DNA of 64,000 nucleotides from an uncultured Rhodospirillaceae bacterium (GTDB lineage Bacteria; Pseudomonadota; Alphaproteobacteria; Rhodospirillales; Magnetospirillaceae): NCBI GenBank assembly GCA_903901915.1, contig CAIUSV010000068.1, positions 62,001 through 126,000 on the forward strand. Direction: 5' to 3'. Of the stretch, positions 1 through 64,000 are shown piece by piece (position 1 is the stretch's first letter; every line of letters begins with the position of its first letter). A program made the position numbers and the translations under genes. Below the pieces are notes generated by a model. It made no database searches, was not told where the DNA came from, and saw nothing but the letters and a program-made list of their open reading frames with translations.

Positions 1-859
1 CGGTGCCGCCACAGATTTCCAACCCGTTGCGCTCCAGCAATTGCCGCAGTCGTCCGGTGGCCTCTTTCAGCCGCGCCGCCGTGGCCACGGCCCAGGCGTC
101 GTCCGCCAGCGCAGCCGAACCAACCGCCAGTGCCGGCCCGGACACCGGCCATGGTCCCAGCATGGCGGCAAGGCGTTCCGCCATTGCCGGAACCGCCACG
201 GCAAAGCCCAGGCGCAGCCCGGCCAGACCATAGAACTTTCCGAACGAGCGCAGGACCACCAGCCCCGGCCGTGACCGGGGGATAACCGAAATCTCGGGCT
301 GGGTGTCGGCGAATGCCTCGTCCACCACCAGCAGCCCCCCGCGTGCCGCCAGGCTATCGGCGAGTGCCGCCAACCTTGCCGGGGCAAGCACGCTGCCGTC
401 GGGATTGTTGGGATTGACCACCACCACGGCGGCGGCGTTGCCGACGGCGTCCGGGTCGCCGACCTCGGCCACGGCGTGTCCGGCGGCGGACCAGGCGCGG
501 GCGTGCTCGCCATAGGTCGGTCCGATCACCGCCACCGGGCCGGGGGCGATCAGACGCGGCAGCAGTTGGATCAGCGCCTGGCTGCCGGGGGCGGCTACCA
601 CCCTGGCATCGGCGCCGACGCGCCAACGCCGCGCCGCCGCCGTCAGCAGCGCCTGATGCTCGCTGTTTCCGGGCAGGCGGCTCCAGGCGGCGGCGGCGAT
701 GGAGGGCAGCGGATAGGGCCAGGGGTTGACGCCGGTGGACAGGTCCAGCCAGCCTTGGGCCGGAACGCCCCAACGGGCCTCGGCGGCGGCGAGGTCGCCA
801 CCGTGAACGGGCAGCGCCAAGTCGACATCCTCGCCGGCGGGCGAGGGTGTCAGCGCCAT
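1..859 (-). CDS. cobC: Threonine-phosphate decarboxylase, CobC/CobD type (C-terminus cut by window edge)
   Basis: PLP-dependent fold-type I aminotransferase relative that makes (R)-1-amino-2-propanol phosphate for the cobalamin nucleotide loop. The N-terminus has the family signature HGGDLAAAEARWG followed by LSTGVNPWPYP. Further on are the substrate-side VVVNPNNPDGS, the VVDEAF strand and the PLP-lysine motif RSFGKFYGLAGLRLGF. The frame is open to the left edge, so the C-terminus is missing. The ATG at 857-859 lies inside the last codons of the upstream CoA-transferase gene (10-nt overlap), which suggests translational coupling. The family assignment is firm. The exact substrate is inferred, because other PLP enzymes share the fold. 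Confidence 0.85.
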   Translation of the reverse strand, partial: MALTPSPAGEDVDLALPVHGGDLAAAEARWGVPAQGWLDLSTGVNPWPYPLPSIAAAAWSRLPGNSEHQALLTAAARRWRVGADARVVAAPGSQALIQLLPRLIAPGPVAVIGPTYGEHARAWSAAGHAVAEVGDPDAVGNAAAVVVVNPNNPDGSVLAPARLAALADSLAARGGLLVVDEAFADTQPEISVIPRSRPGLVVLRSFGKFYGLAGLRLGFAVAVPAMAERLAAMLGPWPVSGPALAVGSAALADDAWAVATAARLKEATGRLRQLLERNGLEICGGT

Positions 860-1956
860 CCCGACAGAACCTCTTCGGCGCTCTGTTCGGTGAACGGCCG
901 GCGCAGGCGGACGCGCGCGCCTTCCATCATGATCGGCAGCAGGACGTCGACGATGCCGTCGTCGCCGACATGGACGAAGTCGCGGGCGCGGTGGTGGGGA
1001 TGAAACGGCACCTCGGCCGGTTCCAGCACCGGCTCGAAGGTGCAGTTGGCGGGTTCCAGCACGGCGGTCCATTCCGCCAGGCTGCGGCTGGCGAACAGCG
1101 CTTCCATGTCGGCGATCAGGGCGGTCTGGGGCAGGGGTTCGTCGTGGCGATGAATCCATTCCGGGTGGCCGATGGCGGCGCAGAATGATTGCCAGAATTT
1201 GTCTTCCAGCGCGGCGATGGCGGCGAACCTGCCGTCCTTGGTGCGATAGATGCGGTAATGGGCGGCACCGCCGTTGATCAGGTCGGCCTCGCGCGCAGGC
1301 CCGCCCCAGCGCCGCCCGGCGGTCAGCACCCCGGACATCCACGACAGGGCGGCTTCCGCCAGGCTGACGTCGATGGTGGCGCCCTTGCCGGTGGCGCCGC
1401 GCCGCAGCAGTGCCGCCAGGATGGCGTTGACCGCCAGCATGGCGCCGGCATGGTCGGCCAGCGGCGGATAGGGCATCAGCGGCCGCTCGGCCGGGCCGGT
1501 GGCGGCCAGCATGCCGCTGGCGGCCAGATAGGTGACGTCGTGGCCGGCCCGGTCGGCGAACGGCCCGGTACCGCCATAGCCGGAGAGGCGGCAGGTCACC
1601 AGCCGCGGATTGAGTTCGGCCAACGCCGCCTCGCCGAATCCCAGGCGGCCGAGGACGCCGGGACGGAAGCCGTCCAGCAGCACGTCGGCACCACCGATCA
1701 TGCGGGCGAACAGCCGCTTGCCCTCTTCGGTCTTGAGGTCGAGACCGACCACCGTCTTGTTGCGGTTGGCCAGCTTGTAGAATGGGGTGGTGCCGTCGGC
1801 GTCCACCGGTCCCATGGTGCGCATGGGGTCGCCGGCGGGGCCCTCGACCTTGATCACCTCGGCGCCGAGATCGCTCAGCCACAGCGTGGCAAGCGGACCG
1901 GGGATGTACATGGACAGGTCGAGAACGCGAAGGCCGGCAAGGCAATCGGCGAGCAT
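850..1956 (-). CDS. CaiB/BaiF family CoA transferase (alpha-methylacyl-CoA racemase-like)
   Basis: Class III CoA transferase or racemase of 368 residues, a normal single-subunit length. It opens with GLRVLDLSMYIPGP and LSDLGAEVIKVEGPAGDPMR, typical of the Rossmann part that binds CoA. It carries the run NRNKTVVGLDLK, and the motif GHDVTYLAASG holds the His/Asp positions used by alpha-methylacyl-CoA racemases. Later come GKGATIDVSLAEA and a C-terminal half that completes the interlocked dimer fold. These enzymes either move CoA between acids or epimerise 2-methylacyl-CoA; the sequence alone does not decide between the two. It overlaps cobC downstream by 10 nt, although no functional link to cobalamin is evident. 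Confidence 0.85.
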   Translation of the reverse strand: MLADCLAGLRVLDLSMYIPGPLATLWLSDLGAEVIKVEGPAGDPMRTMGPVDADGTTPFYKLANRNKTVVGLDLKTEEGKRLFARMIGGADVLLDGFRPGVLGRLGFGEAALAELNPRLVTCRLSGYGGTGPFADRAGHDVTYLAASGMLAATGPAERPLMPYPPLADHAGAMLAVNAILAALLRRGATGKGATIDVSLAEAALSWMSGVLTAGRRWGGPAREADLINGGAAHYRIYRTKDGRFAAIAALEDKFWQSFCAAIGHPEWIHRHDEPLPQTALIADMEALFASRSLAEWTAVLEPANCTFEPVLEPAEVPFHPHHRARDFVHVGDDGIVDVLLPIMMEGARVRLRRPFTEQSAEEVLSGWR

Positions 1957-2084
1957 CGGGGACTCCGTGATGGGGCCTGAATGGTCCGGTCAGATCACCG
2001 GCGCGCTTCGCCGGCGCCGATCCGTCCGGGTCTTGATTCGGGGGGAGGGCGGGACCGGCGACCCGTCGCCGCCGGCCACCGGGG

Positions 2085-2429
2085 CTATTTCTTGGCGCCT
2101 TCCAGCAACCCTTCGGAGATCTGGAGGTTGACGTTGATCAGGGTGTCGATGGTCTCGTTCGACATCGGCTGCTCCCCGGTCAGGGTGCGGTCGGCGACGA
2201 ACTGGGCCAGACGGACCAGATTCTGCTTGGCCTGCTCCGTGATGGTGCAGCTTTCGGTGGACACAACGGTACGCAACGACACCCAGACGGTGAGGTTGTT
2301 TTCCAGCGCGGCGGTGAGGGCGCCGGGGTCGGCGCTGCCCTCGGCCCGGGACTGGTCGAGTTGAATGGCGGCCTGCGTGAGCTGGAAAGCCTGCTCTTCC
2401 GCAAGCGAGAGAGTGTTGGAATCAGACAT
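2085..2429 (-). CDS. flaF: FlaF-like flagellar protein
   Basis: A 114-residue acidic helical protein. The middle and end match the layout of alphaproteobacterial FlaF: an early helix rich in Gln/Ala, then ALENNLTVWVSL, then ITEQAKQNLVRLAQFV, then ETIDTLINVNLQISEGL. FlaF works with FlbT in flagellin synthesis and secretion in Caulobacter and relatives. The gene lies about 430 bp from fliJ-fliI on the same strand, which agrees with a flagellar role. There is no flbT or flagellin gene in view. The assignment rests on remembered family pattern, so the exact paralogue is uncertain. Confidence 0.6.
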   Translation of the reverse strand: MSDSNTLSLAEEQAFQLTQAAIQLDQSRAEGSADPGALTAALENNLTVWVSLRTVVSTESCTITEQAKQNLVRLAQFVADRTLTGEQPMSNETIDTLINVNLQISEGLLEGAKK

Positions 2430-2860
2430 CGGTCCTCCTCATGATTTCCTTCGGTCTGGGTCTTACCGATCACCTCGCGGCCACGGCCGGAAAAGGCCAT
2501 CCGCGTAGTGCCGCTTTCCGGAAGAGTCCCTGGAAAACAGCCCGGTTGTCACCATTCCCGCAGACCAACGCCCCAACCGAGAGTACTGCCGATTCCGCCC
2601 CCGTTCAACATCTCCTTGCCTCTCTTCCTGCCCTCTCCGAATTGTGCCGGAAGGCACTTGATAATTACACCCATTCCAAATTAATCTTGGCGCCATCGAT
2701 TGACCGGGCCAGCCCCCCCCACTCCGCTATCCCGGTCGTCGGTGGTCGCGCCGCCCCATCTCAGGGAGACGGACGGACCGCGGCGGTTTCGCGCCTTTCC
2801 CCCCAATGCGGGGTGCGAACCGTCGGAGGCGGCGAGAGGTAAAAACGCCCTCGCCGCCTC
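2430..2860. other. Gap between flaF-like gene and fliJ
   Basis: No convincing gene. The stretch 2640-2700 is clearly AT-richer than its surroundings and probably holds the leftward promoter of the flaF-like gene. It includes an inverted repeat GTGCC-N4-GGCAC around 2645-2660. No clear sigma-54 or sigma-28 element could be made out. Confidence 0.4.
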
Positions 2861-2861
2861 C
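2825..2861 (-). terminator. Hairpin at the end of fliI-fliJ
   Basis: A 12-bp perfect stem (GGAGGCGGCGAG against CTCGCCGCCTCC) with a loop of about 13 nt, starting at the fliJ stop codon on the minus strand. There is no U-tract after the stem, so it may be a weak or Rho-assisted terminator, or an mRNA 3'-end stabiliser. Confidence 0.5.
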
Positions 2862-3292
2862 TATCCTTCCTCGTGCTCCCGACGGCGATGGATGTTGAGG
2901 CCGATTTCATCCAGGAAGCTCTGTTCCTTCTTGTCGATTTCGCTCTGGATGCGGCGTTCCCGTTCGCGCTGGGTGATCTCGTAGGTTTTGAGTTCGTTGA
3001 ACGCCACCGCCAGTTCCTCGCGGGCGCGCATGATTTCGGCCCGGACCAGTTCCAGCATGGCGAACAACTGCTGGCGCCGCCCCAGCCAGGCGCTGGCGAA
3101 GGCGCCATAGCCGAAGCCGAAGCCGGTGGCGTCCTCGGCGGCAATGCGCTGCTCTTCCTTGAGTTGTACTTCGGACTGCCGGATCCAGTCGAGAATCTCG
3201 TCCTCGCGCCCCTGCAACGCCACCAGCAGGCGCTGCTTTTCGTCCACGTTCCACTTGGACAGCCGCACGAGGGTCTTGATACCCTTGGCCAT
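2861..3292 (-). CDS. fliJ: FliJ-like flagellar export chaperone
   Basis: A 143-residue, almost wholly helical, charged coiled-coil protein beginning MAKGIKTLVRLSKWNVDEKQ and ending in an Arg/Glu-rich helix. FliJ-type proteins form the stalk that links the FliI ATPase ring to the FlhA export gate. The ATG at 3290-3292 sits 5 nt after the fliI stop, so the two genes are co-transcribed. A longer frame upstream lies inside fliI and is not supported. Primary sequence is poorly conserved in this family, so the call rests on length, coiled-coil character and position directly after fliI. Confidence 0.75.
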   Translation of the reverse strand: MAKGIKTLVRLSKWNVDEKQRLLVALQGREDEILDWIRQSEVQLKEEQRIAAEDATGFGFGYGAFASAWLGRRQQLFAMLELVRAEIMRAREELAVAFNELKTYEITQRERERRIQSEIDKKEQSFLDEIGLNIHRRREHEEG

Positions 3293-3297
3293 CGCGG

Positions 3298-4653
3298 TCA
3301 GGCGCGACCCATGCCGTCGCCGGAGAAGGCCATGCCGAGAATTTCGGCCAGCCGGGCGTAGCACTCGCGCAGGTCGGTGGCTTCACTCTTGAGCTGGCCG
3401 AGAAAGTCCTCCAATGGTCGGTAATAGGTGATGGCCTCGTCCACCGCCGGGTCGGTGCCGCGGCGATAGGCGCCCAGGCGGATCAGTTCGGCCATGTCCT
3501 CGTAGGTGGACAGCAGCGAGCGCGCCCGCCGGACCAGGGCGTTTTCTTCCTCGTTGTTGCAGGCGGGCATGGTTCGCGACACGCTGCGCAGCACGTTGAT
3601 CGCCGGATAGCGGCCCCGGTCGGCGATGGCGCGGTCGAGCACGATGTGGCCGTCCAGGATGCCGCGTACCGCGTCGGCGATGGGTTCGTTGTGATCGTCG
3701 GCATCCACCAGCACGGTGAACAGCCCGGTGATGCTGCCTTTGCCCTGGCGGCCCGGCCCGGCGCGCTCCAGCAGTCGGGGCAGCTCGGCGAACACCGTGG
3801 GAGTGTAGCCCTTGGACGCCGGCGGTTCGCCCGCCGACAGCGAAATCTCGCGCTGGGCCATGGCGAAGCGTGTCACCGAATCCATCATGCACAGCACGTC
3901 GAGGCCCTGGTCGCGAAAGAACTCGGCGACCGCCAAGGTGACGTAGGCGGCCTGACGGCGCATCAGCGGGCTTTCATCCGAGGTCGAGACCACCACCACC
4001 GAACGCTTCATGCCTTCGGGGCCGAGATCGTCCTCGATGAATTCCCGCGCCTCGCGGCCGCGCTCGCCGATCAGTCCGATCACCGAGACGTCGGCCGAGG
4101 TGTTGCGCGCCATCATCGACAGCAGCGACGACTTGCCGACGCCCGATCCGGCGAAGATGCCCATGCGCTGGCCACGGCAGCAGGTGAGGAAGGCGTTGAC
4201 CGCACGCACGCCCAGATCGATCTTGCCCGCCACCCGCGCCCGGGAATGGGCGGGTGGCGGCGGGCTGCGGATGGCGAAGGGGGCGTCCCCCGACGGCAGA
4301 GGTCCCAGCCCGTCCACCGGCTGGCCGAAGCCGTCGATGGTCCGGCCCAGCCACCCCCGGTCGGGATAGATCACCGGCTCGGATTCCTGCACCTCGGTGC
4401 GGCAGCCCAGGCCGATGCCCTCGATGGCCGAGAACGGCATCAGCAGGGCGCGGCCCTGGCGGAATCCCACCACCTCGCACACCACCTTGCGGCCGTCGCG
4501 GGCCACCACGTTGCAGCGGTCGCCGACCGACAGGGTGCGCTGGACGCCGCCGGCCTCCAGCAGCATGCCCTGGACGGCGGCGACCCGGCCGTAGACCTGG
4601 ATGTTGGAAACCCGTTCGATGTCGTTGATCAGGTTGCGGACAAGGAATTTCAA
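3298..4653 (-). CDS. fliI: Flagellum-specific ATPase FliI
   Basis: ATPase of the flagellar type III export apparatus, 451 residues with the chosen start. An F1-beta-like N-terminal barrel precedes the Walker A motif [18 protein letters not shown]. Then come [12 protein letters not shown], the Walker B region [20 protein letters not shown] and the FliI signature [25 protein letters not shown]. The frame stays open far upstream into the divergent ctrA gene. I chose TTG at 4651-4653 because it has AAGGGG 8 nt upstream and gives the usual N-terminus ([12 protein letters not shown]). No ATG in this stretch fits. It is co-transcribed with fliJ. Confidence 0.92.
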
Positions 4654-4753
4654 CGCCAACGCCCCTTCGCCGAATCTCTTGCCGCCTTGAACTGTCCAGG
4701 ATAGCCCCGTATGGTTAACATATCGTGGAGACGGGGAAGCGGGGACAGGTTCT

Positions 4754-5452
4754 ATGCGGGTTCTGGTGGTCGAGGACGACCCGATGACGTCCAGGGTGAT
4801 CGAGACCATGCTCAAGGCCGAGAGCATGGTAGTGGATACCACCGCCCTGGGCGAGGACGGTCTGGAGATCGGCAAGCTCTATGATTACGACATCATTCTG
4901 CTCGACCTCATGCTGCCCGACATGGACGGTTACGAGGTGCTGCGCCGGTTGCGCTCGGCCCGGGTCGAGACGCCGGTGCTGATCCTGTCGGGCCTGACCG
5001 AGCCGGACAAGAAGATCAAGGGCCTGGGATCGGGCGCCGACGACTACCTGACCAAGCCGTTCGACCGGGGTGAACTGGTGGCCCGTATCCAGGCCATCGT
5101 GCGGCGTTCCAAGGGGCACGCCCAGTCGGTGATCGACACCGGCAAGCTCTCGGTCAATCTGGACGCCCGCACCGTCGCGGTGACCGGCGAGCCGCTGCAC
5201 CTGACCGCCAAGGAATACGGCATCCTGGAACTGCTGTCCTTGCGCAAGGGTCAGACCCTGACCAAGGAACAGTTCCTCAACCACCTCTATGGCGGTATCG
5301 ACGAGCCCGAGTTGAAGATCATCGATGTCTTCATCTGCAAGCTGCGGAAAAAGCTGGCCACCGCCACCGGCGGCGAATCCTACATCGAGACGGTGTGGGG
5401 GCGCGGCTATGTGCTGCGTGATCCCGATCTGCCCCACGGCGGTCATGCCTGA
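4754..5452 (+). CDS. ctrA: Cell-cycle response regulator CtrA
   Basis: OmpR-family master regulator of alphaproteobacteria, 232 residues. The receiver domain (about 1-120) begins [10 protein letters not shown], with the phospho-acceptor Asp51 in [17 protein letters not shown] and the switch lysine in DDYLTKPF. The linker [11 protein letters not shown] is characteristic of CtrA. The winged-helix DNA-binding domain follows ([12 protein letters not shown], then [12 protein letters not shown] and VWGRGYVL). In Rhodospirillales CtrA is not essential and mainly controls flagellar and chemotaxis genes. It is divergent from fliI-fliJ across 100 bp that contain GTTAAC at 4712-4717. chpT, its phosphotransfer partner, is also in this window at 30,901-31,512. 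Confidence 0.95.
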
Positions 5453-5548
5453 ATCGGTCTTGTGCGCTTCACCAGCAGCCACCCACAAAATATAGTTTGA
5501 TCCCCGAGTCGGCTTTTGTCAGAATCCCGCCTTCTCTGGGGATTCGGG

Positions 5549-6223
5549 ATGGACCTGCAAAGACTCGCCAAGGTGATGGCCATGGCGGCTTCGGACAACG
5601 AGGCCGAGGCGTTGCACGCGCTGCGCACCGCCAACCGGCTGCTGAATTCGGCGGGGCTGGATTTCGTCGCCCTGGCGTCCCGGCTGGGCGGCGCCGAATC
5701 CTCGATCCGGATGGAGGATCTGGAAGACACCGTCTTCGACCTCCGGAACGAGATTCGCCATCTGCGCGCCGAAAACGAGCGGTTGCGCCAGGGGCCGGTC
5801 AATCTCGCCGCTGCCGCCCAGGATGCCGCCGGTGTCATCCGCCTTCGGGCCGAGTTGGACGAGGCGCGCGAAACCATCGCCGCCGAGCGGATGCGGGCGG
5901 AACGCGGCGTGGCGGTAGAGGCGTCGTTGCGCGCCGATCTTGCCCAGGCGCTTGACGTCGCCGACCGGCTGACCCGGCAGTTCGAGCCGCTCAGGAACCG
6001 CGCCGAACGGCTGGAGGCGGAGAACCGCCGCCTTTCCCTGGTGGCGGCGGCACTGAAGACCGAACTGGACGAGCGCATCGCCGACCAAAGCCATCCGCTG
6101 CCGCCCATCGTTCAGTCGCCGCCGCCGCTGCCGGCGCAGGCGGTGCCGATGGTCGTCCACAAGGCGTCCCATTCCCGCCGGGGCAAGGCGATGCCGGTCG
6201 GCCAGTACGCGCTGTTCCAGTAG
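5549..6223 (+). CDS. Coiled-coil protein with DUF2786-like N-terminus
   Basis: Unknown function, 224 residues. The first about 45 residues ([20 protein letters not shown], then [13 protein letters not shown]) resemble the short DUF2786 helical domain. A long coiled coil follows (about 60-190: [22 protein letters not shown] and further heptads). The tail is Pro-rich and basic and ends [18 protein letters not shown]. The ATG at 5549 has GGGGA about 7 nt upstream; an in-frame TTG at 5516 is possible but less likely. The gene stands alone between ctrA and dapF in the same direction. No enzymatic motif is visible; a structural or DNA-associated role is only a guess. Confidence 0.7.
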
Positions 6224-6266
6224 CCGGTGCTGGACTTCCGGGCCTTCCGGCCCATATAACCCGGTC

Positions 6267-7124
6267 ATGACCCAGACCACCGCCTGGCCTTTCCGCAAGA
6301 TGCACGGGCTCGGGAACGACTTCGTCGTTTTCGACGCGCGGACGCGTGCCTTCGACCTGACGCCGGCGCGGGTGCGCGCCATCGCCGACCGCCGTACCGG
6401 GGTGGGCTGCGACCAGTTGGTGGTGATCGCGCCTCCCACCGGTAAGGTCGGCGACGCCCACATGCTGATCTACAATTGCGACGGTTCCGAGGTGGCGGCC
6501 TGCGGTAATGCCACCCGTTGCGTCGCTTGGCAGCTGATGACCGAGAGCGGCGGCGCTGGCGTGGTGATCGAGACTCGGGCCGGACTGCTGGACGCCGAGG
6601 CGCGCGGTCCCGGCATGGTGGCGGTGGACATGGGCCGTCCCCGCCTCGACTGGCGCGATATTCCGTTGGCCCAGGCCGGGGACACCCTGCATCTCGGCGT
6701 CCGGGTGGGTCCGCTGGAGGATCCGGTCGGTGTCAACATGGGCAATCCGCACGCGGTATTCTTCGTCGACAATGTCGATGCCATCGACCTCGCCACGGTT
6801 GGGCCGGTGCTGGAGCGCCACGCCCTGTTTCCCGAGCGCGCCAATATCGAGGTTGCCCAGGTGCTGCCGCCGCTGGACGCGGACATGGGTCGCATTCGCA
6901 TGCGGGTGTGGGAGCGCGGCACCGGCATCACCATGGCCTGCGGCACCGGCGCCTGCGCCACCCTGGTGGCGGCGGCGCGGCGCGGCCTGTCGCCGCGCAA
7001 GGCCGAGGTGATCCTCGACGGCGGTTCGCTGACCATCGAATGGCTGGCCGACGACCATGTGCTGATGACCGGTCCGGTGGCCACCAGCTTTGTCGGCACG
7101 CTGGACCCGTCGCTTCTTCCATGA
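6267..7124 (+). CDS. dapF: Diaminopimelate epimerase
   Basis: Converts LL-diaminopimelate to the meso form for lysine and peptidoglycan synthesis; cytoplasmic and PLP-independent. It is 285 residues long. Visible signatures are [15 protein letters not shown], the first catalytic cysteine in [12 protein letters not shown] (Cys79), [13 protein letters not shown], and the second catalytic cysteine in [11 protein letters not shown]. Both cysteines of the two-base mechanism are present. The stop codon overlaps the ATG of mtaB (ATGA), and ftsY follows, giving a dapF-mtaB-ftsY operon, an arrangement I recognise from other alphaproteobacteria. Confidence 0.96.
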
Positions 7125-8377
7125 CCACCCCTCCGACCATCCTGACCTTCGGCTGCCGGCTGAACGCCTACGAGTCGGAGGTGATGCGCGAGCACGCTCG
7201 CGCCATCGCCGACGGCACGCCGACGGTGATCGTCAACACCTGCGCCGTTACCGCCGAGGCCGAGCGTCAGGCCCGTCAGGCCATCCGCAAGGCGCGACGG
7301 CAGAATCCCGAGGCGCGCATCGTCGTCACCGGCTGCGCCGCCCAGGCCCACCCCGAGACCTTCGCCGCCATGCCCGAGGTCGATCAGATCCTGGGCAACG
7401 CCGAGAAGATGAAGCCCGAGACCTTCGCCGCGCCGCCGGCCGAACGCATCGTCGTCGGCGACATCATGACGGTGCGCGAAGTCGCCTCGCATCTGGTGTC
7501 GGGCTTCGAGGGGCGTGCCCGCGCCTTCGTCGAGGTGCAGCAGGGCTGCGACCACCGCTGCACCTTCTGCATCATTCCGTTCGGGCGCGGCCCCAACCGT
7601 TCGGTGCCCATGGGCCGGGTGGTCGAGCAGATCCGCGAGCTGGTGGCCTCGGGCTTCAACGAGGTGGTGCTGACCGGCGTCGATGTCACCGCCTATGGCG
7701 CCGACCTGCCGGGCAGGCCCGGCCTGGGGCAACTGGTGCGGCGGCTGCTGGCGGCGGTGCCGGAGCTGCCGCGCCTGCGGTTGTCGTCGCTGGATCCGGT
7801 CGAGGTCGATGCCGATTTGTTGGCCGCCATCGCCGCCGAGGAGCGGCTGATGCCCCACTTTCACCTGTCGGTCCAGGCCGGCGACGACACCATCCTGAAG
7901 CGCATGAAGCGGCGGCATCTGCGCGCCGACGTGCTGGCACTGGCGGCGGAAATCCGGCGGCGGCGGCCCGACGCGGCGTTGGGCGCCGACATCATCGCCG
8001 GCTTTCCCACCGAAGACGACGACATGTTCGCCCGCTCGCTGGATCTGGTGGACGAGGCGGGGCTTTCCCACCTGCACGTCTTTCCGTTCTCGGCCCGCCC
8101 CGGCACACCGGCGGCGCGCATGCCCAAGGTGCGGGGCGAGGTGATCAAGGCCCGCGCCGCTGTCTTGCGCGCCAGGGGCGAGGCGGCGTTGGCCGCCTTT
8201 CTCGCCGGCCGCATCGGCACCGAGACCCGCGTGCTGATCGAGCGCGACGGCTTCGGCCATTCGGAGCATTATCTGCCGGCGCGGGTGACGGCCTGCGACG
8301 CAGAGCCCGGAAGCATCCGGGTGGTTCGCGTTACCGGCGTCGAGGATGGCGCGCTGATCGCCGAGGAGAGGGCCTGA
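7121..8377 (+). CDS. mtaB: tRNA threonylcarbamoyladenosine methylthiotransferase MtaB
   Basis: Radical SAM methylthiotransferase that converts t6A37 to ms2t6A37 in ANN-decoding tRNAs. It is 418 residues long. The N-terminal UPF0004 domain has its three cluster cysteines in [22 protein letters not shown] and [12 protein letters not shown]. The radical SAM cluster is [16 protein letters not shown] (CX3CX2C), followed by [16 protein letters not shown]. The C-terminal region ([20 protein letters not shown]) is the TRAM-like RNA-binding part. LTFGCRLN rather than the MiaB-type GCQMN favours MtaB over MiaB or RimO. It overlaps dapF by 4 nt and is 3 nt from ftsY. Confidence 0.93.
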
Positions 8378-8380
8378 ACC

Positions 8381-9445
8381 ATGAGACTTTTCGGCTTCGG
8401 CAAACGCAAGACGGCGGAGGGGGAGCCCGAGGTCGGGGCGGCGGTGGAATCCGTTCCCACTTCCGAACCAGATCCCGTACCCGAGCCGGCGCCCGAAGCC
8501 GAATCGGTATCCGATGCCGAATCGGCAGAACGGGGCTGGATCGGCCGCCTCAAATCCGGTCTGACCAAGTCATCGTCGAAGCTGACCCAAGGCATCGGCG
8601 GCCTGTTCACCCGGCGCAAGCTCGATGACGAGGCGCTGGAGGAGCTGGAAGATCTGCTGATCACCGCCGATCTCGGCGTCGCCACCGCCGCCCAGGTCAC
8701 CAAATACCTGGCCAAGACCCGCTTTGGCCAGGACGTCGGCGCCGACGAGATCAAGGCGACCCTGGCCGAGGAGATCACCCGGATTCTGGAGCCGGTGGCC
8801 AAGCCAATGGTGATCGATCCGGCACGCAAGCCGCATGTGGTGCTGGTGGTGGGCGTCAACGGCTCGGGCAAGACCACCACCATCGGCAAGCTGGCCAAGA
8901 ACCACAAGGATGCCGGGCTACGGGTCACCCTGGCGGCCGGCGATACCTTTCGCGCCGCCGCCGTCGAGCAGTTGAAGGTCTGGGGTGAACGCAGCGGCTG
9001 TCCGGTGATCGCCCGCGACACCGGCGCCGACGCCGCCGGTCTGGCCTATGACGCCTTGACCGAATCGCGCGGGCGTGGCGACGACCTGCTGTTCATCGAC
9101 ACCGCCGGCCGGCTGCAGAACCGCACCGACCTGATGGCCGAGCTGTCCAAGATCGTGCGCTCGATCAAGAAGGTGGACGAAACCGCGCCGCATGCCGTGT
9201 TGCTGGTGCTTGATGCCACCGTCGGCCAGAACGCCCATTCCCAGGTCGAGATCTTCCGTGACATGGTCGCCGTCACCGGTCTGGTGCTGACCAAGCTGGA
9301 CGGCACCGCGCGGGGCGGCGTGCTGGTGTCGCTGGCCGAGAAGTTCGGCCTGCCGGTCCATGCCATCGGCGTCGGCGAGCAGGCCGGCGACCTGCGCCCG
9401 TTCGAGGCCGAGACCTTCGCCCGCTCGCTGGTCGGGCTGGAGTAG
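8381..9445 (+). CDS. ftsY: Signal recognition particle receptor FtsY
   Basis: SRP-type GTPase receptor that docks ribosome-SRP complexes at the inner membrane. It is 354 residues long. After a short basic start (MRLFGFGKRK) comes an acidic Pro/Glu region (about 15-50), the usual membrane-contact A domain. The N domain follows (LDDEALEELEDLLITADLGV). The G domain shows GVNGSGKTTTIGKLA (P-loop), AAGDTFRAAAVEQL (insertion box), DTAGR and TKLDGTARGG. Its stop is only 2 nt from the convergent D-lactate dehydrogenase stop, leaving no room for a separate terminator. Confidence 0.96.
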   Translation: MRLFGFGKRKTAEGEPEVGAAVESVPTSEPDPVPEPAPEAESVSDAESAERGWIGRLKSGLTKSSSKLTQGIGGLFTRRKLDDEALEELEDLLITADLGVATAAQVTKYLAKTRFGQDVGADEIKATLAEEITRILEPVAKPMVIDPARKPHVVLVVGVNGSGKTTTIGKLAKNHKDAGLRVTLAAGDTFRAAAVEQLKVWGERSGCPVIARDTGADAAGLAYDALTESRGRGDDLLFIDTAGRLQNRTDLMAELSKIVRSIKKVDETAPHAVLLVLDATVGQNAHSQVEIFRDMVAVTGLVLTKLDGTARGGVLVSLAEKFGLPVHAIGVGEQAGDLRPFEAETFARSLVGLE

Positions 9446-9447
9446 GG

Positions 9448-12252
9448 CTACCGCGTCGCCCGGTCCAGCAGGTAGGCGATCCCCCGGTAAGGCACGCCGG
9501 CATGGTCGGCCAGACCGATTTCGCAGGTGCGGTTCGACGAGTATCCCGCCTCGCAACCCGCCGGCACCTGGGGGGACAGCCCCTTCAGCGCGTGGTCGTT
9601 GAGTTCGGGGGTGGTGAAGCCCTTGTCGCCGGCAAAGCCGCAGCAGACGATGCCGTCGGGGGTGGTGACGCTGGCGGCGCAGGCCTTGGCCAAGCCGGCC
9701 ATCTTGCCGTCCAGTCCCATCTTGCGGGCGCCGCAATTGAGGTGGAGCAGCACCGGCTCGGTCTGCTTGCGCGGCGTCAGCCGGGGCAGGACGGCGTCGT
9801 GGAGGAATTCCACCGAATCCAGCACCGGCAGGCGGTCGCCAAGGAAGGTGCGCATTCGCCAGGTGCAGGTCGAGGCGTCCATGACGATGGGCAGCCGACC
9901 GTTGTCACTGGCCTTGGCCAACGCCGCTTCCAGCTCGGCGGCCTTGGCGTCGGCGGTGGCCTGCAATCCCTTGCTCTCGAACGCCTGACCACAGCACAGG
10001 CCGTCGAGGCCTTCGGGATAGATCACGGCAAAGCCGGCCCGCGCCAGCAGCCGTGTCATCACCGTCGGCAGCGATTCGGCTTCGGGGTCGCCAACCGCCG
10101 GCCCCATGGCCCGCGCGGCGCAGGTGGGGAAATAGACTACCCGATCGCCTCCGGCCGTGGCGGCAGCCGCCTCGAACGCGGCGGCCGAGGGCAGTGCCTT
10201 GCCGATTTGCGGCACCCGTCCGCCGGTGATCCGCCGCGCCGCCCCGGCCAGCGCCGCGGTGGTGCCCGGTCCCGCCGCCTTGCTGACCAGCGCCGCCAGT
10301 CCCAGTCCGAACCGGGTGGCGGCCATGGCGCCGCCGTAATGCCTGGCCGCCCAATCGCCCACCGCGCGTGCCATCGGCCCGCGCCGACGACCGCGCAGCA
10401 GCTTTATCAGCTTGCCGGTCTCGATTCCCACCGGGCAGGCGGTGGCGCATAGGCCGCAGGCGGCGCAGGTGTCGATGCCCTGATAGTCGTACTGTGCGCG
10501 CAATTCGGTCGCCGCCTCGCCTCCCGCCGCCCGGCGCGAGATTTCCCGCCACGAGGTGATGCGCTGGCGGGGCGACAGGGTCAGGCCGTGGCTGGGACAC
10601 ATGCGTTCGCAGAAGCCGCATTCGATGCAGGTATCGACCAGGGTGTCGGCGGCCGGCAGCGGCTTGAGGTTTTCCAGATGGGCCTTGGGGTTGGTGTCGA
10701 GCAGCACGCCGGGATTGAGCAGGTTGCGGGGATCGAGCAAACGCTTGATCTCCCACATCAGCCGGGTGGCGTCGTGGCCCCATTCCATCTCGACGAACGG
10801 CGCCATGTTGCGGCCGGTGCCGTGTTCCGCCTTGAGGCTGCCGTCGTATTTCCTCACCACCAGCTCGCACACCTCGTCCATGAAGCGGGCGTAGCGCTCG
10901 ACCTCGGCCTTGATGCCGAAATCCTGGGTGAAGACGAAGTGCAGGTTGCCGTCCAGGGCATGGCCGAAGATGATGGCCTCGTGATAGCCATGCTTGCGGC
11001 AAAGCAGTTCCAGATCGACGGTGGCGTCGGCCAGAGCGGCGATGGGAAAGGCGACGTCCTCGATGATGACGGTGGTGCCCACCGGCCGCACCGCGCCCAC
11101 CGCCGGGAACAGGCCCTTCCTGATCTTCCACAGCTTGCCGTATTCGGCGGCGTCGGTGGTGAAGGCGGGCGGGGCCAGGGTGGTAACACCGGCAACCACC
11201 TGATTGATGGCGGCGATGTTGGCGTCCAAGGCCGCCGCGCTCTCGCCCCGGGTCTCCACCAGCAGGGCGGTGACGCCCTCGGCGAGGCCGCGGATTTCAC
11301 CCGGCATGCCGGGCTTGTCCTCGACCGAACGCAACGAGGCGCGGTCCATCAGCTCGACCGCCGAAACCGGCGCCGATTTCAGCAGCGCCACCGTGCGGCA
11401 GGCTTCGGCGATATCGGGGAACAGCAGCAGGGCGCTGGCCTTGTCGGCATGTTCGGGTACGGTGCGGTAAGTGATTTCGGCGATGAAGCCCAGGGTGCCT
11501 TCCGAGCCGATCATCAGATGCTGGAGGATGTCCAGCGGATCGACGAAGTCCACCAGGGCGTTGAGGCTGTAGCCGGTGGTGTTCTTGATGGCGAACTTGC
11601 GGCGGATACGTTCGCGCAGGATGTCATCGCCCCGTACCCGGCGGCCCATGGCGTCGAGGGTGGACAACAGCCCGGCATGCGAGGCGCGGAACGCGGCGAC
11701 GCTGGCGGCATCGCCGGTATCGACCAGGGTGCCGTCGGCCAGCACCAGCCGCATCGAGGTCAGCGTCTGGTAGGAATTGTCGGCGGTGCCGCAACACATG
11801 CCGCTGGCGTTGTTGGCGGCGATACCGCCGATCTTGCAGGAATCGATGCTGGCCGGGTCGGGACCGATCTTGCGGGCGAAGGCGGCGAGCCGGCGGTTGG
11901 CCTCGGCGCCGATGACGCCGGGTTGCAGGCGGATGGCGTCGCCGCCCTGTTCGACCGTCGCCTTGTTCCAGCCGCCGCCCAGGATCATCAACACCGAGTC
12001 GCTGACCGCCTGGCCCGACAGCGAGGTGCCGGCGGCGCGGAAGGTGACGGGGGCGCCATGGCGGCGGCAGGCGGCCAGCAGGCCCACCACCTCGGTCTCG
12101 TCGGCGACCTGGGCCACCACCTGGGGAACCAGGCGGTAGAAACTGGCGTCGGTGCCGTAGGCCAAACGGCGCAGCGGATCGGTGATCAGCCGCTCGGCCG
12201 GCATGACGCCGACCAGATCACGGATCAGGGCGGGATAGTCGACATGTGACAT
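9448..12252 (-). CDS. dld: FAD/Fe-S D-lactate dehydrogenase (Dld-II type)
   Basis: Large membrane-associated D-lactate:quinone oxidoreductase of 934 residues. The order is a PCMH-type FAD domain (VTFRAAGTSLSGQAVSD, then IGGIAANNASGMCCGT), an FAD-oxidase C-terminal domain (IIFGHALDGNLHFVF; LKAEHGTGRNMAPFVEMEWG), two 4Fe-4S motifs (CIECGFCERMCP and CAACGLCATACP), and CCG-type cysteine-rich segments near the end (LDGLCCGQAFESKG; LLHLNCGARKMG; VCCGFAGDKG). This matches the fused Dld-II of Shewanella-type lactate loci rather than glycolate oxidase GlcD. ATG at 12250-12252 gives MSHVDYPALIRDL. It is the distal gene of the lut cluster, 5 nt after lutC. Confidence 0.92.
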   Translation of the reverse strand: MSHVDYPALIRDLVGVMPAERLITDPLRRLAYGTDASFYRLVPQVVAQVADETEVVGLLAACRRHGAPVTFRAAGTSLSGQAVSDSVLMILGGGWNKATVEQGGDAIRLQPGVIGAEANRRLAAFARKIGPDPASIDSCKIGGIAANNASGMCCGTADNSYQTLTSMRLVLADGTLVDTGDAASVAAFRASHAGLLSTLDAMGRRVRGDDILRERIRRKFAIKNTTGYSLNALVDFVDPLDILQHLMIGSEGTLGFIAEITYRTVPEHADKASALLLFPDIAEACRTVALLKSAPVSAVELMDRASLRSVEDKPGMPGEIRGLAEGVTALLVETRGESAAALDANIAAINQVVAGVTTLAPPAFTTDAAEYGKLWKIRKGLFPAVGAVRPVGTTVIIEDVAFPIAALADATVDLELLCRKHGYHEAIIFGHALDGNLHFVFTQDFGIKAEVERYARFMDEVCELVVRKYDGSLKAEHGTGRNMAPFVEMEWGHDATRLMWEIKRLLDPRNLLNPGVLLDTNPKAHLENLKPLPAADTLVDTCIECGFCERMCPSHGLTLSPRQRITSWREISRRAAGGEAATELRAQYDYQGIDTCAACGLCATACPVGIETGKLIKLLRGRRRGPMARAVGDWAARHYGGAMAATRFGLGLAALVSKAAGPGTTAALAGAARRITGGRVPQIGKALPSAAAFEAAAATAGGDRVVYFPTCAARAMGPAVGDPEAESLPTVMTRLLARAGFAVIYPEGLDGLCCGQAFESKGLQATADAKAAELEAALAKASDNGRLPIVMDASTCTWRMRTFLGDRLPVLDSVEFLHDAVLPRLTPRKQTEPVLLHLNCGARKMGLDGKMAGLAKACAASVTTPDGIVCCGFAGDKGFTTPELNDHALKGLSPQVPAGCEAGYSSNRTCEIGLADHAGVPYRGIAYLLDRATR

Positions 12253-12257
12253 GGGGG

Positions 12258-12908
12258 CTACTCCCGTCCGATCACCAGGACGATCAATTCCTTGGGGCCA
12301 TGGACGCCGTAGGCCAGCGTCTGCTCGATGTCGGCGGTCTTGCTGGGGCCGGACACCAGGATCGCGTTGGTCGGCATGCCGCCGGCCCAGCCCTGGGCCG
12401 CCATGGTCGCGGCCAGACTGTCGGTGATGGTGTCTTCTTCCACCAGCACGACATGGATGGGCGGCAGCAGGCTCATCAGCCGGGGCTCGTCGGCGTCGGG
12501 CCACAGCACCAGCGCGCCGGTCTGGGCGATGCCGCCACGGGCGGTGGTCACCGCCGCTTCCGCGTCGTGAACCAGCACCGATTTCATCTCTTCGATGCCA
12601 CGGTCATAGGGCAGCAGCCGGGGCGCGGCGGCGCCGGCCCAGTCGGCGGCCAGTTGCTTGCCGGTGGCGGTGCCGGGGGCATAGAGCATCGCCGACACCC
12701 CCTTGTCCGCCAGGATGCGGCGCAGGAGCGAAGGCCAGTCGGCCCGCGTCACCTCGTGAACATCGGCGTGCGAGGCTTCCAGCATCTTGCGGAACTTGTC
12801 CTTGCGGCCGTCGCCATAGCTGGGCGGCGACCAGTCGGGACGCTCGGGCAGGGGCCGCGCGGGGGCGGCGCGGAGGCGCGACAGGATGCGGGATTTGGCA
12901 TCACTCAT
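12258..12908 (-). CDS. lutC: L-lactate utilisation protein LutC (LldG)
   Basis: LUD-domain subunit of the LutABC (LldEGF) L-lactate oxidising complex, 216 residues. The core has GIAQTGALVLWPDADEPRLM followed by SLLPPIHVVLVEEDTI, the ligand-binding loop common to LutB and LutC, then GPSKTADIEQTLAYGVHGP, the conserved end of the domain. The start MSDAKSRILSRL at 12906-12908 overlaps the lutB stop by 8 nt, so the genes are translationally coupled. LutC has no Fe-S motif of its own and is needed, with LutA and LutB, for growth on L-lactate in Bacillus and Shewanella. Confidence 0.92.
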   Translation of the reverse strand: MSDAKSRILSRLRAAPARPLPERPDWSPPSYGDGRKDKFRKMLEASHADVHEVTRADWPSLLRRILADKGVSAMLYAPGTATGKQLAADWAGAAAPRLLPYDRGIEEMKSVLVHDAEAAVTTARGGIAQTGALVLWPDADEPRLMSLLPPIHVVLVEEDTITDSLAATMAAQGWAGGMPTNAILVSGPSKTADIEQTLAYGVHGPKELIVLVIGRE

Positions 12909-14337
12909 CGGAGAACCCCTTCTCACGGGCCAGTTGATGAAGGCTCTTGGCGGCGAATTTCGGCTTGGTCCGCACGCTGGTCCACTGCTTCAGCATGGGC
13001 AGCGAGTCCGGCATCAGGTTGCCGACCAGTCCCATGGCCCAGGTGGCGAGGCCATAGACCAGCGGCGAGGCGTACATGGTCTTCCAGCCGGCCCAGCCCA
13101 GGGTTTCGGCGGCGGAACGGCCGCTGCCGCCGCCCTTGACCCCGGCGGTGGCCGACGGTCGCACCGCCTCGGTGCGCAGCCGCACCAAGATGTCGGGAAT
13201 GGGGATCTCCACCGGGCAGACGTCGGCGCAGGCGCGGCATAGCGTCGAGGCGTGCGGCTGGTCGCCGGCGCAGTCGAGGCCCTCGATCTGCGGCGTCAGG
13301 ATCTTTCCGATCGGGCCGGGATAGGTGAAGGTATAGGTGTGACCACCCACCCGGGTATAGACCGGGCAGTGGTTCATGCAGGCGGCGCAGCGGATGCAGC
13401 GCAGGGTGTCGCCCAGTTCGGTGTCGCCGTAGACCCGCGACCGGCCGCTGTCCAGCAGCACCAGATGTACCGCCTGGGGGCCGTCCTTCTCGCCCGGCTT
13501 GCGGGGCGAACTGATCATGTTGACATAGGTGGTGATGGGCTGGCCGGTGGCCGAGCGCGGCAGCAGCGACAGCAGCGGCGCCACGTCGTCGAGTTTTTCC
13601 AGCACCTTCTCGATGCCGGTCACCGCGATGTGCAGCGGCGGCAGGGTGGTGGACAGCCGGCCGTTGCCCTCGTTCTCGATCAGCACCAGGGTACCGGTCT
13701 CGGCGATGGCGAAGTTGACACCGGAAATGCCTGCGTCGGCATCGGCGAAGCAGCCCCGCAACGCCTTGCGCGCGGCGGCGGTCAGTTCGTCGACATTTTC
13801 GGTGTAGACTTGGCCCTCGATCTTCTCGGCGAACAGCTCGGCGATCTCGCCCTTGTTCTTGTGGATGCAGGGCATGACGATGTGGCTCGGCGCCTCGCCG
13901 GCCAACTGGATGATGTATTCGCCCAGGTCGGATTCCACCGCGGTGATGCCGTGGGCCTCAAGATGGGCGTTGAGGTGCATCTCCTCGGTGACCATGGACT
14001 TGCCCTTGATCACCCGTTTCGCCCCGGCCTTCATCAGGATGCCGAGAACGATGGCGTTGGCCTCCTCGGTGGTTTCCGCCCAATGGACCTGGATGCCGTT
14101 GGCGGTGCAGCGGGCGTCGAGTTGCTCCAGCAGCTCGGGCAGCCGGGCCAGGGCGCGGGCGCGATTGGCGGCGCCGCGGGCGCGCAAGGATTTCCACTCG
14201 TCGGGATCGGCGAACTGGATGGCGCGCTTGGCCATCAGCCCGTCCATGGCGCGGCGGAAATTGGCCCGCAGCTTGGGATCGTTGAGGGCGACGTGGGCCT
14301 TGCCCCCGAAATCCGATTTCTTGGCTTCAGCGGCCAT
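12901..14337 (-). CDS. lutB: Iron-sulfur L-lactate utilisation protein LutB (LldF)
   Basis: Core subunit of the L-lactate dehydrogenase complex, 478 residues. The N-terminal LUD domain (GAKRVIKGKSMVTEEMHLN; FAIAETGTLVLIENEGNGR) is followed by two ferredoxin-like clusters, CIRCAACMNHCPVY and CRACADVCPVEIPI, and by a short C-terminal helical domain. The Fe-S clusters probably pass electrons from lactate to the quinone pool. The gene overlaps both neighbours (11 nt with lutA, 8 nt with lutC), which points to a single tightly coupled transcript. Confidence 0.93.
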   Translation of the reverse strand: MAAEAKKSDFGGKAHVALNDPKLRANFRRAMDGLMAKRAIQFADPDEWKSLRARGAANRARALARLPELLEQLDARCTANGIQVHWAETTEEANAIVLGILMKAGAKRVIKGKSMVTEEMHLNAHLEAHGITAVESDLGEYIIQLAGEAPSHIVMPCIHKNKGEIAELFAEKIEGQVYTENVDELTAAARKALRGCFADADAGISGVNFAIAETGTLVLIENEGNGRLSTTLPPLHIAVTGIEKVLEKLDDVAPLLSLLPRSATGQPITTYVNMISSPRKPGEKDGPQAVHLVLLDSGRSRVYGDTELGDTLRCIRCAACMNHCPVYTRVGGHTYTFTYPGPIGKILTPQIEGLDCAGDQPHASTLCRACADVCPVEIPIPDILVRLRTEAVRPSATAGVKGGGSGRSAAETLGWAGWKTMYASPLVYGLATWAMGLVGNLMPDSLPMLKQWTSVRTKPKFAAKSLHQLAREKGFSDE

Positions 14338-15085
14338 GGCAGCGCTCCAGCAGGAATTCGGCGATGTGGCGGGGGCGCAAGCGCTTGGCCGCCTTCTCGA
14401 TGGCGCCGCCGATGTTCATCAGGCAGCCGCAATCACCGGATACCACCTGGGTGGCGCCGGTCGCCTCGATCGAAGCGACCTTGTCGGTGACCATGGCGGC
14501 CGAAATTTCCGGCTGCTTGACCGAAAAGGTGCCGCCGAAGCCGCAGCATTCCGCCTCGCGCGGGTTCTCGACCAAGGTGACGTTGGTCAACTGGCGCAGC
14601 AGCGCCTTGGGCTGGTCCACCACCCCCATCTCGCGTTGGGAATGGCACGAGCCGTGCCAGGTGATGGTTACCGGTTCGCCCCGGTCCACCAGCCGGACGT
14701 CCAGCACCTCGACCAGGAATTGGGTCAGCTCGAACACCCGTTTCGAGAACGCCACCGCCCTGGCGTGATCGGGATCGCCCTCGAACAGCTCGGGATAATG
14801 AGTCTTCATCATCCCGGCGCACGATCCCGACGGCACCACGATGGGCCAATCGCCGGGGAAGGCGTCAAGCTGAAGGCGGGCGACGGCGCGGGCCTCGTCC
14901 TGGTAGCCGTTATTACGAGCCGGCTGGCCGCAACAGGTCTGCTTTTGCGGGAACACCACCTTGAGGCCTTCGCGCCGCAACAGCTCCATCCCCGCCATGC
15001 CGGCATCGGGATAGAACAGGTCGATCAGGCAGGTGCCGAAGAAGTAGACGGAGTGCGGCCGCTGGGGTCGGGGGGAGTCGGTCAT
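14327..15085 (-). CDS. lutA: CCG-domain L-lactate utilisation protein LutA (LldE)
   Basis: A 252-residue protein with two cysteine-rich CCG domains, as in heterodisulfide reductase HdrB and glycolate oxidase GlcF. Visible motifs are VYFFGTCLIDLF, QKQTCCGQPARNNGY, VTITWHGSCHSQRE, EAECCGFGGTFS and VVSGDCGCLMNIGG. These cysteines likely ligate an unusual 4Fe-4S cluster. It is the first gene of lutA-lutB-lutC-dld, 84 bp downstream of the LldR-like gene on the same strand. Confidence 0.93.
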   Translation of the reverse strand: MTDSPRPQRPHSVYFFGTCLIDLFYPDAGMAGMELLRREGLKVVFPQKQTCCGQPARNNGYQDEARAVARLQLDAFPGDWPIVVPSGSCAGMMKTHYPELFEGDPDHARAVAFSKRVFELTQFLVEVLDVRLVDRGEPVTITWHGSCHSQREMGVVDQPKALLRQLTNVTLVENPREAECCGFGGTFSVKQPEISAAMVTDKVASIEATGATQVVSGDCGCLMNIGGAIEKAAKRLRPRHIAEFLLERCHGR

Positions 15086-15169
15086 GGGCGTTCCATCGGA
15101 CTTGGCCGGAACCGAGCGCCGGCGAGTTAATGGTTAGTCATATTTACCCGATAAGTAAAGTGGTAAAAT

Positions 15170-15775
15170 TTATTGTCCAGCCGATTCGCTGCGGTCGCCG
15201 GTTGGCCGCGGTCGCCCGGTGAGGTCGGACCCGGCCCGCCGCCGCAGGGCGACCTCGCGCCGCACGTCGGCGTGCTGCGCCTCGCGCAGCGCTTCCTCGG
15301 TGGACCAGATATGGGCCTCGGCCATGCTGCGTGCCGCCTCGGGGTTGCCGGCGGCGATGGCGTGCCAGATCGCCTGATGCTGGCGGCGGAAGCCGTCGCG
15401 CACACCCTTGCGCCGATAAAGGTCGGCGCGGTCATAGAACACGCCGCCCCGCAGCATCTCGAACACCCGGCGCATGACCTGGGCCATCACCTCGTTATGG
15501 GCGGCATCGTAGATGGCCAGGTGGAACTCGGCGTCGGCCAGTGCCTCCTTTTCGGGATCGTCGCCGTCATGGGCCCTTTCCAGGGTTTCGACGCAGGCCT
15601 TGAGGCGGGCGAGATCCTGTTCGGTCGCCCGTTCGGCGGCCAGCGCGGCGGCGTTGCCCGCCATCAGCCGGCGGAACTCGAAATAGTCGAAGACGGTCTC
15701 CGGGTGGGCTTGAAGCAGCCGCGCCAGGGGGTCGACGGCCGGTTCGGCTCCGGCCTTGCCGTTTGATCTGGTCAT
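15170..15775 (-). CDS. LldR-like FCD-domain protein lacking the GntR winged helix
   Basis: The sequence starts almost directly with the ligand-binding half of an FadR-subfamily GntR regulator: DPLARLLQAHPETVFDYFEF, then ATEQDLARLKACVETLERA, DAEFHLAIYDAAHNEVMAQV, and RRQHQAIWHAIAAGNPEAA with the metal-binding histidines. A complete LldR or PdhR would have about 70 more residues of winged-helix in front. Extending to the first possible start (TTG at 15859) adds 28 residues without HTH character, and only 182 bp remain before lctP. The position in the lactate locus points to lactate sensing, but it cannot bind DNA in the usual way. It may be a decayed gene or a specialised partner. The start codon is uncertain. 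Confidence 0.75.
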   Translation of the reverse strand: MTRSNGKAGAEPAVDPLARLLQAHPETVFDYFEFRRLMAGNAAALAAERATEQDLARLKACVETLERAHDGDDPEKEALADAEFHLAIYDAAHNEVMAQVMRRVFEMLRGGVFYDRADLYRRKGVRDGFRRQHQAIWHAIAAGNPEAARSMAEAHIWSTEEALREAQHADVRREVALRRRAGSDLTGRPRPTGDRSESAGQ

Positions 15776-15780
15776 GACCA
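15769..15780. promoter_or_regulatory. Perfect 12-bp palindrome at the FCD-protein start
   Basis: TGGTCATGACCA spans the presumed ATG of the LldR-like gene. The TGGT/ACCA half-sites match the general style of FadR/LldR/PdhR operators. Its role as an operator is inference; a chance palindrome over a Met codon cannot be excluded. Confidence 0.3.
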
Positions 15781-15883
15781 TAACAATAAGGCTGGAAATG
15801 GCGCCTTCCAACCCCGGAAAACGCGGGGTGGCGATTTTCCCATTTACATCTATGGCCAAACGGAGTTATCCACTCTGGCGGCA

Positions 15884-15902
15884 TGGTATAAAGTTTTTAC
15901 CA
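15884..15902. promoter_or_regulatory. Candidate LldR-type operator upstream of lctP
   Basis: A 19-bp inverted repeat, TGGTATAAA-G-TTTTTACCA, with 8 of 9 arm positions paired. It lies in the AT-rich divergent region about 55-75 bp before the lctP start. TGGT/ACCA arms are typical for GntR/FadR-subfamily lactate and pyruvate regulators. A related pair of TTTACC/GGTAAA arms (15,143-15,148 and 15,162-15,167) lies between the LldR-like gene and lutA. Confidence 0.45.
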
Positions 15903-15957
15903 CAATCAGCGACGCCGGCATCCAAGGGGTGCTCCGTCAGGACTCTAGGGAGGTAAT

Positions 15958-17601
15958 ATGCAACCTTGGATGCAGGTCTATGACCCGGCCGGAAATCTGT
16001 GGCTATCGTCACTGATCGCCGCCATTCCCATCATCTTCTTTTTCGTCGCCCTGGCGCTGCTGCGCATGAAGGGCCACGTCGCCGGCACCATCACGGTGTT
16101 GCTGGCCATGGCGGTGGGAGTGCTGTTCTATCACATGCCGGTGGCGGCGGCGGTGATGTCGGTGGTTCAGGGCTTCTTCTTCGGCCTGTGGCCCATCGCC
16201 TGGATCATCGTCGCGGCGGTGTTCCTCTATAAGGTCACCGTCAAGACCGGACAGTTCGAGATCATCCGTTCGTCGGTGGTGGCGATCACCGCCGACCAGC
16301 GTTTACAGATGCTGATGATCGGCTTCTCGTTCGGTGCCTTCCTGGAAGGCGCGGCGGGCTTCGGCGCGCCGGTGGCGATCACCGCCGCCCTGTTGGTGGG
16401 ATTGGGCTTCAACCCGCTCTACGCCGCCGGCCTCTGCCTGATCGCCAACACCGCCCCGGTGGCCTTCGGCGCCATGGGCATTCCGATCATCGTCGCCGGT
16501 CAGGTGTCGGGGCTGGACCCCTTCAAGATCGGCGCCATGGCCGGTCGCCAGCTGCCGCTGCTGTCGGTGGCGGTGCCGTTCTGGATCATCTTCATCATGG
16601 ACGGGACCAAGGGCATCCGCGAGACCTGGCCGGCCATCCTGGTGGCGGGCGTCAGCTTCGCCGTCGGCCAGTACTTCACGTCCAACTTCATCGGTCCCGA
16701 GCTGCCCGACGTCACCTCGGCGCTGATCAGCCTGGCCTGCATCACCGTCTTCCTGAAGTTCTGGAAGCCGAAGAACGTTTTCCGCTTCAAGGCCGAGGGC
16801 CAGGAGGAGAAGCACTCCCACGATTACACCTTCGGCCAGGTGATTCGGGCGTGGTCGCCCTTCCTGATCCTGACCGTCATGGTCAGCCTGTGGAGCCTGA
16901 AGTCGTTCAAGGCGATGTTCGCCAAGGGCGGCGAACTGGTCGCCACCAACATCAACTGGGAAGTGCCCTACCTCCACAATCTGGTGGCCAAGGTTCCGCC
17001 CATCGTTGCCGCCGCCAAGGCCGTTCCCGCCGTCTACACCCTCAATCTGGTGTCGGCCACCGGCACCGCCATCCTGATCGCCGCCATCATCTCGATCATC
17101 TTCCTGGGCCTCAAGGCGTCGGACGGCGTCAAGGTGTTCGGCGAGACCCTGAACGAGCTGAAGCGGCCGATCTACACCATCGGCTCGGTGCTGGCTTTCG
17201 CCTTCGTCGCCAACGCCTCGGGCCTGTCGACCACGCTGGCGCTGCTGCTGGCCGGGGCCGGCGACACCTTCCCGTTCTTCTCGCCGATCCTCGGCTGGCT
17301 GGGCGTGTTCCTGACCGGGTCGGACACCTCGTCCAACGCCCTATTCTGCGCCCTTCAGGCCACCACCGCCAACCAGATCGGGGTCAAGGATATCCTGTTG
17401 GTGGCCGCCAACACCACCGGCGGCGTCACCGGCAAGATGATCTCGCCGCAATCCATCGCGGTGGCCTGCGCCGCCGTGGGGCTGGTGGGTTCGGAATCGA
17501 ACCTGTTCCGCTTCACCCTCAAGCACAGCATCCTGATGGTGCTGGTGATCTGCGTCATCACCACCATCCAGGCCTACCTGCTGCCGGGAATGATCCCGTG
17601 A
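15958..17601 (+). CDS. lctP: L-lactate permease
   Basis: Inner-membrane lactate:proton symporter of the LctP/LldP/GlcA family, 547 residues with about 12-14 hydrophobic segments. Recognisable stretches are [20 protein letters not shown] and [20 protein letters not shown], both highly conserved in the family. [20 protein letters not shown] is the usual conserved motif near the end. The start is well supported by GGGAGGT at 15,948-15,954. It supplies lactate to the divergently transcribed lutABC-dld genes, and a GntR-type inverted repeat sits in the intergenic region. Confidence 0.95.
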
Positions 17602-18491
17602 TCGACTGAACCCTCCAGCATCCCCTGATGCCGGATACCTGGCCCGGACGGTTTCCCGTCCGGGCCTTCTTTCTGTCCGGCCATCGCCCTGACCTCCGCC
17701 GGAGTCCGCCCGGCCCGGCGCAGCGCCGCCAGGGTCGTCGCCCCGTCGCGCTTGGCCAGCCGGCGGCCATGGTCGTCGAGCAGCAGGCGATGGTGGGCGT
17801 AGGCCGGGGTAGGCAGGCCCAGCAGCGCCTGCAACAGGCGATGAACGTGGGTGGCGGCAAACAGGTCATCGCCCCGGGTTACCAAGGTGACGCCTTGCCG
17901 CGCATCGTCGACGGTAACCGCCAGATGGTAGCTGGTCGGGGTATCCTTGCGCGCCAGCACCACGTCGCCGAACAGGTCCGGGCGAGCGGCGATCGTACCG
18001 ACGGTCCGGTCCAACCATTCCAGCCGTCCGGCCCGGGCGGTGGCGGCGGCCATGTCGAGGCGCAGGGCATAGGGCCTGCCGGCGGCGATGCGTTCGCTCC
18101 GCTCGCCCGGCGACAGGTCGCGGCACAGGCCGGGATAAAGCGGGCCGTCGGGGCCATGGGGGGCCTGACCGGCGGCGGCGATGTCCTTGCGGCTGCAAAA
18201 GCAGGGGTAAAGCAACCCTTCGCCGTCCAGACGGGCCAAGGCGGCGCAATAGTCGTCGAAATGCTCGGATTGGCGCCGGACCTCGCCGTCCCAATCCAAT
18301 CCCAGCCAGGCGAGGTCGTTCAGGATGGCGGCGGCGAACTCCGCCCGGCAGCGCCCGGCGTCGATGTCTTCGATGCGCAGCAGAAAACGGCCGCCGCCGC
18401 GTCGCGCCTCGGCGTGGGCGACCAGGGCGGCCGAGGCGTGGCCCAGATGCAGTTCGCCGGTGGGGCTGGGGGCGAAACGGGTGACGATCAC
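17574..18491 (-). CDS. gluQ: Glutamyl-Q tRNA(Asp) synthetase
   Basis: Truncated GluRS paralogue that attaches glutamate to queuosine-34 of tRNA-Asp; 305 residues, the normal length, with no anticodon-binding domain. Signatures are [20 protein letters not shown] (HIGH region), [10 protein letters not shown], the zinc site CFCSRKDI...YPGLC, and [12 protein letters not shown] in place of KMSKS. No ATG fits, so GTG at 18489-18491 is the likely start. The C-terminal about 35 codons run through the lctP terminator and overlap the lctP 3' end by 28 nt, an odd extension that may be non-essential. Confidence 0.9.
17641..17674 (+). terminator. Rho-independent terminator of lctP
   Basis: A perfect 11-bp GC-rich stem (GGCCCGGACGG / CCGTCCGGGCC) with loop TTTC, followed by TTCTTTCT. 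It lies 39 nt after the lctP stop and, unusually, inside the convergent gluQ frame. Confidence 0.85.
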
Positions 18492-18566
18492 GGCGGTACT
18501 TTGGACTGGTGTAAAAAAGCCATCATACCATAATGGCCCCAGCGTCCGAATCCGACAGGAGCCGTC

Positions 18567-19247
18567 ATGACCCGCCAACCGCCCGTCAAACTGTCCGGTC
18601 CCAGCGTCGAGCCCGCCTCGGGTGGTCCGGCGGCGCAACTGGTGGTGTTCCTGCACGGGGTCGGCGTCGATGGGTCCGATCTGATCGAGCTGGCGCCGTT
18701 CTTCGCCGACGTGCTGCCCGACGCCGCCTTCGTCGCCCCCGATGCGCCGTTCGCCTTCGACATGGCGCCGTTCGGCCGCCAGTGGTTCAGCCTGAAGGAT
18801 CGCACGCCGGGGGTGATCGCGGCCGGGGTGCGTGAAACCGCGCCGATCCTTGACGCCTTCATCGACGAGCAACTGGCACTGTGGGGTGTGGCCGAGTCCG
18901 ATCTGGCGCTGATCGGCTTCAGCCAGGGGACCATGATGGCGTTGCATGTGGCGCTGCGTCGCCAGCGGCCGTTGGCGGCGGTGGTGGGATTTTCCGGCGC
19001 GGTGGTCGATCCCGCTTCGCTGCCGGCCGAGGTCACGGCACGGCCGAAGGTGCTGCTGGTCCACGGCGAGGACGACGAGGTGGTCAACCCGGCCTGCCTG
19101 GGCGCGGCCGAAACCGCACTGGCCTCGGTGGGGGTGCCGGTGCTGGCCCAGTTGCGCCCCGGCCTGGGCCACGGCATCGACGGCCCCGGCGCCCAGTTGG
19201 CGCTGGCCTTTCTCGGCAAGGTGTTCGGCGTTCCTTCGGACGACTGA
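18567..19247 (+). CDS. Phospholipase/carboxylesterase family alpha/beta hydrolase
   Basis: A 226-residue serine hydrolase of the carboxylesterase type 2 family. Visible elements are the oxyanion-hole region VFLHGVGVDGSDLIEL, the nucleophile elbow IGFSQGTMMALH, the acid in VHGEDDEVV and the base in GLGHGIDGPG, so the Ser-Asp-His triad is complete. There is no signal peptide, so it is cytoplasmic. The natural substrate, a short-chain or lysophospholipid ester, cannot be told from sequence. It stands divergent to gluQ with 75 bp between them. Confidence 0.88.
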   Translation: MTRQPPVKLSGPSVEPASGGPAAQLVVFLHGVGVDGSDLIELAPFFADVLPDAAFVAPDAPFAFDMAPFGRQWFSLKDRTPGVIAAGVRETAPILDAFIDEQLALWGVAESDLALIGFSQGTMMALHVALRRQRPLAAVVGFSGAVVDPASLPAEVTARPKVLLVHGEDDEVVNPACLGAAETALASVGVPVLAQLRPGLGHGIDGPGAQLALAFLGKVFGVPSDD

Positions 19248-19340
19248 TCGCCGTCGGGTTCACCCAATCGTCACGAAGAGGGGGATGGATTCACCCCGAC
19301 GAATACTATATCTTGCGTCTACCCGTGAAGGGAGAGGCGA

Positions 19341-19901
19341 TTGATCGCATTCGACAATCATCCTGCCCTGGTGCTGAACGCCGATTTCCGGCCGCTCAGT
19401 TACTTCCCGCTGTCGCTGTGGTCATGGCAGGACGCGATCCGGGCGGTGGTGTCGGACCGGGTCAACGTGGTGTCGGAATACGACCGCCACGTCCATTCGC
19501 CGCGCTTTTCCATGCGGCTCCCCAGCGTGATCTCGCTCAAGGACTATGTGCCCTGCGCTCGGCGACCGGCCTTCACCCGGTTCAACGTGTTCTTGCGTGA
19601 CCGCTTTTCCTGCCAGTATTGCGGCCTGGGCTTTCCTACCCACGACCTGACCTTCGACCATGTGGTGCCGCGCTCACGCGGTGGCAGCACCACCTGGGGC
19701 AATGTGGTCACCGCCTGTTCACCCTGTAATCTGCGCAAGGGCAGTCGGCTGCCGCGCGAGGCCGGCATGACCTTGCTGGACCGGCCCCAGCCGCCCTCGA
19801 CCTACGAGTTGCAGGAAAACGGCCGCGCCTTTCCGCCCAACTATCTGCACCGGTCGTGGCGTGACTTCCTGTACTGGGACAGCGAGCTGGAGCCGTTCTG
19901 A
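19341..19901 (+). CDS. HNH endonuclease family protein
   Basis: A 186-residue protein of a type I know as very widely conserved in alphaproteobacteria. It begins ALVLNADFRPLSYFPLSLWS and contains the HNH/zinc module: CQYCGLGF, then LTFDHVVPRSRGG, then NVVTACSPCNLRKGSR. Two CxxC pairs form the zinc knuckle, and the HVVPRSRGG histidine is the expected catalytic residue. The start is TTG at 19341 with GGGAGAGG just upstream; no ATG is available. Its wide conservation suggests a housekeeping DNA-processing role rather than a mobile intron nuclease. Confidence 0.88.
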   Translation: MIAFDNHPALVLNADFRPLSYFPLSLWSWQDAIRAVVSDRVNVVSEYDRHVHSPRFSMRLPSVISLKDYVPCARRPAFTRFNVFLRDRFSCQYCGLGFPTHDLTFDHVVPRSRGGSTTWGNVVTACSPCNLRKGSRLPREAGMTLLDRPQPPSTYELQENGRAFPPNYLHRSWRDFLYWDSELEPF

Positions 19902-19904
19902 GGC

Positions 19905-21191
19905 TCATCCGTTTTCCGCCAGCACCACCCCGGCCAGATACAGGCTGCCGCAGATCAGGATGCGGGAGGGGCGGGGCGCCGCTTCCACCAGATTTCCCAC
20001 CGCCGCCTCGACGCTGACCGCCGGGGCGGCGTCGGGGCAGCCGTGGCGTCGGGCAGCCTCGGCGGCGGCTTCGGCGCTCAGGCTATTGGCCTCGCCGGGA
20101 ATGGCGATGGCGCGCAAGCCGCCGAACGCCCCGGCCAGCGGGGCGAAATAGCCGTCGATGTCCTTGGTGTTGAGCATGCCGAACACCGCCAGCAGCGGCC
20201 GGTCACTCCAGCCGCCGGCGTGGCGGGCGATGGCTTGGGCGGCGTGGGGATTGTGGCCGCCGTCCAGCCACAGCTCCCAGCCAGACGGCAGCCGGTCCAC
20301 CAGCGGGCCTCGGCTCAGCCGTTGCAGCCGCGCCGGCCATTGCACCGAGCGGAGCCCTTGGGCCAGAACCGCCTCCGACAAGCCGGGACCAAGCGGCAGG
20401 TGCTGGACGGCGGCCAGGGCCAGGGCGGCGTTGCGATACTGGAAATCGCCGGCCAGCACCGGGGCGGGCAGGGTCCAGCTCTTGGCGCCGCCGCGATAGA
20501 GCAGACCGCCGTCGGACGCGATCGTCGCCGAGAAATCGACGCCATCTTGGATCAGCGGTGCCCCCAGTTCGGTGGCGCGGGCCTCCAGCACGGCGGTGGC
20601 CTCGGGGCGTTGCCCGGCCATCACGCAGGGCGTTCCCGGTTTCAGTATGCCGGCCTTCTCGGCGGCGATGGCGGCCAGGGTGTCGCCCAGGAACGCCTCG
20701 TGGTCCATGTCGATGGGAGTGATCACGGTAAGCGCCGGCCGCGCGATCACATTGGTGGCGTCCAGCCGCCCGCCCAATCCGGTTTCCAGGATGCAGATTT
20801 CGGCGGGGGCGCGGGCGAAAGCCAGGAAGGCCGCCGCCGTGGTGACCTCGAAGAAGGTGATGGGGTTGCCGGCATTGGCGGCCTCGACCTCTTCCAGCAA
20901 GGCCAGCATCTCGGCGTCGTCCGGAATGCATCCGGCAATGCGGATGCGTTCGGCGAAACGCACCAGATGGGGCGAGGTGTAGACGTGGACGCCAAGCCCC
21001 GCCGCCTCGTACAGCGCTCGCAGGGTGGCGATGGTCGAACCCTTGCCGTTGGTGCCGGCGACATGAATCACCGGCGGCAGTCGGCGCTCCGGGTGCCCCA
21101 ACGTTGCCAACAGCCGTTCCACCCGACCCAGCGACAGGTCGATGACCTTGGGGTGCAGCCGGGTCAGCCGGTCGAGAACGGAATCGATCAT
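19905..21191 (-). CDS. folC: Bifunctional dihydrofolate/folylpolyglutamate synthase
   Basis: Mur-ligase family ATPase of 428 residues that adds glutamate to dihydropteroate and to reduced folates. It has the P-loop VIHVAGTNGKGSTIATL, then VYTSPHLVRFAERIRI, the region LETGLGGRLDATNV, ITPIDMDHEAFLGDTLAAIA with the conserved DHxxFLG stretch, and WLDGGHNPHAAQ. The ATG at 21189-21191 is 17 nt after the accD stop. The gene order trpB-trpA-accD-folC is common in Proteobacteria. Confidence 0.95.
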   Translation of the reverse strand: MIDSVLDRLTRLHPKVIDLSLGRVERLLATLGHPERRLPPVIHVAGTNGKGSTIATLRALYEAAGLGVHVYTSPHLVRFAERIRIAGCIPDDAEMLALLEEVEAANAGNPITFFEVTTAAAFLAFARAPAEICILETGLGGRLDATNVIARPALTVITPIDMDHEAFLGDTLAAIAAEKAGILKPGTPCVMAGQRPEATAVLEARATELGAPLIQDGVDFSATIASDGGLLYRGGAKSWTLPAPVLAGDFQYRNAALALAAVQHLPLGPGLSEAVLAQGLRSVQWPARLQRLSRGPLVDRLPSGWELWLDGGHNPHAAQAIARHAGGWSDRPLLAVFGMLNTKDIDGYFAPLAGAFGGLRAIAIPGEANSLSAEAAAEAARRHGCPDAAPAVSVEAAVGNLVEAAPRPSRILICGSLYLAGVVLAENG

Positions 21192-21208
21192 CGTTGAGGA
21201 CGGGACCC

Positions 21209-22117
21209 CTAGTCCTCGACCACCGTGTAGGGTGTGTCGATGGGCAGGGCCACCAGATCGCCGGCGGGGGCGCGGTTGCGCAGCAACGACAGCACCCGGA
21301 TCAGGGTGGCGCGCAATTCGCGGCGCGGCACCACCATGTCGATCATGCCGTGTTCCAGCAGGTATTCCGCCTTCTGGAAGCCTTCGGGCAGTTTCTCGCG
21401 GATGGTGGACTCGATCACCCTGGCCCCGGCGAAGCCGATCACCGCGCCGGGTTCGGCGATGGCGATGTCGCCCAGCATGGCGAAGCTGGCCGAGACGCCG
21501 CCGGTGGTGGGATCGGTCAGCAGCACGATATAAGGCAGCCGCTTTTCCTTAACCTTGTCCACCGCCACGGTGGTCCGCGCCATCTGCATCAGCGACAGGA
21601 TGCCTTCCTGCATGCGGGCGCCACCCGAAGCCGGGATGAGGATCAGCGGCGCATCCTGCAACACCGCCAGTTCGGCGGCGGCGACGATGCCGTCACCCAC
21701 CGCGACGCCCATGGAACCGCCCTGGAACTCGAAATTGAAGCAGGCCACCACCACGCCGAGGCCGCCCATGCGGCCATGGGCGACCACGATGGCGTCGTGC
21801 TCGCCGGTCTTGGCGCGGGTCTCCTTGAGGCGGTCGGAATAGCGCTTCTGGTCCTTGAAGCGCAGTGGATCATCGGCGCTCTTGGGCAGTTCGATGCGCT
21901 GGTAATGGCCGTCGTCGAACAGCATGGCCAGCCGCTTCCTGACCGACAGGCGCATGTGATGGCCGCAGTGCTGGCAGACGTTCAAGGCCCGATCCAGGTC
22001 GCGATGAAACACCATGTGGCCGCAGCCGGGGCACTTGTGCCACAGGTTGTCCGGTACCTCCTTGGGAGCGACCAGACGCTGGATCTTGGGACGGACGAAG
22101 TTGGTGAGCCAGTTCAT
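21209..22117 (-). CDS. accD: Acetyl-CoA carboxylase carboxyltransferase subunit beta
   Basis: Beta subunit of the carboxyltransferase that makes malonyl-CoA for fatty acid synthesis, 302 residues. An N-terminal four-cysteine zinc ribbon (CPGCGHMVFH and CQHCGHHMRL) precedes the crotonase-fold domain with IPASGGARMQEGILSLMQMA and LLTDPTTGGVSASFAMLGD. It works with AccA, which is not in this window. It is the third gene of a minus-strand trpB-trpA-accD-folC set, 6 nt after trpA. Confidence 0.96.
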   Translation of the reverse strand: MNWLTNFVRPKIQRLVAPKEVPDNLWHKCPGCGHMVFHRDLDRALNVCQHCGHHMRLSVRKRLAMLFDDGHYQRIELPKSADDPLRFKDQKRYSDRLKETRAKTGEHDAIVVAHGRMGGLGVVVACFNFEFQGGSMGVAVGDGIVAAAELAVLQDAPLILIPASGGARMQEGILSLMQMARTTVAVDKVKEKRLPYIVLLTDPTTGGVSASFAMLGDIAIAEPGAVIGFAGARVIESTIREKLPEGFQKAEYLLEHGMIDMVVPRRELRATLIRVLSLLRNRAPAGDLVALPIDTPYTVVED

Positions 22118-22123
22118 GTGGTC

Positions 22124-22917
22124 CTATCCTCGCTTCCTTGCACCGCGCACGCCGGTCGCCAGTTCCCGCACCAGATCCAACGGCCTGCCGCCGTCCGCCT
22201 GGGTGGAAACGATGGCCGAGCCAACCACCGCGCCCTCGGCGATGCGGGCCACCTCGGCAGCCTGCTCGGCGGTCTTGATGCCGAAGCCGACGCAGATGGG
22301 AAGGTCGGTGTGGCGGCGAATCCTGGTCACCGCCTCGTCGATGGCGGTATGGCTGGCCGAGCCGGTGCCGGTGATACCGGCGATGGAGACGTAATAGACG
22401 AAGCCCGAGGCATTGGCGAGCACCACCGGCAGGCGGGCGTCGTCGCTGGTGGGGGTGGTCAGAACGATGAAGTCGATGCCGGCGGCCTTGAGGAACGGCA
22501 CCAACTCGCCGGCCTCCTCGGGCGGCAGGTCGACGATGATCAGGCCGTCCACCCCGGCCCGGGCGGCATCGGCGGCGAATTTTTCGGCGCCCCAGGCATA
22601 GATCGGGTTGTAGTAGCCCATCAGGATGATCGGGGTATCGTCATCGGTCCGGCGGAACTCGGCCACCATCGCCAGCGTCGCCGCAAGGGTGGCACCGGCG
22701 GCCAGGGCGCGCTGTCCGGCCAATTGGATGGCGGGACCGTCGGCCATGGGATCGGTGAACGCCATGCCCAATTCGATCAGGTCGGCACCGGCGGTGGGCA
22801 GGCCGTTCAGCATCGCCTGGCTGGCGGCGCGATCGGGGTCGCCGGCCATGATGAACGTCACCAGGCCGGCGCGGTTCTCGGTCTTGAGGGTGGCGAAACG
22901 TCTGGCGATGCGACTCA

Positions 22918-22918
<1 letters not shown>
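22124..22918 (-). CDS. trpA: Tryptophan synthase alpha subunit
   Basis: A 264-residue TIM-barrel enzyme that cleaves indole-3-glycerol phosphate to indole and glyceraldehyde 3-phosphate. Visible motifs are [31 protein letters not shown] with the catalytic Glu, and [27 protein letters not shown] carries the catalytic Asp, and [20 protein letters not shown] completes the phosphate-binding site. The ATG at 22916-22918 overlaps the trpB stop by one base, so the subunits are translationally coupled. Confidence 0.96.
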
Positions 22919-24141
<1,223 letters not shown>

Positions 24142-24283
24142 CTGATTCCGAAGGGCGGTGGCTCGAAAGTCGGCCAATAAAGCACGAAGCGTCCCCCAAG
24201 GGGAGGGGTTTTCCTTCGCCCAAGGCAAGGGGGGAGTCGCATGAGGATTTGGCGCTTCGTCCCGAACCGGGCATGATGGCGCG

Positions 24284-25972
24284 ATGCAGAGCGATCAGAC
24301 GCCTTCCGGGGATGCCCCCGACGATACCGCCAGCCATCTCGACCTCATTGTCGAGATGACCGCCGCCTTCGGCCAATCGCACGACGTACGGGCGACCTTG
24401 CGCCTCGGCCTGGAGCGCATCGCCGAGCGGGTCGGCTCGGAGGCCGCCTCGCTGTTCCTGATCGATCCGGCAACCGGGGGGCTGCTCTGCCATGCCTGCG
24501 TCGGGGCGGTGGACATTTCCGGTCTGCGGCTGGCGCCGGGCACCGGCATCATCGGCCGTGCGGTCGACAGCAACACGGCGCAGCTGGTCAGAGACACCAA
24601 GGGCGATTCCGACTTCGCCGGGGTGGTGGACGACGCCACCGGTTTCGCCACCCGCTCGATTCTCTGCGCTCCACTGGCGGTGCGGACCGAGAAGCTGGGC
24701 GCGATCGAGCTGATCAACAAGAAGGGCGGCGGTGCCTTCACCCGGGCCGACAGCCGGCTGTTGCAGGCGTTGGCCTCGTCCTCGGCACTGGCGCTGTACA
24801 ACGCCCGACTGGTCGCCGCCATGGCCGAACAGGGCGCCCTGGCCCGCGAACTGACCCTGGCGTCGGAAATTCAGCGCGCCATGTTGCCGGGGCCGCAACC
24901 GGCGGACTCTCCGGTTCACGGCATCAATCTGGCGGCGCGCGGGGTATCGGGGGATTTTTACGAGATCATGCCGTTGGCCGGCGGCCGGGTGGCGTTCGCC
25001 ATCGGCGACGTTTCGGGCAAGGGCATGAACGCCTCGTTGCTGATGGCCAAGACCGCCAGCCTGTTCCGCTGCCTGGCCAAGCGCGAGGACGGCCCCGGCC
25101 GGTTGCTTGAAGCCATCGATTCCGAGCTGCACGAAACCGGGCTGGCCGGGATGTTCGTTACCATGGTGGCGGGAATTTTCGATCCCGCCGCCGGGCGGGT
25201 GGTGCTGGCCAATGCCGGGCACGAGCCGCCGCTGGTCCGGTCGGCCAAGGGGGGGTTCCGCGCCATCGAGGACGGCTCGCCGCCGCTGGGCATCGCCCCC
25301 GATCTGCTGGCCGGAGGCGTTCCGGAATGCGTGGTCGATCTCGATGGCGGCGCGCTTTATCTCTTCACCGATGGCCTGACCGAAGCCCGCGCCGCTAATG
25401 GCGGCATGCTGGGCAACGACGGCGTCAGGGGGCTGCTTGACGCATTCGCCGGCATGCCGGCGGCGGATCGTCTCGACGCGGTGGTGCGCTCGCTCGACGG
25501 TGTCGGCTCGCTGCGCGACGACGCCACCCTGTTGGTGGTCGAGGACCGCCGGGGGGCGGCCGACGGAACGTTCGAGCGGCGCTATCCGGCGCGGCCGGAG
25601 ACGCTGGCCGATATCCGCGCCTCGGTTTCCCGGGCGGCGCGGGAATTGGGCTGCGACGACGCCACGGCCTCCGACGTGGTTCTGGCGGTGGACGAAGCGT
25701 GCCAGAACGTCATCCGTCACGCCTACAAAGGGGGCGAGGGCGACGTCGTCGTCCATGTCGGCCGCGAGGATGATCTGTTGGTCATACGACTTATGGACTT
25801 CGCACCACCCTCGGATGTGGCTAAGATCCGTCCGAGGCGATTGGATGACGTGCGACCCGGCGGCCTGGGTACCCACCTGATGCGGTCGGTCATGGATCGC
25901 GTCGACTTCCTGCCGCCGCCGGCGGGAATCGGCAATCTGTTGCAGATGGTGAAGCGGATGGGGGAACCATGA
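24284..25972 (+). CDS. GAF / SpoIIE-type PP2C phosphatase / RsbW-like ATPase fusion
   Basis: A 562-residue partner-switching regulator. A GAF domain (about 18-185) is joined to a SpoIIE-type phosphatase (about 188-420) with the metal-binding sites GDFYE (223-227), GDVSGKG (241-247), TDGLTEA and RDDATLL. The C-terminal GHKL kinase-like ATPase (about 430-562) has its N-box at [15 protein letters not shown] and a G-box at GGLGTHLMR. No membrane segment is seen. Proteins of this type dephosphorylate STAS proteins, while RsbW-like domains phosphorylate them. Its stop overlaps the start of such a STAS gene, and an MCE lipid transporter follows. Regulation of that transporter is inferred. Confidence 0.88.
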
Positions 25973-26295
25973 ATCTGGACAGTCGCGAAATCGACGGGGC
26001 CGTAGTGGTGACGCTGGCCGGCGAGGTCGACCTCAGCCACAGTCCCGCCTTGCGCAAATCCCTGATGGATCTGATGCTGGCCCGTCGCGACGTGGCGGTC
26101 GATCTGGCCGGCGTCGCCTATATCGACAGTTCCGGCATCGCCGGCCTGGTCGAGGCCTATCAGATGTCGCGCAAGAACGGCACTCGCTTCGTCCTGGCGG
26201 CGATCAGCGATCCGGTGAAGCGGGTGCTGCAACTGGCGCGGCTTGATCGCGTCTTCGCCATTGCCGAAACGGTCGAGGCGGCATTGAAGGGATAG
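25969..26295 (+). CDS. STAS-domain protein (anti-sigma antagonist / MlaB-like)
   Basis: A single STAS domain of 108 residues: VVTLAGEVDLSHSPALRKSL, then VDLAGVAYIDSSGIAGLVEA. Ser55, in the DSSG motif, aligns with the phosphorylated serine of SpoIIAA and RsbV. The gene overlaps the phosphatase/ATPase gene by 4 nt (ATGA) and lies 9 nt before mlaE. Two readings are possible: an anti-sigma-factor antagonist, or the MlaB subunit that binds the MlaF ATPase in Mla complexes. The context fits both at once, which makes this gene the likely link between the two modules. Confidence 0.85.
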   Translation: MNLDSREIDGAVVVTLAGEVDLSHSPALRKSLMDLMLARRDVAVDLAGVAYIDSSGIAGLVEAYQMSRKNGTRFVLAAISDPVKRVLQLARLDRVFAIAETVEAALKG

Positions 26296-26304
26296 GGGCG
26301 CGAC

Positions 26305-27122
<818 letters not shown>

Positions 27123-27123
<1 letters not shown>

Positions 27124-27965
27124 TGACCCGCGGTTCGACAGGCTCCGCCGACAAAAGCATCGAGGTGATCGATCTGGTCACCCATTACGGCGATCGCCAG
27201 ATTCTGCACAACGTCAGTCTGGACGTGCGCAAGGGCGAGATCATGGTGATCATGGGCGGCTCCGGCTCGGGCAAGACCACCCTGCTCGCCCATCTTCTCG
27301 GCCTCAAGGCCCCGACCTCCGGAACGGTGCGGGTGCTGGGCAGCGAGTTGGGCCGGCTGGGGCCGATGGACTTGCAGAAGCTGCGCACCCGTACCGGGGT
27401 GGCGTTCCAGTCGGGCGCGCTGTTCAGTTCCATGAGCGTGGGCGACAACATCGCTTTGCCGCTGCGCGAGCATACCGACCTTGATCGCACCACCATCGGC
27501 ATCATGACCCGGCTCAAGCTGGAGGTGGTCAGCCTCGCCGGCTTCGAGGACCTGATGCCGGCCGAACTGTCGGGCGGCATGATCAAGCGCGCGGCGCTGG
27601 CCCGCGCCATCGTCATGGACCCCGAACTGCTGTTCTGTGACGAGCCCTCGGCCGGGCTTGACCCGGTGGTGGCGTCGTCCATCGACGACCTGATCCTGCG
27701 CCTCAGGGACGCCATGGGCATGAGCATCGTGGTGGTGACCCATGACCTCGATTCGACCTTCAAGATCGCCGACCGCATCTGCGTGCTCGACAAGGGCAAG
27801 GTGCTGGCGCTGGACTCCGTCGAGGCCATTCGCGCCAGCACCGACACGCGCATTCAGAATCTGCTCAACCGCCGCACCGAGGAAGCCGAGCCCGACGCCG
27901 ACGCCTATCTGCGCCGGCTGCTTGGCGAGGGTGCGCCCAGACAGGACGGGACCGGCCGGACATGA
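27123..27965 (+). CDS. mlaF: MlaF-type ABC transporter ATP-binding protein
   Basis: ATPase of the MCE transporter, 280 residues. It has Walker A in IMGGSGSGKTTLLAHLLG, a Q-loop region VAFQSGALFSSMSVGDNIAL (the LFSSMSV stretch is typical of MlaF/Ttg2A), signature LSGGMIKRAALARAI, Walker B LLFCDEPSAGLDP and the H-loop VVVTHDLDS. The ATG at 27123-27125 overlaps the mlaE stop, and the gene overlaps mlaD by 4 nt. It energises lipid movement between the membranes together with MlaE and MlaD. Confidence 0.94.
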
Positions 27966-28924
27966 GGGACTCCAAGATCAACTACGTCATGGTCGGCGGC
28001 TTCGTGCTGGCCATGTTGGTCACCCTGGTGGTGGTGGTGGCGCTGCTCACCGGGCGGACCGGCTCCACCGTTTCCTACTTCACCCACCTGTCCAACGTGA
28101 ACGGCATCAAGTACGGATCCAAGGTGACCTACGAGGGCTTCGCCGTCGGTCAGGTCGAGACCATCGTGCCGCTCAGGGTGGATGGCAAGACCGCCTTCCG
28201 ACTGGAATTGGCGGTACAGCACGATTGGCGCATACCCAAGGATTCGGTGGCCCGGGTGGCGTCGTCGGGTTTGCTTTCGGCGGTGACGGTGGATATCTCG
28301 GGCGGTGTCGCCTCCGAAATGTTGCCGCCCGGATCGGAGATCACCAGCGGGTCGGCCGCCAACATCTTCGCCGCCATGAACGATGTCGCCGGCCAGATCA
28401 CCGATCTTAACCAGAATGCCCTGAAGCCGCTGCTGATCAGCCTCAACAAGCAGGTCGGCACCTTGGGCGCCATCCTGGAGAAAAGCGCCCCCGAACTGAT
28501 GCACAATCTGGTGGCTGTGACCGCCGATCTGGCGGTCAAGACCCCGCGCATCACCGCCGATGTCGAGCGCATGACCGGAACCCTGGCCACCAAGATCGTC
28601 ACCGACGCCAATGCCGAGCGCATCCAGCATACCCTGATCAACGTCGCCCAACTGTCCGCCGGGCTTCAGGACAGCCGCGGCAAGGTCGATTCCATGCTGG
28701 CGGCGCTGGACAAGACCATGGCCGGCAATCGCGACAACATCGACCAGAGCCTCAAGGATCTGCGCCACACCTTGCAGGCGGTGGCGCGCACCATCGACTC
28801 GGTCACCTATAATCTCGACGGCACCACCCGCAACCTGAATGAATTCAGCCGCCAGATCCGCGACAATCCCGGTGTACTGATCGGTGGGACCAAGCGGGGC
28901 GAGGACGGGCCGGGTCGGAAGTAA
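27962..28924 (+). CDS. mlaD: MCE-domain lipid-binding protein MlaD
   Basis: Periplasmic, inner-membrane-anchored MCE protein of 320 residues. One N-terminal transmembrane helix (about 9-30: VMVGGFVLAMLVTLVVVVAL) is followed by an MCE domain (about 40-120: VNGIKYGSKVTYEGFAVGQV, then VASSGLLSAVTVDISGG). A long helical tail (about 140-300) follows. The tail is longer than in E. coli MlaD (183 residues) and resembles MCE proteins of alphaproteobacteria and PqiB/Mce types, whose tails can form a needle or tunnel. It overlaps mlaF by 4 nt. Confidence 0.92.
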   Translation: MRDSKINYVMVGGFVLAMLVTLVVVVALLTGRTGSTVSYFTHLSNVNGIKYGSKVTYEGFAVGQVETIVPLRVDGKTAFRLELAVQHDWRIPKDSVARVASSGLLSAVTVDISGGVASEMLPPGSEITSGSAANIFAAMNDVAGQITDLNQNALKPLLISLNKQVGTLGAILEKSAPELMHNLVAVTADLAVKTPRITADVERMTGTLATKIVTDANAERIQHTLINVAQLSAGLQDSRGKVDSMLAALDKTMAGNRDNIDQSLKDLRHTLQAVARTIDSVTYNLDGTTRNLNEFSRQIRDNPGVLIGGTKRGEDGPGRK

Positions 28925-28961
28925 CCATGGGGACACCAACGATTCAAACGGGGACGGGACG

Positions 28962-29576
28962 ATGAACGGGCGATTTCGTGGCACTCTTCTCGTGGCGGTG
29001 GTTGCGTTTGCCTTGTCGGGCTGCGTCGGGCCGGCGGCACCGCCCGACATGTTCTATCGGATCGAGCCGGCGCCGCCGGCCAGCCGCTTCGCCACGCCGC
29101 CGCTGCCCGGTGTGCTGGAGGTCGAGCGGCTGTCCGCCGACGGGGTGGTGGCCGAGCGGGCCTTGGCCTTCGCCGCCAAGGAGGGCGGCCCGCTGGGACA
29201 TTACAAGTACGAATACTGGAGCGAGCCGCCGGGGGTGCTGCTGCAAGACCGTCTGAGCCGCCATCTTGCCGCCGCCGGCGCCGCCGATCGGGTGGTCACG
29301 CCCGATATCGGCGTATTGGCCGACTGGACGTTGCGGGGCAAGGTGCGGCGGTTCGAGCAACTGGCGGCTACGGGACAGGTGGCGGTCGAACTTCAGCTCA
29401 GCGTGATCAGCCGTAGCGGCGAATTGGTGTTGCTGGAGAGCTACGGCGTCCAGGTGCCCGCCGGTTCCGACAAGATCGAGGCCGCCGCCGCCGCCATCGA
29501 ACGGGGCGTTTCCGAGGTTTTTACCCGGTTTGTCGCCGATCTCGGCCGGCTTCGGACGGGTAAGTCGGCGCAATGA
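28962..29576 (+). CDS. ABC-type transport auxiliary lipoprotein (PqiC-like)
   Basis: A 204-residue lipoprotein. Its signal peptide has a hydrophobic core ending in the lipobox LSGC, so Cys is the likely lipidated residue 22. The body has the layout of the ABC_trans_aux family: DMFYRIEP near the start, a YWSEPPGVLLQDRLSRHL helix, and a late block, VELQLSVISRSGELVLLESY. These proteins sit in the outer membrane and contact MCE complexes such as PqiABC. The gene is 37 bp after mlaD and overlaps the next gene by 4 nt. An apparent upstream extension lies in mlaD and is rejected. Confidence 0.85.
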   Translation: MNGRFRGTLLVAVVAFALSGCVGPAAPPDMFYRIEPAPPASRFATPPLPGVLEVERLSADGVVAERALAFAAKEGGPLGHYKYEYWSEPPGVLLQDRLSRHLAAAGAADRVVTPDIGVLADWTLRGKVRRFEQLAATGQVAVELQLSVISRSGELVLLESYGVQVPAGSDKIEAAAAAIERGVSEVFTRFVADLGRLRTGKSAQ

Positions 29577-30904
29577 GGAAGCCCCGGCGTTTCGCTTCCC
29601 AGGGGCGCAAGGGTCGGCCGGCGCCGTCGGCGCGCACGGTGGAACTGACCATCGAAGGCGTCGGCGCCCGGGGTGACGGCATCGCCACCCTGGACGGCGA
29701 GACCGTGTTCGTTCCCTTCACTGTCGGCGGCGATGTGGTGCTGGCGCGGATCGAGGGTCGGCGCGGCGACGGTCTGGTGGCGGCGCTGATCGAGGTGCAG
29801 GTCAGGGGGCCGGCGCGCGGCGAACCGCCTTGTGCCCATTTCGGCCGTTGCGGTGGTTGTACCCTGCAACACCTTGACGAAGCTCTCTACACCGATTGGA
29901 AACGCGATCTGCTGGTGGTGCAGTTGGGGCGGCATGGTCTGGGCGATGCCCCGGTGGGGCCGCTGGTGCGAGTGCCGCCGGCCAGCCGCCGCCGCGCCGC
30001 GTTCGCTTTTGCCCGCGACCGGGACGCGGTTTCGATCGGGTTCAACGCCCGGGCCAGCCATGCGGTGATCGACATCGAGCGTTGTCCGCTGCTGGAGCCC
30101 GCCCTGGCGCGCCTGCTGCCGGACTTGCGCGCGCTGCTGCCCGGTCTGGTGGCCAAGGGCGGTGGCGACGTGGTCGTCACCCTGACCGACGGCGGTCTGG
30201 ACGTGCTGGTGGAGGCCGAGGCCAAGCTCGATCTGGTTGATCGCGAGACGCTGGCGGCCTTCGCCGACGCCGCCGATCTGGCCCGGCTCTGCTGGCGCCG
30301 CTCCGGCGGCGGCTTCGCCGAACCCATCGCCCGGCGCCGGCCGGCGGACGTGCATTTCGCCGGTGTGGCGGTGGAGCCGTCGCCCGGCGCCTTCCTGCAA
30401 CCGACCCGGGGCGGTGAACTGGCCATCGTCGAGCGGGTGCTGGCGGCGGCGGCGCTGTCGCCGGGGCCGGCGGTGGATCTGTATGCCGGTTGCGGCAGTT
30501 TCACCGTGCCGCTGGCGCTGCACGGCCCGGTCCATGCCGTCGAGGGCGAGCAGGGGCCGCTGGCGGCACTGGACGCCGCCGCCCGGGCCGGCGGATTGCC
30601 CGTCACCACCGAGGTCCGCGATCTCGCTCGCCGCCCGCTGGCGCCCCACGAATTGGCCGCCTACCGGATGGCGGTGCTCGATCCACCCCGCGCCGGAGCC
30701 GTCGCCCAGGTCGTCGAGCTGGCGAAACCCGCCGCCGCCAAGGGCGGACCCGCCGTGGTGGCCATGGTGTCGTGCAATCCCGCCACCATGGCCCGCGATC
30801 TTAAAATACTGGTGGACGGCGGCTGGGAATTGACCGAAATCACCCCGATCGATCAATTCCCCTGGTCCGCCCATCTCGAGGCGGTAGCGGTGCTGCGCCG
30901 ATGA
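29573..30904 (+). CDS. Class I SAM-dependent 5-methyluridine RNA methyltransferase (RlmCD/RumA family)
   Basis: A 443-residue RNA m5U methyltransferase. It has an N-terminal TRAM domain (VELTIEGVGARGDGIA), a 4Fe-4S motif CAHFGRCGGCTLQH, and a central domain leading to GAFLQPTRGG. The SAM-binding region VDLYAGCGSFTVPLAL follows, then VLDPPRAGA and SCNPATMARDL with the catalytic Cys. It closes on ITPIDQFPWSAHLEAVAVL. The probable target is 23S rRNA, but the exact uridine is not predictable. It overlaps the lipoprotein gene before it and chpT after it by 4 nt each, so the mla, methyltransferase and chpT genes may share one transcript. Confidence 0.9.
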   Translation: MRKPRRFASQGRKGRPAPSARTVELTIEGVGARGDGIATLDGETVFVPFTVGGDVVLARIEGRRGDGLVAALIEVQVRGPARGEPPCAHFGRCGGCTLQHLDEALYTDWKRDLLVVQLGRHGLGDAPVGPLVRVPPASRRRAAFAFARDRDAVSIGFNARASHAVIDIERCPLLEPALARLLPDLRALLPGLVAKGGGDVVVTLTDGGLDVLVEAEAKLDLVDRETLAAFADAADLARLCWRRSGGGFAEPIARRRPADVHFAGVAVEPSPGAFLQPTRGGELAIVERVLAAAALSPGPAVDLYAGCGSFTVPLALHGPVHAVEGEQGPLAALDAAARAGGLPVTTEVRDLARRPLAPHELAAYRMAVLDPPRAGAVAQVVELAKPAAAKGGPAVVAMVSCNPATMARDLKILVDGGWELTEITPIDQFPWSAHLEAVAVLRR

Positions 30905-31512
30905 CTCATACCGAAGATGTAACCCTCGCCGAACTGCTGTGCGCCCGCCTGTGTCACGATCTGGCCGGGCCGGTGGGGGCGGCGGCGGCCGGTGCCGAAT
31001 TGCTGGAGGACGGGGGCGATGGCGAGACCGCCGCTCTGGTGGCGATCAGCGCCGCCGGCGCGGTGGCGCGACTGAAGTTCTTCCGCGCCGCCCTGGGGCC
31101 GTCGGGGTCGCCGCAGCCGGCGGCGGCGATGCGCGATCTGGCCGCCGCTTATCTGAAGTCGGCGATGGCCGGCGGTGGGATGGCGATGACGCTGAAATGG
31201 GACTGCCAGGCGGACCGGCTGGATGGCGACGTGGCGCGACTGGCGCTCAATCTGGTGCTGATCGCCCGTGACGCCCTGCCGCGTGGCGGCGAGGTGGCGG
31301 TGGCGATCGCCACAACCGGTGCGATTATCGTCGGGTTTCACGGCACCGGGGCGGGTTTGGGGGCCGAAGCCGCCGCCGCCCTGGCTCCCGGAGGCCAATC
31401 CGACGGCCCGCGCGGCGCCCAGGCGTGGCTGACACGTCGGCTGGCCGAGAAAATCGGTAGGAATATCAGGCTGGAGGTTGATTCGGCCGGCGGACGGATC
31501 AGCTCAGGATAA
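30901..31512 (+). CDS. chpT: Histidine phosphotransferase ChpT
   Basis: The protein that relays phosphate from the hybrid kinase CckA to CtrA and CpdR in alphaproteobacteria; 203 residues. The opening LAELLCARLCHDLAGPVGAA is the ChpT signature, with the phospho-accepting His19. A degenerate GHKL-like second domain follows (ARLALNLVLIARDALPRGGE; GAQAWLTRRLAEKIG) and lacks ATP-binding boxes, as expected. Together with ctrA at 4,754 this gives two of the three core phosphorelay parts in the window. It sits just ahead of the chemotaxis operon. Confidence 0.85.
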   Translation: MTHTEDVTLAELLCARLCHDLAGPVGAAAAGAELLEDGGDGETAALVAISAAGAVARLKFFRAALGPSGSPQPAAAMRDLAAAYLKSAMAGGGMAMTLKWDCQADRLDGDVARLALNLVLIARDALPRGGEVAVAIATTGAIIVGFHGTGAGLGAEAAAALAPGGQSDGPRGAQAWLTRRLAEKIGRNIRLEVDSAGGRISSG

Positions 31513-31667
31513 TAATCGTTACGAAGGCGGATTTATCGCCGAGAGGGTTCTTCTAAAGCGATACCGGCCGTGCTATTAGTCGTCGGTGCCTGTCCGGAGT
31601 GGATGGGGGGCAGGGAGTTTCGGCGGCATTCGCGGCCGGCGGAACAGCATTAGTACTGGAGTCGATC

Positions 31668-34340
31668 ATGGATGATCTCCTCAGCGAATTTCTGACCGAG
31701 ACCTCGGAAAGTCTTTCCACGCTCGACGTCGCGTTGGTGAACCTGGAGCAGAACCCGAACGATCCGCAGATCCTCGGCAACATCTTCCGGCTGGTTCATA
31801 CCATCAAGGGCACCTGCGGCTTCCTTGGTCTGCCGCGGCTGGAGCATGTCGCCCACGCCGGCGAGAACGTGCTGGGCAAGTTCCGTGACGGCGAGCTTGA
31901 AGTCACTCCGGATGCGGTCACCCTGATCCTCCAGTCCATCGACCGGATCAAGCTGATCCTGGGGCACCTCGAACAGAACGAGTGCGAGCCCGAGGGCAGC
32001 GACGACGACCTGATCGCCCGGCTCAACGCCATGGCCGATGGCCGCGCCGCCGGTGCACCGCCGCCGCCGCCGCCGCCGCCGATGCCGACCTTCGAGTCCG
32101 TTGCCTCGGCCCCGGCTCCGGCCCCGGCGGCTGAGCCGGCCGCCGCAGCGCCGCCGCCGCCCGAGCCTGAACCCGAGGAAGAGCCGGCGCCGGCGCCCAA
32201 GGCCAGCGTTCCCGCCACCACGGCGCCTCCCCCGGCGGTCGCCGCTCCGGCCGCCCCGGTTCCGGTGGGCGAGGCCAAGGAATCGGCGGTTGCCGCCCAG
32301 ACCATCCGCGTCAACGTCGAACTGCTCGAAAACCTGATGACGCTGGTGTCCGAACTGGTGTTGACCCGTAACCAGCTCCTCCAGATGGTGCGCGGCAAGG
32401 ACGACAGCGAGTTCGCCACGCCGTTGCAGCGGCTGTCGCATATCACCACCGACCTTCAGGAAGGGGTGATGAAGACGCGGATGCAGCCCATCGGCAACGC
32501 CTGGGCCAAGCTTCCGCGTATCGTTCGCGACCTGGCGCTGGAAATGAACAAGAAGATCGACCTCCAGATGCTGGGGGCCGAGACTGAACTGGACCGCCAG
32601 GTTCTGGAGCTGATCAAGGATCCGCTGACCCACATGGTGCGCAACTCGGCCGACCATGGCCTCGAGCCCACCGAGGAGCGCAAGCGCATCGGCAAGCCGG
32701 AAGTCGGCAAGGTGGTGCTGAACGCCTATCACGAGGGCGGCCACATCATCATCGAGATCTCGGACGATGGCCGCGGCCTCAACCTGGACCGCATCAAGCA
32801 GAAGGCCATCCAGAACGGAATCGCCACCGAATCCGAACTGGAGACCATGACGCCGCAGCAGATCTACCAGTATATCTTCAAGGCCGGCTTCTCCACCGCC
32901 GAGAAGGTCACCAGCGTGTCGGGGCGCGGCGTCGGCATGGACGTGGTGCGCACCAACATCGAAAAGATCGGCGGCACCGTCGAACTGAAAAGCCAGCCGG
33001 GCAAGGGCTCGTCGTTCATCATCAAGATCCCGCTGACCCTGGCCATCGTTTCGGCGCTGATCGTCGAGTGTGCCTCCGAGCGGTTCGCCATTCCGCAGAT
33101 CAGCGTGCTGGAACTGGTTCGGGTCACCGGTAATTCCGAGCACGGCATCGAGATGATCAACAACGCGCCGGTGCTGCGCCTGCGTGATCGCCTGCTGCCC
33201 CTGGTGTCGCTGAAGCGGCTGCTGAAGCTTGCCGATGGCGACGACGAGCAACAGGAGACCTTTATCGTCGTCACCCAGGTGGGGACCTACACCTTCGGCA
33301 TCATCGTCGACCGGGTGTTCGACACCGAGGAAATCGTGGTCAAGCCGGTGGCGCCGATCCTGCGTCACATCAGCATGTTCTCGGGCAACACCATCCTGGG
33401 CGACGGCTCGGTGATCATGATCCTCGACCCCAACGGCATCGCCGGGGCCACCGGCGAGTCCGGCCTGCTCGGCGGTACCCAGACCGCGGAGGCCCAGGTG
33501 ATGCGCGAAAGCCATGCCGACGCCAAGACCTCGCTGCTGGTGTTCCGCGCCGGCGGCGACGACCTCAAGGCGGTGCCGCTGGCCCTGGTCGCCCGTCTGG
33601 AGGAGATCGAGGTCACCGAGATCGAGCACAGTCACGGCAAGCCGATGGTCCAGTACCGCGGCCATCTCATGCCGCTGATCGGTATCGAGGGCGTTCTCAA
33701 TCTTCGCGACGAGGGCCGCCAGCCGGTTCTGGTGTTCTCGGACCAGGAACACACCATGGGCCTGGTGGTCGACGAGATCGTCGATATCGTCGAGGACCGC
33801 CTGAAGGTCGAGCTGTCCACCGACGGTGCCGGTATCATCGGCACCGCGGTGATCGCCGGCAAGGCCACCACCATCATCGACGCCGGCTATTACCTGCCGC
33901 AGGCGTTCGGCGACTGGTTCGGCCGCAACGAGAAGGAATATGGCAGTTCCGACGCCCACCCGCCGCGGGTGCTGCTGGTCGATGACTCGCCATTCTTCCG
34001 TAACCTGCTGACCCCCCTGCTGTCGGTGGCGGGTTATGAGGTGATCTCGGTGGAAAGCGCCGACCGGGCGTTGGCGCTGCGCGAGCAGGGCAACGAGTTC
34101 GACGCCATCATCAGCGACATCGAGATGCCGGGGATGAACGGGTTTGAATTCGCCAACGCGGTAAGGTCCGACGCTCGCTGGGCGCAGGTGCCCATGGTGG
34201 CATTGTCGTCCCACGCCACCGAGAAGGACTTTGAACGCGGACGTCAGGTCGGCTTCAACGATTACATCGCCAAGTTCGACCGTGATGCCCTGTTGCAGAC
34301 TCTGGCTTCGACCATCGCAGCCGCCAAAGGTGCCGCATGA
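31668..34340 (+). CDS. cheA: Chemotaxis histidine kinase CheA with C-terminal receiver domain
   Basis: Hybrid CheA of 890 residues. In order: Hpt domain with phospho-His44 (RLVHTIKGTCGF), a Pro/Ala/Glu-rich linker (about 125-205) in place of an obvious P2 domain, dimerisation helices (VNVELLENLMTLVSELVLTR), and a GHKL ATPase with N-box HMVRNSADHGLE, ISDDGRGLN and GRGVGMDVV. Two CheW-like SH3 regions follow (IVECASERFAIPQISVLELV, then KTSLLVFRAGGDDLKAVPLA), and last a receiver domain (VLLVDDSPFFRNLL; ISDIEMPGMNG). The ATG at 31668 has GGAG 7 nt upstream. It heads cheA-cheW-cheY-cheB-cheR. Confidence 0.95.
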   Translation: MDDLLSEFLTETSESLSTLDVALVNLEQNPNDPQILGNIFRLVHTIKGTCGFLGLPRLEHVAHAGENVLGKFRDGELEVTPDAVTLILQSIDRIKLILGHLEQNECEPEGSDDDLIARLNAMADGRAAGAPPPPPPPPMPTFESVASAPAPAPAAEPAAAAPPPPEPEPEEEPAPAPKASVPATTAPPPAVAAPAAPVPVGEAKESAVAAQTIRVNVELLENLMTLVSELVLTRNQLLQMVRGKDDSEFATPLQRLSHITTDLQEGVMKTRMQPIGNAWAKLPRIVRDLALEMNKKIDLQMLGAETELDRQVLELIKDPLTHMVRNSADHGLEPTEERKRIGKPEVGKVVLNAYHEGGHIIIEISDDGRGLNLDRIKQKAIQNGIATESELETMTPQQIYQYIFKAGFSTAEKVTSVSGRGVGMDVVRTNIEKIGGTVELKSQPGKGSSFIIKIPLTLAIVSALIVECASERFAIPQISVLELVRVTGNSEHGIEMINNAPVLRLRDRLLPLVSLKRLLKLADGDDEQQETFIVVTQVGTYTFGIIVDRVFDTEEIVVKPVAPILRHISMFSGNTILGDGSVIMILDPNGIAGATGESGLLGGTQTAEAQVMRESHADAKTSLLVFRAGGDDLKAVPLALVARLEEIEVTEIEHSHGKPMVQYRGHLMPLIGIEGVLNLRDEGRQPVLVFSDQEHTMGLVVDEIVDIVEDRLKVELSTDGAGIIGTAVIAGKATTIIDAGYYLPQAFGDWFGRNEKEYGSSDAHPPRVLLVDDSPFFRNLLTPLLSVAGYEVISVESADRALALREQGNEFDAIISDIEMPGMNGFEFANAVRSDARWAQVPMVALSSHATEKDFERGRQVGFNDYIAKFDRDALLQTLASTIAAAKGAA

Positions 34341-34822
34341 ATCAGATCGTCCCTGCCGGCAAGCGTCCCTCGACGGAGCTGGCCGCTCCCGAGACCCAGG
34401 ACTTCGTCACCATGTTCATCGAGGGCCAGCTGTTCGGCATCCCGGTGTTGACGGTCCAAGATGTGCTGGGACCCCAGAAGATCACCCGCATTCCGCTGGC
34501 CCCGCGTGAAGTGGCGGGCAGCCTCAACCTGCGTGGTCGTATCGTCACCGCCATCGACGTACGGCTGCGGTTGGGCCTGCCCAAACGCTCCGAGGAAAAG
34601 AAGGGCATGAGCGTCGTCGTCGATATGGGCGGCGAGCTTTACTCCCTGATGGTCGATCAGGTGGGCGAGGTGTTGTCCCTGCCGGCGGCCAAGTTCGAGC
34701 GCAATCCGCCGACGCTTGATCTTCACTGGCGCGAATTCTCCATCGGTATCTATCGGCTGGAAGATAAGCTGCTGGTGGTGCTCGATGTCGGCAAGCTTCT
34801 GGATTTCACGCGGAACGAATAG
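34337..34822 (+). CDS. cheW: Chemotaxis adaptor CheW
   Basis: A 161-residue scaffold that couples CheA to chemoreceptors. The CheW fold shows as FVTMFIEGQLFGIPVLTVQD, ITRIPLAPREVAGSLNLRGR, IVTAIDVRLRLGLP and VDMGGELYSLMVDQVGEVLS, ending with IYRLEDKLLVVLDVGKLL. A 20-residue N-terminal extension precedes the domain. It overlaps the cheA stop by 4 nt. Confidence 0.95.
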   Translation: MNQIVPAGKRPSTELAAPETQDFVTMFIEGQLFGIPVLTVQDVLGPQKITRIPLAPREVAGSLNLRGRIVTAIDVRLRLGLPKRSEEKKGMSVVVDMGGELYSLMVDQVGEVLSLPAAKFERNPPTLDLHWREFSIGIYRLEDKLLVVLDVGKLLDFTRNE

Positions 34823-34908
34823 TATAGGCTTCGAGTTAGGGGACCAACGCAGGGGATGACACCGCGGATGCCGCGGGTCAATCCTCTCCACCGGAGGCAA
34901 GCTTGGGC

Positions 34909-35274
34909 ATGAAGTCCTGTCTGATCGTAGACGATTCCAAGGTCATCCGGATGGTGGCCAAAAAGATTCTGCACGAGCTGAGCTTCAAGACCGAGGAAGC
35001 CGAGGACGGCGCCCAGGCCCTTGAGGCGTGCCGACGGGCGATGCCCGACGCGGTCCTGCTCGACTGGAACATGCCGGTGATGAACGGCATCGACTTCCTG
35101 AGGGAAATGCGCAAGTTGCCCGGTGGCGATCACCCCGTGGTGGTGTTCTGCACCACGGAAAACGATATCGAGCACATCCAGGAAGCCATCACCGCCGGGG
35201 CCAACGAATACATCATGAAACCGTTCGACAGCGAGATCCTGCAGGCGAAATTCTCGCAGGTGGGCCTGCTCTAG
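34909..35274 (+). CDS. cheY: Chemotaxis response regulator CheY
   Basis: Single-domain receiver of 121 residues that carries the signal to the flagellar motor switch. It has acidic DD at 8-9 (LIVDDSKVIRMVA), phospho-Asp52 in VLLDWNMPVMNGIDFL, a Thr in VVFCTTEND and the lysine in EYIMKPF. The start is not settled: ATG at 34909 gives the usual MKSCLIVDD, while in-frame TTG at 34903 has better spacing to GGAGG (34,893-34,897). It lies between cheW and cheB on the same strand. Confidence 0.93.
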   Translation: MKSCLIVDDSKVIRMVAKKILHELSFKTEEAEDGAQALEACRRAMPDAVLLDWNMPVMNGIDFLREMRKLPGGDHPVVVFCTTENDIEHIQEAITAGANEYIMKPFDSEILQAKFSQVGLL

Positions 35275-35296
35275 GCACCTTCGGGAAAGCGCACAG

Positions 35297-36463
35297 ATGG
35301 CTCTTGAACCCTCATCGCCGGCTAACGGCAACGGATCGTCATCGGACCCCATACGGGTGATGCTGGTGGACGACTCCGCGGTGGTCCGCGGCTTGGTCAC
35401 CCGCATCCTCGAAGCCGAGCAGGGCATTCAGATCGCCGCTTCGGTGGGCAACGGTCAGATGGCGCTGTCGGCGCTGGAGCGAAACGACATCGACGTGGTA
35501 CTGCTGGATATCGAGATGCCGGTGATGGACGGGCTGACCGCCCTGCCCAAGCTGCTGAAGATCGATCCCGGGCTCAAGGTCATCATGCAGTCGACCTTGA
35601 CCATGAAGGGTGCCGACGTGTCGTTGCGGGCGATGGAAATGGGCGCCGCCGACTATATCGCCAAGCCGACGGCCACCCGTGATCTGGCCGGTGGCGCGGA
35701 TTTCAAGGCCGAGCTGCTGGGCAAGATCCGCGCCTTGGGTCAGGCAAGGCGCCGCAATCCGCGGGTCGCCCGGCCCGGCGGACCGCCGACGCCGCGGGCC
35801 GTCACCTCCGGTGCGGGCGTGGCGCCCCGGGTCCCGGTACAGATCCATCCCGGCCAGGTACAATTGCGGACCAATGCTCCCGAGCCGGTCGACGTCATCG
35901 CCATCGGCTCGAGCACCGGCGGGCCGCAGGCGCTGTTCGCCGTACTCGGCACCATGCGGGCGGGAACGGTGCACCAGCCGATCCTGATCACCCAGCACAT
36001 GCCGGCGACCTTCACCACCATCCTGGCCGAGCATATCAGCCGCGTCTCGGGCTGGGATGCGCGCGAGGGACAGGATGGCGAGGTCATCAAGGGCGGCCGC
36101 GTCTACATCGCGCCGGGCGATTTTCACATGGTGGTCGAGACCAAGGGCACTGACAAGGTGCTGCGGTTGAACAAGAACCCGCCGGAGAATTTCTGCCGTC
36201 CCGCCGTCGATCCCATGCTGCGCAGCATTGCCGCCGCCTATGGAAAGCGGGTGATCACCTGCATCCTGACCGGCATGGGGGCCGACGGCTGCAAGGGCGG
36301 GCAGGCGGTGGTGGCGTCCGGTGGCACGGTGATCGCGCAGGACGAGGGCACATCGGTTGTGTGGGGCATGCCGGGGGCAGTGGCGACGGCGGGGGTTTGT
36401 TCCGCGGTGCTGCCGTTGCCCGAAATTGCTCCGTGGATCATGAAGCTGGCGGCGAGGCGCTAA
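35297..36463 (+). CDS. cheB: Chemoreceptor glutamate methylesterase CheB
   Basis: A 388-residue two-domain adaptation enzyme. The receiver domain (about 18-140) has VMLVDDSAVVRGLV, phospho-Asp in VVLLDIEMPVMDGL and the switch lysine in DYIAKP. After a basic/Pro-rich linker, the methylesterase domain (about 195-388) has the Ser in AIGSSTGGPQAL, the His in ITQHMPATFTTIL and the Asp in LTGMGADGCKGG. It removes methyl groups from or deamidates receptors and opposes CheR, whose gene follows after 4 nt. Confidence 0.95.
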   Translation: MALEPSSPANGNGSSSDPIRVMLVDDSAVVRGLVTRILEAEQGIQIAASVGNGQMALSALERNDIDVVLLDIEMPVMDGLTALPKLLKIDPGLKVIMQSTLTMKGADVSLRAMEMGAADYIAKPTATRDLAGGADFKAELLGKIRALGQARRRNPRVARPGGPPTPRAVTSGAGVAPRVPVQIHPGQVQLRTNAPEPVDVIAIGSSTGGPQALFAVLGTMRAGTVHQPILITQHMPATFTTILAEHISRVSGWDAREGQDGEVIKGGRVYIAPGDFHMVVETKGTDKVLRLNKNPPENFCRPAVDPMLRSIAAAYGKRVITCILTGMGADGCKGGQAVVASGGTVIAQDEGTSVVWGMPGAVATAGVCSAVLPLPEIAPWIMKLAARR

Positions 36464-36467
36464 ACCC

Positions 36468-37289
36468 ATGCGGCCCGAAGATTTCGATTTCGTCGCCAAG
36501 TTGCTGAAAGACCGCTCAGGGCTGGTCATCACCCGCGACAAGGCCTATCTGCTCGAAAGCCGACTGACCCCGGTGGCGCGCAAGCGCGGCCTCAAGGGAC
36601 TGGAGGATCTGGTCGGCGGACTGCGTACCGCCGGCGAGGATCTGCTGCGTGAAGTCACCGAGGCGATGACGACCAACGAGTCGTTCTTCTTCCGTGACAT
36701 CAAGCCGTTCGACCAGTTCAAGGCCATGGTGCTGCCTTACATGTTGGCCAACCGCGCCGCCAAGAAAACGATGCGCATCTGGTCGGCGGCGTCGTCCTCC
36801 GGCCAGGAAGCCTATACCCTGGCGATGATGCTGAAGGAAGAAGGCGCCAAGCTGGCGGGCTGGAAGATCGAGATCGTCGGTACCGACATTTCCACCGAGA
36901 TGCTGGAAAAGGCTAAGGCCGGGTTGTATTCGCAATTCGAGGTGCAACGCGGGCTGCCTATCCAACTTCTGGTCAAGTACTTCAAGAAGACCGCCGAAAT
37001 GTGGCAGATCGATCCCGCCATACGGGGAATGGTCCAGTACCGGGAATACAACCTACTGCACGATCTGAAGCCGTTGGGGCAGTTCGACGTGGTGTTTTGC
37101 CGTAACGTCCTGATCTATTTCGATCAGCCCACCAAGACGCGGGTGCTCGACAACATCAGCCGGGTGATGCCCGATGACGGGTTTCTCTATCTCGGCGGTG
37201 CCGAGACCGTGCTGGGCATCTCCGACAAGTTCAAGCCGGTGCCGGAGCAGCGCGGCATCTACGCAACGACACGTGTGCCGGGCAAGTAG
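36468..37289 (+). CDS. cheR: Chemoreceptor methyltransferase CheR
   Basis: SAM-dependent methyltransferase of receptor glutamates, 273 residues. The N-terminal helical domain starts EDFDFVAKLLKDRSGLVITR, followed by MTTNESFFFRDIKPFDQF, the SAM site IWSAASSSGQEAYTLAMM, and DVVFCRNVLIYFDQ. The end is GGAETVLGISDKFKPV. The RNVLIYFD motif and SSGQE are hallmarks of CheR. It is the last gene of the che operon, followed by a strong hairpin. Confidence 0.95.
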   Translation: MRPEDFDFVAKLLKDRSGLVITRDKAYLLESRLTPVARKRGLKGLEDLVGGLRTAGEDLLREVTEAMTTNESFFFRDIKPFDQFKAMVLPYMLANRAAKKTMRIWSAASSSGQEAYTLAMMLKEEGAKLAGWKIEIVGTDISTEMLEKAKAGLYSQFEVQRGLPIQLLVKYFKKTAEMWQIDPAIRGMVQYREYNLLHDLKPLGQFDVVFCRNVLIYFDQPTKTRVLDNISRVMPDDGFLYLGGAETVLGISDKFKPVPEQRGIYATTRVPGK

Positions 37290-37313
37290 CCGGCCGCCTG
37301 ATCGGGAAACGCC

Positions 37314-37349
37314 AAAAAGGGCCCAGGAGCGATCCTGGGCCCTTCTTTA
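37314..37349. terminator. Bidirectional terminator between cheR and rpmB
   Basis: A perfect 12-bp stem (AAGGGCCCAGGA / TCCTGGGCCCTT, loop GCGA). It is preceded by AAAAA, so the minus-strand copy ends in a T run for rpmB, and followed by CTTTAT on the plus strand for the che operon. Confidence 0.85.
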
Positions 37350-37367
37350 TCGGGAAACCTTGCCGCG

Positions 37368-37670
37368 TCAGGCGGCGACGGCCGGCTTGGCGGCGAGAGC
37401 GCGCTGAATCCGCTTCTTCAGGCGGCGGGCCTCGACCGGCAGCTTGCAGTCCGACACCGACAGCAGGTAGGCGTCGATGCCGCCGTTGTGCTCGACGGTC
37501 TTGAGCCCGTGAGTGGACAGCCGCAGGTGGACCGAATGGCCCAGTGCGTCGGACAGCAGCGAAGCGTCCTGGAGGTTGGGCAGAAAGCGACGCCGGGTCT
37601 TGTTGTTGGCGTGGCTGACGTTGTTGCCGGTCAAAACGCCCTTGCCGGTGATGGCGCAGCGACGTGCCAT
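37368..37670 (-). CDS. rpmB: 50S ribosomal protein L28
   Basis: A 100-residue L28 in its long alphaproteobacterial form. It starts [20 protein letters not shown], then [14 protein letters not shown], and later [20 protein letters not shown]. There is no zinc-ribbon CxxC pair, so this is the zinc-free form. It stands alone and ends at the bidirectional terminator. Confidence 0.96.
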
Positions 37671-37783
37671 GTGGAAATCCTCGCATAAAAAACGTTCGCC
37701 GGCGTATCAACGGCCCAAGGGCCGGATGGGCGCCGGAGGAAGCCGCGTTTTTACGGTGGCCCGGCCCGGTCGTCAAGCGGGAA

Positions 37784-38779
37784 TCATCGGCCGCCGCGAA
37801 AGGTTCCAACCAGCTGCCGGGCAGCGGCGCCCGGAGCCATGCGGCCGGCGGCGACGCCGCGTTCCATTTCGGGCAGCAGCATCGCCACCCGGGGGTCGTC
37901 GCGCAGGGCCTGCAGCAGGGTTTCCGACACTTCGTTCCACATCCAGGCATGGGCCTGGGCGGCGCGGCGTCGGGCAAGCGCCCCGGCGCCGTCCATGGCG
38001 CCGCGATAGTCCCCGACCGTCCGCCAGACCTGGTCGATGCCGGTGCGCGCCAGGGCCGAGCAGGTCAGCACCGGCACCCGCCAATGGGGTGAGGCCGGGG
38101 CAAGCAGGTGCAGCGCGTTGGTGTAGTCGCGCGCCGCCCGTGCCGCCGCCGCCGCCAGATCGCCATCGGCCTTGTTGACGACGATGGCGTCGGCCAGTTC
38201 GACGATGCCCTTCTTGATGCCCTGCAGCTCGTCGCCGCCGCCGGGAACCAGAACCAGCAGAAACATATCGACCATGTCGGCTACCGCGGTCTCGCTTTGG
38301 CCGACGCCGACGGTCTCGACCACGATGACGTCGAAGCCTGCGGCCTCGCACACCAGCATGGCCTCGCGGGTGCGCCGGGCGACCCCGCCCAGGGTTCCGC
38401 CGGACGGGCTGGGGCGGATGAAGGCCCTGGCGTCGCGGGACAGTTCCTCCATGCGGGTCTTGTCGCCCAGGATCGAGCCGCCCGAACGCGGGCTGGACGG
38501 GTCTACCGCCAGCACCGCCGGCCGTCCGCCTTGGTCCAGCACATGCAGGCCGAAGCTTTCGATGAAGGTGCTTTTTCCCGCCCCCGGAATGCCGGTGATG
38601 CCGATGCGCACCGAGTGGCCGGAATGGGGCAGCAACTCGTGCATCAACGCCTCCGCCATTTCGCGGTGGTCGGGACGGGTGGACTCGATCAGGGTGATGG
38701 CGCGGGCCAGCGCCCGGCGTTCGCCGGACAGCACGCCCCGGGCCAGGGCAACCGGATCTGGGGATGGGGAACTGGCCAT
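37784..38779 (-). CDS. meaB: Methylmalonyl-CoA mutase-associated GTPase MeaB
   Basis: G3E-family metallochaperone of 331 residues that gates and protects B12-dependent acyl-CoA mutases. Motifs are IGITGIPGAGKSTFIESFG (P-loop), VLAVDPSSPRSGGSILGDKT, FIRPSPSGGTLGGVARRTRE, VIVVETVGVGQSE and VVNKADGD. These are all characteristic of MeaB/ArgK. No mutase gene is present here; the partner must lie elsewhere. Two small helical genes follow immediately upstream on the same strand. Confidence 0.94.
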   Translation of the reverse strand: MASSPSPDPVALARGVLSGERRALARAITLIESTRPDHREMAEALMHELLPHSGHSVRIGITGIPGAGKSTFIESFGLHVLDQGGRPAVLAVDPSSPRSGGSILGDKTRMEELSRDARAFIRPSPSGGTLGGVARRTREAMLVCEAAGFDVIVVETVGVGQSETAVADMVDMFLLVLVPGGGDELQGIKKGIVELADAIVVNKADGDLAAAAARAARDYTNALHLLAPASPHWRVPVLTCSALARTGIDQVWRTVGDYRGAMDGAGALARRRAAQAHAWMWNEVSETLLQALRDDPRVAMLLPEMERGVAAGRMAPGAAARQLVGTFRGGR

Positions 38780-38786
38780 TGTCTCT

Positions 38787-39017
38787 CTAGGTCTTGCCTT
38801 TGGGTTTGTCGCCCAGGGTCAGGATCGCCATGGCGATCAGCTTGGCCCGGTCCTCGGGGGATAGGCCGTGGAAGATCTTACGCTTTGAGCGATGGATCTC
38901 CATGGCCTGCTCCAGCAGCCGGGCGCGCTCGGGGGTTGGTGCCGCCTTGGCCGCCCCCTTGGCGGGCGCCTTGGGCGTCTTGCCGGTGCGAAACATGCCC
39001 TTGAGAAACCCGAACAC
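38787..39017 (-). CDS. Small basic helical protein, paralogue of its upstream neighbour
   Basis: A 76-residue protein of unknown function: a short hydrophobic start (MFGFLKGMFRTG), an Ala/Lys/Pro linker, then two amphipathic helices (LLEQAMEIHRSKRKIFHGLS and EDRAKLIAMAILTLG). The second half aligns with the next gene upstream (39,047-39,346), which has AIHRARQSVLAELSDEERAK in the same place, so the pair arose by duplication. It lies 7 nt before meaB. Confidence 0.7.
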   Translation of the reverse strand: MFGFLKGMFRTGKTPKAPAKGAAKAAPTPERARLLEQAMEIHRSKRKIFHGLSPEDRAKLIAMAILTLGDKPKGKT

Positions 39018-39046
39018 CCAACCCTCCTCTCATCCGCCTACCGGAC

Positions 39047-39346
39047 TCAGCCGCCAAGCAGCGCCCTGGTCGCCACCCGTCGCAGCTTGGCCCGTTCCTC
39101 GTCGCTGAGCTCCGCCAGCACCGACTGCCGGGCGCGGTGAATGGCCTGGGCGGCGCGGATCAGCTGCGCCTTCTCGGGCGGCAGCCGGGCCATGCGTGCC
39201 TCGGCCTCGGCCAGGGCGGTGGCGGCGTCGCGCTCGCGCGGTGGCGGGGGTGGTGCCGCCATGCGCGGGCGCATCGTCGCCGGCTCGCGCATCGGGGCGG
39301 TGGCGGCCGGTCGGTCGGGAAATAGTCTGCGCAGCCAGTCGAACAT
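39047..39346 (-). CDS. Small helical protein, paralogue of its downstream neighbour
   Basis: A 99-residue protein of unknown function. It begins MFDWLRRLFPDRP, an amphipathic stretch similar to the other member of the pair. A Pro-rich linker and helices follow (LIRAAQAIHRARQSVLAELS, then DEERAKLRRVATRALLGG). Both paralogues share the order of a hydrophobic N-terminal foot, flexible linker and helical hairpin. That could suit a small membrane-associated adaptor, but this is only inference. Confidence 0.7.
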   Translation of the reverse strand: MFDWLRRLFPDRPAATAPMREPATMRPRMAAPPPPPRERDAATALAEAEARMARLPPEKAQLIRAAQAIHRARQSVLAELSDEERAKLRRVATRALLGG

Positions 39347-39369
39347 GACGCCATGCTACCCCAAAGTGC

Positions 39370-40866
39370 TCAACCGAGGTAGCGCTGCCGCAGATGCCGC
39401 TCGAACACCGCCGGGTCGAGTGGCCGACCGGTGGCGGCGGTGATCAGCTCTCGGGTCGACAGCAGTGATCCCTTGCCGTGAACGTTTGTCCGCAGCCAGG
39501 CCAGCAGCGGCGAGAAATCGCCGCGTCCGATGCCGGGCAGGATATCGGGGACGGCGCCGGTGGCGGCGTCGAACAACTGGGCGGCGGTCATGGCGCCCAG
39601 GGTATAGGTGGGGAAATAGCCCCAAGACCCGCCGTACCAGTGGATATCTTGCAGGCACCCCAGGCGATGGTCGGGAGGGGAGATGCCCAGCAGCCGGGCA
39701 TAGCCTTCGTTCCAGGCGGCGGGCAGGTCGGCGGGCTTCATGTCGCCTTGGATCAGCGCTTTTTCCAGTCGGTAGCGAATGATGACGTGGGCGGGATAGG
39801 TGACTTCGTCGGCCTCGACCCGGATGAAGCCGCGTTCGACGCCGATGCTCCGGCGGAAAAGATTGTCGGCCTCCCATGCCGGCCCTTCCGCTCCGAACGT
39901 CTGCCGAATCGTCGGCGCCGCGAACATCATGAAATCGCGCGATCGGCAGGCCTGCATCTCCATCAGCAGCGATTGGGACTCGTGCATCACCATGCCGCGG
40001 GCGCGGCCGACCGGCTGCGACCGCCAGCGGCCGCCGGGCAGGCCGAACTCATAGAGGGCGTGCCCGGTTTCGTGCAGTACCCCCATCAGCGCCGAGGCGA
40101 AATCGTCCTCGTCGTACCGGGTGGTGATGCGGGTGTCGGCGGGATAGCCGCCGCAGAACGGGTGGTGCGACACGTCCAGGCGGCCGTGGCGGAAGTCGAA
40201 GCCCAGCACCGCCATCATGCGCAGGCCGAGCGCCTTCTGCCGATCGGCGGGAAAGGGGCCGGGCGGCGCCAGGGGCACCGGCCGACGGGCCTGCGCCTCC
40301 AGCACATCGCCGATGAAGCCGGGAAGAAACGAGTCCAGGTGGTCGAACACCGGGTCGATGTCGGCGGCGCGGCCGTCCGGCTCGTACTGATCGAGCAGGG
40401 CGTCATAGACCGCAAGCCCCAACCGCTCGGCCTTGATGCCGCCGACGTCGCGGACCCGCGCCAGCAGTTCGCTCAGGCTTGGCAACACCTGGGCGAAGTC
40501 GCCGGCGGGGCGGGCCTGACGCCAGATCATCTCGCAGGTGGATTCTGCCCGCGCCAAGGCGGCGACCAGATCCGCCGGCAGGGAACTGGCATGGACCCAG
40601 TCGCGCCGCATCTCGCGCAGGTTGGCGCTCTCCCACGGGTCCGTCGGTTCGGCCTCGGCGGCGGCCAACAGGTCGGCGACCTCGGGGGCGGTGATGGTTT
40701 CGTGGACGATGCCCTTCAGAGCGGCCAACTGTTCGGCCCGGGCCTCGGCGCCACCGTCGGGCATCATGGCCGCCATGTCCCAGTGCAGGACCGACAATGC
40801 CTCGCCGATGGTGGCGGCCTTGCGGAAGATCGCTTCCAGACGGGAATAGGCGGAAGTCTCGGTCAT
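39370..40866 (-). CDS. M32 family carboxypeptidase (thermostable carboxypeptidase Taq type)
   Basis: Zinc metallocarboxypeptidase of 498 residues, the usual M32 size. It shows LSVLHWDMAAMMPDGG near the start, the DTRITTRYDEDDF stretch, and the zinc site GVLHETGHALYEFG with HExxH-type HETGH. MHESQSLLMEM carries the third-ligand glutamate, and IRVEADEVTYPAHVIIRYRL is present. All these blocks define M32. It is cytoplasmic and probably acts in peptide turnover. It is divergent from elbB across 110 bp. Confidence 0.94.
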   Translation of the reverse strand: MTETSAYSRLEAIFRKAATIGEALSVLHWDMAAMMPDGGAEARAEQLAALKGIVHETITAPEVADLLAAAEAEPTDPWESANLREMRRDWVHASSLPADLVAALARAESTCEMIWRQARPAGDFAQVLPSLSELLARVRDVGGIKAERLGLAVYDALLDQYEPDGRAADIDPVFDHLDSFLPGFIGDVLEAQARRPVPLAPPGPFPADRQKALGLRMMAVLGFDFRHGRLDVSHHPFCGGYPADTRITTRYDEDDFASALMGVLHETGHALYEFGLPGGRWRSQPVGRARGMVMHESQSLLMEMQACRSRDFMMFAAPTIRQTFGAEGPAWEADNLFRRSIGVERGFIRVEADEVTYPAHVIIRYRLEKALIQGDMKPADLPAAWNEGYARLLGISPPDHRLGCLQDIHWYGGSWGYFPTYTLGAMTAAQLFDAATGAVPDILPGIGRGDFSPLLAWLRTNVHGKGSLLSTRELITAATGRPLDPAVFERHLRQRYLG

Positions 40867-40976
40867 GGGGGCGGCATCCCTGCGACGATACGGATCGGGC
40901 GCGAACGATAGACCATGGCCCGGCCCCGAGGGAATCGGTTATTCTGTCGCCTGCCCGTGTTGCAAAGGAGCCCGTC

Positions 40977-41642
40977 ATGACCGCCAAACCGAAATTCGCC
41001 GTGGTGCTGTCCGGCTGTGGTGTCTATGACGGCTCGGAAATCCACGAGGCGGTGTTGACCCTGCTGGCCATCGACCGCCACGGCGGCAGCTATCAGTGCT
41101 TCGCCCCCGACCGGCCCCAGATGCATGTGGTCGATCACCTGTCCGGCCAGCCGACCGAAGAAAGTCGCAACGTCTTGGTGGAATCCGCCCGCATCGCCCG
41201 TGGCAACATTCGCGACCTCGCCACGTTCGATGCCGCTGAATTCGATGTCTTGGTGTTTCCCGGTGGTTTCGGCGCCGCCAAGAACCTGTGCGGCTTCGCC
41301 GTTGAAGGGCCGGACTGTGCCGTCGATCCCGCCACTGCCAAGGCGGTCAAGGCCATGGCGGCGGCGGGCAAGCCCATCGGGGCGCTGTGTATCGCCCCGG
41401 CTTTGTTGGCGAAAATTATCGGCGGCGGCGTCGATGTCACCATCGGTGACGATGCCGAAACTGCCCGGGCCATCGATAGCATGGGCGCCCACCACCAGGT
41501 CGCCGGCCACGGCCAGGTGGTGGTGGACAAGAAGCGCAAGGTGGCAACTTCGCCTTGCTACATGCTGGACTCTACCATCGCCCAGATCGCCGACGGGGCT
41601 GACAATACCGTCAAGGCTCTGCTCGGCCTGATCGGAACCTGA
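40977..41642 (+). CDS. elbB: Isoprenoid biosynthesis glyoxalase ElbB
   Basis: DJ-1/PfpI-superfamily protein of 221 residues. It has FAVVLSGCGVYDGSEIHEAV, typical of ElbB, VFPGGFGAAKNLCGFAVEG, the nucleophile-elbow cysteine in IGALCIAPALLA, and THE C-terminal block VVDKKRKVATSPCYML. E. coli ElbB has weak glyoxalase activity and was linked to isoprenoid output; its true role is unknown. AAAGGAG precedes the ATG at 40977. Confidence 0.93.
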   Translation: MTAKPKFAVVLSGCGVYDGSEIHEAVLTLLAIDRHGGSYQCFAPDRPQMHVVDHLSGQPTEESRNVLVESARIARGNIRDLATFDAAEFDVLVFPGGFGAAKNLCGFAVEGPDCAVDPATAKAVKAMAAAGKPIGALCIAPALLAKIIGGGVDVTIGDDAETARAIDSMGAHHQVAGHGQVVVDKKRKVATSPCYMLDSTIAQIADGADNTVKALLGLIGT

Positions 41643-41707
41643 CCGGCAAGAGCATCGAGACGGGCTTGCACTCGACGCCGTCAACCCCTATAAATTCGCC
41701 ACCCGGC

Positions 41708-41781
41708 GCGGGTGTAGCTCAATGGTAGAGCAGAAGCTTCCCAAGCTTACGACGAGGGTTCGATTCCCTTCACCCGCTCCA
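41708..41781 (+). tRNA. tRNA-Gly (anticodon CCC)
   Basis: A complete cloverleaf: acceptor GCGGGTG / CACCCGC, D-arm TAGCTCAATGGTAGAGC, anticodon loop TTCCCAA and T-loop GGTTCGATTCC. The 3' CCA is encoded. It lies 66 bp after elbB, and a transposase remnant begins about 100 bp downstream. Confidence 0.97.
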
Positions 41782-41887
41782 ACAAAATACCCGTAAATTC
41801 AACGAGTTGGCGTCGACCGAAAGGTTGGGCGCTTTGTTTATTTCGGGATTTGTAAGGCCCTTGTAAGTCAGTAAAGGGGATCAAGGG

Positions 41888-42213
41888 GGACTGGCCGGGA
41901 AGCACCAGGGCGTATTGCCCGGCGCCTCGCGTGGCTGGAATGGGCACTCCTACCTGCGCCACCTCCCGGTCGTCGACGCCCCACTGCCGTCGTCCGCTAC
42001 ACCCGGCGCAAAGCCACCACCGTCAGCGGATGGGCCAATCAACTCCTGGAACGCAAACCCGCACGCTTCGTTACGGTGGCGATCGCCAACAAGGTCGCCA
42101 GGATCGTCCGGGCCATCATGATGCGGGAAGAGACCTATCGCTGGAACCCATCGGCGCCAGAGGTTACCGCGACAGGCATAACCAGTTTGGGCAGGAGAGA
42201 ACGACACGCCTGA
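41888..42213 (+). pseudogene. Decayed IS110-type transposase C-terminus
   Basis: Two adjacent frames together resemble the C-terminal (IS116/IS110/IS902) part of an IS110-family transposase. The first is GWNGHSYLRHLPVVDA, matching the usual ...YLRxLLVVGA block. After a frameshift near 41,985 comes AVVRYTRRKATTVSGWANQL, then LERKPARFVTVAIANKVARI. This in turn leads to VRAIMMREETYR before the stop at 42,211. The N-terminal catalytic part is missing. The rest of the gap (41,782-41,887 and 42,214-42,503) holds nothing else I can name. Confidence 0.7.
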
Positions 42214-42503
42214 TGATGATCAGGTCAAGCCGGGGGTGTCGGGACAACCCGCGTGATTCAACCCGCGCAACCGCGCGGCAATTTGATTGGGAACCGATCC
42301 ATCGACACCATCATGGCCCGCGGCCCTCATGGCGTGTCTTGTCGGCCGGACACATGATTGAACCTGACCCGAGCATTATCTGCCGTCGGAAACTTCTTGC
42401 CCAACGGGGCCGTCCACACACGAATCAGAATACGGAGTCTTTGGGGATCCCCTTTCGGTTCAGTCCGCTCTCTCCCGAATGCTTGTTGCCCCCTCCCCGG
42501 AGA

Positions 42504-43952
42504 TCATGCCGGCTTGCGCTTGCGCCCCAGCATCAGGCCGACATTGCGGTAGGCCAGCAGGAAGGCGGACTTCAGGTCCAGTTGTTCCGAGCGGACGAAA
42601 TTGATGAAATAGACGCCCATGAAAACCAGAGAAAACAGGAAATTGGGTTTACGGCGAGACATCCAGCGGACCAACGGCAGCAGCGGCGGGCAATAGACCG
42701 CCAGCTGGAACAGCTTGTGGACGTTGGTGATCTCGGCGGCATTGCACAAGCCGTCGTTGATGGTGGCGGAAGAATGGAATGACGTCGCCAGATGGTCTGG
42801 ATCGAAATCCGCAGCCAGATAGCCCTTTTCGATGCAGTATTGCGCCAGTTCCGTTCCTGGATAGGGATGGAAGATCGAACACCAGGGATAGGACGTGCCG
42901 ATTTCGATATTCAGCCGGATGGTATCGAAGACATCATCCATGGACTGCTCGGGAATGCCGACCATGTTGTAGGTGAAGAACTTGATGCCGTACTTGCGTA
43001 ACAGCGCCGCCGTCTGGTGGATATGCTTGTCGGTGATTTTCTTGCGCAGCACCTTTTCCCGCAACTCTTCGTTGGCGGTTTCGATGGCGAAAGACACGGT
43101 GACGCAACCGGCGTCCTTCAGGGCGGCAATGAACTCTTCATTGGTCGTGTTGGCACGCACCCGGCAGAGGAACGGTAGTCCGACACGTTCCTTGTATATT
43201 TTCAGGAAGGTTCGCGCCCACCCCTTCTGTATTCCAAACGTATCGTCGAAGAAATATACGGTACGCATTCCGTACTTTTTCTTCACGTCCAGAATCTCTT
43301 CGATGACGTGCTCGGGCGAGCGCATGCGGACAAACTTGCCCTTGTCGTCATAGATGTCGCGAATGGTCTTGTTGTAGCAGAAGGTGCAGTCATAGGGACA
43401 GCCGCGCCCGGTCATGAACGACTTGGTCGGATAGGTCCGGAAGAAGTCATAGCGGTAATAGATATCGCGATCGGGAAACGGCTGTTCGTCCAGCGATCCC
43501 AGGACCCTTACGGGGTTACGGTGAATGACCCCGCCGGCATCCTTGACATGCAGGTTGGCGATGTCGGTCGGCCGCTCGCCGCGGTCGATGGCGTTGGCCA
43601 GATCGACCATGGGAAACTCGCCCTCGCCGACGCAGACGGCATCAATGTCCGCCTTGGTCAGGATGTCGGGAAAGAAGGTCGGGTGTGGACCGCCGTAGAT
43701 GATGTAGGGACGCTGGGGCAGGTCGAGGGCGCGGATCTTGCCGACCACGTCGTTGGCCCACAGGTGCAGGCCGGACATCAGCGAGAAGGCAATGATATCG
43801 GGCTTTTCGCGACGGATGATCGGCTCGAACTCGGCCATGCTGTCGCCGACCACCACCATGGTCTGATGACCGGCGTGTTTCAGGCAACCCGAGATCACCA
43901 TGACGCCGACGTATTCGTACCAAAGATTCTGGAGAAAAAGAACCTTTGCCAT
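42504..43952 (-). CDS. B12-binding radical SAM protein
   Basis: A 482-residue class B radical SAM enzyme. An N-terminal cobalamin-binding Rossmann domain (about 1-140; GVMVISGCLKHAGHQTMVVV, then FSLMSGLHLWANDVVGKI) leads to the cluster motif GRGCPYDCTFCYNK (CX3CX2C), then a SAM-binding barrel (VYFFDDTFGIQKGW; VSFAIETANEELREKVLRK). The C-terminus has a hydrophobic helix and a basic tail. Enzymes of this type methylate unactivated carbons or rearrange backbones. It is last in a four-gene minus-strand set with sugar-modifying enzymes, so the substrate may be a surface glycan or lipid; this is inferred. ATG at 43950-43952 chosen. Confidence 0.85.
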   Translation of the reverse strand: MAKVLFLQNLWYEYVGVMVISGCLKHAGHQTMVVVGDSMAEFEPIIRREKPDIIAFSLMSGLHLWANDVVGKIRALDLPQRPYIIYGGPHPTFFPDILTKADIDAVCVGEGEFPMVDLANAIDRGERPTDIANLHVKDAGGVIHRNPVRVLGSLDEQPFPDRDIYYRYDFFRTYPTKSFMTGRGCPYDCTFCYNKTIRDIYDDKGKFVRMRSPEHVIEEILDVKKKYGMRTVYFFDDTFGIQKGWARTFLKIYKERVGLPFLCRVRANTTNEEFIAALKDAGCVTVSFAIETANEELREKVLRKKITDKHIHQTAALLRKYGIKFFTYNMVGIPEQSMDDVFDTIRLNIEIGTSYPWCSIFHPYPGTELAQYCIEKGYLAADFDPDHLATSFHSSATINDGLCNAAEITNVHKLFQLAVYCPPLLPLVRWMSRRKPNFLFSLVFMGVYFINFVRSEQLDLKSAFLLAYRNVGLMLGRKRKPA

Positions 43953-43963
43953 GGGGCGGAATC

Positions 43964-44944
43964 CTAAACTGGGGGGGCGTTCACCGGTCGCGGTGGGACG
44001 GCATGGCTGGAGAAATAGGTAGCCTCCATCCAATCGACAACGGTTTTCAGTCCTTGACGGATGGGAGTCCGGTGCAGGCCCGGCACCAGCCGGCGCAATC
44101 GGGACACATCCAGCACTTTTTCCCGGGCGCCGACATAACGGGTGGTGTCGTATTCGATGACGTCGGCATCGACACCGGCAACCTCGCAGATCAAGCCGGC
44201 GAAATCGCGGATGCTGTGGTCCTCGCCGGCCCCGATATTGACCACGTCGTTTTCAGTGGCGACAACCAGCGCCAGCATGTCGGCGACGAAATCATCCACC
44301 AGCACCAGTTCGCGCCGTTGCAGCCCGTCGCCCCACAGGACGATCCGGTCGCCATTGTGCTTGTGGGCGAGGATCTTGCGCACCAGGTCGAAAATGAAGT
44401 GGGGCTGCTTCTTGCCCAATTGATAACCGGGGCCGTACAGGGTGGAGGGAACCACCGTCAGGTATTTCATGCCGAACTGCTTGGCCAGGCTCATCTGACC
44501 GATCAGCAGCATGCGTTTGGTCATGGCGTAGGTGAAAAGGTCGGCGATGGGTTCGCCCACCAGATAGTTCTCCTCGCGCAGATCGCGCCCGACTTCATAG
44601 GTGCAGCTGGTGCCGGTTGAAATCAGCTTGGCCTGGGGCTGGCGCGCGGTCCACCAGTTCAGGACGGTAGTATTGATCTGCTGATTGATCAGCCATTGCT
44701 CGCCGGGGTGATACAGGCAGAAATCCCCGGCCTGGGTCCAGGCCGCCAGATGGATGACGTGGGAATAAGACCGGTCGGGAAAACGATCGAGCGCGGTGGG
44801 GTCGCGCAGGTCGGCATCGGCCGACGACAACGCCACCACGTCGGCGCCGCAGGCGCGCAACGCCGGAACCAGGGCGCGGCCGAGAAAACCGCTGCCGCCG
44901 GTGATCAGGACCTTGGAGCGGGAATCGATGGGATCTGACGTCAT
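43964..44944 (-). CDS. NAD-dependent epimerase/dehydratase (GDP-fucose synthase-like)
   Basis: Extended short-chain dehydrogenase of 326 residues. It has the nucleotide motif VLITGGSGFLGRALVPAL, then DADLRDP, the active-site region STGTSCTYEVG and catalytic YAMTK. VVPSTLYGPGYQLG and WGDGLQRRELVLVDDFVADM follow. The last two blocks resemble GDP-L-fucose synthases and related NDP-sugar epimerase-reductases. ATG at 42-44 of 44,900 (44942-44944) gives MTSDPIDSRSKV. It is 11 nt ahead of the radical SAM gene. The sugar cannot be predicted. Confidence 0.85.
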   Translation of the reverse strand: MTSDPIDSRSKVLITGGSGFLGRALVPALRACGADVVALSSADADLRDPTALDRFPDRSYSHVIHLAAWTQAGDFCLYHPGEQWLINQQINTTVLNWWTARQPQAKLISTGTSCTYEVGRDLREENYLVGEPIADLFTYAMTKRMLLIGQMSLAKQFGMKYLTVVPSTLYGPGYQLGKKQPHFIFDLVRKILAHKHNGDRIVLWGDGLQRRELVLVDDFVADMLALVVATENDVVNIGAGEDHSIRDFAGLICEVAGVDADVIEYDTTRYVGAREKVLDVSRLRRLVPGLHRTPIRQGLKTVVDWMEATYFSSHAVPPRPVNAPPV

Positions 44945-44972
44945 GGTGCGAACCGAGGGAGCATGGCGGCCA

Positions 44973-46184
44973 TCAAACCACGGACACCGTGGGAATTGGA
45001 ATGATGATCTTGCCGCCCTTGGCACGGAAATCGACCAGCCGGGCCAGGATCTCGTCCTTGAAGTTCCAAGACAGCATCAGATAGACGTCGGGTGGCGCCA
45101 CCTCGTCCTGGTGCCAGACCGGAATGCGGGTGCCGGGAACCCAGGTGCCGACCTTCAGCCGGTTGATTTCCACCGCGCACTCCAGATCCGTCTCGTCGAA
45201 TCCGCAATAATTGAGAATTGTCGAGCCCTTGACCGGGGCGCCCAGGGCATGGATACGCTTGCCCTCGGCCCGCAGGCCGCGCACCAGGGTGACCAACTCG
45301 TCGCGCAGGGCACCGGCCCGGGCGGCGAAATCGGCATAGATCGCCGGCTGGTCCAGTTTCAACTCGGCCTCTTCCGCCAGCATGGCGCGCAACGAGTCGG
45401 AATCCGCCCCGGGCCTGTCGGCATGGGTGATCCAGGCCAGGCAACTGCCACCGTGGATCGCCATCCGCCGGGCATCGACGATCTTGAGCCCGTGCCGCCG
45501 CAACAGATTGCCGAAGGAGGTCAGGGAATAATAGGTCAGATGCTCGTGATAGATCTGGTCGAAGGCGCACAACCGGATCATGTCGGGCAGATAAATGAAC
45601 TCGGCGACGACGAAACCGTCACGCGCCAGCAGATCGGAAATGCCGGCGAAGGCCGAATGCAATTCCTCGAGATGAAAGAAGATGCCGGAACCGTGAATAA
45701 GCTTGGCCGGGCCGCGGCTCGCCAGAATCTCCGACGCCGACTCGCGATTAAAGAAGGTGTTGACGGTGGTCACGCCGGCCTGTTCGGCCAATTGGGCCTG
45801 CCGGAAGCCGGACTCCACATTCAGGACGTTGGCCCCCCTCTGCTGAAGCTGCAACAGAAAGGTGCCGTCGTTGCCTCCCACGTCCAGGGCGTAATCGGTC
45901 GGGCCGAACGCCACCCGTGCAACGATCTCGTCGGCGACATGGCCGAAATGATCGCGCAGCGACCGGGTGGTCCCGGAGACATATTGGTGATCGACGAACA
46001 TGACCTCTTTCGGCACGGTATGACCGATCTGGGCCATGGAGCAGTCCCGGCAGACGAACAGCTCAAGCGGGTGGCGCGGAACGTCGCCCGGGGTTCCGAT
46101 CGGAACGAAATGGTTGCCCCACGGTTGTGATCCGAGATCGAGAACCAGTTCCAGGCGGGTCGAGTCGCAGCAACGGCATTTCAT
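44973..46184 (-). CDS. Sugar C-methyltransferase-type protein (zinc-binding N-terminus, SAM domain)
   Basis: A 403-residue protein with the three-part layout of NDP-sugar C-methyltransferases. An N-terminal four-Cys zinc-binding domain (CRCCDS and CRDCSMAQIG) is followed by a SAM Rossmann domain (YALDVGGNDGTFLLQLQQRG). The C-terminal domain (EFIYLPDMIRLCAFDQIYHE with its HEHLTYYSL, then IHALGAPVKGSTILNYCGF) is typical of this class. These enzymes make branched deoxysugars in lipopolysaccharide or antibiotics. An in-frame TTG at 46208 is possible, but ATG at 46182-46184 matches family N-termini better. Confidence 0.87.
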   Translation of the reverse strand: MKCRCCDSTRLELVLDLGSQPWGNHFVPIGTPGDVPRHPLELFVCRDCSMAQIGHTVPKEVMFVDHQYVSGTTRSLRDHFGHVADEIVARVAFGPTDYALDVGGNDGTFLLQLQQRGANVLNVESGFRQAQLAEQAGVTTVNTFFNRESASEILASRGPAKLIHGSGIFFHLEELHSAFAGISDLLARDGFVVAEFIYLPDMIRLCAFDQIYHEHLTYYSLTSFGNLLRRHGLKIVDARRMAIHGGSCLAWITHADRPGADSDSLRAMLAEEAELKLDQPAIYADFAARAGALRDELVTLVRGLRAEGKRIHALGAPVKGSTILNYCGFDETDLECAVEINRLKVGTWVPGTRIPVWHQDEVAPPDVYLMLSWNFKDEILARLVDFRAKGGKIIIPIPTVSVV

Positions 46185-46204
46185 CTGAACACCCACTTCT
46201 CTCT

Positions 46205-48043
46205 TCAAGATCCGGATCGATAGATCGTTACAGTCTTACCCATCCTGCTGGTAAAAAACGAGCTGGAAAGTGTGCCGATTTCCGTGAAGGACCCCGGGAA
46301 GTTTAAATGATGATCCTTGGACAGGCACGACCTGATGGTTTCATTGACCGCGACATTGCTGACCAATATGACCCTCTCCCCAGGCTTAAGGGGATTTCGG
46401 GCCAGAAACCGGCAGGTCAGATCGTCGTTAAAAATGTCGCGGGTGGCTCCCGTGGTTTCGTCCCATTTCCCTTCCTGAGTCAGGACCTCGCCGAATGCCG
46501 GCAGTCCCGATAGCAGGACTTCTATGGGGAGAATATTGAGGTTCATCAGTCGATAACGCCCGCCGTCACGGGTTGCTTCCGTGATCAACCGGCGGAAATT
46601 CTCGGCATAGGCCTTCTGCTCCGTGGTTACAAGAAGACCTCTCACCTCGGGAATGCCGTCCATCGATTGGTACTCATGGCCACCGCCGATGATATCCGCC
46701 AAGTACGGCGCCTTGCGATACAGGGAAAGGATCCCGACCGGCTGAAGCCCGATCACCAGCAGCGACGCGACCATCGCCGCCGCCCAGACATCCCGGCATG
46801 GACGAGAGGCGATGATGGCCATCGCCGCTCCGACGAGAACCAGCCAGGGCGCAAGATTGTCGGCGGCAACCCATATCGCCGGGGTCATCGACCCCAATCC
46901 GCCGATCATCGGTACGATGATCAGACACGCCACCGGCAGCCAGCGCGCGGTACGCGCCAACCCCACGTCCGCGCCGGGCCGTCCCTGGACAGCAAACAAA
47001 AAACTCAGGATGCTGGACACCAGAAACCCCTGCATGTTGACGGATCCGGCGCGGTAATTTGAAATGCTTTGAGATACACAGGAAACGGCCAAAATCACAG
47101 CGAACAAGACTATGGATCTCTGGGATGGTCGCCTGAAACTCATGATGACAGGGATAATGAGAAGCGCCGACACAACTACACTTTTACTTCTTACTGCGTG
47201 CCACAGAAAGTCAGCAACCGCACCAAATTCCTTTCTTAGGTGAAACTTTAACGTCGTATAATTTCCAGAGACAGAGACAAGGATATCAACAGTCGAGAGA
47301 TATAGATTAAGGTCTCCGAAGATGGAGACCCACACCAGGCTGATTGCCGCGCCAGACCCAACGGCGGTGGCGATCCCGGCGATCTTGGCGGGCCAGCCAA
47401 GTTGAGGGGCTGCCAACGCCATCAGCAGACAGGCGACAGCGGCAGCCTCCACCCCCCCGATCAGCCGTCCGCCCACCAGGGAAAGGGCAATGCCGAATCC
47501 CGCCAGCCCGGCAGATCCGAAGTGGCGCGCCGATGGGGGGGCCGTGGCGAACAGCAAGGCCGCGCCCATCGCGATATTTATTCCAGCGCTATTCGCCTCG
47601 TAATACCCAAAGGTCGGATCTCTAAATACATACTTATATATTGCACCACATATGCCAAATCCAAAAATAGTAATAAGATTGGATTTAAGGCCAATCCTGT
47701 ATACTACGTAAGAGTTTACCCCAAGTGACAGAACAAAGGCGCCGAGCACCAGAACGGCAGTCGAGAACATCCGCAACGAGGCCGCATCGTGCTCGATCAA
47801 AGGTTTTAACGGGGAGGAAATCCAGGAAAATCCGCTTGGCAGCGACATTGAATCAGGGTGAAGTGCCGAATACGTAAAGAAGGCATCATCAAAAAATATT
47901 CCGTAGCGCAATGTGACAACGCATACAATTATGGATACCACCCCAGGAATGGCCCCAGCCGCATTCATGAGGGAGTTTATCCGTGTCAACTCTATGGTTC
48001 CGCCGGGACAAGTGCTATCCGCACTCGATATCTTAGGGGGCAT
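46205..48043 (-). CDS. Multispan membrane protein, GT-C glycosyltransferase-like
   Basis: A 612-residue polytopic protein with about ten hydrophobic segments followed by a soluble C-terminal domain of about 150 residues. Just after the first membrane helix is LRYGIFFDDAFFTYSAL, which resembles the first-loop DDAFxxxRY motif of GT-C polyprenyl-phosphate-sugar transferases. I do not recognise a specific family. It is the first gene of the leftward sugar set and probably works at the periplasmic face. Base composition drops sharply around 47,100-47,750 and 47,850-48,200, suggesting foreign origin. Start ATG 48041-48043 (TGGAG upstream) is preferred; ATG 47966-47968 is an alternative. Confidence 0.65.
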   Translation of the reverse strand: MPPKISSADSTCPGGTIELTRINSLMNAAGAIPGVVSIIVCVVTLRYGIFFDDAFFTYSALHPDSMSLPSGFSWISSPLKPLIEHDAASLRMFSTAVLVLGAFVLSLGVNSYVVYRIGLKSNLITIFGFGICGAIYKYVFRDPTFGYYEANSAGINIAMGAALLFATAPPSARHFGSAGLAGFGIALSLVGGRLIGGVEAAAVACLLMALAAPQLGWPAKIAGIATAVGSGAAISLVWVSIFGDLNLYLSTVDILVSVSGNYTTLKFHLRKEFGAVADFLWHAVRSKSVVVSALLIIPVIMSFRRPSQRSIVLFAVILAVSCVSQSISNYRAGSVNMQGFLVSSILSFLFAVQGRPGADVGLARTARWLPVACLIIVPMIGGLGSMTPAIWVAADNLAPWLVLVGAAMAIIASRPCRDVWAAAMVASLLVIGLQPVGILSLYRKAPYLADIIGGGHEYQSMDGIPEVRGLLVTTEQKAYAENFRRLITEATRDGGRYRLMNLNILPIEVLLSGLPAFGEVLTQEGKWDETTGATRDIFNDDLTCRFLARNPLKPGERVILVSNVAVNETIRSCLSKDHHLNFPGSFTEIGTLSSSFFTSRMGKTVTIYRSGS

Positions 48044-48674
48044 AGCCAGTGGGCTCCACCGAATTATTTGCAGTAGTCTTATTGTCAGCCTCTGGCGCCG
48101 AACAGTAATTCCGCCGCCACCCTCGGCCAAGGTGGAGTCATGTCTGCCGACGATAAAATCGGGTTCCAACGAAAGTTCCCGTACATATAATTCAATCTAC
48201 TCAAGGAAAAGCAAGCTACCCGATACGCTGGTATTTGACCGGATTCGGCCATCATCCTCCGGTCCTGTAGCAGATGCGACGGGCGTCCGGGATGTTGCCG
48301 CTTGGATGCGCCCGCCTGAACTGATTCATGGCGTCGCTATTCCACTCAGTTCGTGGGCGTCGCTCAGCCCGAAGACGGCGGCGTTCTGTATGCCTGCATT
48401 GATCCGGGGTGTCAACGCCGTGATGGCAGGGCGGATTATGAGCCGGCGAGCGATGCCGCACACGTAAATTTCGAGCCTCGCGACACCGTTCATCACGACA
48501 TTTTTCCATGTGTGGTCGCCGCCGACCTTGGCGTGCCGGTGATAGACCCGGCCCGCCAGATGCCCAAGGATTCATCCGGATATTACGACTGAATACATTA
48601 TGGCAATGCCGGAGCAATCGAAGCGGCGCGGATTGTCACCCATGATCCGGCTCGGCACCCGGCACGGGGCGGAG
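48044..48674. other. Gap of mixed composition, no gene called
   Basis: AT-rich from 48,044 to about 48,240 (likely the leftward promoter of the sugar set), then GC-rich. Frames of 80-190 codons exist on both strands but show no recognisable motif or credible ribosome site, for example plus-strand 48,353-48,592 with HVNFEPRDTVHHDIFPC. This could be a decayed gene fragment. Confidence 0.4.
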
Positions 48675-49574
48675 CTACCGGAGCGGTAACGACGATACCG
48701 CGATTCTGGCCAGCGCCACGGCTCCATCGCGGCTTTTCGCGCCACAGACGAAGCGTGCCGGATGACAGAAGGTGGCATCCGGCACACCAGTCGCGGCCAC
48801 AAGCTCCTCGTCCCGCAAGCCGCCCCAGGCGTCGGGCAGCGGCAAACGCTGGTCGAAGGACCCACGGGCGGGCGGAACGGCGCTACAGGTCCAGGCGCTA
48901 CCCGCCGGGCGGATCACATAGAGCACCAGTCCCAGTTCCAGGTCGAACACCGCGTCCTCCCACGGCACCCGGATATCCAGCACCACGATTCTTGGGTCAT
49001 TCGCCGCGTTGGCGGCTTCGGCCACGGTTCTTTCCGCCAAGACCGCGGCGTTCGCCTGGGCGCAGACCCGAGCCAGCACCGCCGACGCGACATCGACGGC
49101 CTGAAGGAAAGCGCCGTTCTCCTCGCGGCCATCCTCGGTGAAAGTGGGGTTGAAGGCTTCTATCACGGTGGAAAAGTGACCCGGCGTCGGCGTCATGGCG
49201 CCGTTGTCCATCAGGTCGACATCACGGACCAGGGTCGCATCCACCATGGCGACAATCCGATCGAGGCTGTCCGGGGACACCACCGACAGGAGGTTGCCGA
49301 CGGCGGCGGCGCCGAAGTCCCGCCAGACCAGCCCGGCGGAACTGAATGGCTCGCCGTTAGCGCGCAGCGGCTTATCGCGCATGTGGTGATCATATCGCCG
49401 GGCTTCGCGGTCGTAGGCTCCACCGACGTCAAAGACCACATCGGCTGCGGCCATCAGGGCGGCATCCCTGGTTCGAACCAGTTCGACCTGCCCCGCCGCC
49501 GCCGCCTTCAATATCGCGTAGGCGAAAACGTCGTCGGCGTGGAACGTACCGTTATGAGTGACCGCCCTCAGCAT
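48675..49574 (-). CDS. MYG1 family protein (UPF0160, DHH-like)
   Basis: A 299-residue homologue of the MYG1 exonuclease family. It opens AVTHNGTFHADDVFAYAIL with the metal-binding HADD, then ADVVFDVGGAYDREARRYDH ending in DHH, as in DHH phosphohydrolases. The C-terminus carries the MYG1 block LVLYVIRPAGSAWTCSAVPP and PDATFCHPARFVCGAKSRD. Eukaryotic MYG1 is a 3'-5' RNA exonuclease; the bacterial role is not established. It stands alone in this accessory stretch. Confidence 0.88.
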   Translation of the reverse strand: MLRAVTHNGTFHADDVFAYAILKAAAAGQVELVRTRDAALMAAADVVFDVGGAYDREARRYDHHMRDKPLRANGEPFSSAGLVWRDFGAAAVGNLLSVVSPDSLDRIVAMVDATLVRDVDLMDNGAMTPTPGHFSTVIEAFNPTFTEDGREENGAFLQAVDVASAVLARVCAQANAAVLAERTVAEAANAANDPRIVVLDIRVPWEDAVFDLELGLVLYVIRPAGSAWTCSAVPPARGSFDQRLPLPDAWGGLRDEELVAATGVPDATFCHPARFVCGAKSRDGAVALARIAVSSLPLR

Positions 49575-49960
49575 ATCGTGTCATTCCCGAAAATGGAGCC
49601 GACGCCGGCATCGACATCGCAGTATCACGACTTCAAAACACCCCACAATACCGTCATTGCGCCCCCGGCCCACGGGAACGCGCAGAAAGGCGACGTGTTG
49701 CCAGGACGCCGAGGACGGCTGAACCTTCTTTGCCCGTCGAGGTGGGGCCTTGTGTCCGGCATGGATTCAAGACCGATGGGGAGGCTTGGCAAAGGCCGAT
49801 CGTCCGCCAACGCGCATCGCGCTATATCAAGTGTAGTATTGCATGTGCATAATTGCGCAGACGGCAATGTTTTTGCGAATATGTAAAAATATCTGGAGTT
49901 GTATGTATGTTCCTGGTCTGTGACGGCCTGAGATTGAGAGGAGTTGACGAACGGTCAATA
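49575..49960. other. Gap before the diguanylate cyclase
   Basis: No gene. The right part (about 49,820-49,960) is AT-rich and likely holds the diguanylate cyclase promoter; it includes a short palindrome TGCATGTGCA near 49,838. An in-frame ATG at 49907 with GGAG 8 nt before it could extend the downstream protein. Confidence 0.4.
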
Positions 49961-51718
49961 ATGTATCGCGGTGCTATCGTTAAATTCTTTTTTTGTCTTA
50001 CGCTTACCGTTGTCTATGCCGCTGCTCCATGCCTCGCGGGCGAGGCGCATGATGCGCGGATACTCTTCATCAATTCATATCATCACGGATATTCCTGGAG
50101 CGACGGGATAGAGCAGGGCTTTCGCGAGCGCATCGATGCGACCGGCAGGAAAGTTGAAATCTCGTTTGAGTATCTAGACAGCCGTCAGTTTCCCCTCGGG
50201 GCGCATCTTGATCACGTGGCACGGTCTATGGCGGTGAAGTATGCGGATTATCGCCCGAACCTCGTTGCCGTTTCCGACAATGCCGCCTTCGATTTCGCGA
50301 TCAGGAACCGCGAGCGGCTGTTTCCCGGATTGCCGATCGTTTTCAGCGGATACAACAATTTCCGCCCCGACATTATCGATGGAATTGCCAACATAACGGG
50401 CGTGAACGAGGAAGTTGATATTCCCGATACCGTCGAGATGGCGCTGAAGGTCCATCCCGGAACGCATACCCTGGTCTTCATTCTGTCGACGGCGGACGCC
50501 TCCAACAAACGTATGGCCGAAGTCGCCGAACGATCCACGTTGCCGAAACTCCGGGAGCGGTTCGATATCGTGGTTCTCAAGGATGCCCCGCTGGAGGAAG
50601 TCCGCCGGCGGCTGGAGAAACTGCCGCGCAAGACGGTGGTTTTTCTCTGCGGGCAGATCAGCGACGATCTGGGGGCCGGGCGTGCCTTGACCCCGATGGA
50701 GAACGGTAGGCTGGTCACGGCGAATAGTCCGTTCCCCACTTATACGTTCTGGGATTTCCATCTGAATACCGGCGTGATCGGGGGCCATATTCTGACCGGT
50801 CAGGACCAGGGGCGCCTTCAGGCCGAGCTGGCGTTGCGTGTCCTTGCCGGCACGCCGGCCGACACTATTCCGGTCGTCATGACCTCTCCGACCTCCGATA
50901 TTTTCGACTATCGCGTTATGGAGCGGTTCGGCGTCAAGCCAGGCAATCTGCCGCTGAACAGCATCATCATCAATCATCCGTCCTCGCCGTGGGAAAGCTA
51001 CCGCTGGCAAATCCTCGGCATCATGGCGCTGCTCGCATTGGAAACCCTGCTGATCGCGGTACTTGTTCGCATAACGCGTGACCGGCGTCGGGCTCTTGAC
51101 GATCTAGCGCAAGAGCGCAAATCGCTGGAACGGCGTGTGGATGAGCGCACGGCGGAACTCAAGATGGCCAACGAGCAACTGGCTCTCCTGAGTTTCAAGG
51201 ACGGCCTGACGGGGTTAGCCAACCGTCGTCGCTTCGACGAGGTGCTGGAGGGCGAGATCCTACGCCTGGCTCGTTCAGGCCAACCGCTGTCGCTGATCAT
51301 TCTGGATGTGGATTCTTTCAAGAACTTCAACGATACGTATGGCCATGTCGCCGGTGACGATTGCCTGCGCCGGGTGGGGGGCTTGATCGACTCCCTGGTC
51401 AACCGCCCCCCTGACTTGGCGGCACGCTATGGTGGCGAGGAATTCACCGTCATCCTGCCAGAGACCAATTCCCAAGGCGCCGCACGGTTGGCGGAGCATA
51501 TCCGCGTCGGAATCGAGCAGCTTGCCATTCCCCATGCGACCTCCAGGGCCGCCGATCACATTACGGCCAGTCTGGGCGTGGCGACGGTATTTCCCTCTGC
51601 CCTAACCGCCGGTAATGACTTGGTGAAGCTGGCCGACGAGCAGCTTTACCGGGCGAAATCCGCCGGGCGAAATCGGCTTTCGGCTGATGTCGAACAGGCC
51701 GCGGTGAACGGCGGCTGA
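49961..51718 (+). CDS. Diguanylate cyclase with periplasmic ABC-substrate-binding-like sensor
   Basis: A 585-residue c-di-GMP synthase. A signal peptide (about 1-26, ending near AAPCLAG) leads to a periplasmic domain (about 30-340) of the ABC_sub_bind type (ARILFINSYHHGYSWSDGIE). One transmembrane helix follows (about 355-375: ILGIMALLALETLLIAVLV), then a coiled coil and a GGDEF domain. The active site is RYGGEEFTVIL, and the inhibitory I-site RPPD lies exactly five residues upstream, so product feedback is expected. The catalytic region also has DGLTGLANRRRFDE and LDVDSFKNFNDTYGH. ATG 49961 suits the signal peptide; ATG 49907 has the better ribosome site. Confidence 0.9.
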   Translation: MYRGAIVKFFFCLTLTVVYAAAPCLAGEAHDARILFINSYHHGYSWSDGIEQGFRERIDATGRKVEISFEYLDSRQFPLGAHLDHVARSMAVKYADYRPNLVAVSDNAAFDFAIRNRERLFPGLPIVFSGYNNFRPDIIDGIANITGVNEEVDIPDTVEMALKVHPGTHTLVFILSTADASNKRMAEVAERSTLPKLRERFDIVVLKDAPLEEVRRRLEKLPRKTVVFLCGQISDDLGAGRALTPMENGRLVTANSPFPTYTFWDFHLNTGVIGGHILTGQDQGRLQAELALRVLAGTPADTIPVVMTSPTSDIFDYRVMERFGVKPGNLPLNSIIINHPSSPWESYRWQILGIMALLALETLLIAVLVRITRDRRRALDDLAQERKSLERRVDERTAELKMANEQLALLSFKDGLTGLANRRRFDEVLEGEILRLARSGQPLSLIILDVDSFKNFNDTYGHVAGDDCLRRVGGLIDSLVNRPPDLAARYGGEEFTVILPETNSQGAARLAEHIRVGIEQLAIPHATSRAADHITASLGVATVFPSALTAGNDLVKLADEQLYRAKSAGRNRLSADVEQAAVNGG

Positions 51719-51899
51719 GGTCGCGAAGGTCTTGGCGACCATGCTGTGTCTGCGATCCCGTTGCCGGGATGATCCGGCCGGCCCTTGGCATGGCTCGTAT
51801 CTTGGATGAATTGTTGGTGCTCGGTGTGGCGGTCCGCTGGCAGCGATTGAGGCGGAACCGATCATTGAGACTCCCGCCCAAGAGGCTGTGGATAAGCCA

Positions 51900-52019
51900 G
51901 TGAGCAAATCAGAACGGGCACGGTTCTCGCGGAAGCTGGATCGTCGGATTGAGCGCGAGGAACATCTGCAAGATCGTGGTGACGATCACGGTAGAACGGA
52001 AATAGAAAGTGTGTGGTGA
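51900..52019 (+). pseudogene. Decayed copy of the element's right-end small gene
   Basis: The frame from GTG 51900 reads SKSERARFSRKLDRRIEREE and then differs. The intact copy at 59,502-59,642 reads SKTDRDRFLRKLDRRIEREE and continues KAVVTITVEQK. A 2-nt net deletion after the REE codons shifts the left copy. The following 22 nt (51,976-51,997) are identical to 59,613-59,634. Both copies lie 109 nt before a 17-bp tRNA-Ser-derived repeat. Confidence 0.8.
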
Positions 52020-52084
52020 TAGCGTGTGGTGACACGCCCCCTCTCTGGGGAGTTAACCCTTTGTTTTCATTGATTTTCAAGGGA

Positions 52085-52101
52085 TGGCGGAGGGAGAGGG
52101 A
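52085..52101. repeat. Left attachment-site repeat
   Basis: TGGCGGAGGGAGAGGGA, identical to the 3'-terminal 17 nt of the tRNA-Ser gene (59,722-59,738) in the same orientation. It is the displaced tRNA end produced by site-specific integration. It is followed after 85 bp by the integrase gene. Confidence 0.88.
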
Positions 52102-52185
52102 CGATCCGCCGTTTCCCTCTGTACCCCATGTAAGCCTTGATTTTCGCGCCTTTCAGCCTATCATACATGTGGGTGAGGCAGTGCT

Positions 52186-53484
52186 ATGTATCTCCATCAG
52201 CGGGGCCGTCTCTGGTACGCATTGCATGAGATACCTGAAGATGTGCGCCACCATTTCGGAGGCGCTAAGCGTTTCTGCAAGTCCCTCAAAGTGGCTGATA
52301 AAAACGCTGCCAAACGCCTTGCGGCATCCCTGGAAGCTAGGTGGCGAACGGATATCGACATGGCGAGAGGGAAGACCAATCTGGATCAGGTAGCGGCATT
52401 CTATCGCTCGCAACTCACTAGCGCGAAGACCCAGGATGAGAAGGAATGGATCAAGGATCAGATTGCCGAGGAGGCGCATGACAGATTGGTGGGCGTAGCC
52501 ACACGCCTAGGTATGCAAGACTTGGACGATCCCGAATTTGAGATTCACCCAGAAGTACAAGCGGTGGATCATTTCTACAAGCTTGCCACGGGGAAGGTGT
52601 CGCCATTCGACGCTGAGTTAGAAAACTGGATTGCCACCCTCTCGGATGTGCAGAAGACCAAGGACATGAAGACCGCCACCATTAAGGCGTTCACCACCCG
52701 GTTTCCCACGGTCCAGGATGTTCAACGTAAGAAGGTTCAGGGCTGGATTAATGACCTTGTGGCGAAAGAGGGTAAGAAGGCCAAGACCGTCAACCGCATT
52801 CTCTCCGAGGTGCGCGGCTACTGGAAATACCTCGTATCCCTGGAGCTTGCCCCGGAAGACCTGGACCCATTCGACAAACTGCACAAACCCCAGGATGCCC
52901 GTAAGGAAGCGTCTGGTGGGGATCACTGGCAACCATTCACCTCGCAACAGGTGGTGGATCTGCTGACAGCAGCCAAGAACAAGCGGGCGCGAGATCCGGA
53001 GCTTGTGGACCTGATCACGCTAGGGATGTGGACGGGTGCGCGGATCGAAAGCCTATGTAGCTTAAAAATTGAAGACATCAAGAAAGACTACTTTTCAATT
53101 GTAGATGACAAGACTGCGGCGGGTCGGCGCGACGTGCCCATTCACACTAAGCTTGCCCCCACGATCACCCGCCTTATTGGCAAGCGGAAGACCGGTTTCC
53201 TCTTTGCCAATCTGACCGAGAACAAATACGGGGATCGGTCCAACGCCATCGGGAAGCGATTTGGTAAGGTCAAGACCGGCCTCGGGTTCACTGAGAGCCA
53301 CACCTTCCATTCGATCCGCAAGACCGTGGTGACGATCCTGGAGAACGCGGGAGTGCCTGAGAACGTAGCGGCGGATATCGTAGGGCATGAGAAACCGACG
53401 ATGACCTATGGTTTGTATTCGGGCGGTAACGAGCTAGAGGTGAAGCGCCTTGCGTTGGGGAAGCTGACATATCCAGGGATGTAA
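52186..53484 (+). CDS. int: Tyrosine recombinase/phage integrase
   Basis: A 432-residue integrase. The N-terminal arm-binding region begins MYLHQRGRLWYALHEIPEDV, the fold seen in P4-like and DUF6538-type integrases. A SAM-like core-binding domain follows (about 155-235). The catalytic domain shows Arg in WTGARIESLCSL, HSIRK (His-x-x-Arg), GHEKPT (His) and the nucleophile in TYGLY, so the R-H-R-H-Y set is complete. It should catalyse insertion at and excision from the tRNA-Ser site. It lies just inside the left repeat and reads into the element. Confidence 0.93.
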   Translation: MYLHQRGRLWYALHEIPEDVRHHFGGAKRFCKSLKVADKNAAKRLAASLEARWRTDIDMARGKTNLDQVAAFYRSQLTSAKTQDEKEWIKDQIAEEAHDRLVGVATRLGMQDLDDPEFEIHPEVQAVDHFYKLATGKVSPFDAELENWIATLSDVQKTKDMKTATIKAFTTRFPTVQDVQRKKVQGWINDLVAKEGKKAKTVNRILSEVRGYWKYLVSLELAPEDLDPFDKLHKPQDARKEASGGDHWQPFTSQQVVDLLTAAKNKRARDPELVDLITLGMWTGARIESLCSLKIEDIKKDYFSIVDDKTAAGRRDVPIHTKLAPTITRLIGKRKTGFLFANLTENKYGDRSNAIGKRFGKVKTGLGFTESHTFHSIRKTVVTILENAGVPENVAADIVGHEKPTMTYGLYSGGNELEVKRLALGKLTYPGM

Positions 53485-53663
53485 CCGGTTAGGCGGATAG
53501 CTCCGAAAAGACCGATGAGGATCGGACCCTCTTTACTTTCGTAGCATCTCCCCTAGCGTAACCCCTGAGACAACGCAATCAATAATAGTTACATATCTAA
53601 GTTTGAACATACCTATGGATGCATCTATCGTTCCCTCGGTTCCACACAGAGGAGGACGCAAAA

Positions 53664-53924
53664 ATGCTTTCCAACCTGATTCAGCCTAGCTTTCTCGACA
53701 ATGCCATTGTGGCTCAGGTTTCCCTCGTGGTTCACCTGGAGACACTGGACAGCTTGGACGCACGGGAAGATCTCATAGATTTGCTGTTGGCCTATGAGCG
53801 GATCACGGGGCAGCCCCATGCAGTGGATGCCATTTTGCCTGACTTGGAAGACCCGACATTAGGGCGGAAGGCTTGGCGGGATTTGGTCCGCTCTCGCGTG
53901 TGTACGCATACATGCGCGTCTTAG
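53664..53924 (+). CDS. Small acidic protein of unknown function
   Basis: An 86-residue acidic, mostly helical protein (SFLDNAIVAQVSLVVHLETL, then DAREDLIDLLLAYERITGQP). GAGGAGG 8 nt before the ATG at 53664 is a strong ribosome site. No family is recognised. It follows the integrase by 180 bp and could be an accessory or regulatory protein of the element. Confidence 0.6.
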   Translation: MLSNLIQPSFLDNAIVAQVSLVVHLETLDSLDAREDLIDLLLAYERITGQPHAVDAILPDLEDPTLGRKAWRDLVRSRVCTHTCAS

Positions 53925-54393
53925 AGATTCTTATAGGGGTACCTTAGGGTTTCGACCTATAAGTGTTCTTCCTTCATGATCATTATCTCTGGTTGCACTG
54001 ATAGAACCCTGACAGGTCCCCCATGTTCACGACACACGATATCGGGTGGTTGCACTCGTGAGCATGGGGGCCGGTCGGGGGTCTTGACGGATCGGGGGAT
54101 GATCAGCCATCTTGGTCGGACATACGAACTGTGGTTGTTCGATGCAAACGCCCCAAGCGATCCCCGATGAAACAGGCGGGGAAACGGCGGGAGCGGAGGC
54201 ATGGAGACCAGCGACATAAGGTTGCAGCAGGGCGGCTTAAGAGTAGACCAACCGGAGAGGGGTGACCCTCTACGGCATATATGCTTTAAACGCACGGAAA
54301 CGCACCCTACAGGCCCGGAAGGGTATGAGGTGGTAGGGTGATGGCGCTCAGGGGTCTTTGGGGGCTGTAGGGCGCTCAGAACGGTTTTGCCCT
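53925..54393. other. Structured non-coding stretch in the element
   Basis: No gene is called. Two hairpin-forming segments are present (54,006-54,080, and GATCGGGGGAT at about 54,090 with ATCCCCGAT at about 54,160), plus a 10-bp direct repeat TGGTTGCACT at about 53,992 and 54,047. This could be a non-coding RNA, a regulatory leader or part of a replication origin. Confidence 0.45.
54006..54080. repeat. Long inverted repeat (hairpin)
   Basis: Arms 54,018-54,032 and 54,056-54,070 (CCCCCATGTTCACGA against TCGTGAGCATGGGGG) pair at 14 of 15 positions around a 23-nt loop. Outside them GACAGG and CCGGTC extend the pairing with one mismatch. No T-run follows, so a simple terminator is unlikely. Confidence 0.75.
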
Positions 54394-54882
54394 GTGGCTA
54401 CATTGAACGACGTTCTTAACTTCGCCTTCGCGCCTCCCCCGCCCCCAGGGGGCATGGGCGCTTTCAACACCCAGACCATCCGAGTGGTCACCATCGATAA
54501 CGCCCCGTGGTTCGTGGCGGCGGATGTGTGTCGGGTGCTAGACCTCGCCAAGACGGATCGCGCCGTCAATCCGCTCGACTGCACCGAGAAGGGTACTCAT
54601 CGGGTGAGGACCCCCGGAGGTCCGCAGCCCATGTCTATCATCTCCGAATCCGGCCTCTTCAAGCTCATCATGCGTTCCGACAAGCCCCAGGCCAAACCCT
54701 TCCAAGATTGGGTGGCTAAGGTGGTTCTCCCGGCGATCCGTAAGGACGGCGCGTATGTCATGGGGGAGGAGAAGGTTGCTAGTGGGGAGATGTCCCCTAC
54801 TTTGGAGGTTGCCAGTATCTATTTTTTCTATGCAGCGCGACTGGCATATCACAAGAGCTTGGGATATCTACATATTTCATAA
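54394..54882 (+). CDS. BRO-N domain protein, C-terminus apparently replaced
   Basis: Contains a BRO-N (Bro family antirepressor-type) domain: TIRVVTIDNAPWFVAADVCR, then VLDLAKTDRAVNPLD, SIISESGLFKLIMRSDKPQA and FQDWVAKVVLPAIRKDGAYV. Such proteins are common in phages and often control lysogeny. After MGEEKVASGEMSPTLEVAS the family character stops and the frame runs into sequence coding on the other strand for a different gene, ending at 54,882. The C-terminal half was probably lost by an insertion near 54,790. The start is uncertain: GTG 54394, TTG 54358 and ATG 54454 are all possible. Confidence 0.7.
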   Translation: MATLNDVLNFAFAPPPPPGGMGAFNTQTIRVVTIDNAPWFVAADVCRVLDLAKTDRAVNPLDCTEKGTHRVRTPGGPQPMSIISESGLFKLIMRSDKPQAKPFQDWVAKVVLPAIRKDGAYVMGEEKVASGEMSPTLEVASIYFFYAARLAYHKSLGYLHIS

Positions 54883-55312
54883 ACTCTCCCTGCCGCATCC
54901 AAAGCAAATTGTCATAACCAAAAGTTACGCCAAGATTGGAATTGTTTAATGACGACAATATATCATCAGCAAGGGCGTCCTCTAATGAATCGTTGTGTGT
55001 AAATATATCCTTTATGCAATATGCAGGGGTATATCCTCTGTTGTTTTTAAGCTCAATAAGAGACGGGTATTTTTCAATTAGCTTTGCAAGTGTCTTCTGA
55101 ATTTCAGACCAAGCATTGAGAGCAAGACGCTTTTCCGCATCAGCTACATTCTTCTTCTTAAGCTCAACCTCAAGCTTTGCCGAGTTTGCCTTTTCTGCTT
55201 CCTGGCGTTGAACCCACCACGGCACCAACTGACCGGAAGCAATCCCAACCCCAACCATCAACCCAGCAATCATGATTGCCCAGGACTTCTGTTCAATATC
55301 CTTCAACGACAT
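54797..55312 (-). CDS. Low-GC membrane-anchored coiled-coil protein of unknown function
   Basis: A 171-residue protein in an AT-rich island, about 40% GC by eye and far below its surroundings. One N-terminal transmembrane helix (about 11-36: WAIMIAGLMVGVGIASGQLV) is followed by a charged coiled coil (about 38-95: EAEKANSAKLEVELKKKNVA) and a mixed domain of about 75 residues. ATG 55310-55312 has GGGGGATC 5 nt upstream. It is transcribed against the element and overlaps the 3' end of the damaged BRO gene. Position and composition resemble phage morons (exclusion or defence genes), but no family is recognised. Confidence 0.7.
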   Translation of the reverse strand: MSLKDIEQKSWAIMIAGLMVGVGIASGQLVPWWVQRQEAEKANSAKLEVELKKKNVADAEKRLALNAWSEIQKTLAKLIEKYPSLIELKNNRGYTPAYCIKDIFTHNDSLEDALADDILSSLNNSNLGVTFGYDNLLWMRQGEFMKYVDIPSSCDMPVALHRKNRYWQPPK

Positions 55313-55679
55313 ACGATCCCCCAAGCCGACGCGCGACCCACTCACGATACTGTAGGACAGACTTAAGGGGAACCTGGGGAAAAGGAACCGCCCAGGATGA
55401 TTTTCTAGCAAAAATCTGTAATAGTATAACGCTAAGGGTAGAGGGCTGTGTCCCCCGTGGCCCTCTTTTGGTGCCTTCCGTTTCTGCTGCGGGATGCCTT
55501 CGCGACAACACGCAAGATGGATAGCGACGGGTGGCAACGCCAGATGATGCGTCTTGTTTGGGTATACCCAGCAGATACGATCCCATGAGACAGCTATAGC
55601 GTCTTATTAGGGTTGATTTCAGACATACAAGACATATATGGTTGATGGTCTAGACCCAAACGAGACATGAGGGATCGCC
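55313..55679. other. Gap before the serine recombinase
   Basis: Probably holds divergent promoters for the low-GC gene and the recombinase. The stretch 55,410-55,440 is AT-rich, and around 55,621-55,662 there are repeated GACATA/AGACAT words (GACATACAAGACATATAT), a possible recombinase or regulator binding region. Confidence 0.4.
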
Positions 55680-56231
55680 ATGACCAAGATCGGATATGCC
55701 AGAGTTAGCACGGCTGATCAGGACACCAGCATTCAGGTTGAGGCATTGAAGGCGGCGGGGTGCGATGTGATCCGCCAGGAGAAGGCCAGCGGGACCACGA
55801 CGGAAGGCAGGGGAGAACTTGCCACCGTGTTGGACTTCCTACAGGCAGGTGATGTGCTGGTGGTCACTCGGATTGACAGGCTAGCTCGATCCATCAACGA
55901 CCTGCTGCATATCGTCACTGTGATTAAGGGAAAAGGGGCGACCATCAAAGCCACCGAACAGCCCTTTGATACCGGTGACATCTACGGGGAGCTTACCTTC
56001 AATCTGCTGGGCGTCTTCGCGGACTTTGAAACCAAGTTGCGCCGTGAACGTCAGATGGAAGGCATCGCCAAGGCCAAGGCTGAAGGTGTGTACAAAGGTA
56101 GGAAAGCGACCATTGATGCTGCTGCCATTCGGCAGATGCGCGACGAAGGCATGGGGGCAACAGCAATTGCAAAGGCGCTTGGTATCGGCAGGGCCAGCGT
56201 CTACCGCATTCTTGATGCCGCCGAGGAATAG
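55680..56231 (+). CDS. Serine recombinase (resolvase/invertase family)
   Basis: A 183-residue small serine recombinase. The catalytic domain has KIGYARVSTADQDTSIQVEA with nucleophile Ser10, VLVVTRIDRLARSINDLLHI with the conserved arginines, TGDIYGELTFNLLGVFADFE, and the E-helix RRERQMEGIAKAKAEGVYKG. A C-terminal helix-turn-helix follows (GMGATAIAKALGIGRASVYR). This is the Tn3-resolvase/Gin layout. It could resolve dimers of the excised element or invert a segment; no paired recombination sites were recognised with certainty. Confidence 0.93.
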   Translation: MTKIGYARVSTADQDTSIQVEALKAAGCDVIRQEKASGTTTEGRGELATVLDFLQAGDVLVVTRIDRLARSINDLLHIVTVIKGKGATIKATEQPFDTGDIYGELTFNLLGVFADFETKLRRERQMEGIAKAKAEGVYKGRKATIDAAAIRQMRDEGMGATAIAKALGIGRASVYRILDAAEE

Positions 56232-56238
56232 GGACCAA

Positions 56239-56257
56239 CCCCAGGTCAAACCTGGGG
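56239..56257 (+). terminator. Hairpin after the serine recombinase
   Basis: CCCCAGGT-CAA-ACCTGGGG, an 8-bp perfect stem 7 nt after the stop codon. There is no T-tract, so terminator activity is uncertain. Confidence 0.5.
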
Positions 56258-56515
56258 TGGGGACTGGCAGGCCGCCACGGTAAAGCGGGTGTTGGACTGG
56301 CATGGGCCATTAGAGCGCCCGTGAGTATTACCAACGGCTTTCGAGTTTCCATGCCATATGGAGATACACACAACGGATTTTGACTGCGTACAGAGACAAT
56401 GACCCGCGGTGGGTTAAACCTCTAATATAGAAATACACAGTCCACCCAATCCGACCATTGGTTATGGAGCGTGCGTCTGTTTATTCTACCCAGATTTAAA
56501 AAGGAACATGACCCG

Positions 56516-56716
56516 ATGACATCTTATGTGATTGGAATGGCCCAGCTACGCGACCCCAAAGTGAAACGATTGGTTCGCTTCAGTGGCCGTGGTTGGGATG
56601 CGTTTGCTCAGTTTAAAGCAAGCGTGGAACAGAAGTTAAACCGAAAGGTCTCTGAGGCTGTGGCAATGGATGTGCTGCTGACCAGGGACGTTACCCCTTA
56701 TATAAACAAAGGTTGA
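56516..56716 (+). CDS. Small basic protein of unknown function
   Basis: A 66-residue basic protein (MTSYVIGMAQLRDPKVKRLV, then FSGRGWDAFAQFKASVEQKL). AAGGA lies about 10 nt before the ATG at 56516. It sits one base before the next small gene, and both lead into the ParB-like gene, so the three are probably co-transcribed. It could be a DNA-binding accessory protein, but no motif proves it. Confidence 0.55.
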   Translation: MTSYVIGMAQLRDPKVKRLVRFSGRGWDAFAQFKASVEQKLNRKVSEAVAMDVLLTRDVTPYINKG

Positions 56717-56717
56717 T

Positions 56718-56933
56718 ATGAAGAAGGAAGATTATGACCTTGTGGCGCAGTGGATTGTCCTGAGCCGCAAGTTGGCTGAGAGGTTGCCCCGGAATGTCTA
56801 TGGGGGTTCCGTGGTCCGAGTGACCAATAAGATTGAGCAAGGCTGGAAGGATGATGAGTTGAACATCCCCGGCAAATACGAAGTTGAACGAGCCAAGAGC
56901 GCGGCGAGCCATGACCACATTAGATACCGATAA
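56718..56933 (+). CDS. Small protein of unknown function
   Basis: A 71-residue protein (MKKEDYDLVAQWIVLSRKLA, then ERLPRNVYGGSVVRVTNKIE). It begins one base after the previous stop and overlaps the ParB-like gene by 23 nt, a compact arrangement typical of phage-like elements. No family is recognised. Confidence 0.55.
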   Translation: MKKEDYDLVAQWIVLSRKLAERLPRNVYGGSVVRVTNKIEQGWKDDELNIPGKYEVERAKSAASHDHIRYR

Positions 56934-57621
56934 GATCGAAACCCGCTGTGTCCCCGTAGATAGCCTGTGCCTTGATCCGCGCTTTCAGATGCGGATGAGA
57001 TTGGACCGGGGAACGGTGGACAGGTACGCACACGTATATTCCAGCGGGAACACGATGCCTCCCATTAGGGTTGCTGTGGTGAATGGTGCTGCCATCGTGG
57101 TGGACGGCTGGCACCGTGTAGCGGCCCTGAGGCGTCTTGGAGTGCGGGATACTGCTGCGGAGGTGGTGACCACTTCCATTCAAGAGGCGCTGTGGATGGC
57201 AGCCCAAGCGAATCTGGGGCATGGCCTACCGTTGAAACCTAGAGAGGTCCGCAAGGTCTTCCGGGCGTATGTCCGGGCTAAGAAGCACAGAGACGATAAT
57301 GGGCGTCTCAAGTCATTCCGGGTTATTGCCGGGGAACTTGGGGGGCTGGTGGGCTATACAACTGTGAGGAATTGGATGAGGCAGGACTTCCCTAAAATAG
57401 CGGCTAAGTATGGGCAAGATGGAAACGCAGCTGGGGGACTGAGAGAACCCGGTGTCACGGGATCGTTGTACAACACTGCGGCGGATAATCTTAGGAATGC
57501 CCTCGCGGCGTATCGTGGGGTGACCGATGATACCCACCGGGCGCAACTAGTGAAGACAGCCCAGGATGTCTTAAGGGAAATGATGCAAGGCTTTGATTGG
57601 GAAGAGCATTTGGACTTTTGA
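56911..57621 (+). CDS. ParB/Srx-like nuclease-domain protein
   Basis: A 236-residue protein. The N-terminal half has a ParB/sulfiredoxin-like fold: VDSLCLDPRFQMRMRLDRGT, YAHVYSSGNTMPPIRVAVVN, then IVVDGWHRVAALRRLG, the last matching the DGxHRxxA box of the family. LGHGLPLKPREVRKVFRAYV follows and leads to a helix-turn-helix-like region (IAGELGGLVGYTTVRNWMR). No ParA is present, so a role in plasmid-style partition is doubtful; regulation, DNA nicking or element maintenance are alternatives. Confidence 0.82.
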   Translation: MTTLDTDKIETRCVPVDSLCLDPRFQMRMRLDRGTVDRYAHVYSSGNTMPPIRVAVVNGAAIVVDGWHRVAALRRLGVRDTAAEVVTTSIQEALWMAAQANLGHGLPLKPREVRKVFRAYVRAKKHRDDNGRLKSFRVIAGELGGLVGYTTVRNWMRQDFPKIAAKYGQDGNAAGGLREPGVTGSLYNTAADNLRNALAAYRGVTDDTHRAQLVKTAQDVLREMMQGFDWEEHLDF

Positions 57622-57721
57622 AACAGCTGGGGCTGAGAGTGTCCGAGTGAGCACTTGAAGATATGCCGTGGTGGAATGACCACGGTGAACGCGAGGGAAA
57701 TCAAGGGTTCCACGGGTGTAC

Positions 57722-57736
57722 TGTTCAAATTGAACA
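57722..57736. promoter_or_regulatory. Perfect operator-like palindrome
   Basis: TGTTCAA-A-TTGAACA, a perfect 7+7 inverted repeat around one base, about 100 bp downstream of the ParB-like gene. An additional hairpin CCGTGGT-N6-ACCACGG lies at about 57,666-57,685. It could bind the element's own regulator. Confidence 0.5.
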
Positions 57737-57739
57737 CTC

Positions 57740-57782
57740 GGGGCAACGCCAAGACCTTGTAAGCCTTGCCCCGCTTGGCGTT
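57740..57782. repeat. Two interleaved inverted repeats
   Basis: GGGGCAA (57,740-57,746) pairs with TTGCCCC (57,766-57,772). AACGCCAAG (57,745-57,753) pairs with CTTGGCGTT (57,774-57,782). The order a-b-a'-b' with overlapping bases means the two stems are mutually exclusive or form a tight pseudoknot. Confidence 0.7.
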
Positions 57783-57832
57783 CAGGGCATTTCCCGAACC
57801 TAATCAATTAGAACACCACCCATATAAATTAT

Positions 57833-58204
57833 ATGGGCAGCAAAACGACCGGAATCCGAGCGTTTTACCCAACCAAACAGACTGTTGAAGCAATGAACCA
57901 ACCGGACACCGATGGGTTGCCCGAGGTGTCGGTCTTTGAGCTGCGAGAAGTGGTGGCGAAAGCCTTCGCCCTTCTGAAGCTACACAAGGATCAGCACCTT
58001 GTCAGGCTGACCCTGTTAGGGCGTGACATATGCGCCCATACCGTAGACCGCTACGGCTTTCCATCCCTATGGCACTCACGTCTGCCCGTGGGCTGGATGA
58101 TCCGATACGAACGGATCGTAATGACACCCAAAGAGATTAGGGAACTGTTCCCGATCAATAGAAACAAAGCGGTCCAGATGGATATCGGACCAGTGAGGAT
58201 ATAA
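57833..58204 (+). CDS. Hypothetical element protein
   Basis: A 123-residue protein with no recognised family (VSVFELREVVAKAFALLKLH, then LVRLTLLGRDICAHTVDRYG). A start at ATG 57833 gives a basic N-terminus; ATG 57893 is an alternative. Neither has a clear ribosome site. The upstream region is AT-rich and structured (57,722-57,782). Its stop is 2 nt from the next gene, so they form a unit with the genes up to 59,642. Confidence 0.55.
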   Translation: MGSKTTGIRAFYPTKQTVEAMNQPDTDGLPEVSVFELREVVAKAFALLKLHKDQHLVRLTLLGRDICAHTVDRYGFPSLWHSRLPVGWMIRYERIVMTPKEIRELFPINRNKAVQMDIGPVRI

Positions 58205-58206
58205 GT

Positions 58207-58995
58207 ATGGCTAGTAATTATGGAACTGACGGTAGCGATTTGATGGCTGCCATGAATAATTCGTCCAACACGGCATCTGGCGATGCGCTGTGGAACCTTC
58301 GCGGGGGACACTACGGCAACGCCAAGGCTGCTATGGCGGGTGCTGATCTTGACATCTCCCTCGGTGGGGGTGCCGTGCAACGAGCCGGATCTAAGATCAG
58401 CGTAGATAGTTATGCCGAATGTCAGCCGAATGACCTGATCACCATCAACGGCATGGAAGTCCGTGTAGCTGACGCTAAGGCTATAGGTCTCCTCAAGCCT
58501 GGGGCCGTGCAGCAGACGCAGCAGATGCAGGAACAGGCGGCAGGCAAAGAATGGGCGGACGCTAAGGCGGATGCTGAGGAAGCTGCGCTGAGTGAGCCGC
58601 TTGTAACCGATGCGGTCATCCATGCGCGTGATGAATTTGCGTTGTCCACTGGATCGGAACAAGCAGCTACGGAAGTCGCACACGCCATTGCCAATGACCT
58701 TGTGGAGAATGGTGGCGCTGTGAGTAACGAGACCATCAAAGCCTTGGCAGAGAAGTTTGGCTCTGACCCTGTCCAGATTGAACAAATGATTGCTCCCGCG
58801 TTCCACTCGACGGTGAACGCTGTCAAGGCGGTCCTTGGAAAGGATGGATATGCGTTCATTCAGAATGCGGCTACGCACAACAAGGTAATTGATCAGATGG
58901 TAGGAAACCTCTCGTATCGAACTGCCATTGGGCAAGCCAGCATGGGCGATTGGAAGAAGCTCTTGAACACGGTCAAGCGGAGCGTCCAGGGATGA
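58207..58995 (+). CDS. Hypothetical Ala-rich element protein
   Basis: A 262-residue protein, the largest unknown in the element. It is polar and Ala/Asn/Gly-rich at the N-terminus (ASNYGTDGSDLMAAMNNSSN), with a Gln-rich helix in the middle (VQQTQQMQEQAAGKEWADAK) and a helical C-terminus ending KLLNTVKRSVQG. There is no signal peptide or membrane helix. The composition would suit a phage-type structural or scaffold protein, but no family is recognised. It overlaps the next gene (ATGA). Confidence 0.65.
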   Translation: MASNYGTDGSDLMAAMNNSSNTASGDALWNLRGGHYGNAKAAMAGADLDISLGGGAVQRAGSKISVDSYAECQPNDLITINGMEVRVADAKAIGLLKPGAVQQTQQMQEQAAGKEWADAKADAEEAALSEPLVTDAVIHARDEFALSTGSEQAATEVAHAIANDLVENGGAVSNETIKALAEKFGSDPVQIEQMIAPAFHSTVNAVKAVLGKDGYAFIQNAATHNKVIDQMVGNLSYRTAIGQASMGDWKKLLNTVKRSVQG

Positions 58996-59228
58996 GCGGG
59001 ATCAAGAAAGCCCCGTATAGCGTTCCGACCCCCTCCCCTAGTAGCATGACGTTTCAGCAACTCACGGCAAAGGCTGTGGAGTGCGACTTATTGCGCCGCG
59101 ACATAGATGTGCTACAGCGACAGCTACATCTGTCTCAGGCTGAAGTGATGCATTGGCGGAATCTTGCGAGGGAACACAATTTGATCAGTGAGAAAGATTA
59201 TGAGTGCCTCTCAGCTTTTAGATACTGA
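58992..59228 (+). CDS. Small coiled-coil element protein
   Basis: A 78-residue protein with a short Pro/Ser-rich start and one long amphipathic helix (LTAKAVECDLLRRDIDVLQR, then QLHLSQAEVMHWRNLAREHN). The ATG overlaps the previous stop by 4 nt. No family is recognised. Confidence 0.6.
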   Translation: MSGIKKAPYSVPTPSPSSMTFQQLTAKAVECDLLRRDIDVLQRQLHLSQAEVMHWRNLAREHNLISEKDYECLSAFRY

Positions 59229-59337
59229 CCCCCATTGGCGCTGGGAACGCGAGGAGATCATCAAGAAATTGGAGGAGATGAGTGGTACGCACCTTTCGAC
59301 CCGGAACTACATGGAAACCTCCGGTGAAGATCCCTGA
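59200..59337 (+). CDS. Very small element protein (45 residues)
   Basis: The frame from ATG 59200 has GAGAAAG just upstream and reads MSASQLLDTDPHWRWEREEI followed by an acidic/basic helix. It overlaps the genes on both sides (29 nt and 56 nt), as is common in phage-like gene packing. It has not been matched to any family and could be spurious. Confidence 0.4.
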   Translation: MSASQLLDTDPHWRWEREEIIKKLEEMSGTHLSTRNYMETSGEDP

Positions 59338-59530
59338 CCCAGATGACCAGCATGATTGGACGGGTTTTGATTTGTGGCTTGAAGCGGATCGGGCAGCGAA
59401 AAAAGAGGCTGATAAAAAGACGAATAATGCCAGACATAAGACAGCGGATAGAAGCAATGCGCCCCTTCCTAATCGGTGGGCATGGTTGGAGGATTTGAAA
59501 GGTGAGCAAGGCGAAAAAGAAAGCCCCTGA
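59282..59530 (+). CDS. Small charged element protein
   Basis: An 82-residue protein starting at GTG 59282 with GGAGGAG 5-6 nt upstream. It has a Pro-rich start (RPGTTWKPPVKIPDPDDQHD), then a Lys/Ala-rich helix (AKKEADKKTNNARHKTADRS). No family is recognised. It overlaps the last gene of the element by 29 nt. Confidence 0.5.
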   Translation: MVRTFRPGTTWKPPVKIPDPDDQHDWTGFDLWLEADRAAKKEADKKTNNARHKTADRSNAPLPNRWAWLEDLKGEQGEKESP

Positions 59531-59642
59531 GCCCGTGAGTAAAACGGATCGGGATAGGTTCTTGCGTAAGCTGGATCGCCGGATTGAGCGTGAGGAGCGG
59601 TCTAGCAAGGCCGTGGTGACGATCACGGTAGAACAGAAGTAG
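59502..59642 (+). CDS. Small basic protein at the element's right end
   Basis: A 46-residue highly basic protein from GTG 59502: MSKAKKKAPEPVSKTDRDRF, then LRKLDRRIEREERSSKAVVT and ITVEQK. GGAGG lies upstream at 59,488-59,492. A decayed homologue lies outside the left repeat at 51,900-52,019 with the same spacing to the attachment site, so this gene marks the right end of this element family. Its conserved charge pattern suggests nucleic-acid binding. Confidence 0.6.
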   Translation: MSKAKKKAPEPVSKTDRDRFLRKLDRRIEREERSSKAVVTITVEQK

Positions 59643-59721
59643 AAAGTATGTGGGTGAAACATGTGGGTGAAACGCACTCAGGGGGATGCTTAAGTGCTTG
59701 TTTTGCTTGGTTTTTAGGTGG

Positions 59722-59738
59722 TGGCGGAGGGAGAGGGA
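59722..59738. repeat. Right attachment-site repeat
   Basis: TGGCGGAGGGAGAGGGA. It is the 3'-terminal 17 nt (CCA included) of the intact tRNA-Ser gene and an exact copy of 52,085-52,101. Confidence 0.88.
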
Positions 59739-59814
59739 TTCGAACCCTCGATACGGCTCAACACCGTATACACACTTTCCAGGCGTGCGCCTTCAACCGC
59801 TCGGCCACCCCTCC
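59722..59814 (-). tRNA. tRNA-Ser (anticodon GGA)
   Basis: A 93-nt class II tRNA on the minus strand. Acceptor GGAGGGG / TCCCTCC, D-arm GGCCGAGCGGTTGAAGGC, anticodon loop CTGGAAA with GGA, a long variable arm (ATACGGTGTTGAGCCGTAT) and T-arm GAGGGTTCGAATCCCTC are all present. CCA is encoded. The element is joined to its 3' end but leaves the gene whole. Confidence 0.97.
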
Positions 59815-59998
59815 GCGACGCCTTGCTCCCGTGGGGTCGGGGCTGGCGAAGGGCGAAAAAGTACACGAGGGCTTCGGGCGGTGCAACCCCTCACGGAAAT
59901 TCGGCGGACTGGATTGAAAAGTGGTTGAAATTCAGGCTGCTTCGGCGCAAAGCTGTTACTACTTGTGAAATAATCATTATGAATGTCGGGGGGCAAGC

Positions 59999-60298
59999 AT
60001 GTTCCTGGGGCGAGCCGTGGGTTGGCTGTTGATTGGGCTGGCCGTCATCATGGCGTCCGGGGACGCCGTTCTCGCTCTCGGACCGGCCGAATATGCCGGC
60101 ATCGTCACCGCCGATGTGGTTACCCTTCTGGCTGGTCATGCTCCCGAAGCGACCGAGCCGGGGCGCTCGATGCTTGATAATGTTCAGGCGGTGGTTCTCG
60201 ACCTTCCCGCCTGGATCGCGGTCGGCCTGATGGGAATGGCCTTGACGGTGGCTTGCCGCCGGCGTCCGCGTCAGCGTCGCTACGCCCCCCGGCGCTGA
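59999..60298 (+). CDS. Small membrane protein of unknown function
   Basis: A 99-residue protein with two predicted membrane helices (about 6-28, WLLIGLAVIMASGDAVLAL, and about 70-86, WIAVGLMGMALTVAC). Between them is a short loop likely in the periplasm. The C-terminus is strongly basic (RRRPRQRRYAPRR), which should stay in the cytoplasm. A G-rich ribosome site precedes the ATG at 59999. Unknown; likely chromosomal, as GC is back to the genome level here. Confidence 0.65.
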   Translation: MFLGRAVGWLLIGLAVIMASGDAVLALGPAEYAGIVTADVVTLLAGHAPEATEPGRSMLDNVQAVVLDLPAWIAVGLMGMALTVACRRRPRQRRYAPRR

Positions 60299-60348
60299 TT
60301 CCTTCGGTTTTCCAATCCATCGCGTCCGGCTGTCAGGCGCCGGGGACG

Positions 60349-60981
60349 TCATTCCGGCCGGGTGATCGGACCGGGCGAACGGATCAGCTTGCGCAGGCGG
60401 ACATCGCCGACCGAGACGGCAAATTCTCCGGGGCGCTTCCGGTCGACGAACATCAGCGTTTCCGACTGTTCGTCTTCCCAGTTGAGGAAGCTGTCGGTGA
60501 ACGCCATCGCCGGCCCCAACGCCTCGGACAGTTTGGCGGCGACCTTGTTCCAGGCATCGACCTTGGCCCACAGACTGATCTGCGCCAGACGATAGCGGCC
60601 GCCACCGCCCTGCTCGACGAACAGCAGCCACAGGCGGGTGGGACCGGCGAGGGTCGGCACCGGACTGAGTTCCCAGGCTCCGTTGGCGCCCGGGGCCAGC
60701 ACCGTGCAGCGGCGGACGTGCAAGCCGCTCCGGCCGTGGCGTAATTCCAGTAACCGGGGCTCGGCCAATTTCGGCTTGTCGGCGTCGGAATCGCAGATCA
60801 GGCGCTGGTTGCTTTCCAGTTTCAGGGCCTTGACCTCGTCGAACGTCCCGCCCGGCATCGGCAGATCCGCTCCCAGCGCGGTAATTCCACGTAGATCGGC
60901 GCGGGCCTCGGCCGTGGCCGCCAGCGCCAGCAGGGCCAAGCCCACTACCTTCAAGGTGAAGAAACGTCGTTGCGGTCGCAT
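60349..60981 (-). CDS. Secreted protein of unknown function
   Basis: A 210-residue protein with a clear signal peptide (about 1-28: basic MRPQRRFF start, hydrophobic core, cleavage near AEARA-D). The mature part has two cysteines (LICDSDADKPKL; HVRRCTVLAPG) that may form a disulfide, a stretch WLLFVEQGGGGRYRLAQISL and DRKRPGEFAVSVGD near the end. No family is recognised. ATG 60979-60981 is chosen so that the signal peptide is at the N-terminus. Confidence 0.7.
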   Translation of the reverse strand: MRPQRRFFTLKVVGLALLALAATAEARADLRGITALGADLPMPGGTFDEVKALKLESNQRLICDSDADKPKLAEPRLLELRHGRSGLHVRRCTVLAPGANGAWELSPVPTLAGPTRLWLLFVEQGGGGRYRLAQISLWAKVDAWNKVAAKLSEALGPAMAFTDSFLNWEDEQSETLMFVDRKRPGEFAVSVGDVRLRKLIRSPGPITRPE

Positions 60982-61035
60982 CGGCCCCCCTTTCCAGGTT
61001 GCACCTGCGAAGTATGGCACGCCCGCGCACCGTCG

Positions 61036-62142
61036 TCACCGGGTCTGCGCTTCCCGGGCCCGACCTGCCGGGGCCGCCAGCCGTTCGTCGGCGACGCGGT
61101 CGGCCCCCGACGGCAGCGGCTGGGCGCGGTCGCCGATCCAGGCGGCGATATCGTCGATGACCACCTGGGCCTGAAGGTCGCGCAGCAGCATGTGCCAGCC
61201 GTTGGGATAGAAGGCGGCGCGCTGGGTCGAGCCCAGATGCGGCAGCGAGGCGATGGCCGCCCAGGTGGGGGCGGGAGGAATGATCTCGTCGCGGGCGCCG
61301 TACAACACCAGCGTGGGCAAATCCACCCTGGCGGCATCGACCTGGGCGGCGTCCATCAGATCTACCAGCCCATGGATGGCATCGACCCGGGTGCCCTTGA
61401 TCACCAGGGGGTCGCGCGACAGGGCGCGCAGCATCTCGATATTGTCCGAGGGCTGGATATTGAGGCCCTTGCCGGTCAGCGTCCAGCCCGGGGCGATGTG
61501 ATAGGCCAGCCACAGCGCGGCATGCTGGATGATGCCCATGGCACCACGGCCCCACACCGCCGGCGCCGACAGGATCACCCCGGTCACCTCCGGCGGCGGC
61601 CGGCTCGCCACCGCCTCGATCGCCACCGCACCGCCCATGCTTTCACCCAGCAGGAACAACGGTATCGCGGGGTGGCGGGCATGCACCAGCGCCGCCGCCA
61701 TGCGCAGGTCGGCGGCCATGTCGGCGGTGTCGGACCATCGGCCGGGATGGGGTCCCCGGCCGAAGCCCCGCTGGTCGTAGGCGTAGGTGGCGATGCCCTT
61801 GGCCGCCAAAGCCTTGCCCGGGGCGTCGAAAGCATTGGAGTAGTCATTCATGCCATGCACCGCCACCACCACCGCGACCGGCGGCCCCTCGGGCAGCCAC
61901 GCCCGGTACGGCAACCGGGCGCCATCGGCGGCCCGCCAATGGTCGGCGGCCAGTGACGGTGCGGTCATCGGCGGTCCGGCGCGATGGAAGTCGGGGGCGC
62001 AGGCGCCAAGCGCCAGGGTGACGGCGACGGCAATGGCGACGGTCCAACGGGCGAAGCCGGCGCGGGGGTGTCGAGCGACCCGGAGCGCGCCAAAAGAGCC
62101 AAGCGGATGGAGTGAGCGCCGGGCGTTTGAGGGATAAACCAT
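61036..62142 (-). CDS. Lysophospholipase-like alpha/beta hydrolase lipoprotein
   Basis: A 368-residue hydrolase with an extended N-terminus, a hydrophobic helix and lipobox (ALGAC, about residue 48), so it is likely a lipoprotein. The Hydrolase_4 (monoglyceride lipase/lysophospholipase) core has VVAVHGMNDYSNAF, YAYDQRGFGRGPHPGRW, the nucleophile elbow LLGESMGGAVAIEA, the acid region LVLYGARDEIIP and the His in FYPNGWHMLLRD. It probably cleaves lipid or ester substrates at the envelope. It stands between a secreted protein and bacteriohemerythrin on the same strand. Confidence 0.87.
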   Translation of the reverse strand: MVYPSNARRSLHPLGSFGALRVARHPRAGFARWTVAIAVAVTLALGACAPDFHRAGPPMTAPSLAADHWRAADGARLPYRAWLPEGPPVAVVVAVHGMNDYSNAFDAPGKALAAKGIATYAYDQRGFGRGPHPGRWSDTADMAADLRMAAALVHARHPAIPLFLLGESMGGAVAIEAVASRPPPEVTGVILSAPAVWGRGAMGIIQHAALWLAYHIAPGWTLTGKGLNIQPSDNIEMLRALSRDPLVIKGTRVDAIHGLVDLMDAAQVDAARVDLPTLVLYGARDEIIPPAPTWAAIASLPHLGSTQRAAFYPNGWHMLLRDLQAQVVIDDIAAWIGDRAQPLPSGADRVADERLAAPAGRAREAQTR

Positions 62143-62185
62143 GAGACGAGGGTAGCCGGCATGGCCATGGCCGGCAACAGCCGGG

Positions 62186-62605
62186 TCATCCCGCCCAGGG
62201 CAGGATGCGGCCGCGCATGCGGCGATCGGTGCGCAAGATATGCTCGGTCAGCCAGATAGCGAGGAAATCGCGCATCCGGGCGATGGCGACGGCCTCGCCC
62301 AGGCTACCGTCGCGCTGGCGGGCGATGAAGCTTTCCAGGGTTCGGGTCAACTCCTGGTGCTGGCGCTTGTTTTCCTCGTAGCCATCATATTTGGCTTCAA
62401 GCTGGATCTGTTCCTCGCGCTCGAAATGATCGCGCACATAATCTTGCAGCTTTGCCAGCGTCTGGCCCAGCGCCTGGGCACCGGCGGCGCTGTCGTCTTG
62501 CTTCACGATGGCCTCGAATTCGGCGACGATGGAAAACAGCATCCGGTGATCTTCGTCGACCAGTTCGATGCCGACCTTCATCGCCTCGCTCCAGCTGATC
62601 GCCAT
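62186..62605 (-). CDS. Bacteriohemerythrin
   Basis: A 139-residue single-domain hemerythrin that binds O2 at a di-iron site. The ligands are recognisable: His in VDEDHRMLF, the HFEREEQ pair, HQE in KRQHQELTR, and H and D in HILRTD. Such proteins are abundant in Magnetospirillum and other microaerophiles and store or sense oxygen. It lies 4 nt after the ABC ATPase gene on the same strand. Confidence 0.93.
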   Translation of the reverse strand: MAISWSEAMKVGIELVDEDHRMLFSIVAEFEAIVKQDDSAAGAQALGQTLAKLQDYVRDHFEREEQIQLEAKYDGYEENKRQHQELTRTLESFIARQRDGSLGEAVAIARMRDFLAIWLTEHILRTDRRMRGRILPWAG

Positions 62606-62609
62606 GGCC

Positions 62610-63575
62610 CTACCTCGCGCTCTGGTGGGAGGCGGTCAACTGGAGAAAGATGTCCTCCAGATCGGTCTCCTCGGTGGACAGGTCGGCAAGCCCCAGGCCG
62701 GCGGACGCCACCGCCTCCAGGATCCGGCCGACGGGAACGGCGGACGGCCGGTAACGCACCAGCAGCCGGCGCGGGGAAAGCAATTCGGGGGCGAAGGGAA
62801 CCAGCGCCGTCGGCACCTCGGCCAGATCGCGATCGACGGTGATGGTGAGCGACTTGCCGTCAATGCGTTTGAGCAGGTTGACGGTGGTGTCGCAGGCCAC
62901 CAGCCCGCCGCGATCGATGATGGCGATGCGGTCGCACAGCTGCTCGGCCTCTTCCAGATAGTGGGTGGTCAGCAAGATGGTGGTGCCCCGCGCGTTGAGG
63001 CCGCGCACATATTCCCACAACTGGCGGCGCAACTCGATATCGACGCCGGCGGTGGGTTCGTCCAACACCAGCACCGGCGGAGCGTGGACCATCGCCTTGG
63101 CCACCAGCAGACGGCGGCGCATCCCCCCCGACAGGGTCCGGGCGTAGGAATCGGCCTTGTCGGCGAGGCCGACGGCGTCAAGAATCTCCATGGTGCGGCG
63201 TTCGGCCCGGGGCACGCCATACATGCCGGCCTGGACGTCCAGCAGTTCGCGCGGGGTGAAGAACGGGTCGAGGTTGAGTTCCTGCGGCACCACTCCGATG
63301 GCCGCCTTGGCGCCCCGCGGGTCGTCGCCGAGGTCCCGGCCCCAGATGGTCGCCCGGCCCGAGGTCTTGACCGCCAGGCCGGCCAGGATGTTGATGAGGG
63401 TGCTTTTTCCGGCGCCGTTGGGACCCAGCAGGCCGAAGAACGAGCCGCGCGGAATTGCAAGCGAAACGCCGTCCAGCGCCCGCTTGTCGCCGCCGCGACC
63501 GCGATAGACCTTGACCAGCGATTCGGTCTCGACGGCAAGATCGGGAAGGGTGATGCGAGAGAAGGATTGAACCAT
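62610..63575 (-). CDS. ABC transporter ATP-binding protein (DrrA/NodI-like)
   Basis: A 321-residue ATPase of the ABC-2 export group. It has Walker A LLGPNGAGKSTLINI, Q-loop IGVVPQELNLDPF, signature LSGGMRRRLLVAKAM, Walker B VLVLDEPTAGVD and H-loop ILLTTHYLEEAEQL. A C-terminal extension of about 90 residues follows (VDRDLAEVPTALVPFAPELL), as in DrrA/NodI-type exporters. No permease gene lies beside it; it could be just outside the window or elsewhere. ATG 63573-63575 is chosen; a TTG nine bases upstream is in frame. Confidence 0.9.
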   Translation of the reverse strand: MVQSFSRITLPDLAVETESLVKVYRGRGGDKRALDGVSLAIPRGSFFGLLGPNGAGKSTLINILAGLAVKTSGRATIWGRDLGDDPRGAKAAIGVVPQELNLDPFFTPRELLDVQAGMYGVPRAERRTMEILDAVGLADKADSYARTLSGGMRRRLLVAKAMVHAPPVLVLDEPTAGVDIELRRQLWEYVRGLNARGTTILLTTHYLEEAEQLCDRIAIIDRGGLVACDTTVNLLKRIDGKSLTITVDRDLAEVPTALVPFAPELLSPRRLLVRYRPSAVPVGRILEAVASAGLGLADLSTEETDLEDIFLQLTASHQSAR

Positions 63576-63629
63576 GGCCGACAATGGGTATCATCCGGCC
63601 GTCATAACGGTCAACGGAGCAACATCACC

Positions 63630-63836
63630 ATGACCGCAGCAGCCGCTTCCTCCCAGTCCTCCTTCGAGACCATCACGGTCTCTTCCGCCTCGGTTGCCTG
63701 CGATGGCAACGCCGCCGGCGGCCTGGGCCATCCCCGCGTCTATCTCGACCTGACCGCCGACGGCAAGATCGTCTGCCCGTACTGCTCGCGCACCTACGTG
63801 CTGGCCGAGGGCGCCAAGGTCGGCCACGGGCACTGA
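63630..63836 (+). CDS. Zinc-finger protein (zf-CHCC / NDUFS6-like)
   Basis: A 68-residue protein. The metal site is formed by ACDG (Cys24), GHPRVYLDL (His34) and CPYC (Cys49, Cys52), the CHCC pattern shared with mitochondrial complex I subunit NDUFS6. GGAGC precedes the ATG at 63630. Alphaproteobacteria carry this as a small stand-alone gene, often thought to be related to complex I assembly. It ends 4 nt before polA. Confidence 0.9.
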   Translation: MTAAAASSQSSFETITVSSASVACDGNAAGGLGHPRVYLDLTADGKIVCPYCSRTYVLAEGAKVGHGH

Positions 63837-63840
63837 TGGG

Positions 63841-64000
63841 GTGACCCCGGCGCCTCGTCACGTCTTCCTGGTTGACGGCTCGGGGTTCATTTTCCGGGCC
63901 TTTCACGGCCTGCCGCCGATGACGCGGCCGGACGGCACCCCGGTGAATGCCGTCTACGGCTTCACCACCATGCTGATGAAGCTGCTGTCCGAGACCGATG
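63841..64000 (+). CDS. polA: DNA polymerase I (N-terminal start only; runs off the window)
   Basis: The first 53 codons of a gene cut by the right edge. GTG 63841 opens a frame reading HVFLVDGSGFIFRAFHGLPP, then MTRPDGTPVNAVYGFTTMLM and KLLSETD. This is the start of the 5'-3' exonuclease (FEN) domain of PolA, including the metal-binding Asp in VDGSG. Everything beyond, including the polymerase domain, is outside the window. Confidence 0.92.
   Translation, partial: MTPAPRHVFLVDGSGFIFRAFHGLPPMTRPDGTPVNAVYGFTTMLMKLLSETD

What the first reader, a model, noticed from the sequence alone, without database searches (positions are those of the whole stretch)
24284..29576. Partner-switching phosphatase/kinase module built into an MCE lipid-transport operon
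Seen: a GAF/SpoIIE-PP2C/GHKL fusion, a STAS protein with an intact phosphorylatable DSSG serine, then mlaE, mlaF, mlaD and an auxiliary lipoprotein, linked by 4-nt or 1-nt overlaps or short gaps. Known: E. coli MlaB is a STAS protein that binds MlaF and is needed for transport, while SpoIIAA/RsbV STAS proteins are switched by serine phosphorylation. Inference: here the STAS protein may do both jobs, so that phosphorylation by the GHKL domain and removal by the PP2C domain would switch phospholipid transport on or off in response to a GAF ligand. I do not know of a described phospho-switched Mla system.
Basis: partly seen in the sequence, partly recalled or inferred. Interest (0 to 1): 0.72.

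Follow-up and report, generated by a model that had tools for sequence, protein, structure and literature searches.

The report
Kinase-phosphatase switch on lipid transporter
Many bacteria appear to carry an on/off switch, made of a protein kinase, a phosphatase and a small adaptor, built into the gene cluster of a lipid-transport machine, which would let a signal inside the cell start or stop lipid traffic between membranes.

Summary
In detail: window 24284-29576 encodes a GAF/PP2C/GHKL-kinase fusion, an RsbV-like STAS protein, MlaE, MlaF, a long MlaD and a PqiC-like lipoprotein. The arrangement is not local. A genome scan by MlaE alone gave 80 loci; 62 have PP2C, kinase and STAS upstream of mlaE, in Alpha- and Gammaproteobacteria, Myxococcota, Nitrospirota and Acidobacteriota. 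Of 8 loci lacking both enzymes despite 1.5 kb or more upstream, 7 have a GAF-PP2C-kinase elsewhere in the genome. Aligned catalytic residues and the STAS motif D-S-S are invariant. The acceptor serine aligns with E. coli MlaB Thr52, at the centre of the MlaB-MlaF interface. MlaF keeps the C-terminal hook that grips MlaB in E. coli (82 of 85 assessable); 13 of 13 readable MlaF of fused-STAS transporters lack it. Sensor domains vary (GAF, receiver, HDOD, HAMP) while the output stays. No sigma-70 gene was found at 91 loci (ECF types not tested). Best reading: a partner switch whose output is an MCE lipid ABC transporter, which makes a question left open for MlaB in 2016 and 2020 testable. Phosphorylation and binding remain unproven.

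The parts
24284..25972 (+). GAF - SpoIIE/PP2C phosphatase - HATPase_c_2 (RsbW-like kinase) fusion, 562 aa
   Evidence: Pfam; PP2C residues D224, D242, D363, D412, D413 and kinase residues E471, N475, D505, G527, G529 invariant in the alignments; AF2 model (mean pLDDT 87, pTM 0.54), best PDB match Rv1364c RsbU-RsbW domains
24377..24796 (+). GAF sensor domain (residues 32-171), replaced by other sensor domains in some relatives
   Evidence: GAF fold matches include Lcd1 GAF with cAMP
25969..26295 (+). RsbV/SpoIIAA-type STAS protein, 108 aa; predicted phospho-acceptor Ser54 (DSSG)
   Evidence: DSS in 88 of 88 STAS sequences; AF2 pLDDT 95, nearest folds RsbV and relatives
26305..27123 (+). mlaE permease, 272 aa, without the fused STAS domain of Mpc-type MlaE
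27123..27965 (+). mlaF ATPase, 280 aa, with C-terminal hook Y262-L266-L267
   Evidence: Y262/L266/L267 align with E. coli Y261/L265/L266
27962..28924 (+). mlaD, 320 aa, MCE domain plus long C-terminal region
28962..29576 (+). ABC-type transport auxiliary lipoprotein (PqiC/MpcA-like), lipobox LSGC by eye

Best explanation
This is a partner-switching signalling module whose output is an MCE-type lipid ABC transporter, not a sigma factor. Unphosphorylated STAS binds MlaF at the MlaB site and is needed for an assembled, active MlaF-MlaE-MlaD complex. The RsbW-like kinase domain binds the same face of STAS and phosphorylates Ser54, which releases STAS from MlaF and turns transport off. The SpoIIE-type PP2C domain of the same protein removes the phosphate and restores transport. 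The GAF domain (in some relatives a receiver, HDOD or HAMP domain) sets the balance. Shown here by sequence: composition, order, conserved catalytic residues and acceptor, conserved MlaF hook, exchange of sensor domains, absence of a detectable sigma-70 gene nearby. Shown by others in E. coli: STAS (MlaB) binds MlaF with the Thr52 face, and T52E weakens binding. Inferred: phosphorylation by this kinase, competition, direction and ligand.
For: PP2C, kinase and STAS upstream of mlaE in 62 of 80 loci found by MlaE alone, and beside the mla genes in 10 of 10 other loci of the class survey. In 289 class genomes, 11 of 11 with this MlaE type have a fusion-like protein at 182 bits or more, against 4 of the other 278. 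Where both enzymes are missing next to mlaE, 7 of 8 genomes have the GAF-PP2C-kinase elsewhere, in 2 of them with a STAS gene. Catalytic residues invariant in the alignments. DSS in 88 of 88; Ser54 aligns with MlaB T52. MlaF hook in 82 of 85 assessable MlaF of this group, absent in 13 of 13 readable MlaF of fused-STAS systems. Sensor domains vary. STAS fold closest to RsbV in the RsbV/RsbW complex; fusion closest to RsbU-RsbW of Rv1364c. No sigma-70-like gene in 91 loci. Literature: MlaB Thr52 at the MlaF interface, T52E weakens binding, phosphoregulation called open (PMC7367683; PMC5016091). Mpc MlaE carries a STAS domain in cis (PMC12436622 passages; STAS-like N-termini seen in 22 of 22 fused-type MlaE, by eye).
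Against: No biochemical data. E. coli T52A keeps MlaB bound but kills ATPase activity, so the hydroxyl may serve catalysis and not phosphorylation. The serine stays in loci without a local kinase, and Ser/Thr at this position is common in STAS proteins outside this group, so DSS is weak evidence taken alone. One genome (L087, G425) has STAS-mlaE but no fusion match at 1e-15; its motif reads DSSA. Four loci (L042, L061, L111, L114) have kinase and STAS but no PP2C beside them. Four of 278 class genomes have a fusion-like protein without this MlaE. Three MlaF (L030, L031, L111) lack the hook although they have STAS, and only 5 of 8 canonical systems with an MlaB-like gene show it by the same pattern. 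Similarity of distance matrices shows co-inheritance only.
Confidence: 0.72

Rival explanations
1. Ordinary anti-sigma partner switch: the STAS protein is an anti-anti-sigma factor, the kinase domain holds a sigma factor elsewhere in the genome, and the mla genes are merely co-transcribed as targets or neighbours.
For: STAS is RsbV-like in sequence and fold; the kinase domain matches RsbW models, below their cut-offs.
Against: The same mla genes stay with the module across phyla while no sigma-70-like gene was found in any of 91 loci (ECF sigma factors not tested); no SigB/F/G-type sigma over the cut-off in the own genome; this MlaE has no STAS domain of its own, whereas the next-best MlaE types examined carry a STAS-like region in cis; the MlaF hook is conserved.
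Confidence: 0.12
2. STAS is a constitutive MlaB-like assembly subunit; kinase and phosphatase act on it only to keep unassembled STAS from binding, or act on another STAS, and transport is not switched by signals.
For: E. coli MlaB is an assembly factor and T52A does not behave as a simple phospho-null; some members lack a local kinase or phosphatase.
Against: A sensor domain that is swapped between lineages, intact kinase and phosphatase sites, and fusion-like proteins elsewhere in 7 of 8 genomes without local enzymes.
Confidence: 0.1
3. Reverse sign: phosphorylated STAS is the form that activates MlaF, or the kinase domain itself binds MlaF or the transporter directly.
For: T52A in E. coli abolishes ATPase activity although MlaB stays bound, so a modified side chain could in principle be the active form.
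Against: T52E reduces MlaF binding in pull-downs; in the known partner switches reviewed in PMC8256260 (passages) the unphosphorylated STAS is the binding form.
Confidence: 0.06

Closest known systems
Mla system MlaFEDB of E. coli (MlaB-MlaF)
   Same: STAS protein, MlaE, MlaF with C-terminal hook, MlaD; phospho-site position at the STAS-MlaF interface (PMC7367683, sections 9 and 11 read)
   Different: E. coli mlaFEDCB has no kinase/phosphatase gene in the operon; here none of the six proteins is MlaC, MlaD is long, STAS is RsbV-like with a fifth strand and C-terminal helix
Mpc (Mla-Pqi chimeric) system, PMC12436622 (passages read)
   Same: MlaE-MlaF-long MlaD-PqiC-like lipoprotein operon
   Different: Mpc MlaE has the STAS domain fused in cis; MlaF lacks the hook in the 13 readable fused-type relatives (Mpc itself not examined); no PP2C/kinase described in the passages read
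RsbU-RsbW-RsbV and SpoIIE-SpoIIAB-SpoIIAA partner switches; Rv1364c RsbU-RsbW fusion
   Same: PP2C + GHKL kinase + phosphorylatable STAS; phosphatase and kinase in one chain as in Rv1364c (fold match)
   Different: no sigma factor found; the output is predicted to be an ABC ATPase
Partner switches with non-sigma outputs: HsbR-HsbA-HsbD and SiaABCD of Pseudomonas, SypE-SypA of Vibrio fischeri (search listings and start of abstracts only; details recalled)
   Same: phosphatase/kinase-controlled small acceptor protein acting on a non-sigma target
   Different: targets are a diguanylate cyclase or a biofilm output, not a transporter

Membership tests
Partner-switching module (RsbU/RsbW/RsbV type) | PP2C (SpoIIE) domain with intact metal-binding aspartates | tested here: met
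   SpoIIE 5.8e-42; D224 72/72, D242 72/72, D363 72/72, D412 and D413 70/70 (roles recalled)
Partner-switching module (RsbU/RsbW/RsbV type) | GHKL serine kinase with N-box E..N and ATP-lid glycines | tested here: met
   HATPase_c_2 1.9e-26; E471, N475, D505, G527, G529 80/80 (roles recalled)
Partner-switching module (RsbU/RsbW/RsbV type) | STAS acceptor with DS(S/T)G-type serine and RsbV-like fold | tested here: met
   DSS 88/88, next residue G in 86 of 88; ant_ant_sig 85.4 bits over the cut-off 53.45; nearest fold RsbV
Partner-switching module (RsbU/RsbW/RsbV type) | phosphorylation of STAS by the kinase | not testable with these tools
   needs biochemistry
Sigma-factor partner switch | cognate sigma factor | tested here: not met
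   0 of 91 loci; no SigBFG match over the cut-off in the own genome, 3 weaker matches; ECF sigma factors not tested
MCE/Mla lipid ABC transporter | MlaE permease, MlaF ATPase, MCE-domain MlaD in one operon | tested here: met
   Pfam MlaE, ABC_tran, MlaD over their cut-offs; best NCBIfam match of the ATPase is MlaF, below its cut-off
Canonical MlaFEDCB | mlaC and short MlaD, order F-E-D-C-B | tested here: not met
   order STAS-E-F-D-aux, MlaD 320 aa, none of the six proteins matches MlaC; perm_MlaE_1 144.7 of 315 bits, PRK11831 204.8 of 441, OM_asym_MlaD 63.3 of 135
MlaB family (NF033618) | score over the curated cut-off (90 bits) | tested here: not met
   28.8 bits
MlaB family (NF033618) | short STAS without the fifth strand and last helix (PMC7367683) | tested here: not met
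   model has E97-99 and H102-107
MlaB-like function (binds MlaF) | MlaF C-terminal hook (aromatic, x3, L) that contacts STAS | tested here: met
   82 of 85 assessable, Y or F first; aligned with E. coli Y261/L265/L266
MlaB-like function (binds MlaF) | physical STAS-MlaF contact | not testable with these tools
   complexes could not be predicted; needs pull-down or structure
Mpc system | STAS fused to the N-terminus of MlaE | tested here: not met
   MlaE 272 aa, MlaE domain from residue 58, no STAS match

The most novel reading that the evidence does not exclude
Across several phyla, the assembly and activity of an MCE lipid ABC transporter is gated by serine phosphorylation of its STAS subunit: kinase and MlaF compete for one face of STAS, and interchangeable sensors (GAF, receiver, HDOD, HAMP) feed the phosphatase-kinase protein. 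As far as my nine library searches show, this would be the first phospho-switched Mla-type transporter and a partner switch whose output is an ABC ATPase. If the GAF domain binds a cyclic nucleotide, as its fold matches and a partial NKFD motif hint, lipid transport would be under second-messenger control.
Probability: 0.6. Interest if true: 0.85.

Novelty: new variant of a known kind. Interest (0 to 1): 0.75.

Why it matters
Two papers on E. coli MlaB (PMC5016091, PMC7367683) proposed that it might be phosphorylated at Thr52 and left the question open. Here a kinase and a phosphatase gene stand beside the STAS gene in dozens of genomes, so the question can be tested directly with a defined substrate, enzymes and transporter. 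If true, it shows direct post-translational control of lipid traffic in the Gram-negative envelope and adds a transporter to the outputs of partner switching.

Tried and rejected
Loss of Ser54 where the kinase is absent was expected as a test; it failed to discriminate: DSS is kept also in STAS-only loci. Most of those genomes turned out to have an unlinked fusion, so the test is inconclusive, not supportive.

Serine versus threonine at the acceptor: of 22 fused-type STAS-like regions, 17 have Thr and 5 Ser (counted by eye, no domain search of these regions); free-standing MlaB-like hits are mixed, many with Ser (the 29 hits were sought with the narrow mlaB_1 model and several are not beside mlaE). 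So Ser alone is not diagnostic.

A tree of 76 MlaE rows (a chosen 33 of the 80 loci plus 43 others) did not give one clade for the module-bearing MlaE: three acidobacterial rows fall on the side of the fused and canonical types with weak support (84/53). I therefore do not claim a single origin. Distance-matrix correlations (55 of 90 loci given, those with all six proteins; r 0.43-0.80, largest value in 500 shuffles 0.27) show shared inheritance and are not used as evidence of contact.

The hook count: a first script scored nothing (all rows unscored) and was redone with the pattern Y or F, one of L/I/M/V/A/H/N/D, two residues, L or F. Of 91 rows, 82 have it, 4 do not, 5 are cut. Of the 4, L112 was dropped because its best MlaF match is another gene, leaving L030, L031 and L111. 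The own STAS-less canonical MlaF (L032) was scored present by a match in the core (FVDQF); by eye its tail ends before the hook. Two fused rows scored 'cut' (L187, L034) have readable tails without the hook; L185 is unreadable; hence 13 of 13 readable of 14. L077 and L109 have the F form.

The control loci were chosen from the upper part of the match list (20 fused-type loci for STAS, 12 of them for MlaF, plus L033 and L034), not drawn at random. A consensus promoter scan of 24000-31000 found no sigma-70-like site, uninformative in this G+C-rich genome. A STAS-MlaF complex could not be predicted; only single chains are offered.

Literature: nine searches listed no paper that I recognised as reporting a kinase/phosphatase acting on MlaB or a PP2C-STAS-mlaE operon; I judged most papers from listings. 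The library lacks most subscription journals and preprints.
Full report
What is there. The six genes are present as described. The fusion protein has GAF, SpoIIE/PP2C and HATPase_c_2 domains; the STAS protein scores 85.4 bits with the anti-anti-sigma superfamily model (cut-off 53.45) and only 28.8 bits with mlaB_1 (cut-off 90). MlaE, MlaF, MlaD and an ABC_trans_aux lipoprotein follow with overlaps of 4 or 1 nt or short gaps. The acceptor serine is Ser54: it aligns with position 58 of a SpoIIAA chain and position 52 of E. coli MlaB. The nearest named relatives of the MlaE protein are Phaeospirillum and Paramagnetospirillum (88-90% identity), so the window probably comes from that group.

It is a conserved module. 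In 289 genomes of the class, 267 have an MlaE match, but only 11 genomes have one like the window's (49% identity or more, 233 bits or more); the next best match has 178 bits. Most of the next matches listed are longer proteins; in the 22 of these that I examined, a STAS-like region with a D-(S/T) motif precedes MlaE (by eye). All 10 other loci of the window's type hold PP2C, kinase and STAS beside the mla genes; in nine they lie upstream of mlaE on the same strand, in L031 they lie 3' of the operon on the other strand. Of these, 62 have PP2C, kinase and STAS within 4 kb upstream on the same strand, 7 kinase and STAS, 7 STAS only, 4 none. Six of the 18 incomplete loci have about 1 kb or less of sequence upstream (L060, L079, L082, L098, L113, L115). 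Of the 12 others, L042, L061, L111 and L114 have kinase and STAS without an adjacent PP2C; L087 and L100-L104 have STAS only; L077 and L109 have none of the three. In 7 of the latter 8 genomes a GAF-PP2C-kinase protein exists elsewhere, and in the genomes of L077 and L109 it is followed by a STAS gene. The genome of L087 gave no match at 1e-15. PP2C and kinase are one ORF in 43 and separate ORFs in 19 of the 62 loci. The auxiliary lipoprotein was recognised in 62 of 80.

Co-occurrence in the class. With the fusion protein as query, 56 of 289 genomes match at 1e-20. All 11 genomes with the window-type MlaE are among the 15 with a match of 182 bits or more. The other four are G148, G112, G155 and G007. 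G148 has a divergent kinase-STAS-mlaE-mlaF-mlaD-aux operon (L237). G112, a genome 81% complete, has the fusion and STAS without mlaE/D on the 9 kb read. G155 has a PP2C protein without kinase or STAS on its contig, and G007 only a contig edge.

The parts look active. In the alignments the PP2C aspartates D224, D242, D363 (72/72) and D412, D413 (70/70), kinase residues E471, N475, D505, G527, G529 (80/80) and STAS D53, S54, S55 (87/87) are invariant. The roles of these residues are recalled from the families. The sensor domain differs between lineages (10 proteins scanned, chosen mainly for lacking a GAF match): GAF in the window, receiver in L071, HDOD in L080, L083 and L088, HAMP in L110, none recognised in L029. 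A changing input with a constant output is what a signalling switch would look like.

STAS as the MlaF partner. In E. coli the helical face of MlaB with Thr52 close to its centre binds MlaF, and the MlaF C-terminal extension with Tyr261, Leu265 and Leu266 fits between MlaB and MlaF (PMC7367683, section 9 read). The window's MlaF aligns Y262, L266 and L267 with these three. The hook pattern is present in 82 of 85 assessable MlaF of this group (absent in L030, L031, L111) and in 5 of 8 canonical systems with an MlaB-like gene; it is absent in all 13 readable MlaF that work with a fused STAS, and in the own genome's canonical MlaF, which has no STAS gene nearby (two of the 13 and the own one by eye). 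The fused-type MlaE gives independent reason to place a STAS domain in this complex (PMC12436622 passages).

STAS as the kinase substrate. Its model (pLDDT 95) is closest to RsbV in the RsbV/RsbW complex and to other anti-sigma antagonists; MlaB chains rank from 37th. It has the fifth strand and last helix that PMC7367683 reports missing in MlaB. The fusion's best fold match is the RsbU-RsbW part of Rv1364c, with the domains arranged differently (rmsd 13.9). Since kinase and MlaF would use the same STAS face, binding should be mutually exclusive; this is inferred from the E. coli MlaFB paper and from recalled SpoIIAA/RsbV structures, not computed here.

No sigma output found. Queries made from the three sigma-70-like proteins of the own genome find none in 91 loci (1.1 Mb) and do find each other; ECF sigma factors were not tested. 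The SigBFG model has three sub-cut-off matches in the own genome, at the places from which those queries were taken.

Results against. DSS is kept without a local kinase; Ser/Thr at this place is common in other STAS proteins. E. coli T52A loses ATPase activity with MlaB still bound. The MlaE tree does not show a single origin. Three MlaF of the group lack the hook. Nothing here demonstrates phosphorylation or binding.

A second linkage. In a different lineage (L239-L241) a divergent mlaE...mlaD operon ends with an RsbW-like kinase gene and a STAS gene (DSAG) before a ubiD-like gene. If confirmed it would be an independent association of such a kinase with an MCE operon.

Known or new. Thong et al. 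2016 (PMC5016091, passages) and Kolich et al. 2020 (PMC7367683) hypothesised MlaB phosphorylation and called it open. Nine searches of the held library listed no paper that I recognised as reporting such an operon or an MlaB kinase. I rate it a new variant of a known kind: a partner switch with a new type of output, or an MCE transporter with a new type of control.

Noticed in passing
L239 6800-10925, L240 2675-6985, L241 64-4332 (L242 similar, without kinase): Independent operon: divergent mlaE, in L240 and L241 a short (215-218 aa) ORF in the mlaF position, mlaD, TPR-like lipoprotein (by eye), RsbW-like kinase, STAS with DSAG, then a ubiD-like gene (by eye)..
   Followed up: partly
L237 1377-5396 and L236 4712-6472 (G148, same contig): Kinase-STAS-mlaE-mlaF-mlaD-aux with a very divergent MlaE; a PP2C protein lies roughly 10 kb away.
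   Followed up: partly
L025 1276-1608 and 1659-2009: Two STAS genes in tandem between kinase and mlaE, both with DSSG.
   Followed up: no
own genome C12:24934-28233 (L007, L165): A second PP2C + HATPase_c_2 protein followed by a STAS gene, with no mla genes seen on the stretch read: a separate partner-switch module in the same genome.
   Followed up: no
own genome C66:8000-21000 (L001, L032): A second, canonical-type mlaE-mlaF pair without a STAS gene on the 13 kb read; its MlaF ends before the MlaB-gripping hook (by eye).
   Followed up: partly
window 24377-24796 (GAF domain): N145 and K146 at least 90% conserved, F152 and D156 invariant among 34 fusions: a partial NKFD(E) motif recalled from cyclic-nucleotide-binding GAF domains; fold matches include Lcd1 GAF with cAMP.
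   Followed up: partly
window 29573-34340: The lipoprotein gene overlaps by 4 nt an rRNA-methyltransferase-like gene, which overlaps by 4 nt a small ChpT-like gene, followed by a CheA-like gene (names by eye).
   Followed up: no
L057 (titled Candidatus Marinimicrobia), L077 and L109 (Gammaproteobacteria): Their MlaE fall among mostly alphaproteobacterial sequences in the tree: mislabelled bins or horizontal transfer.
   Followed up: no
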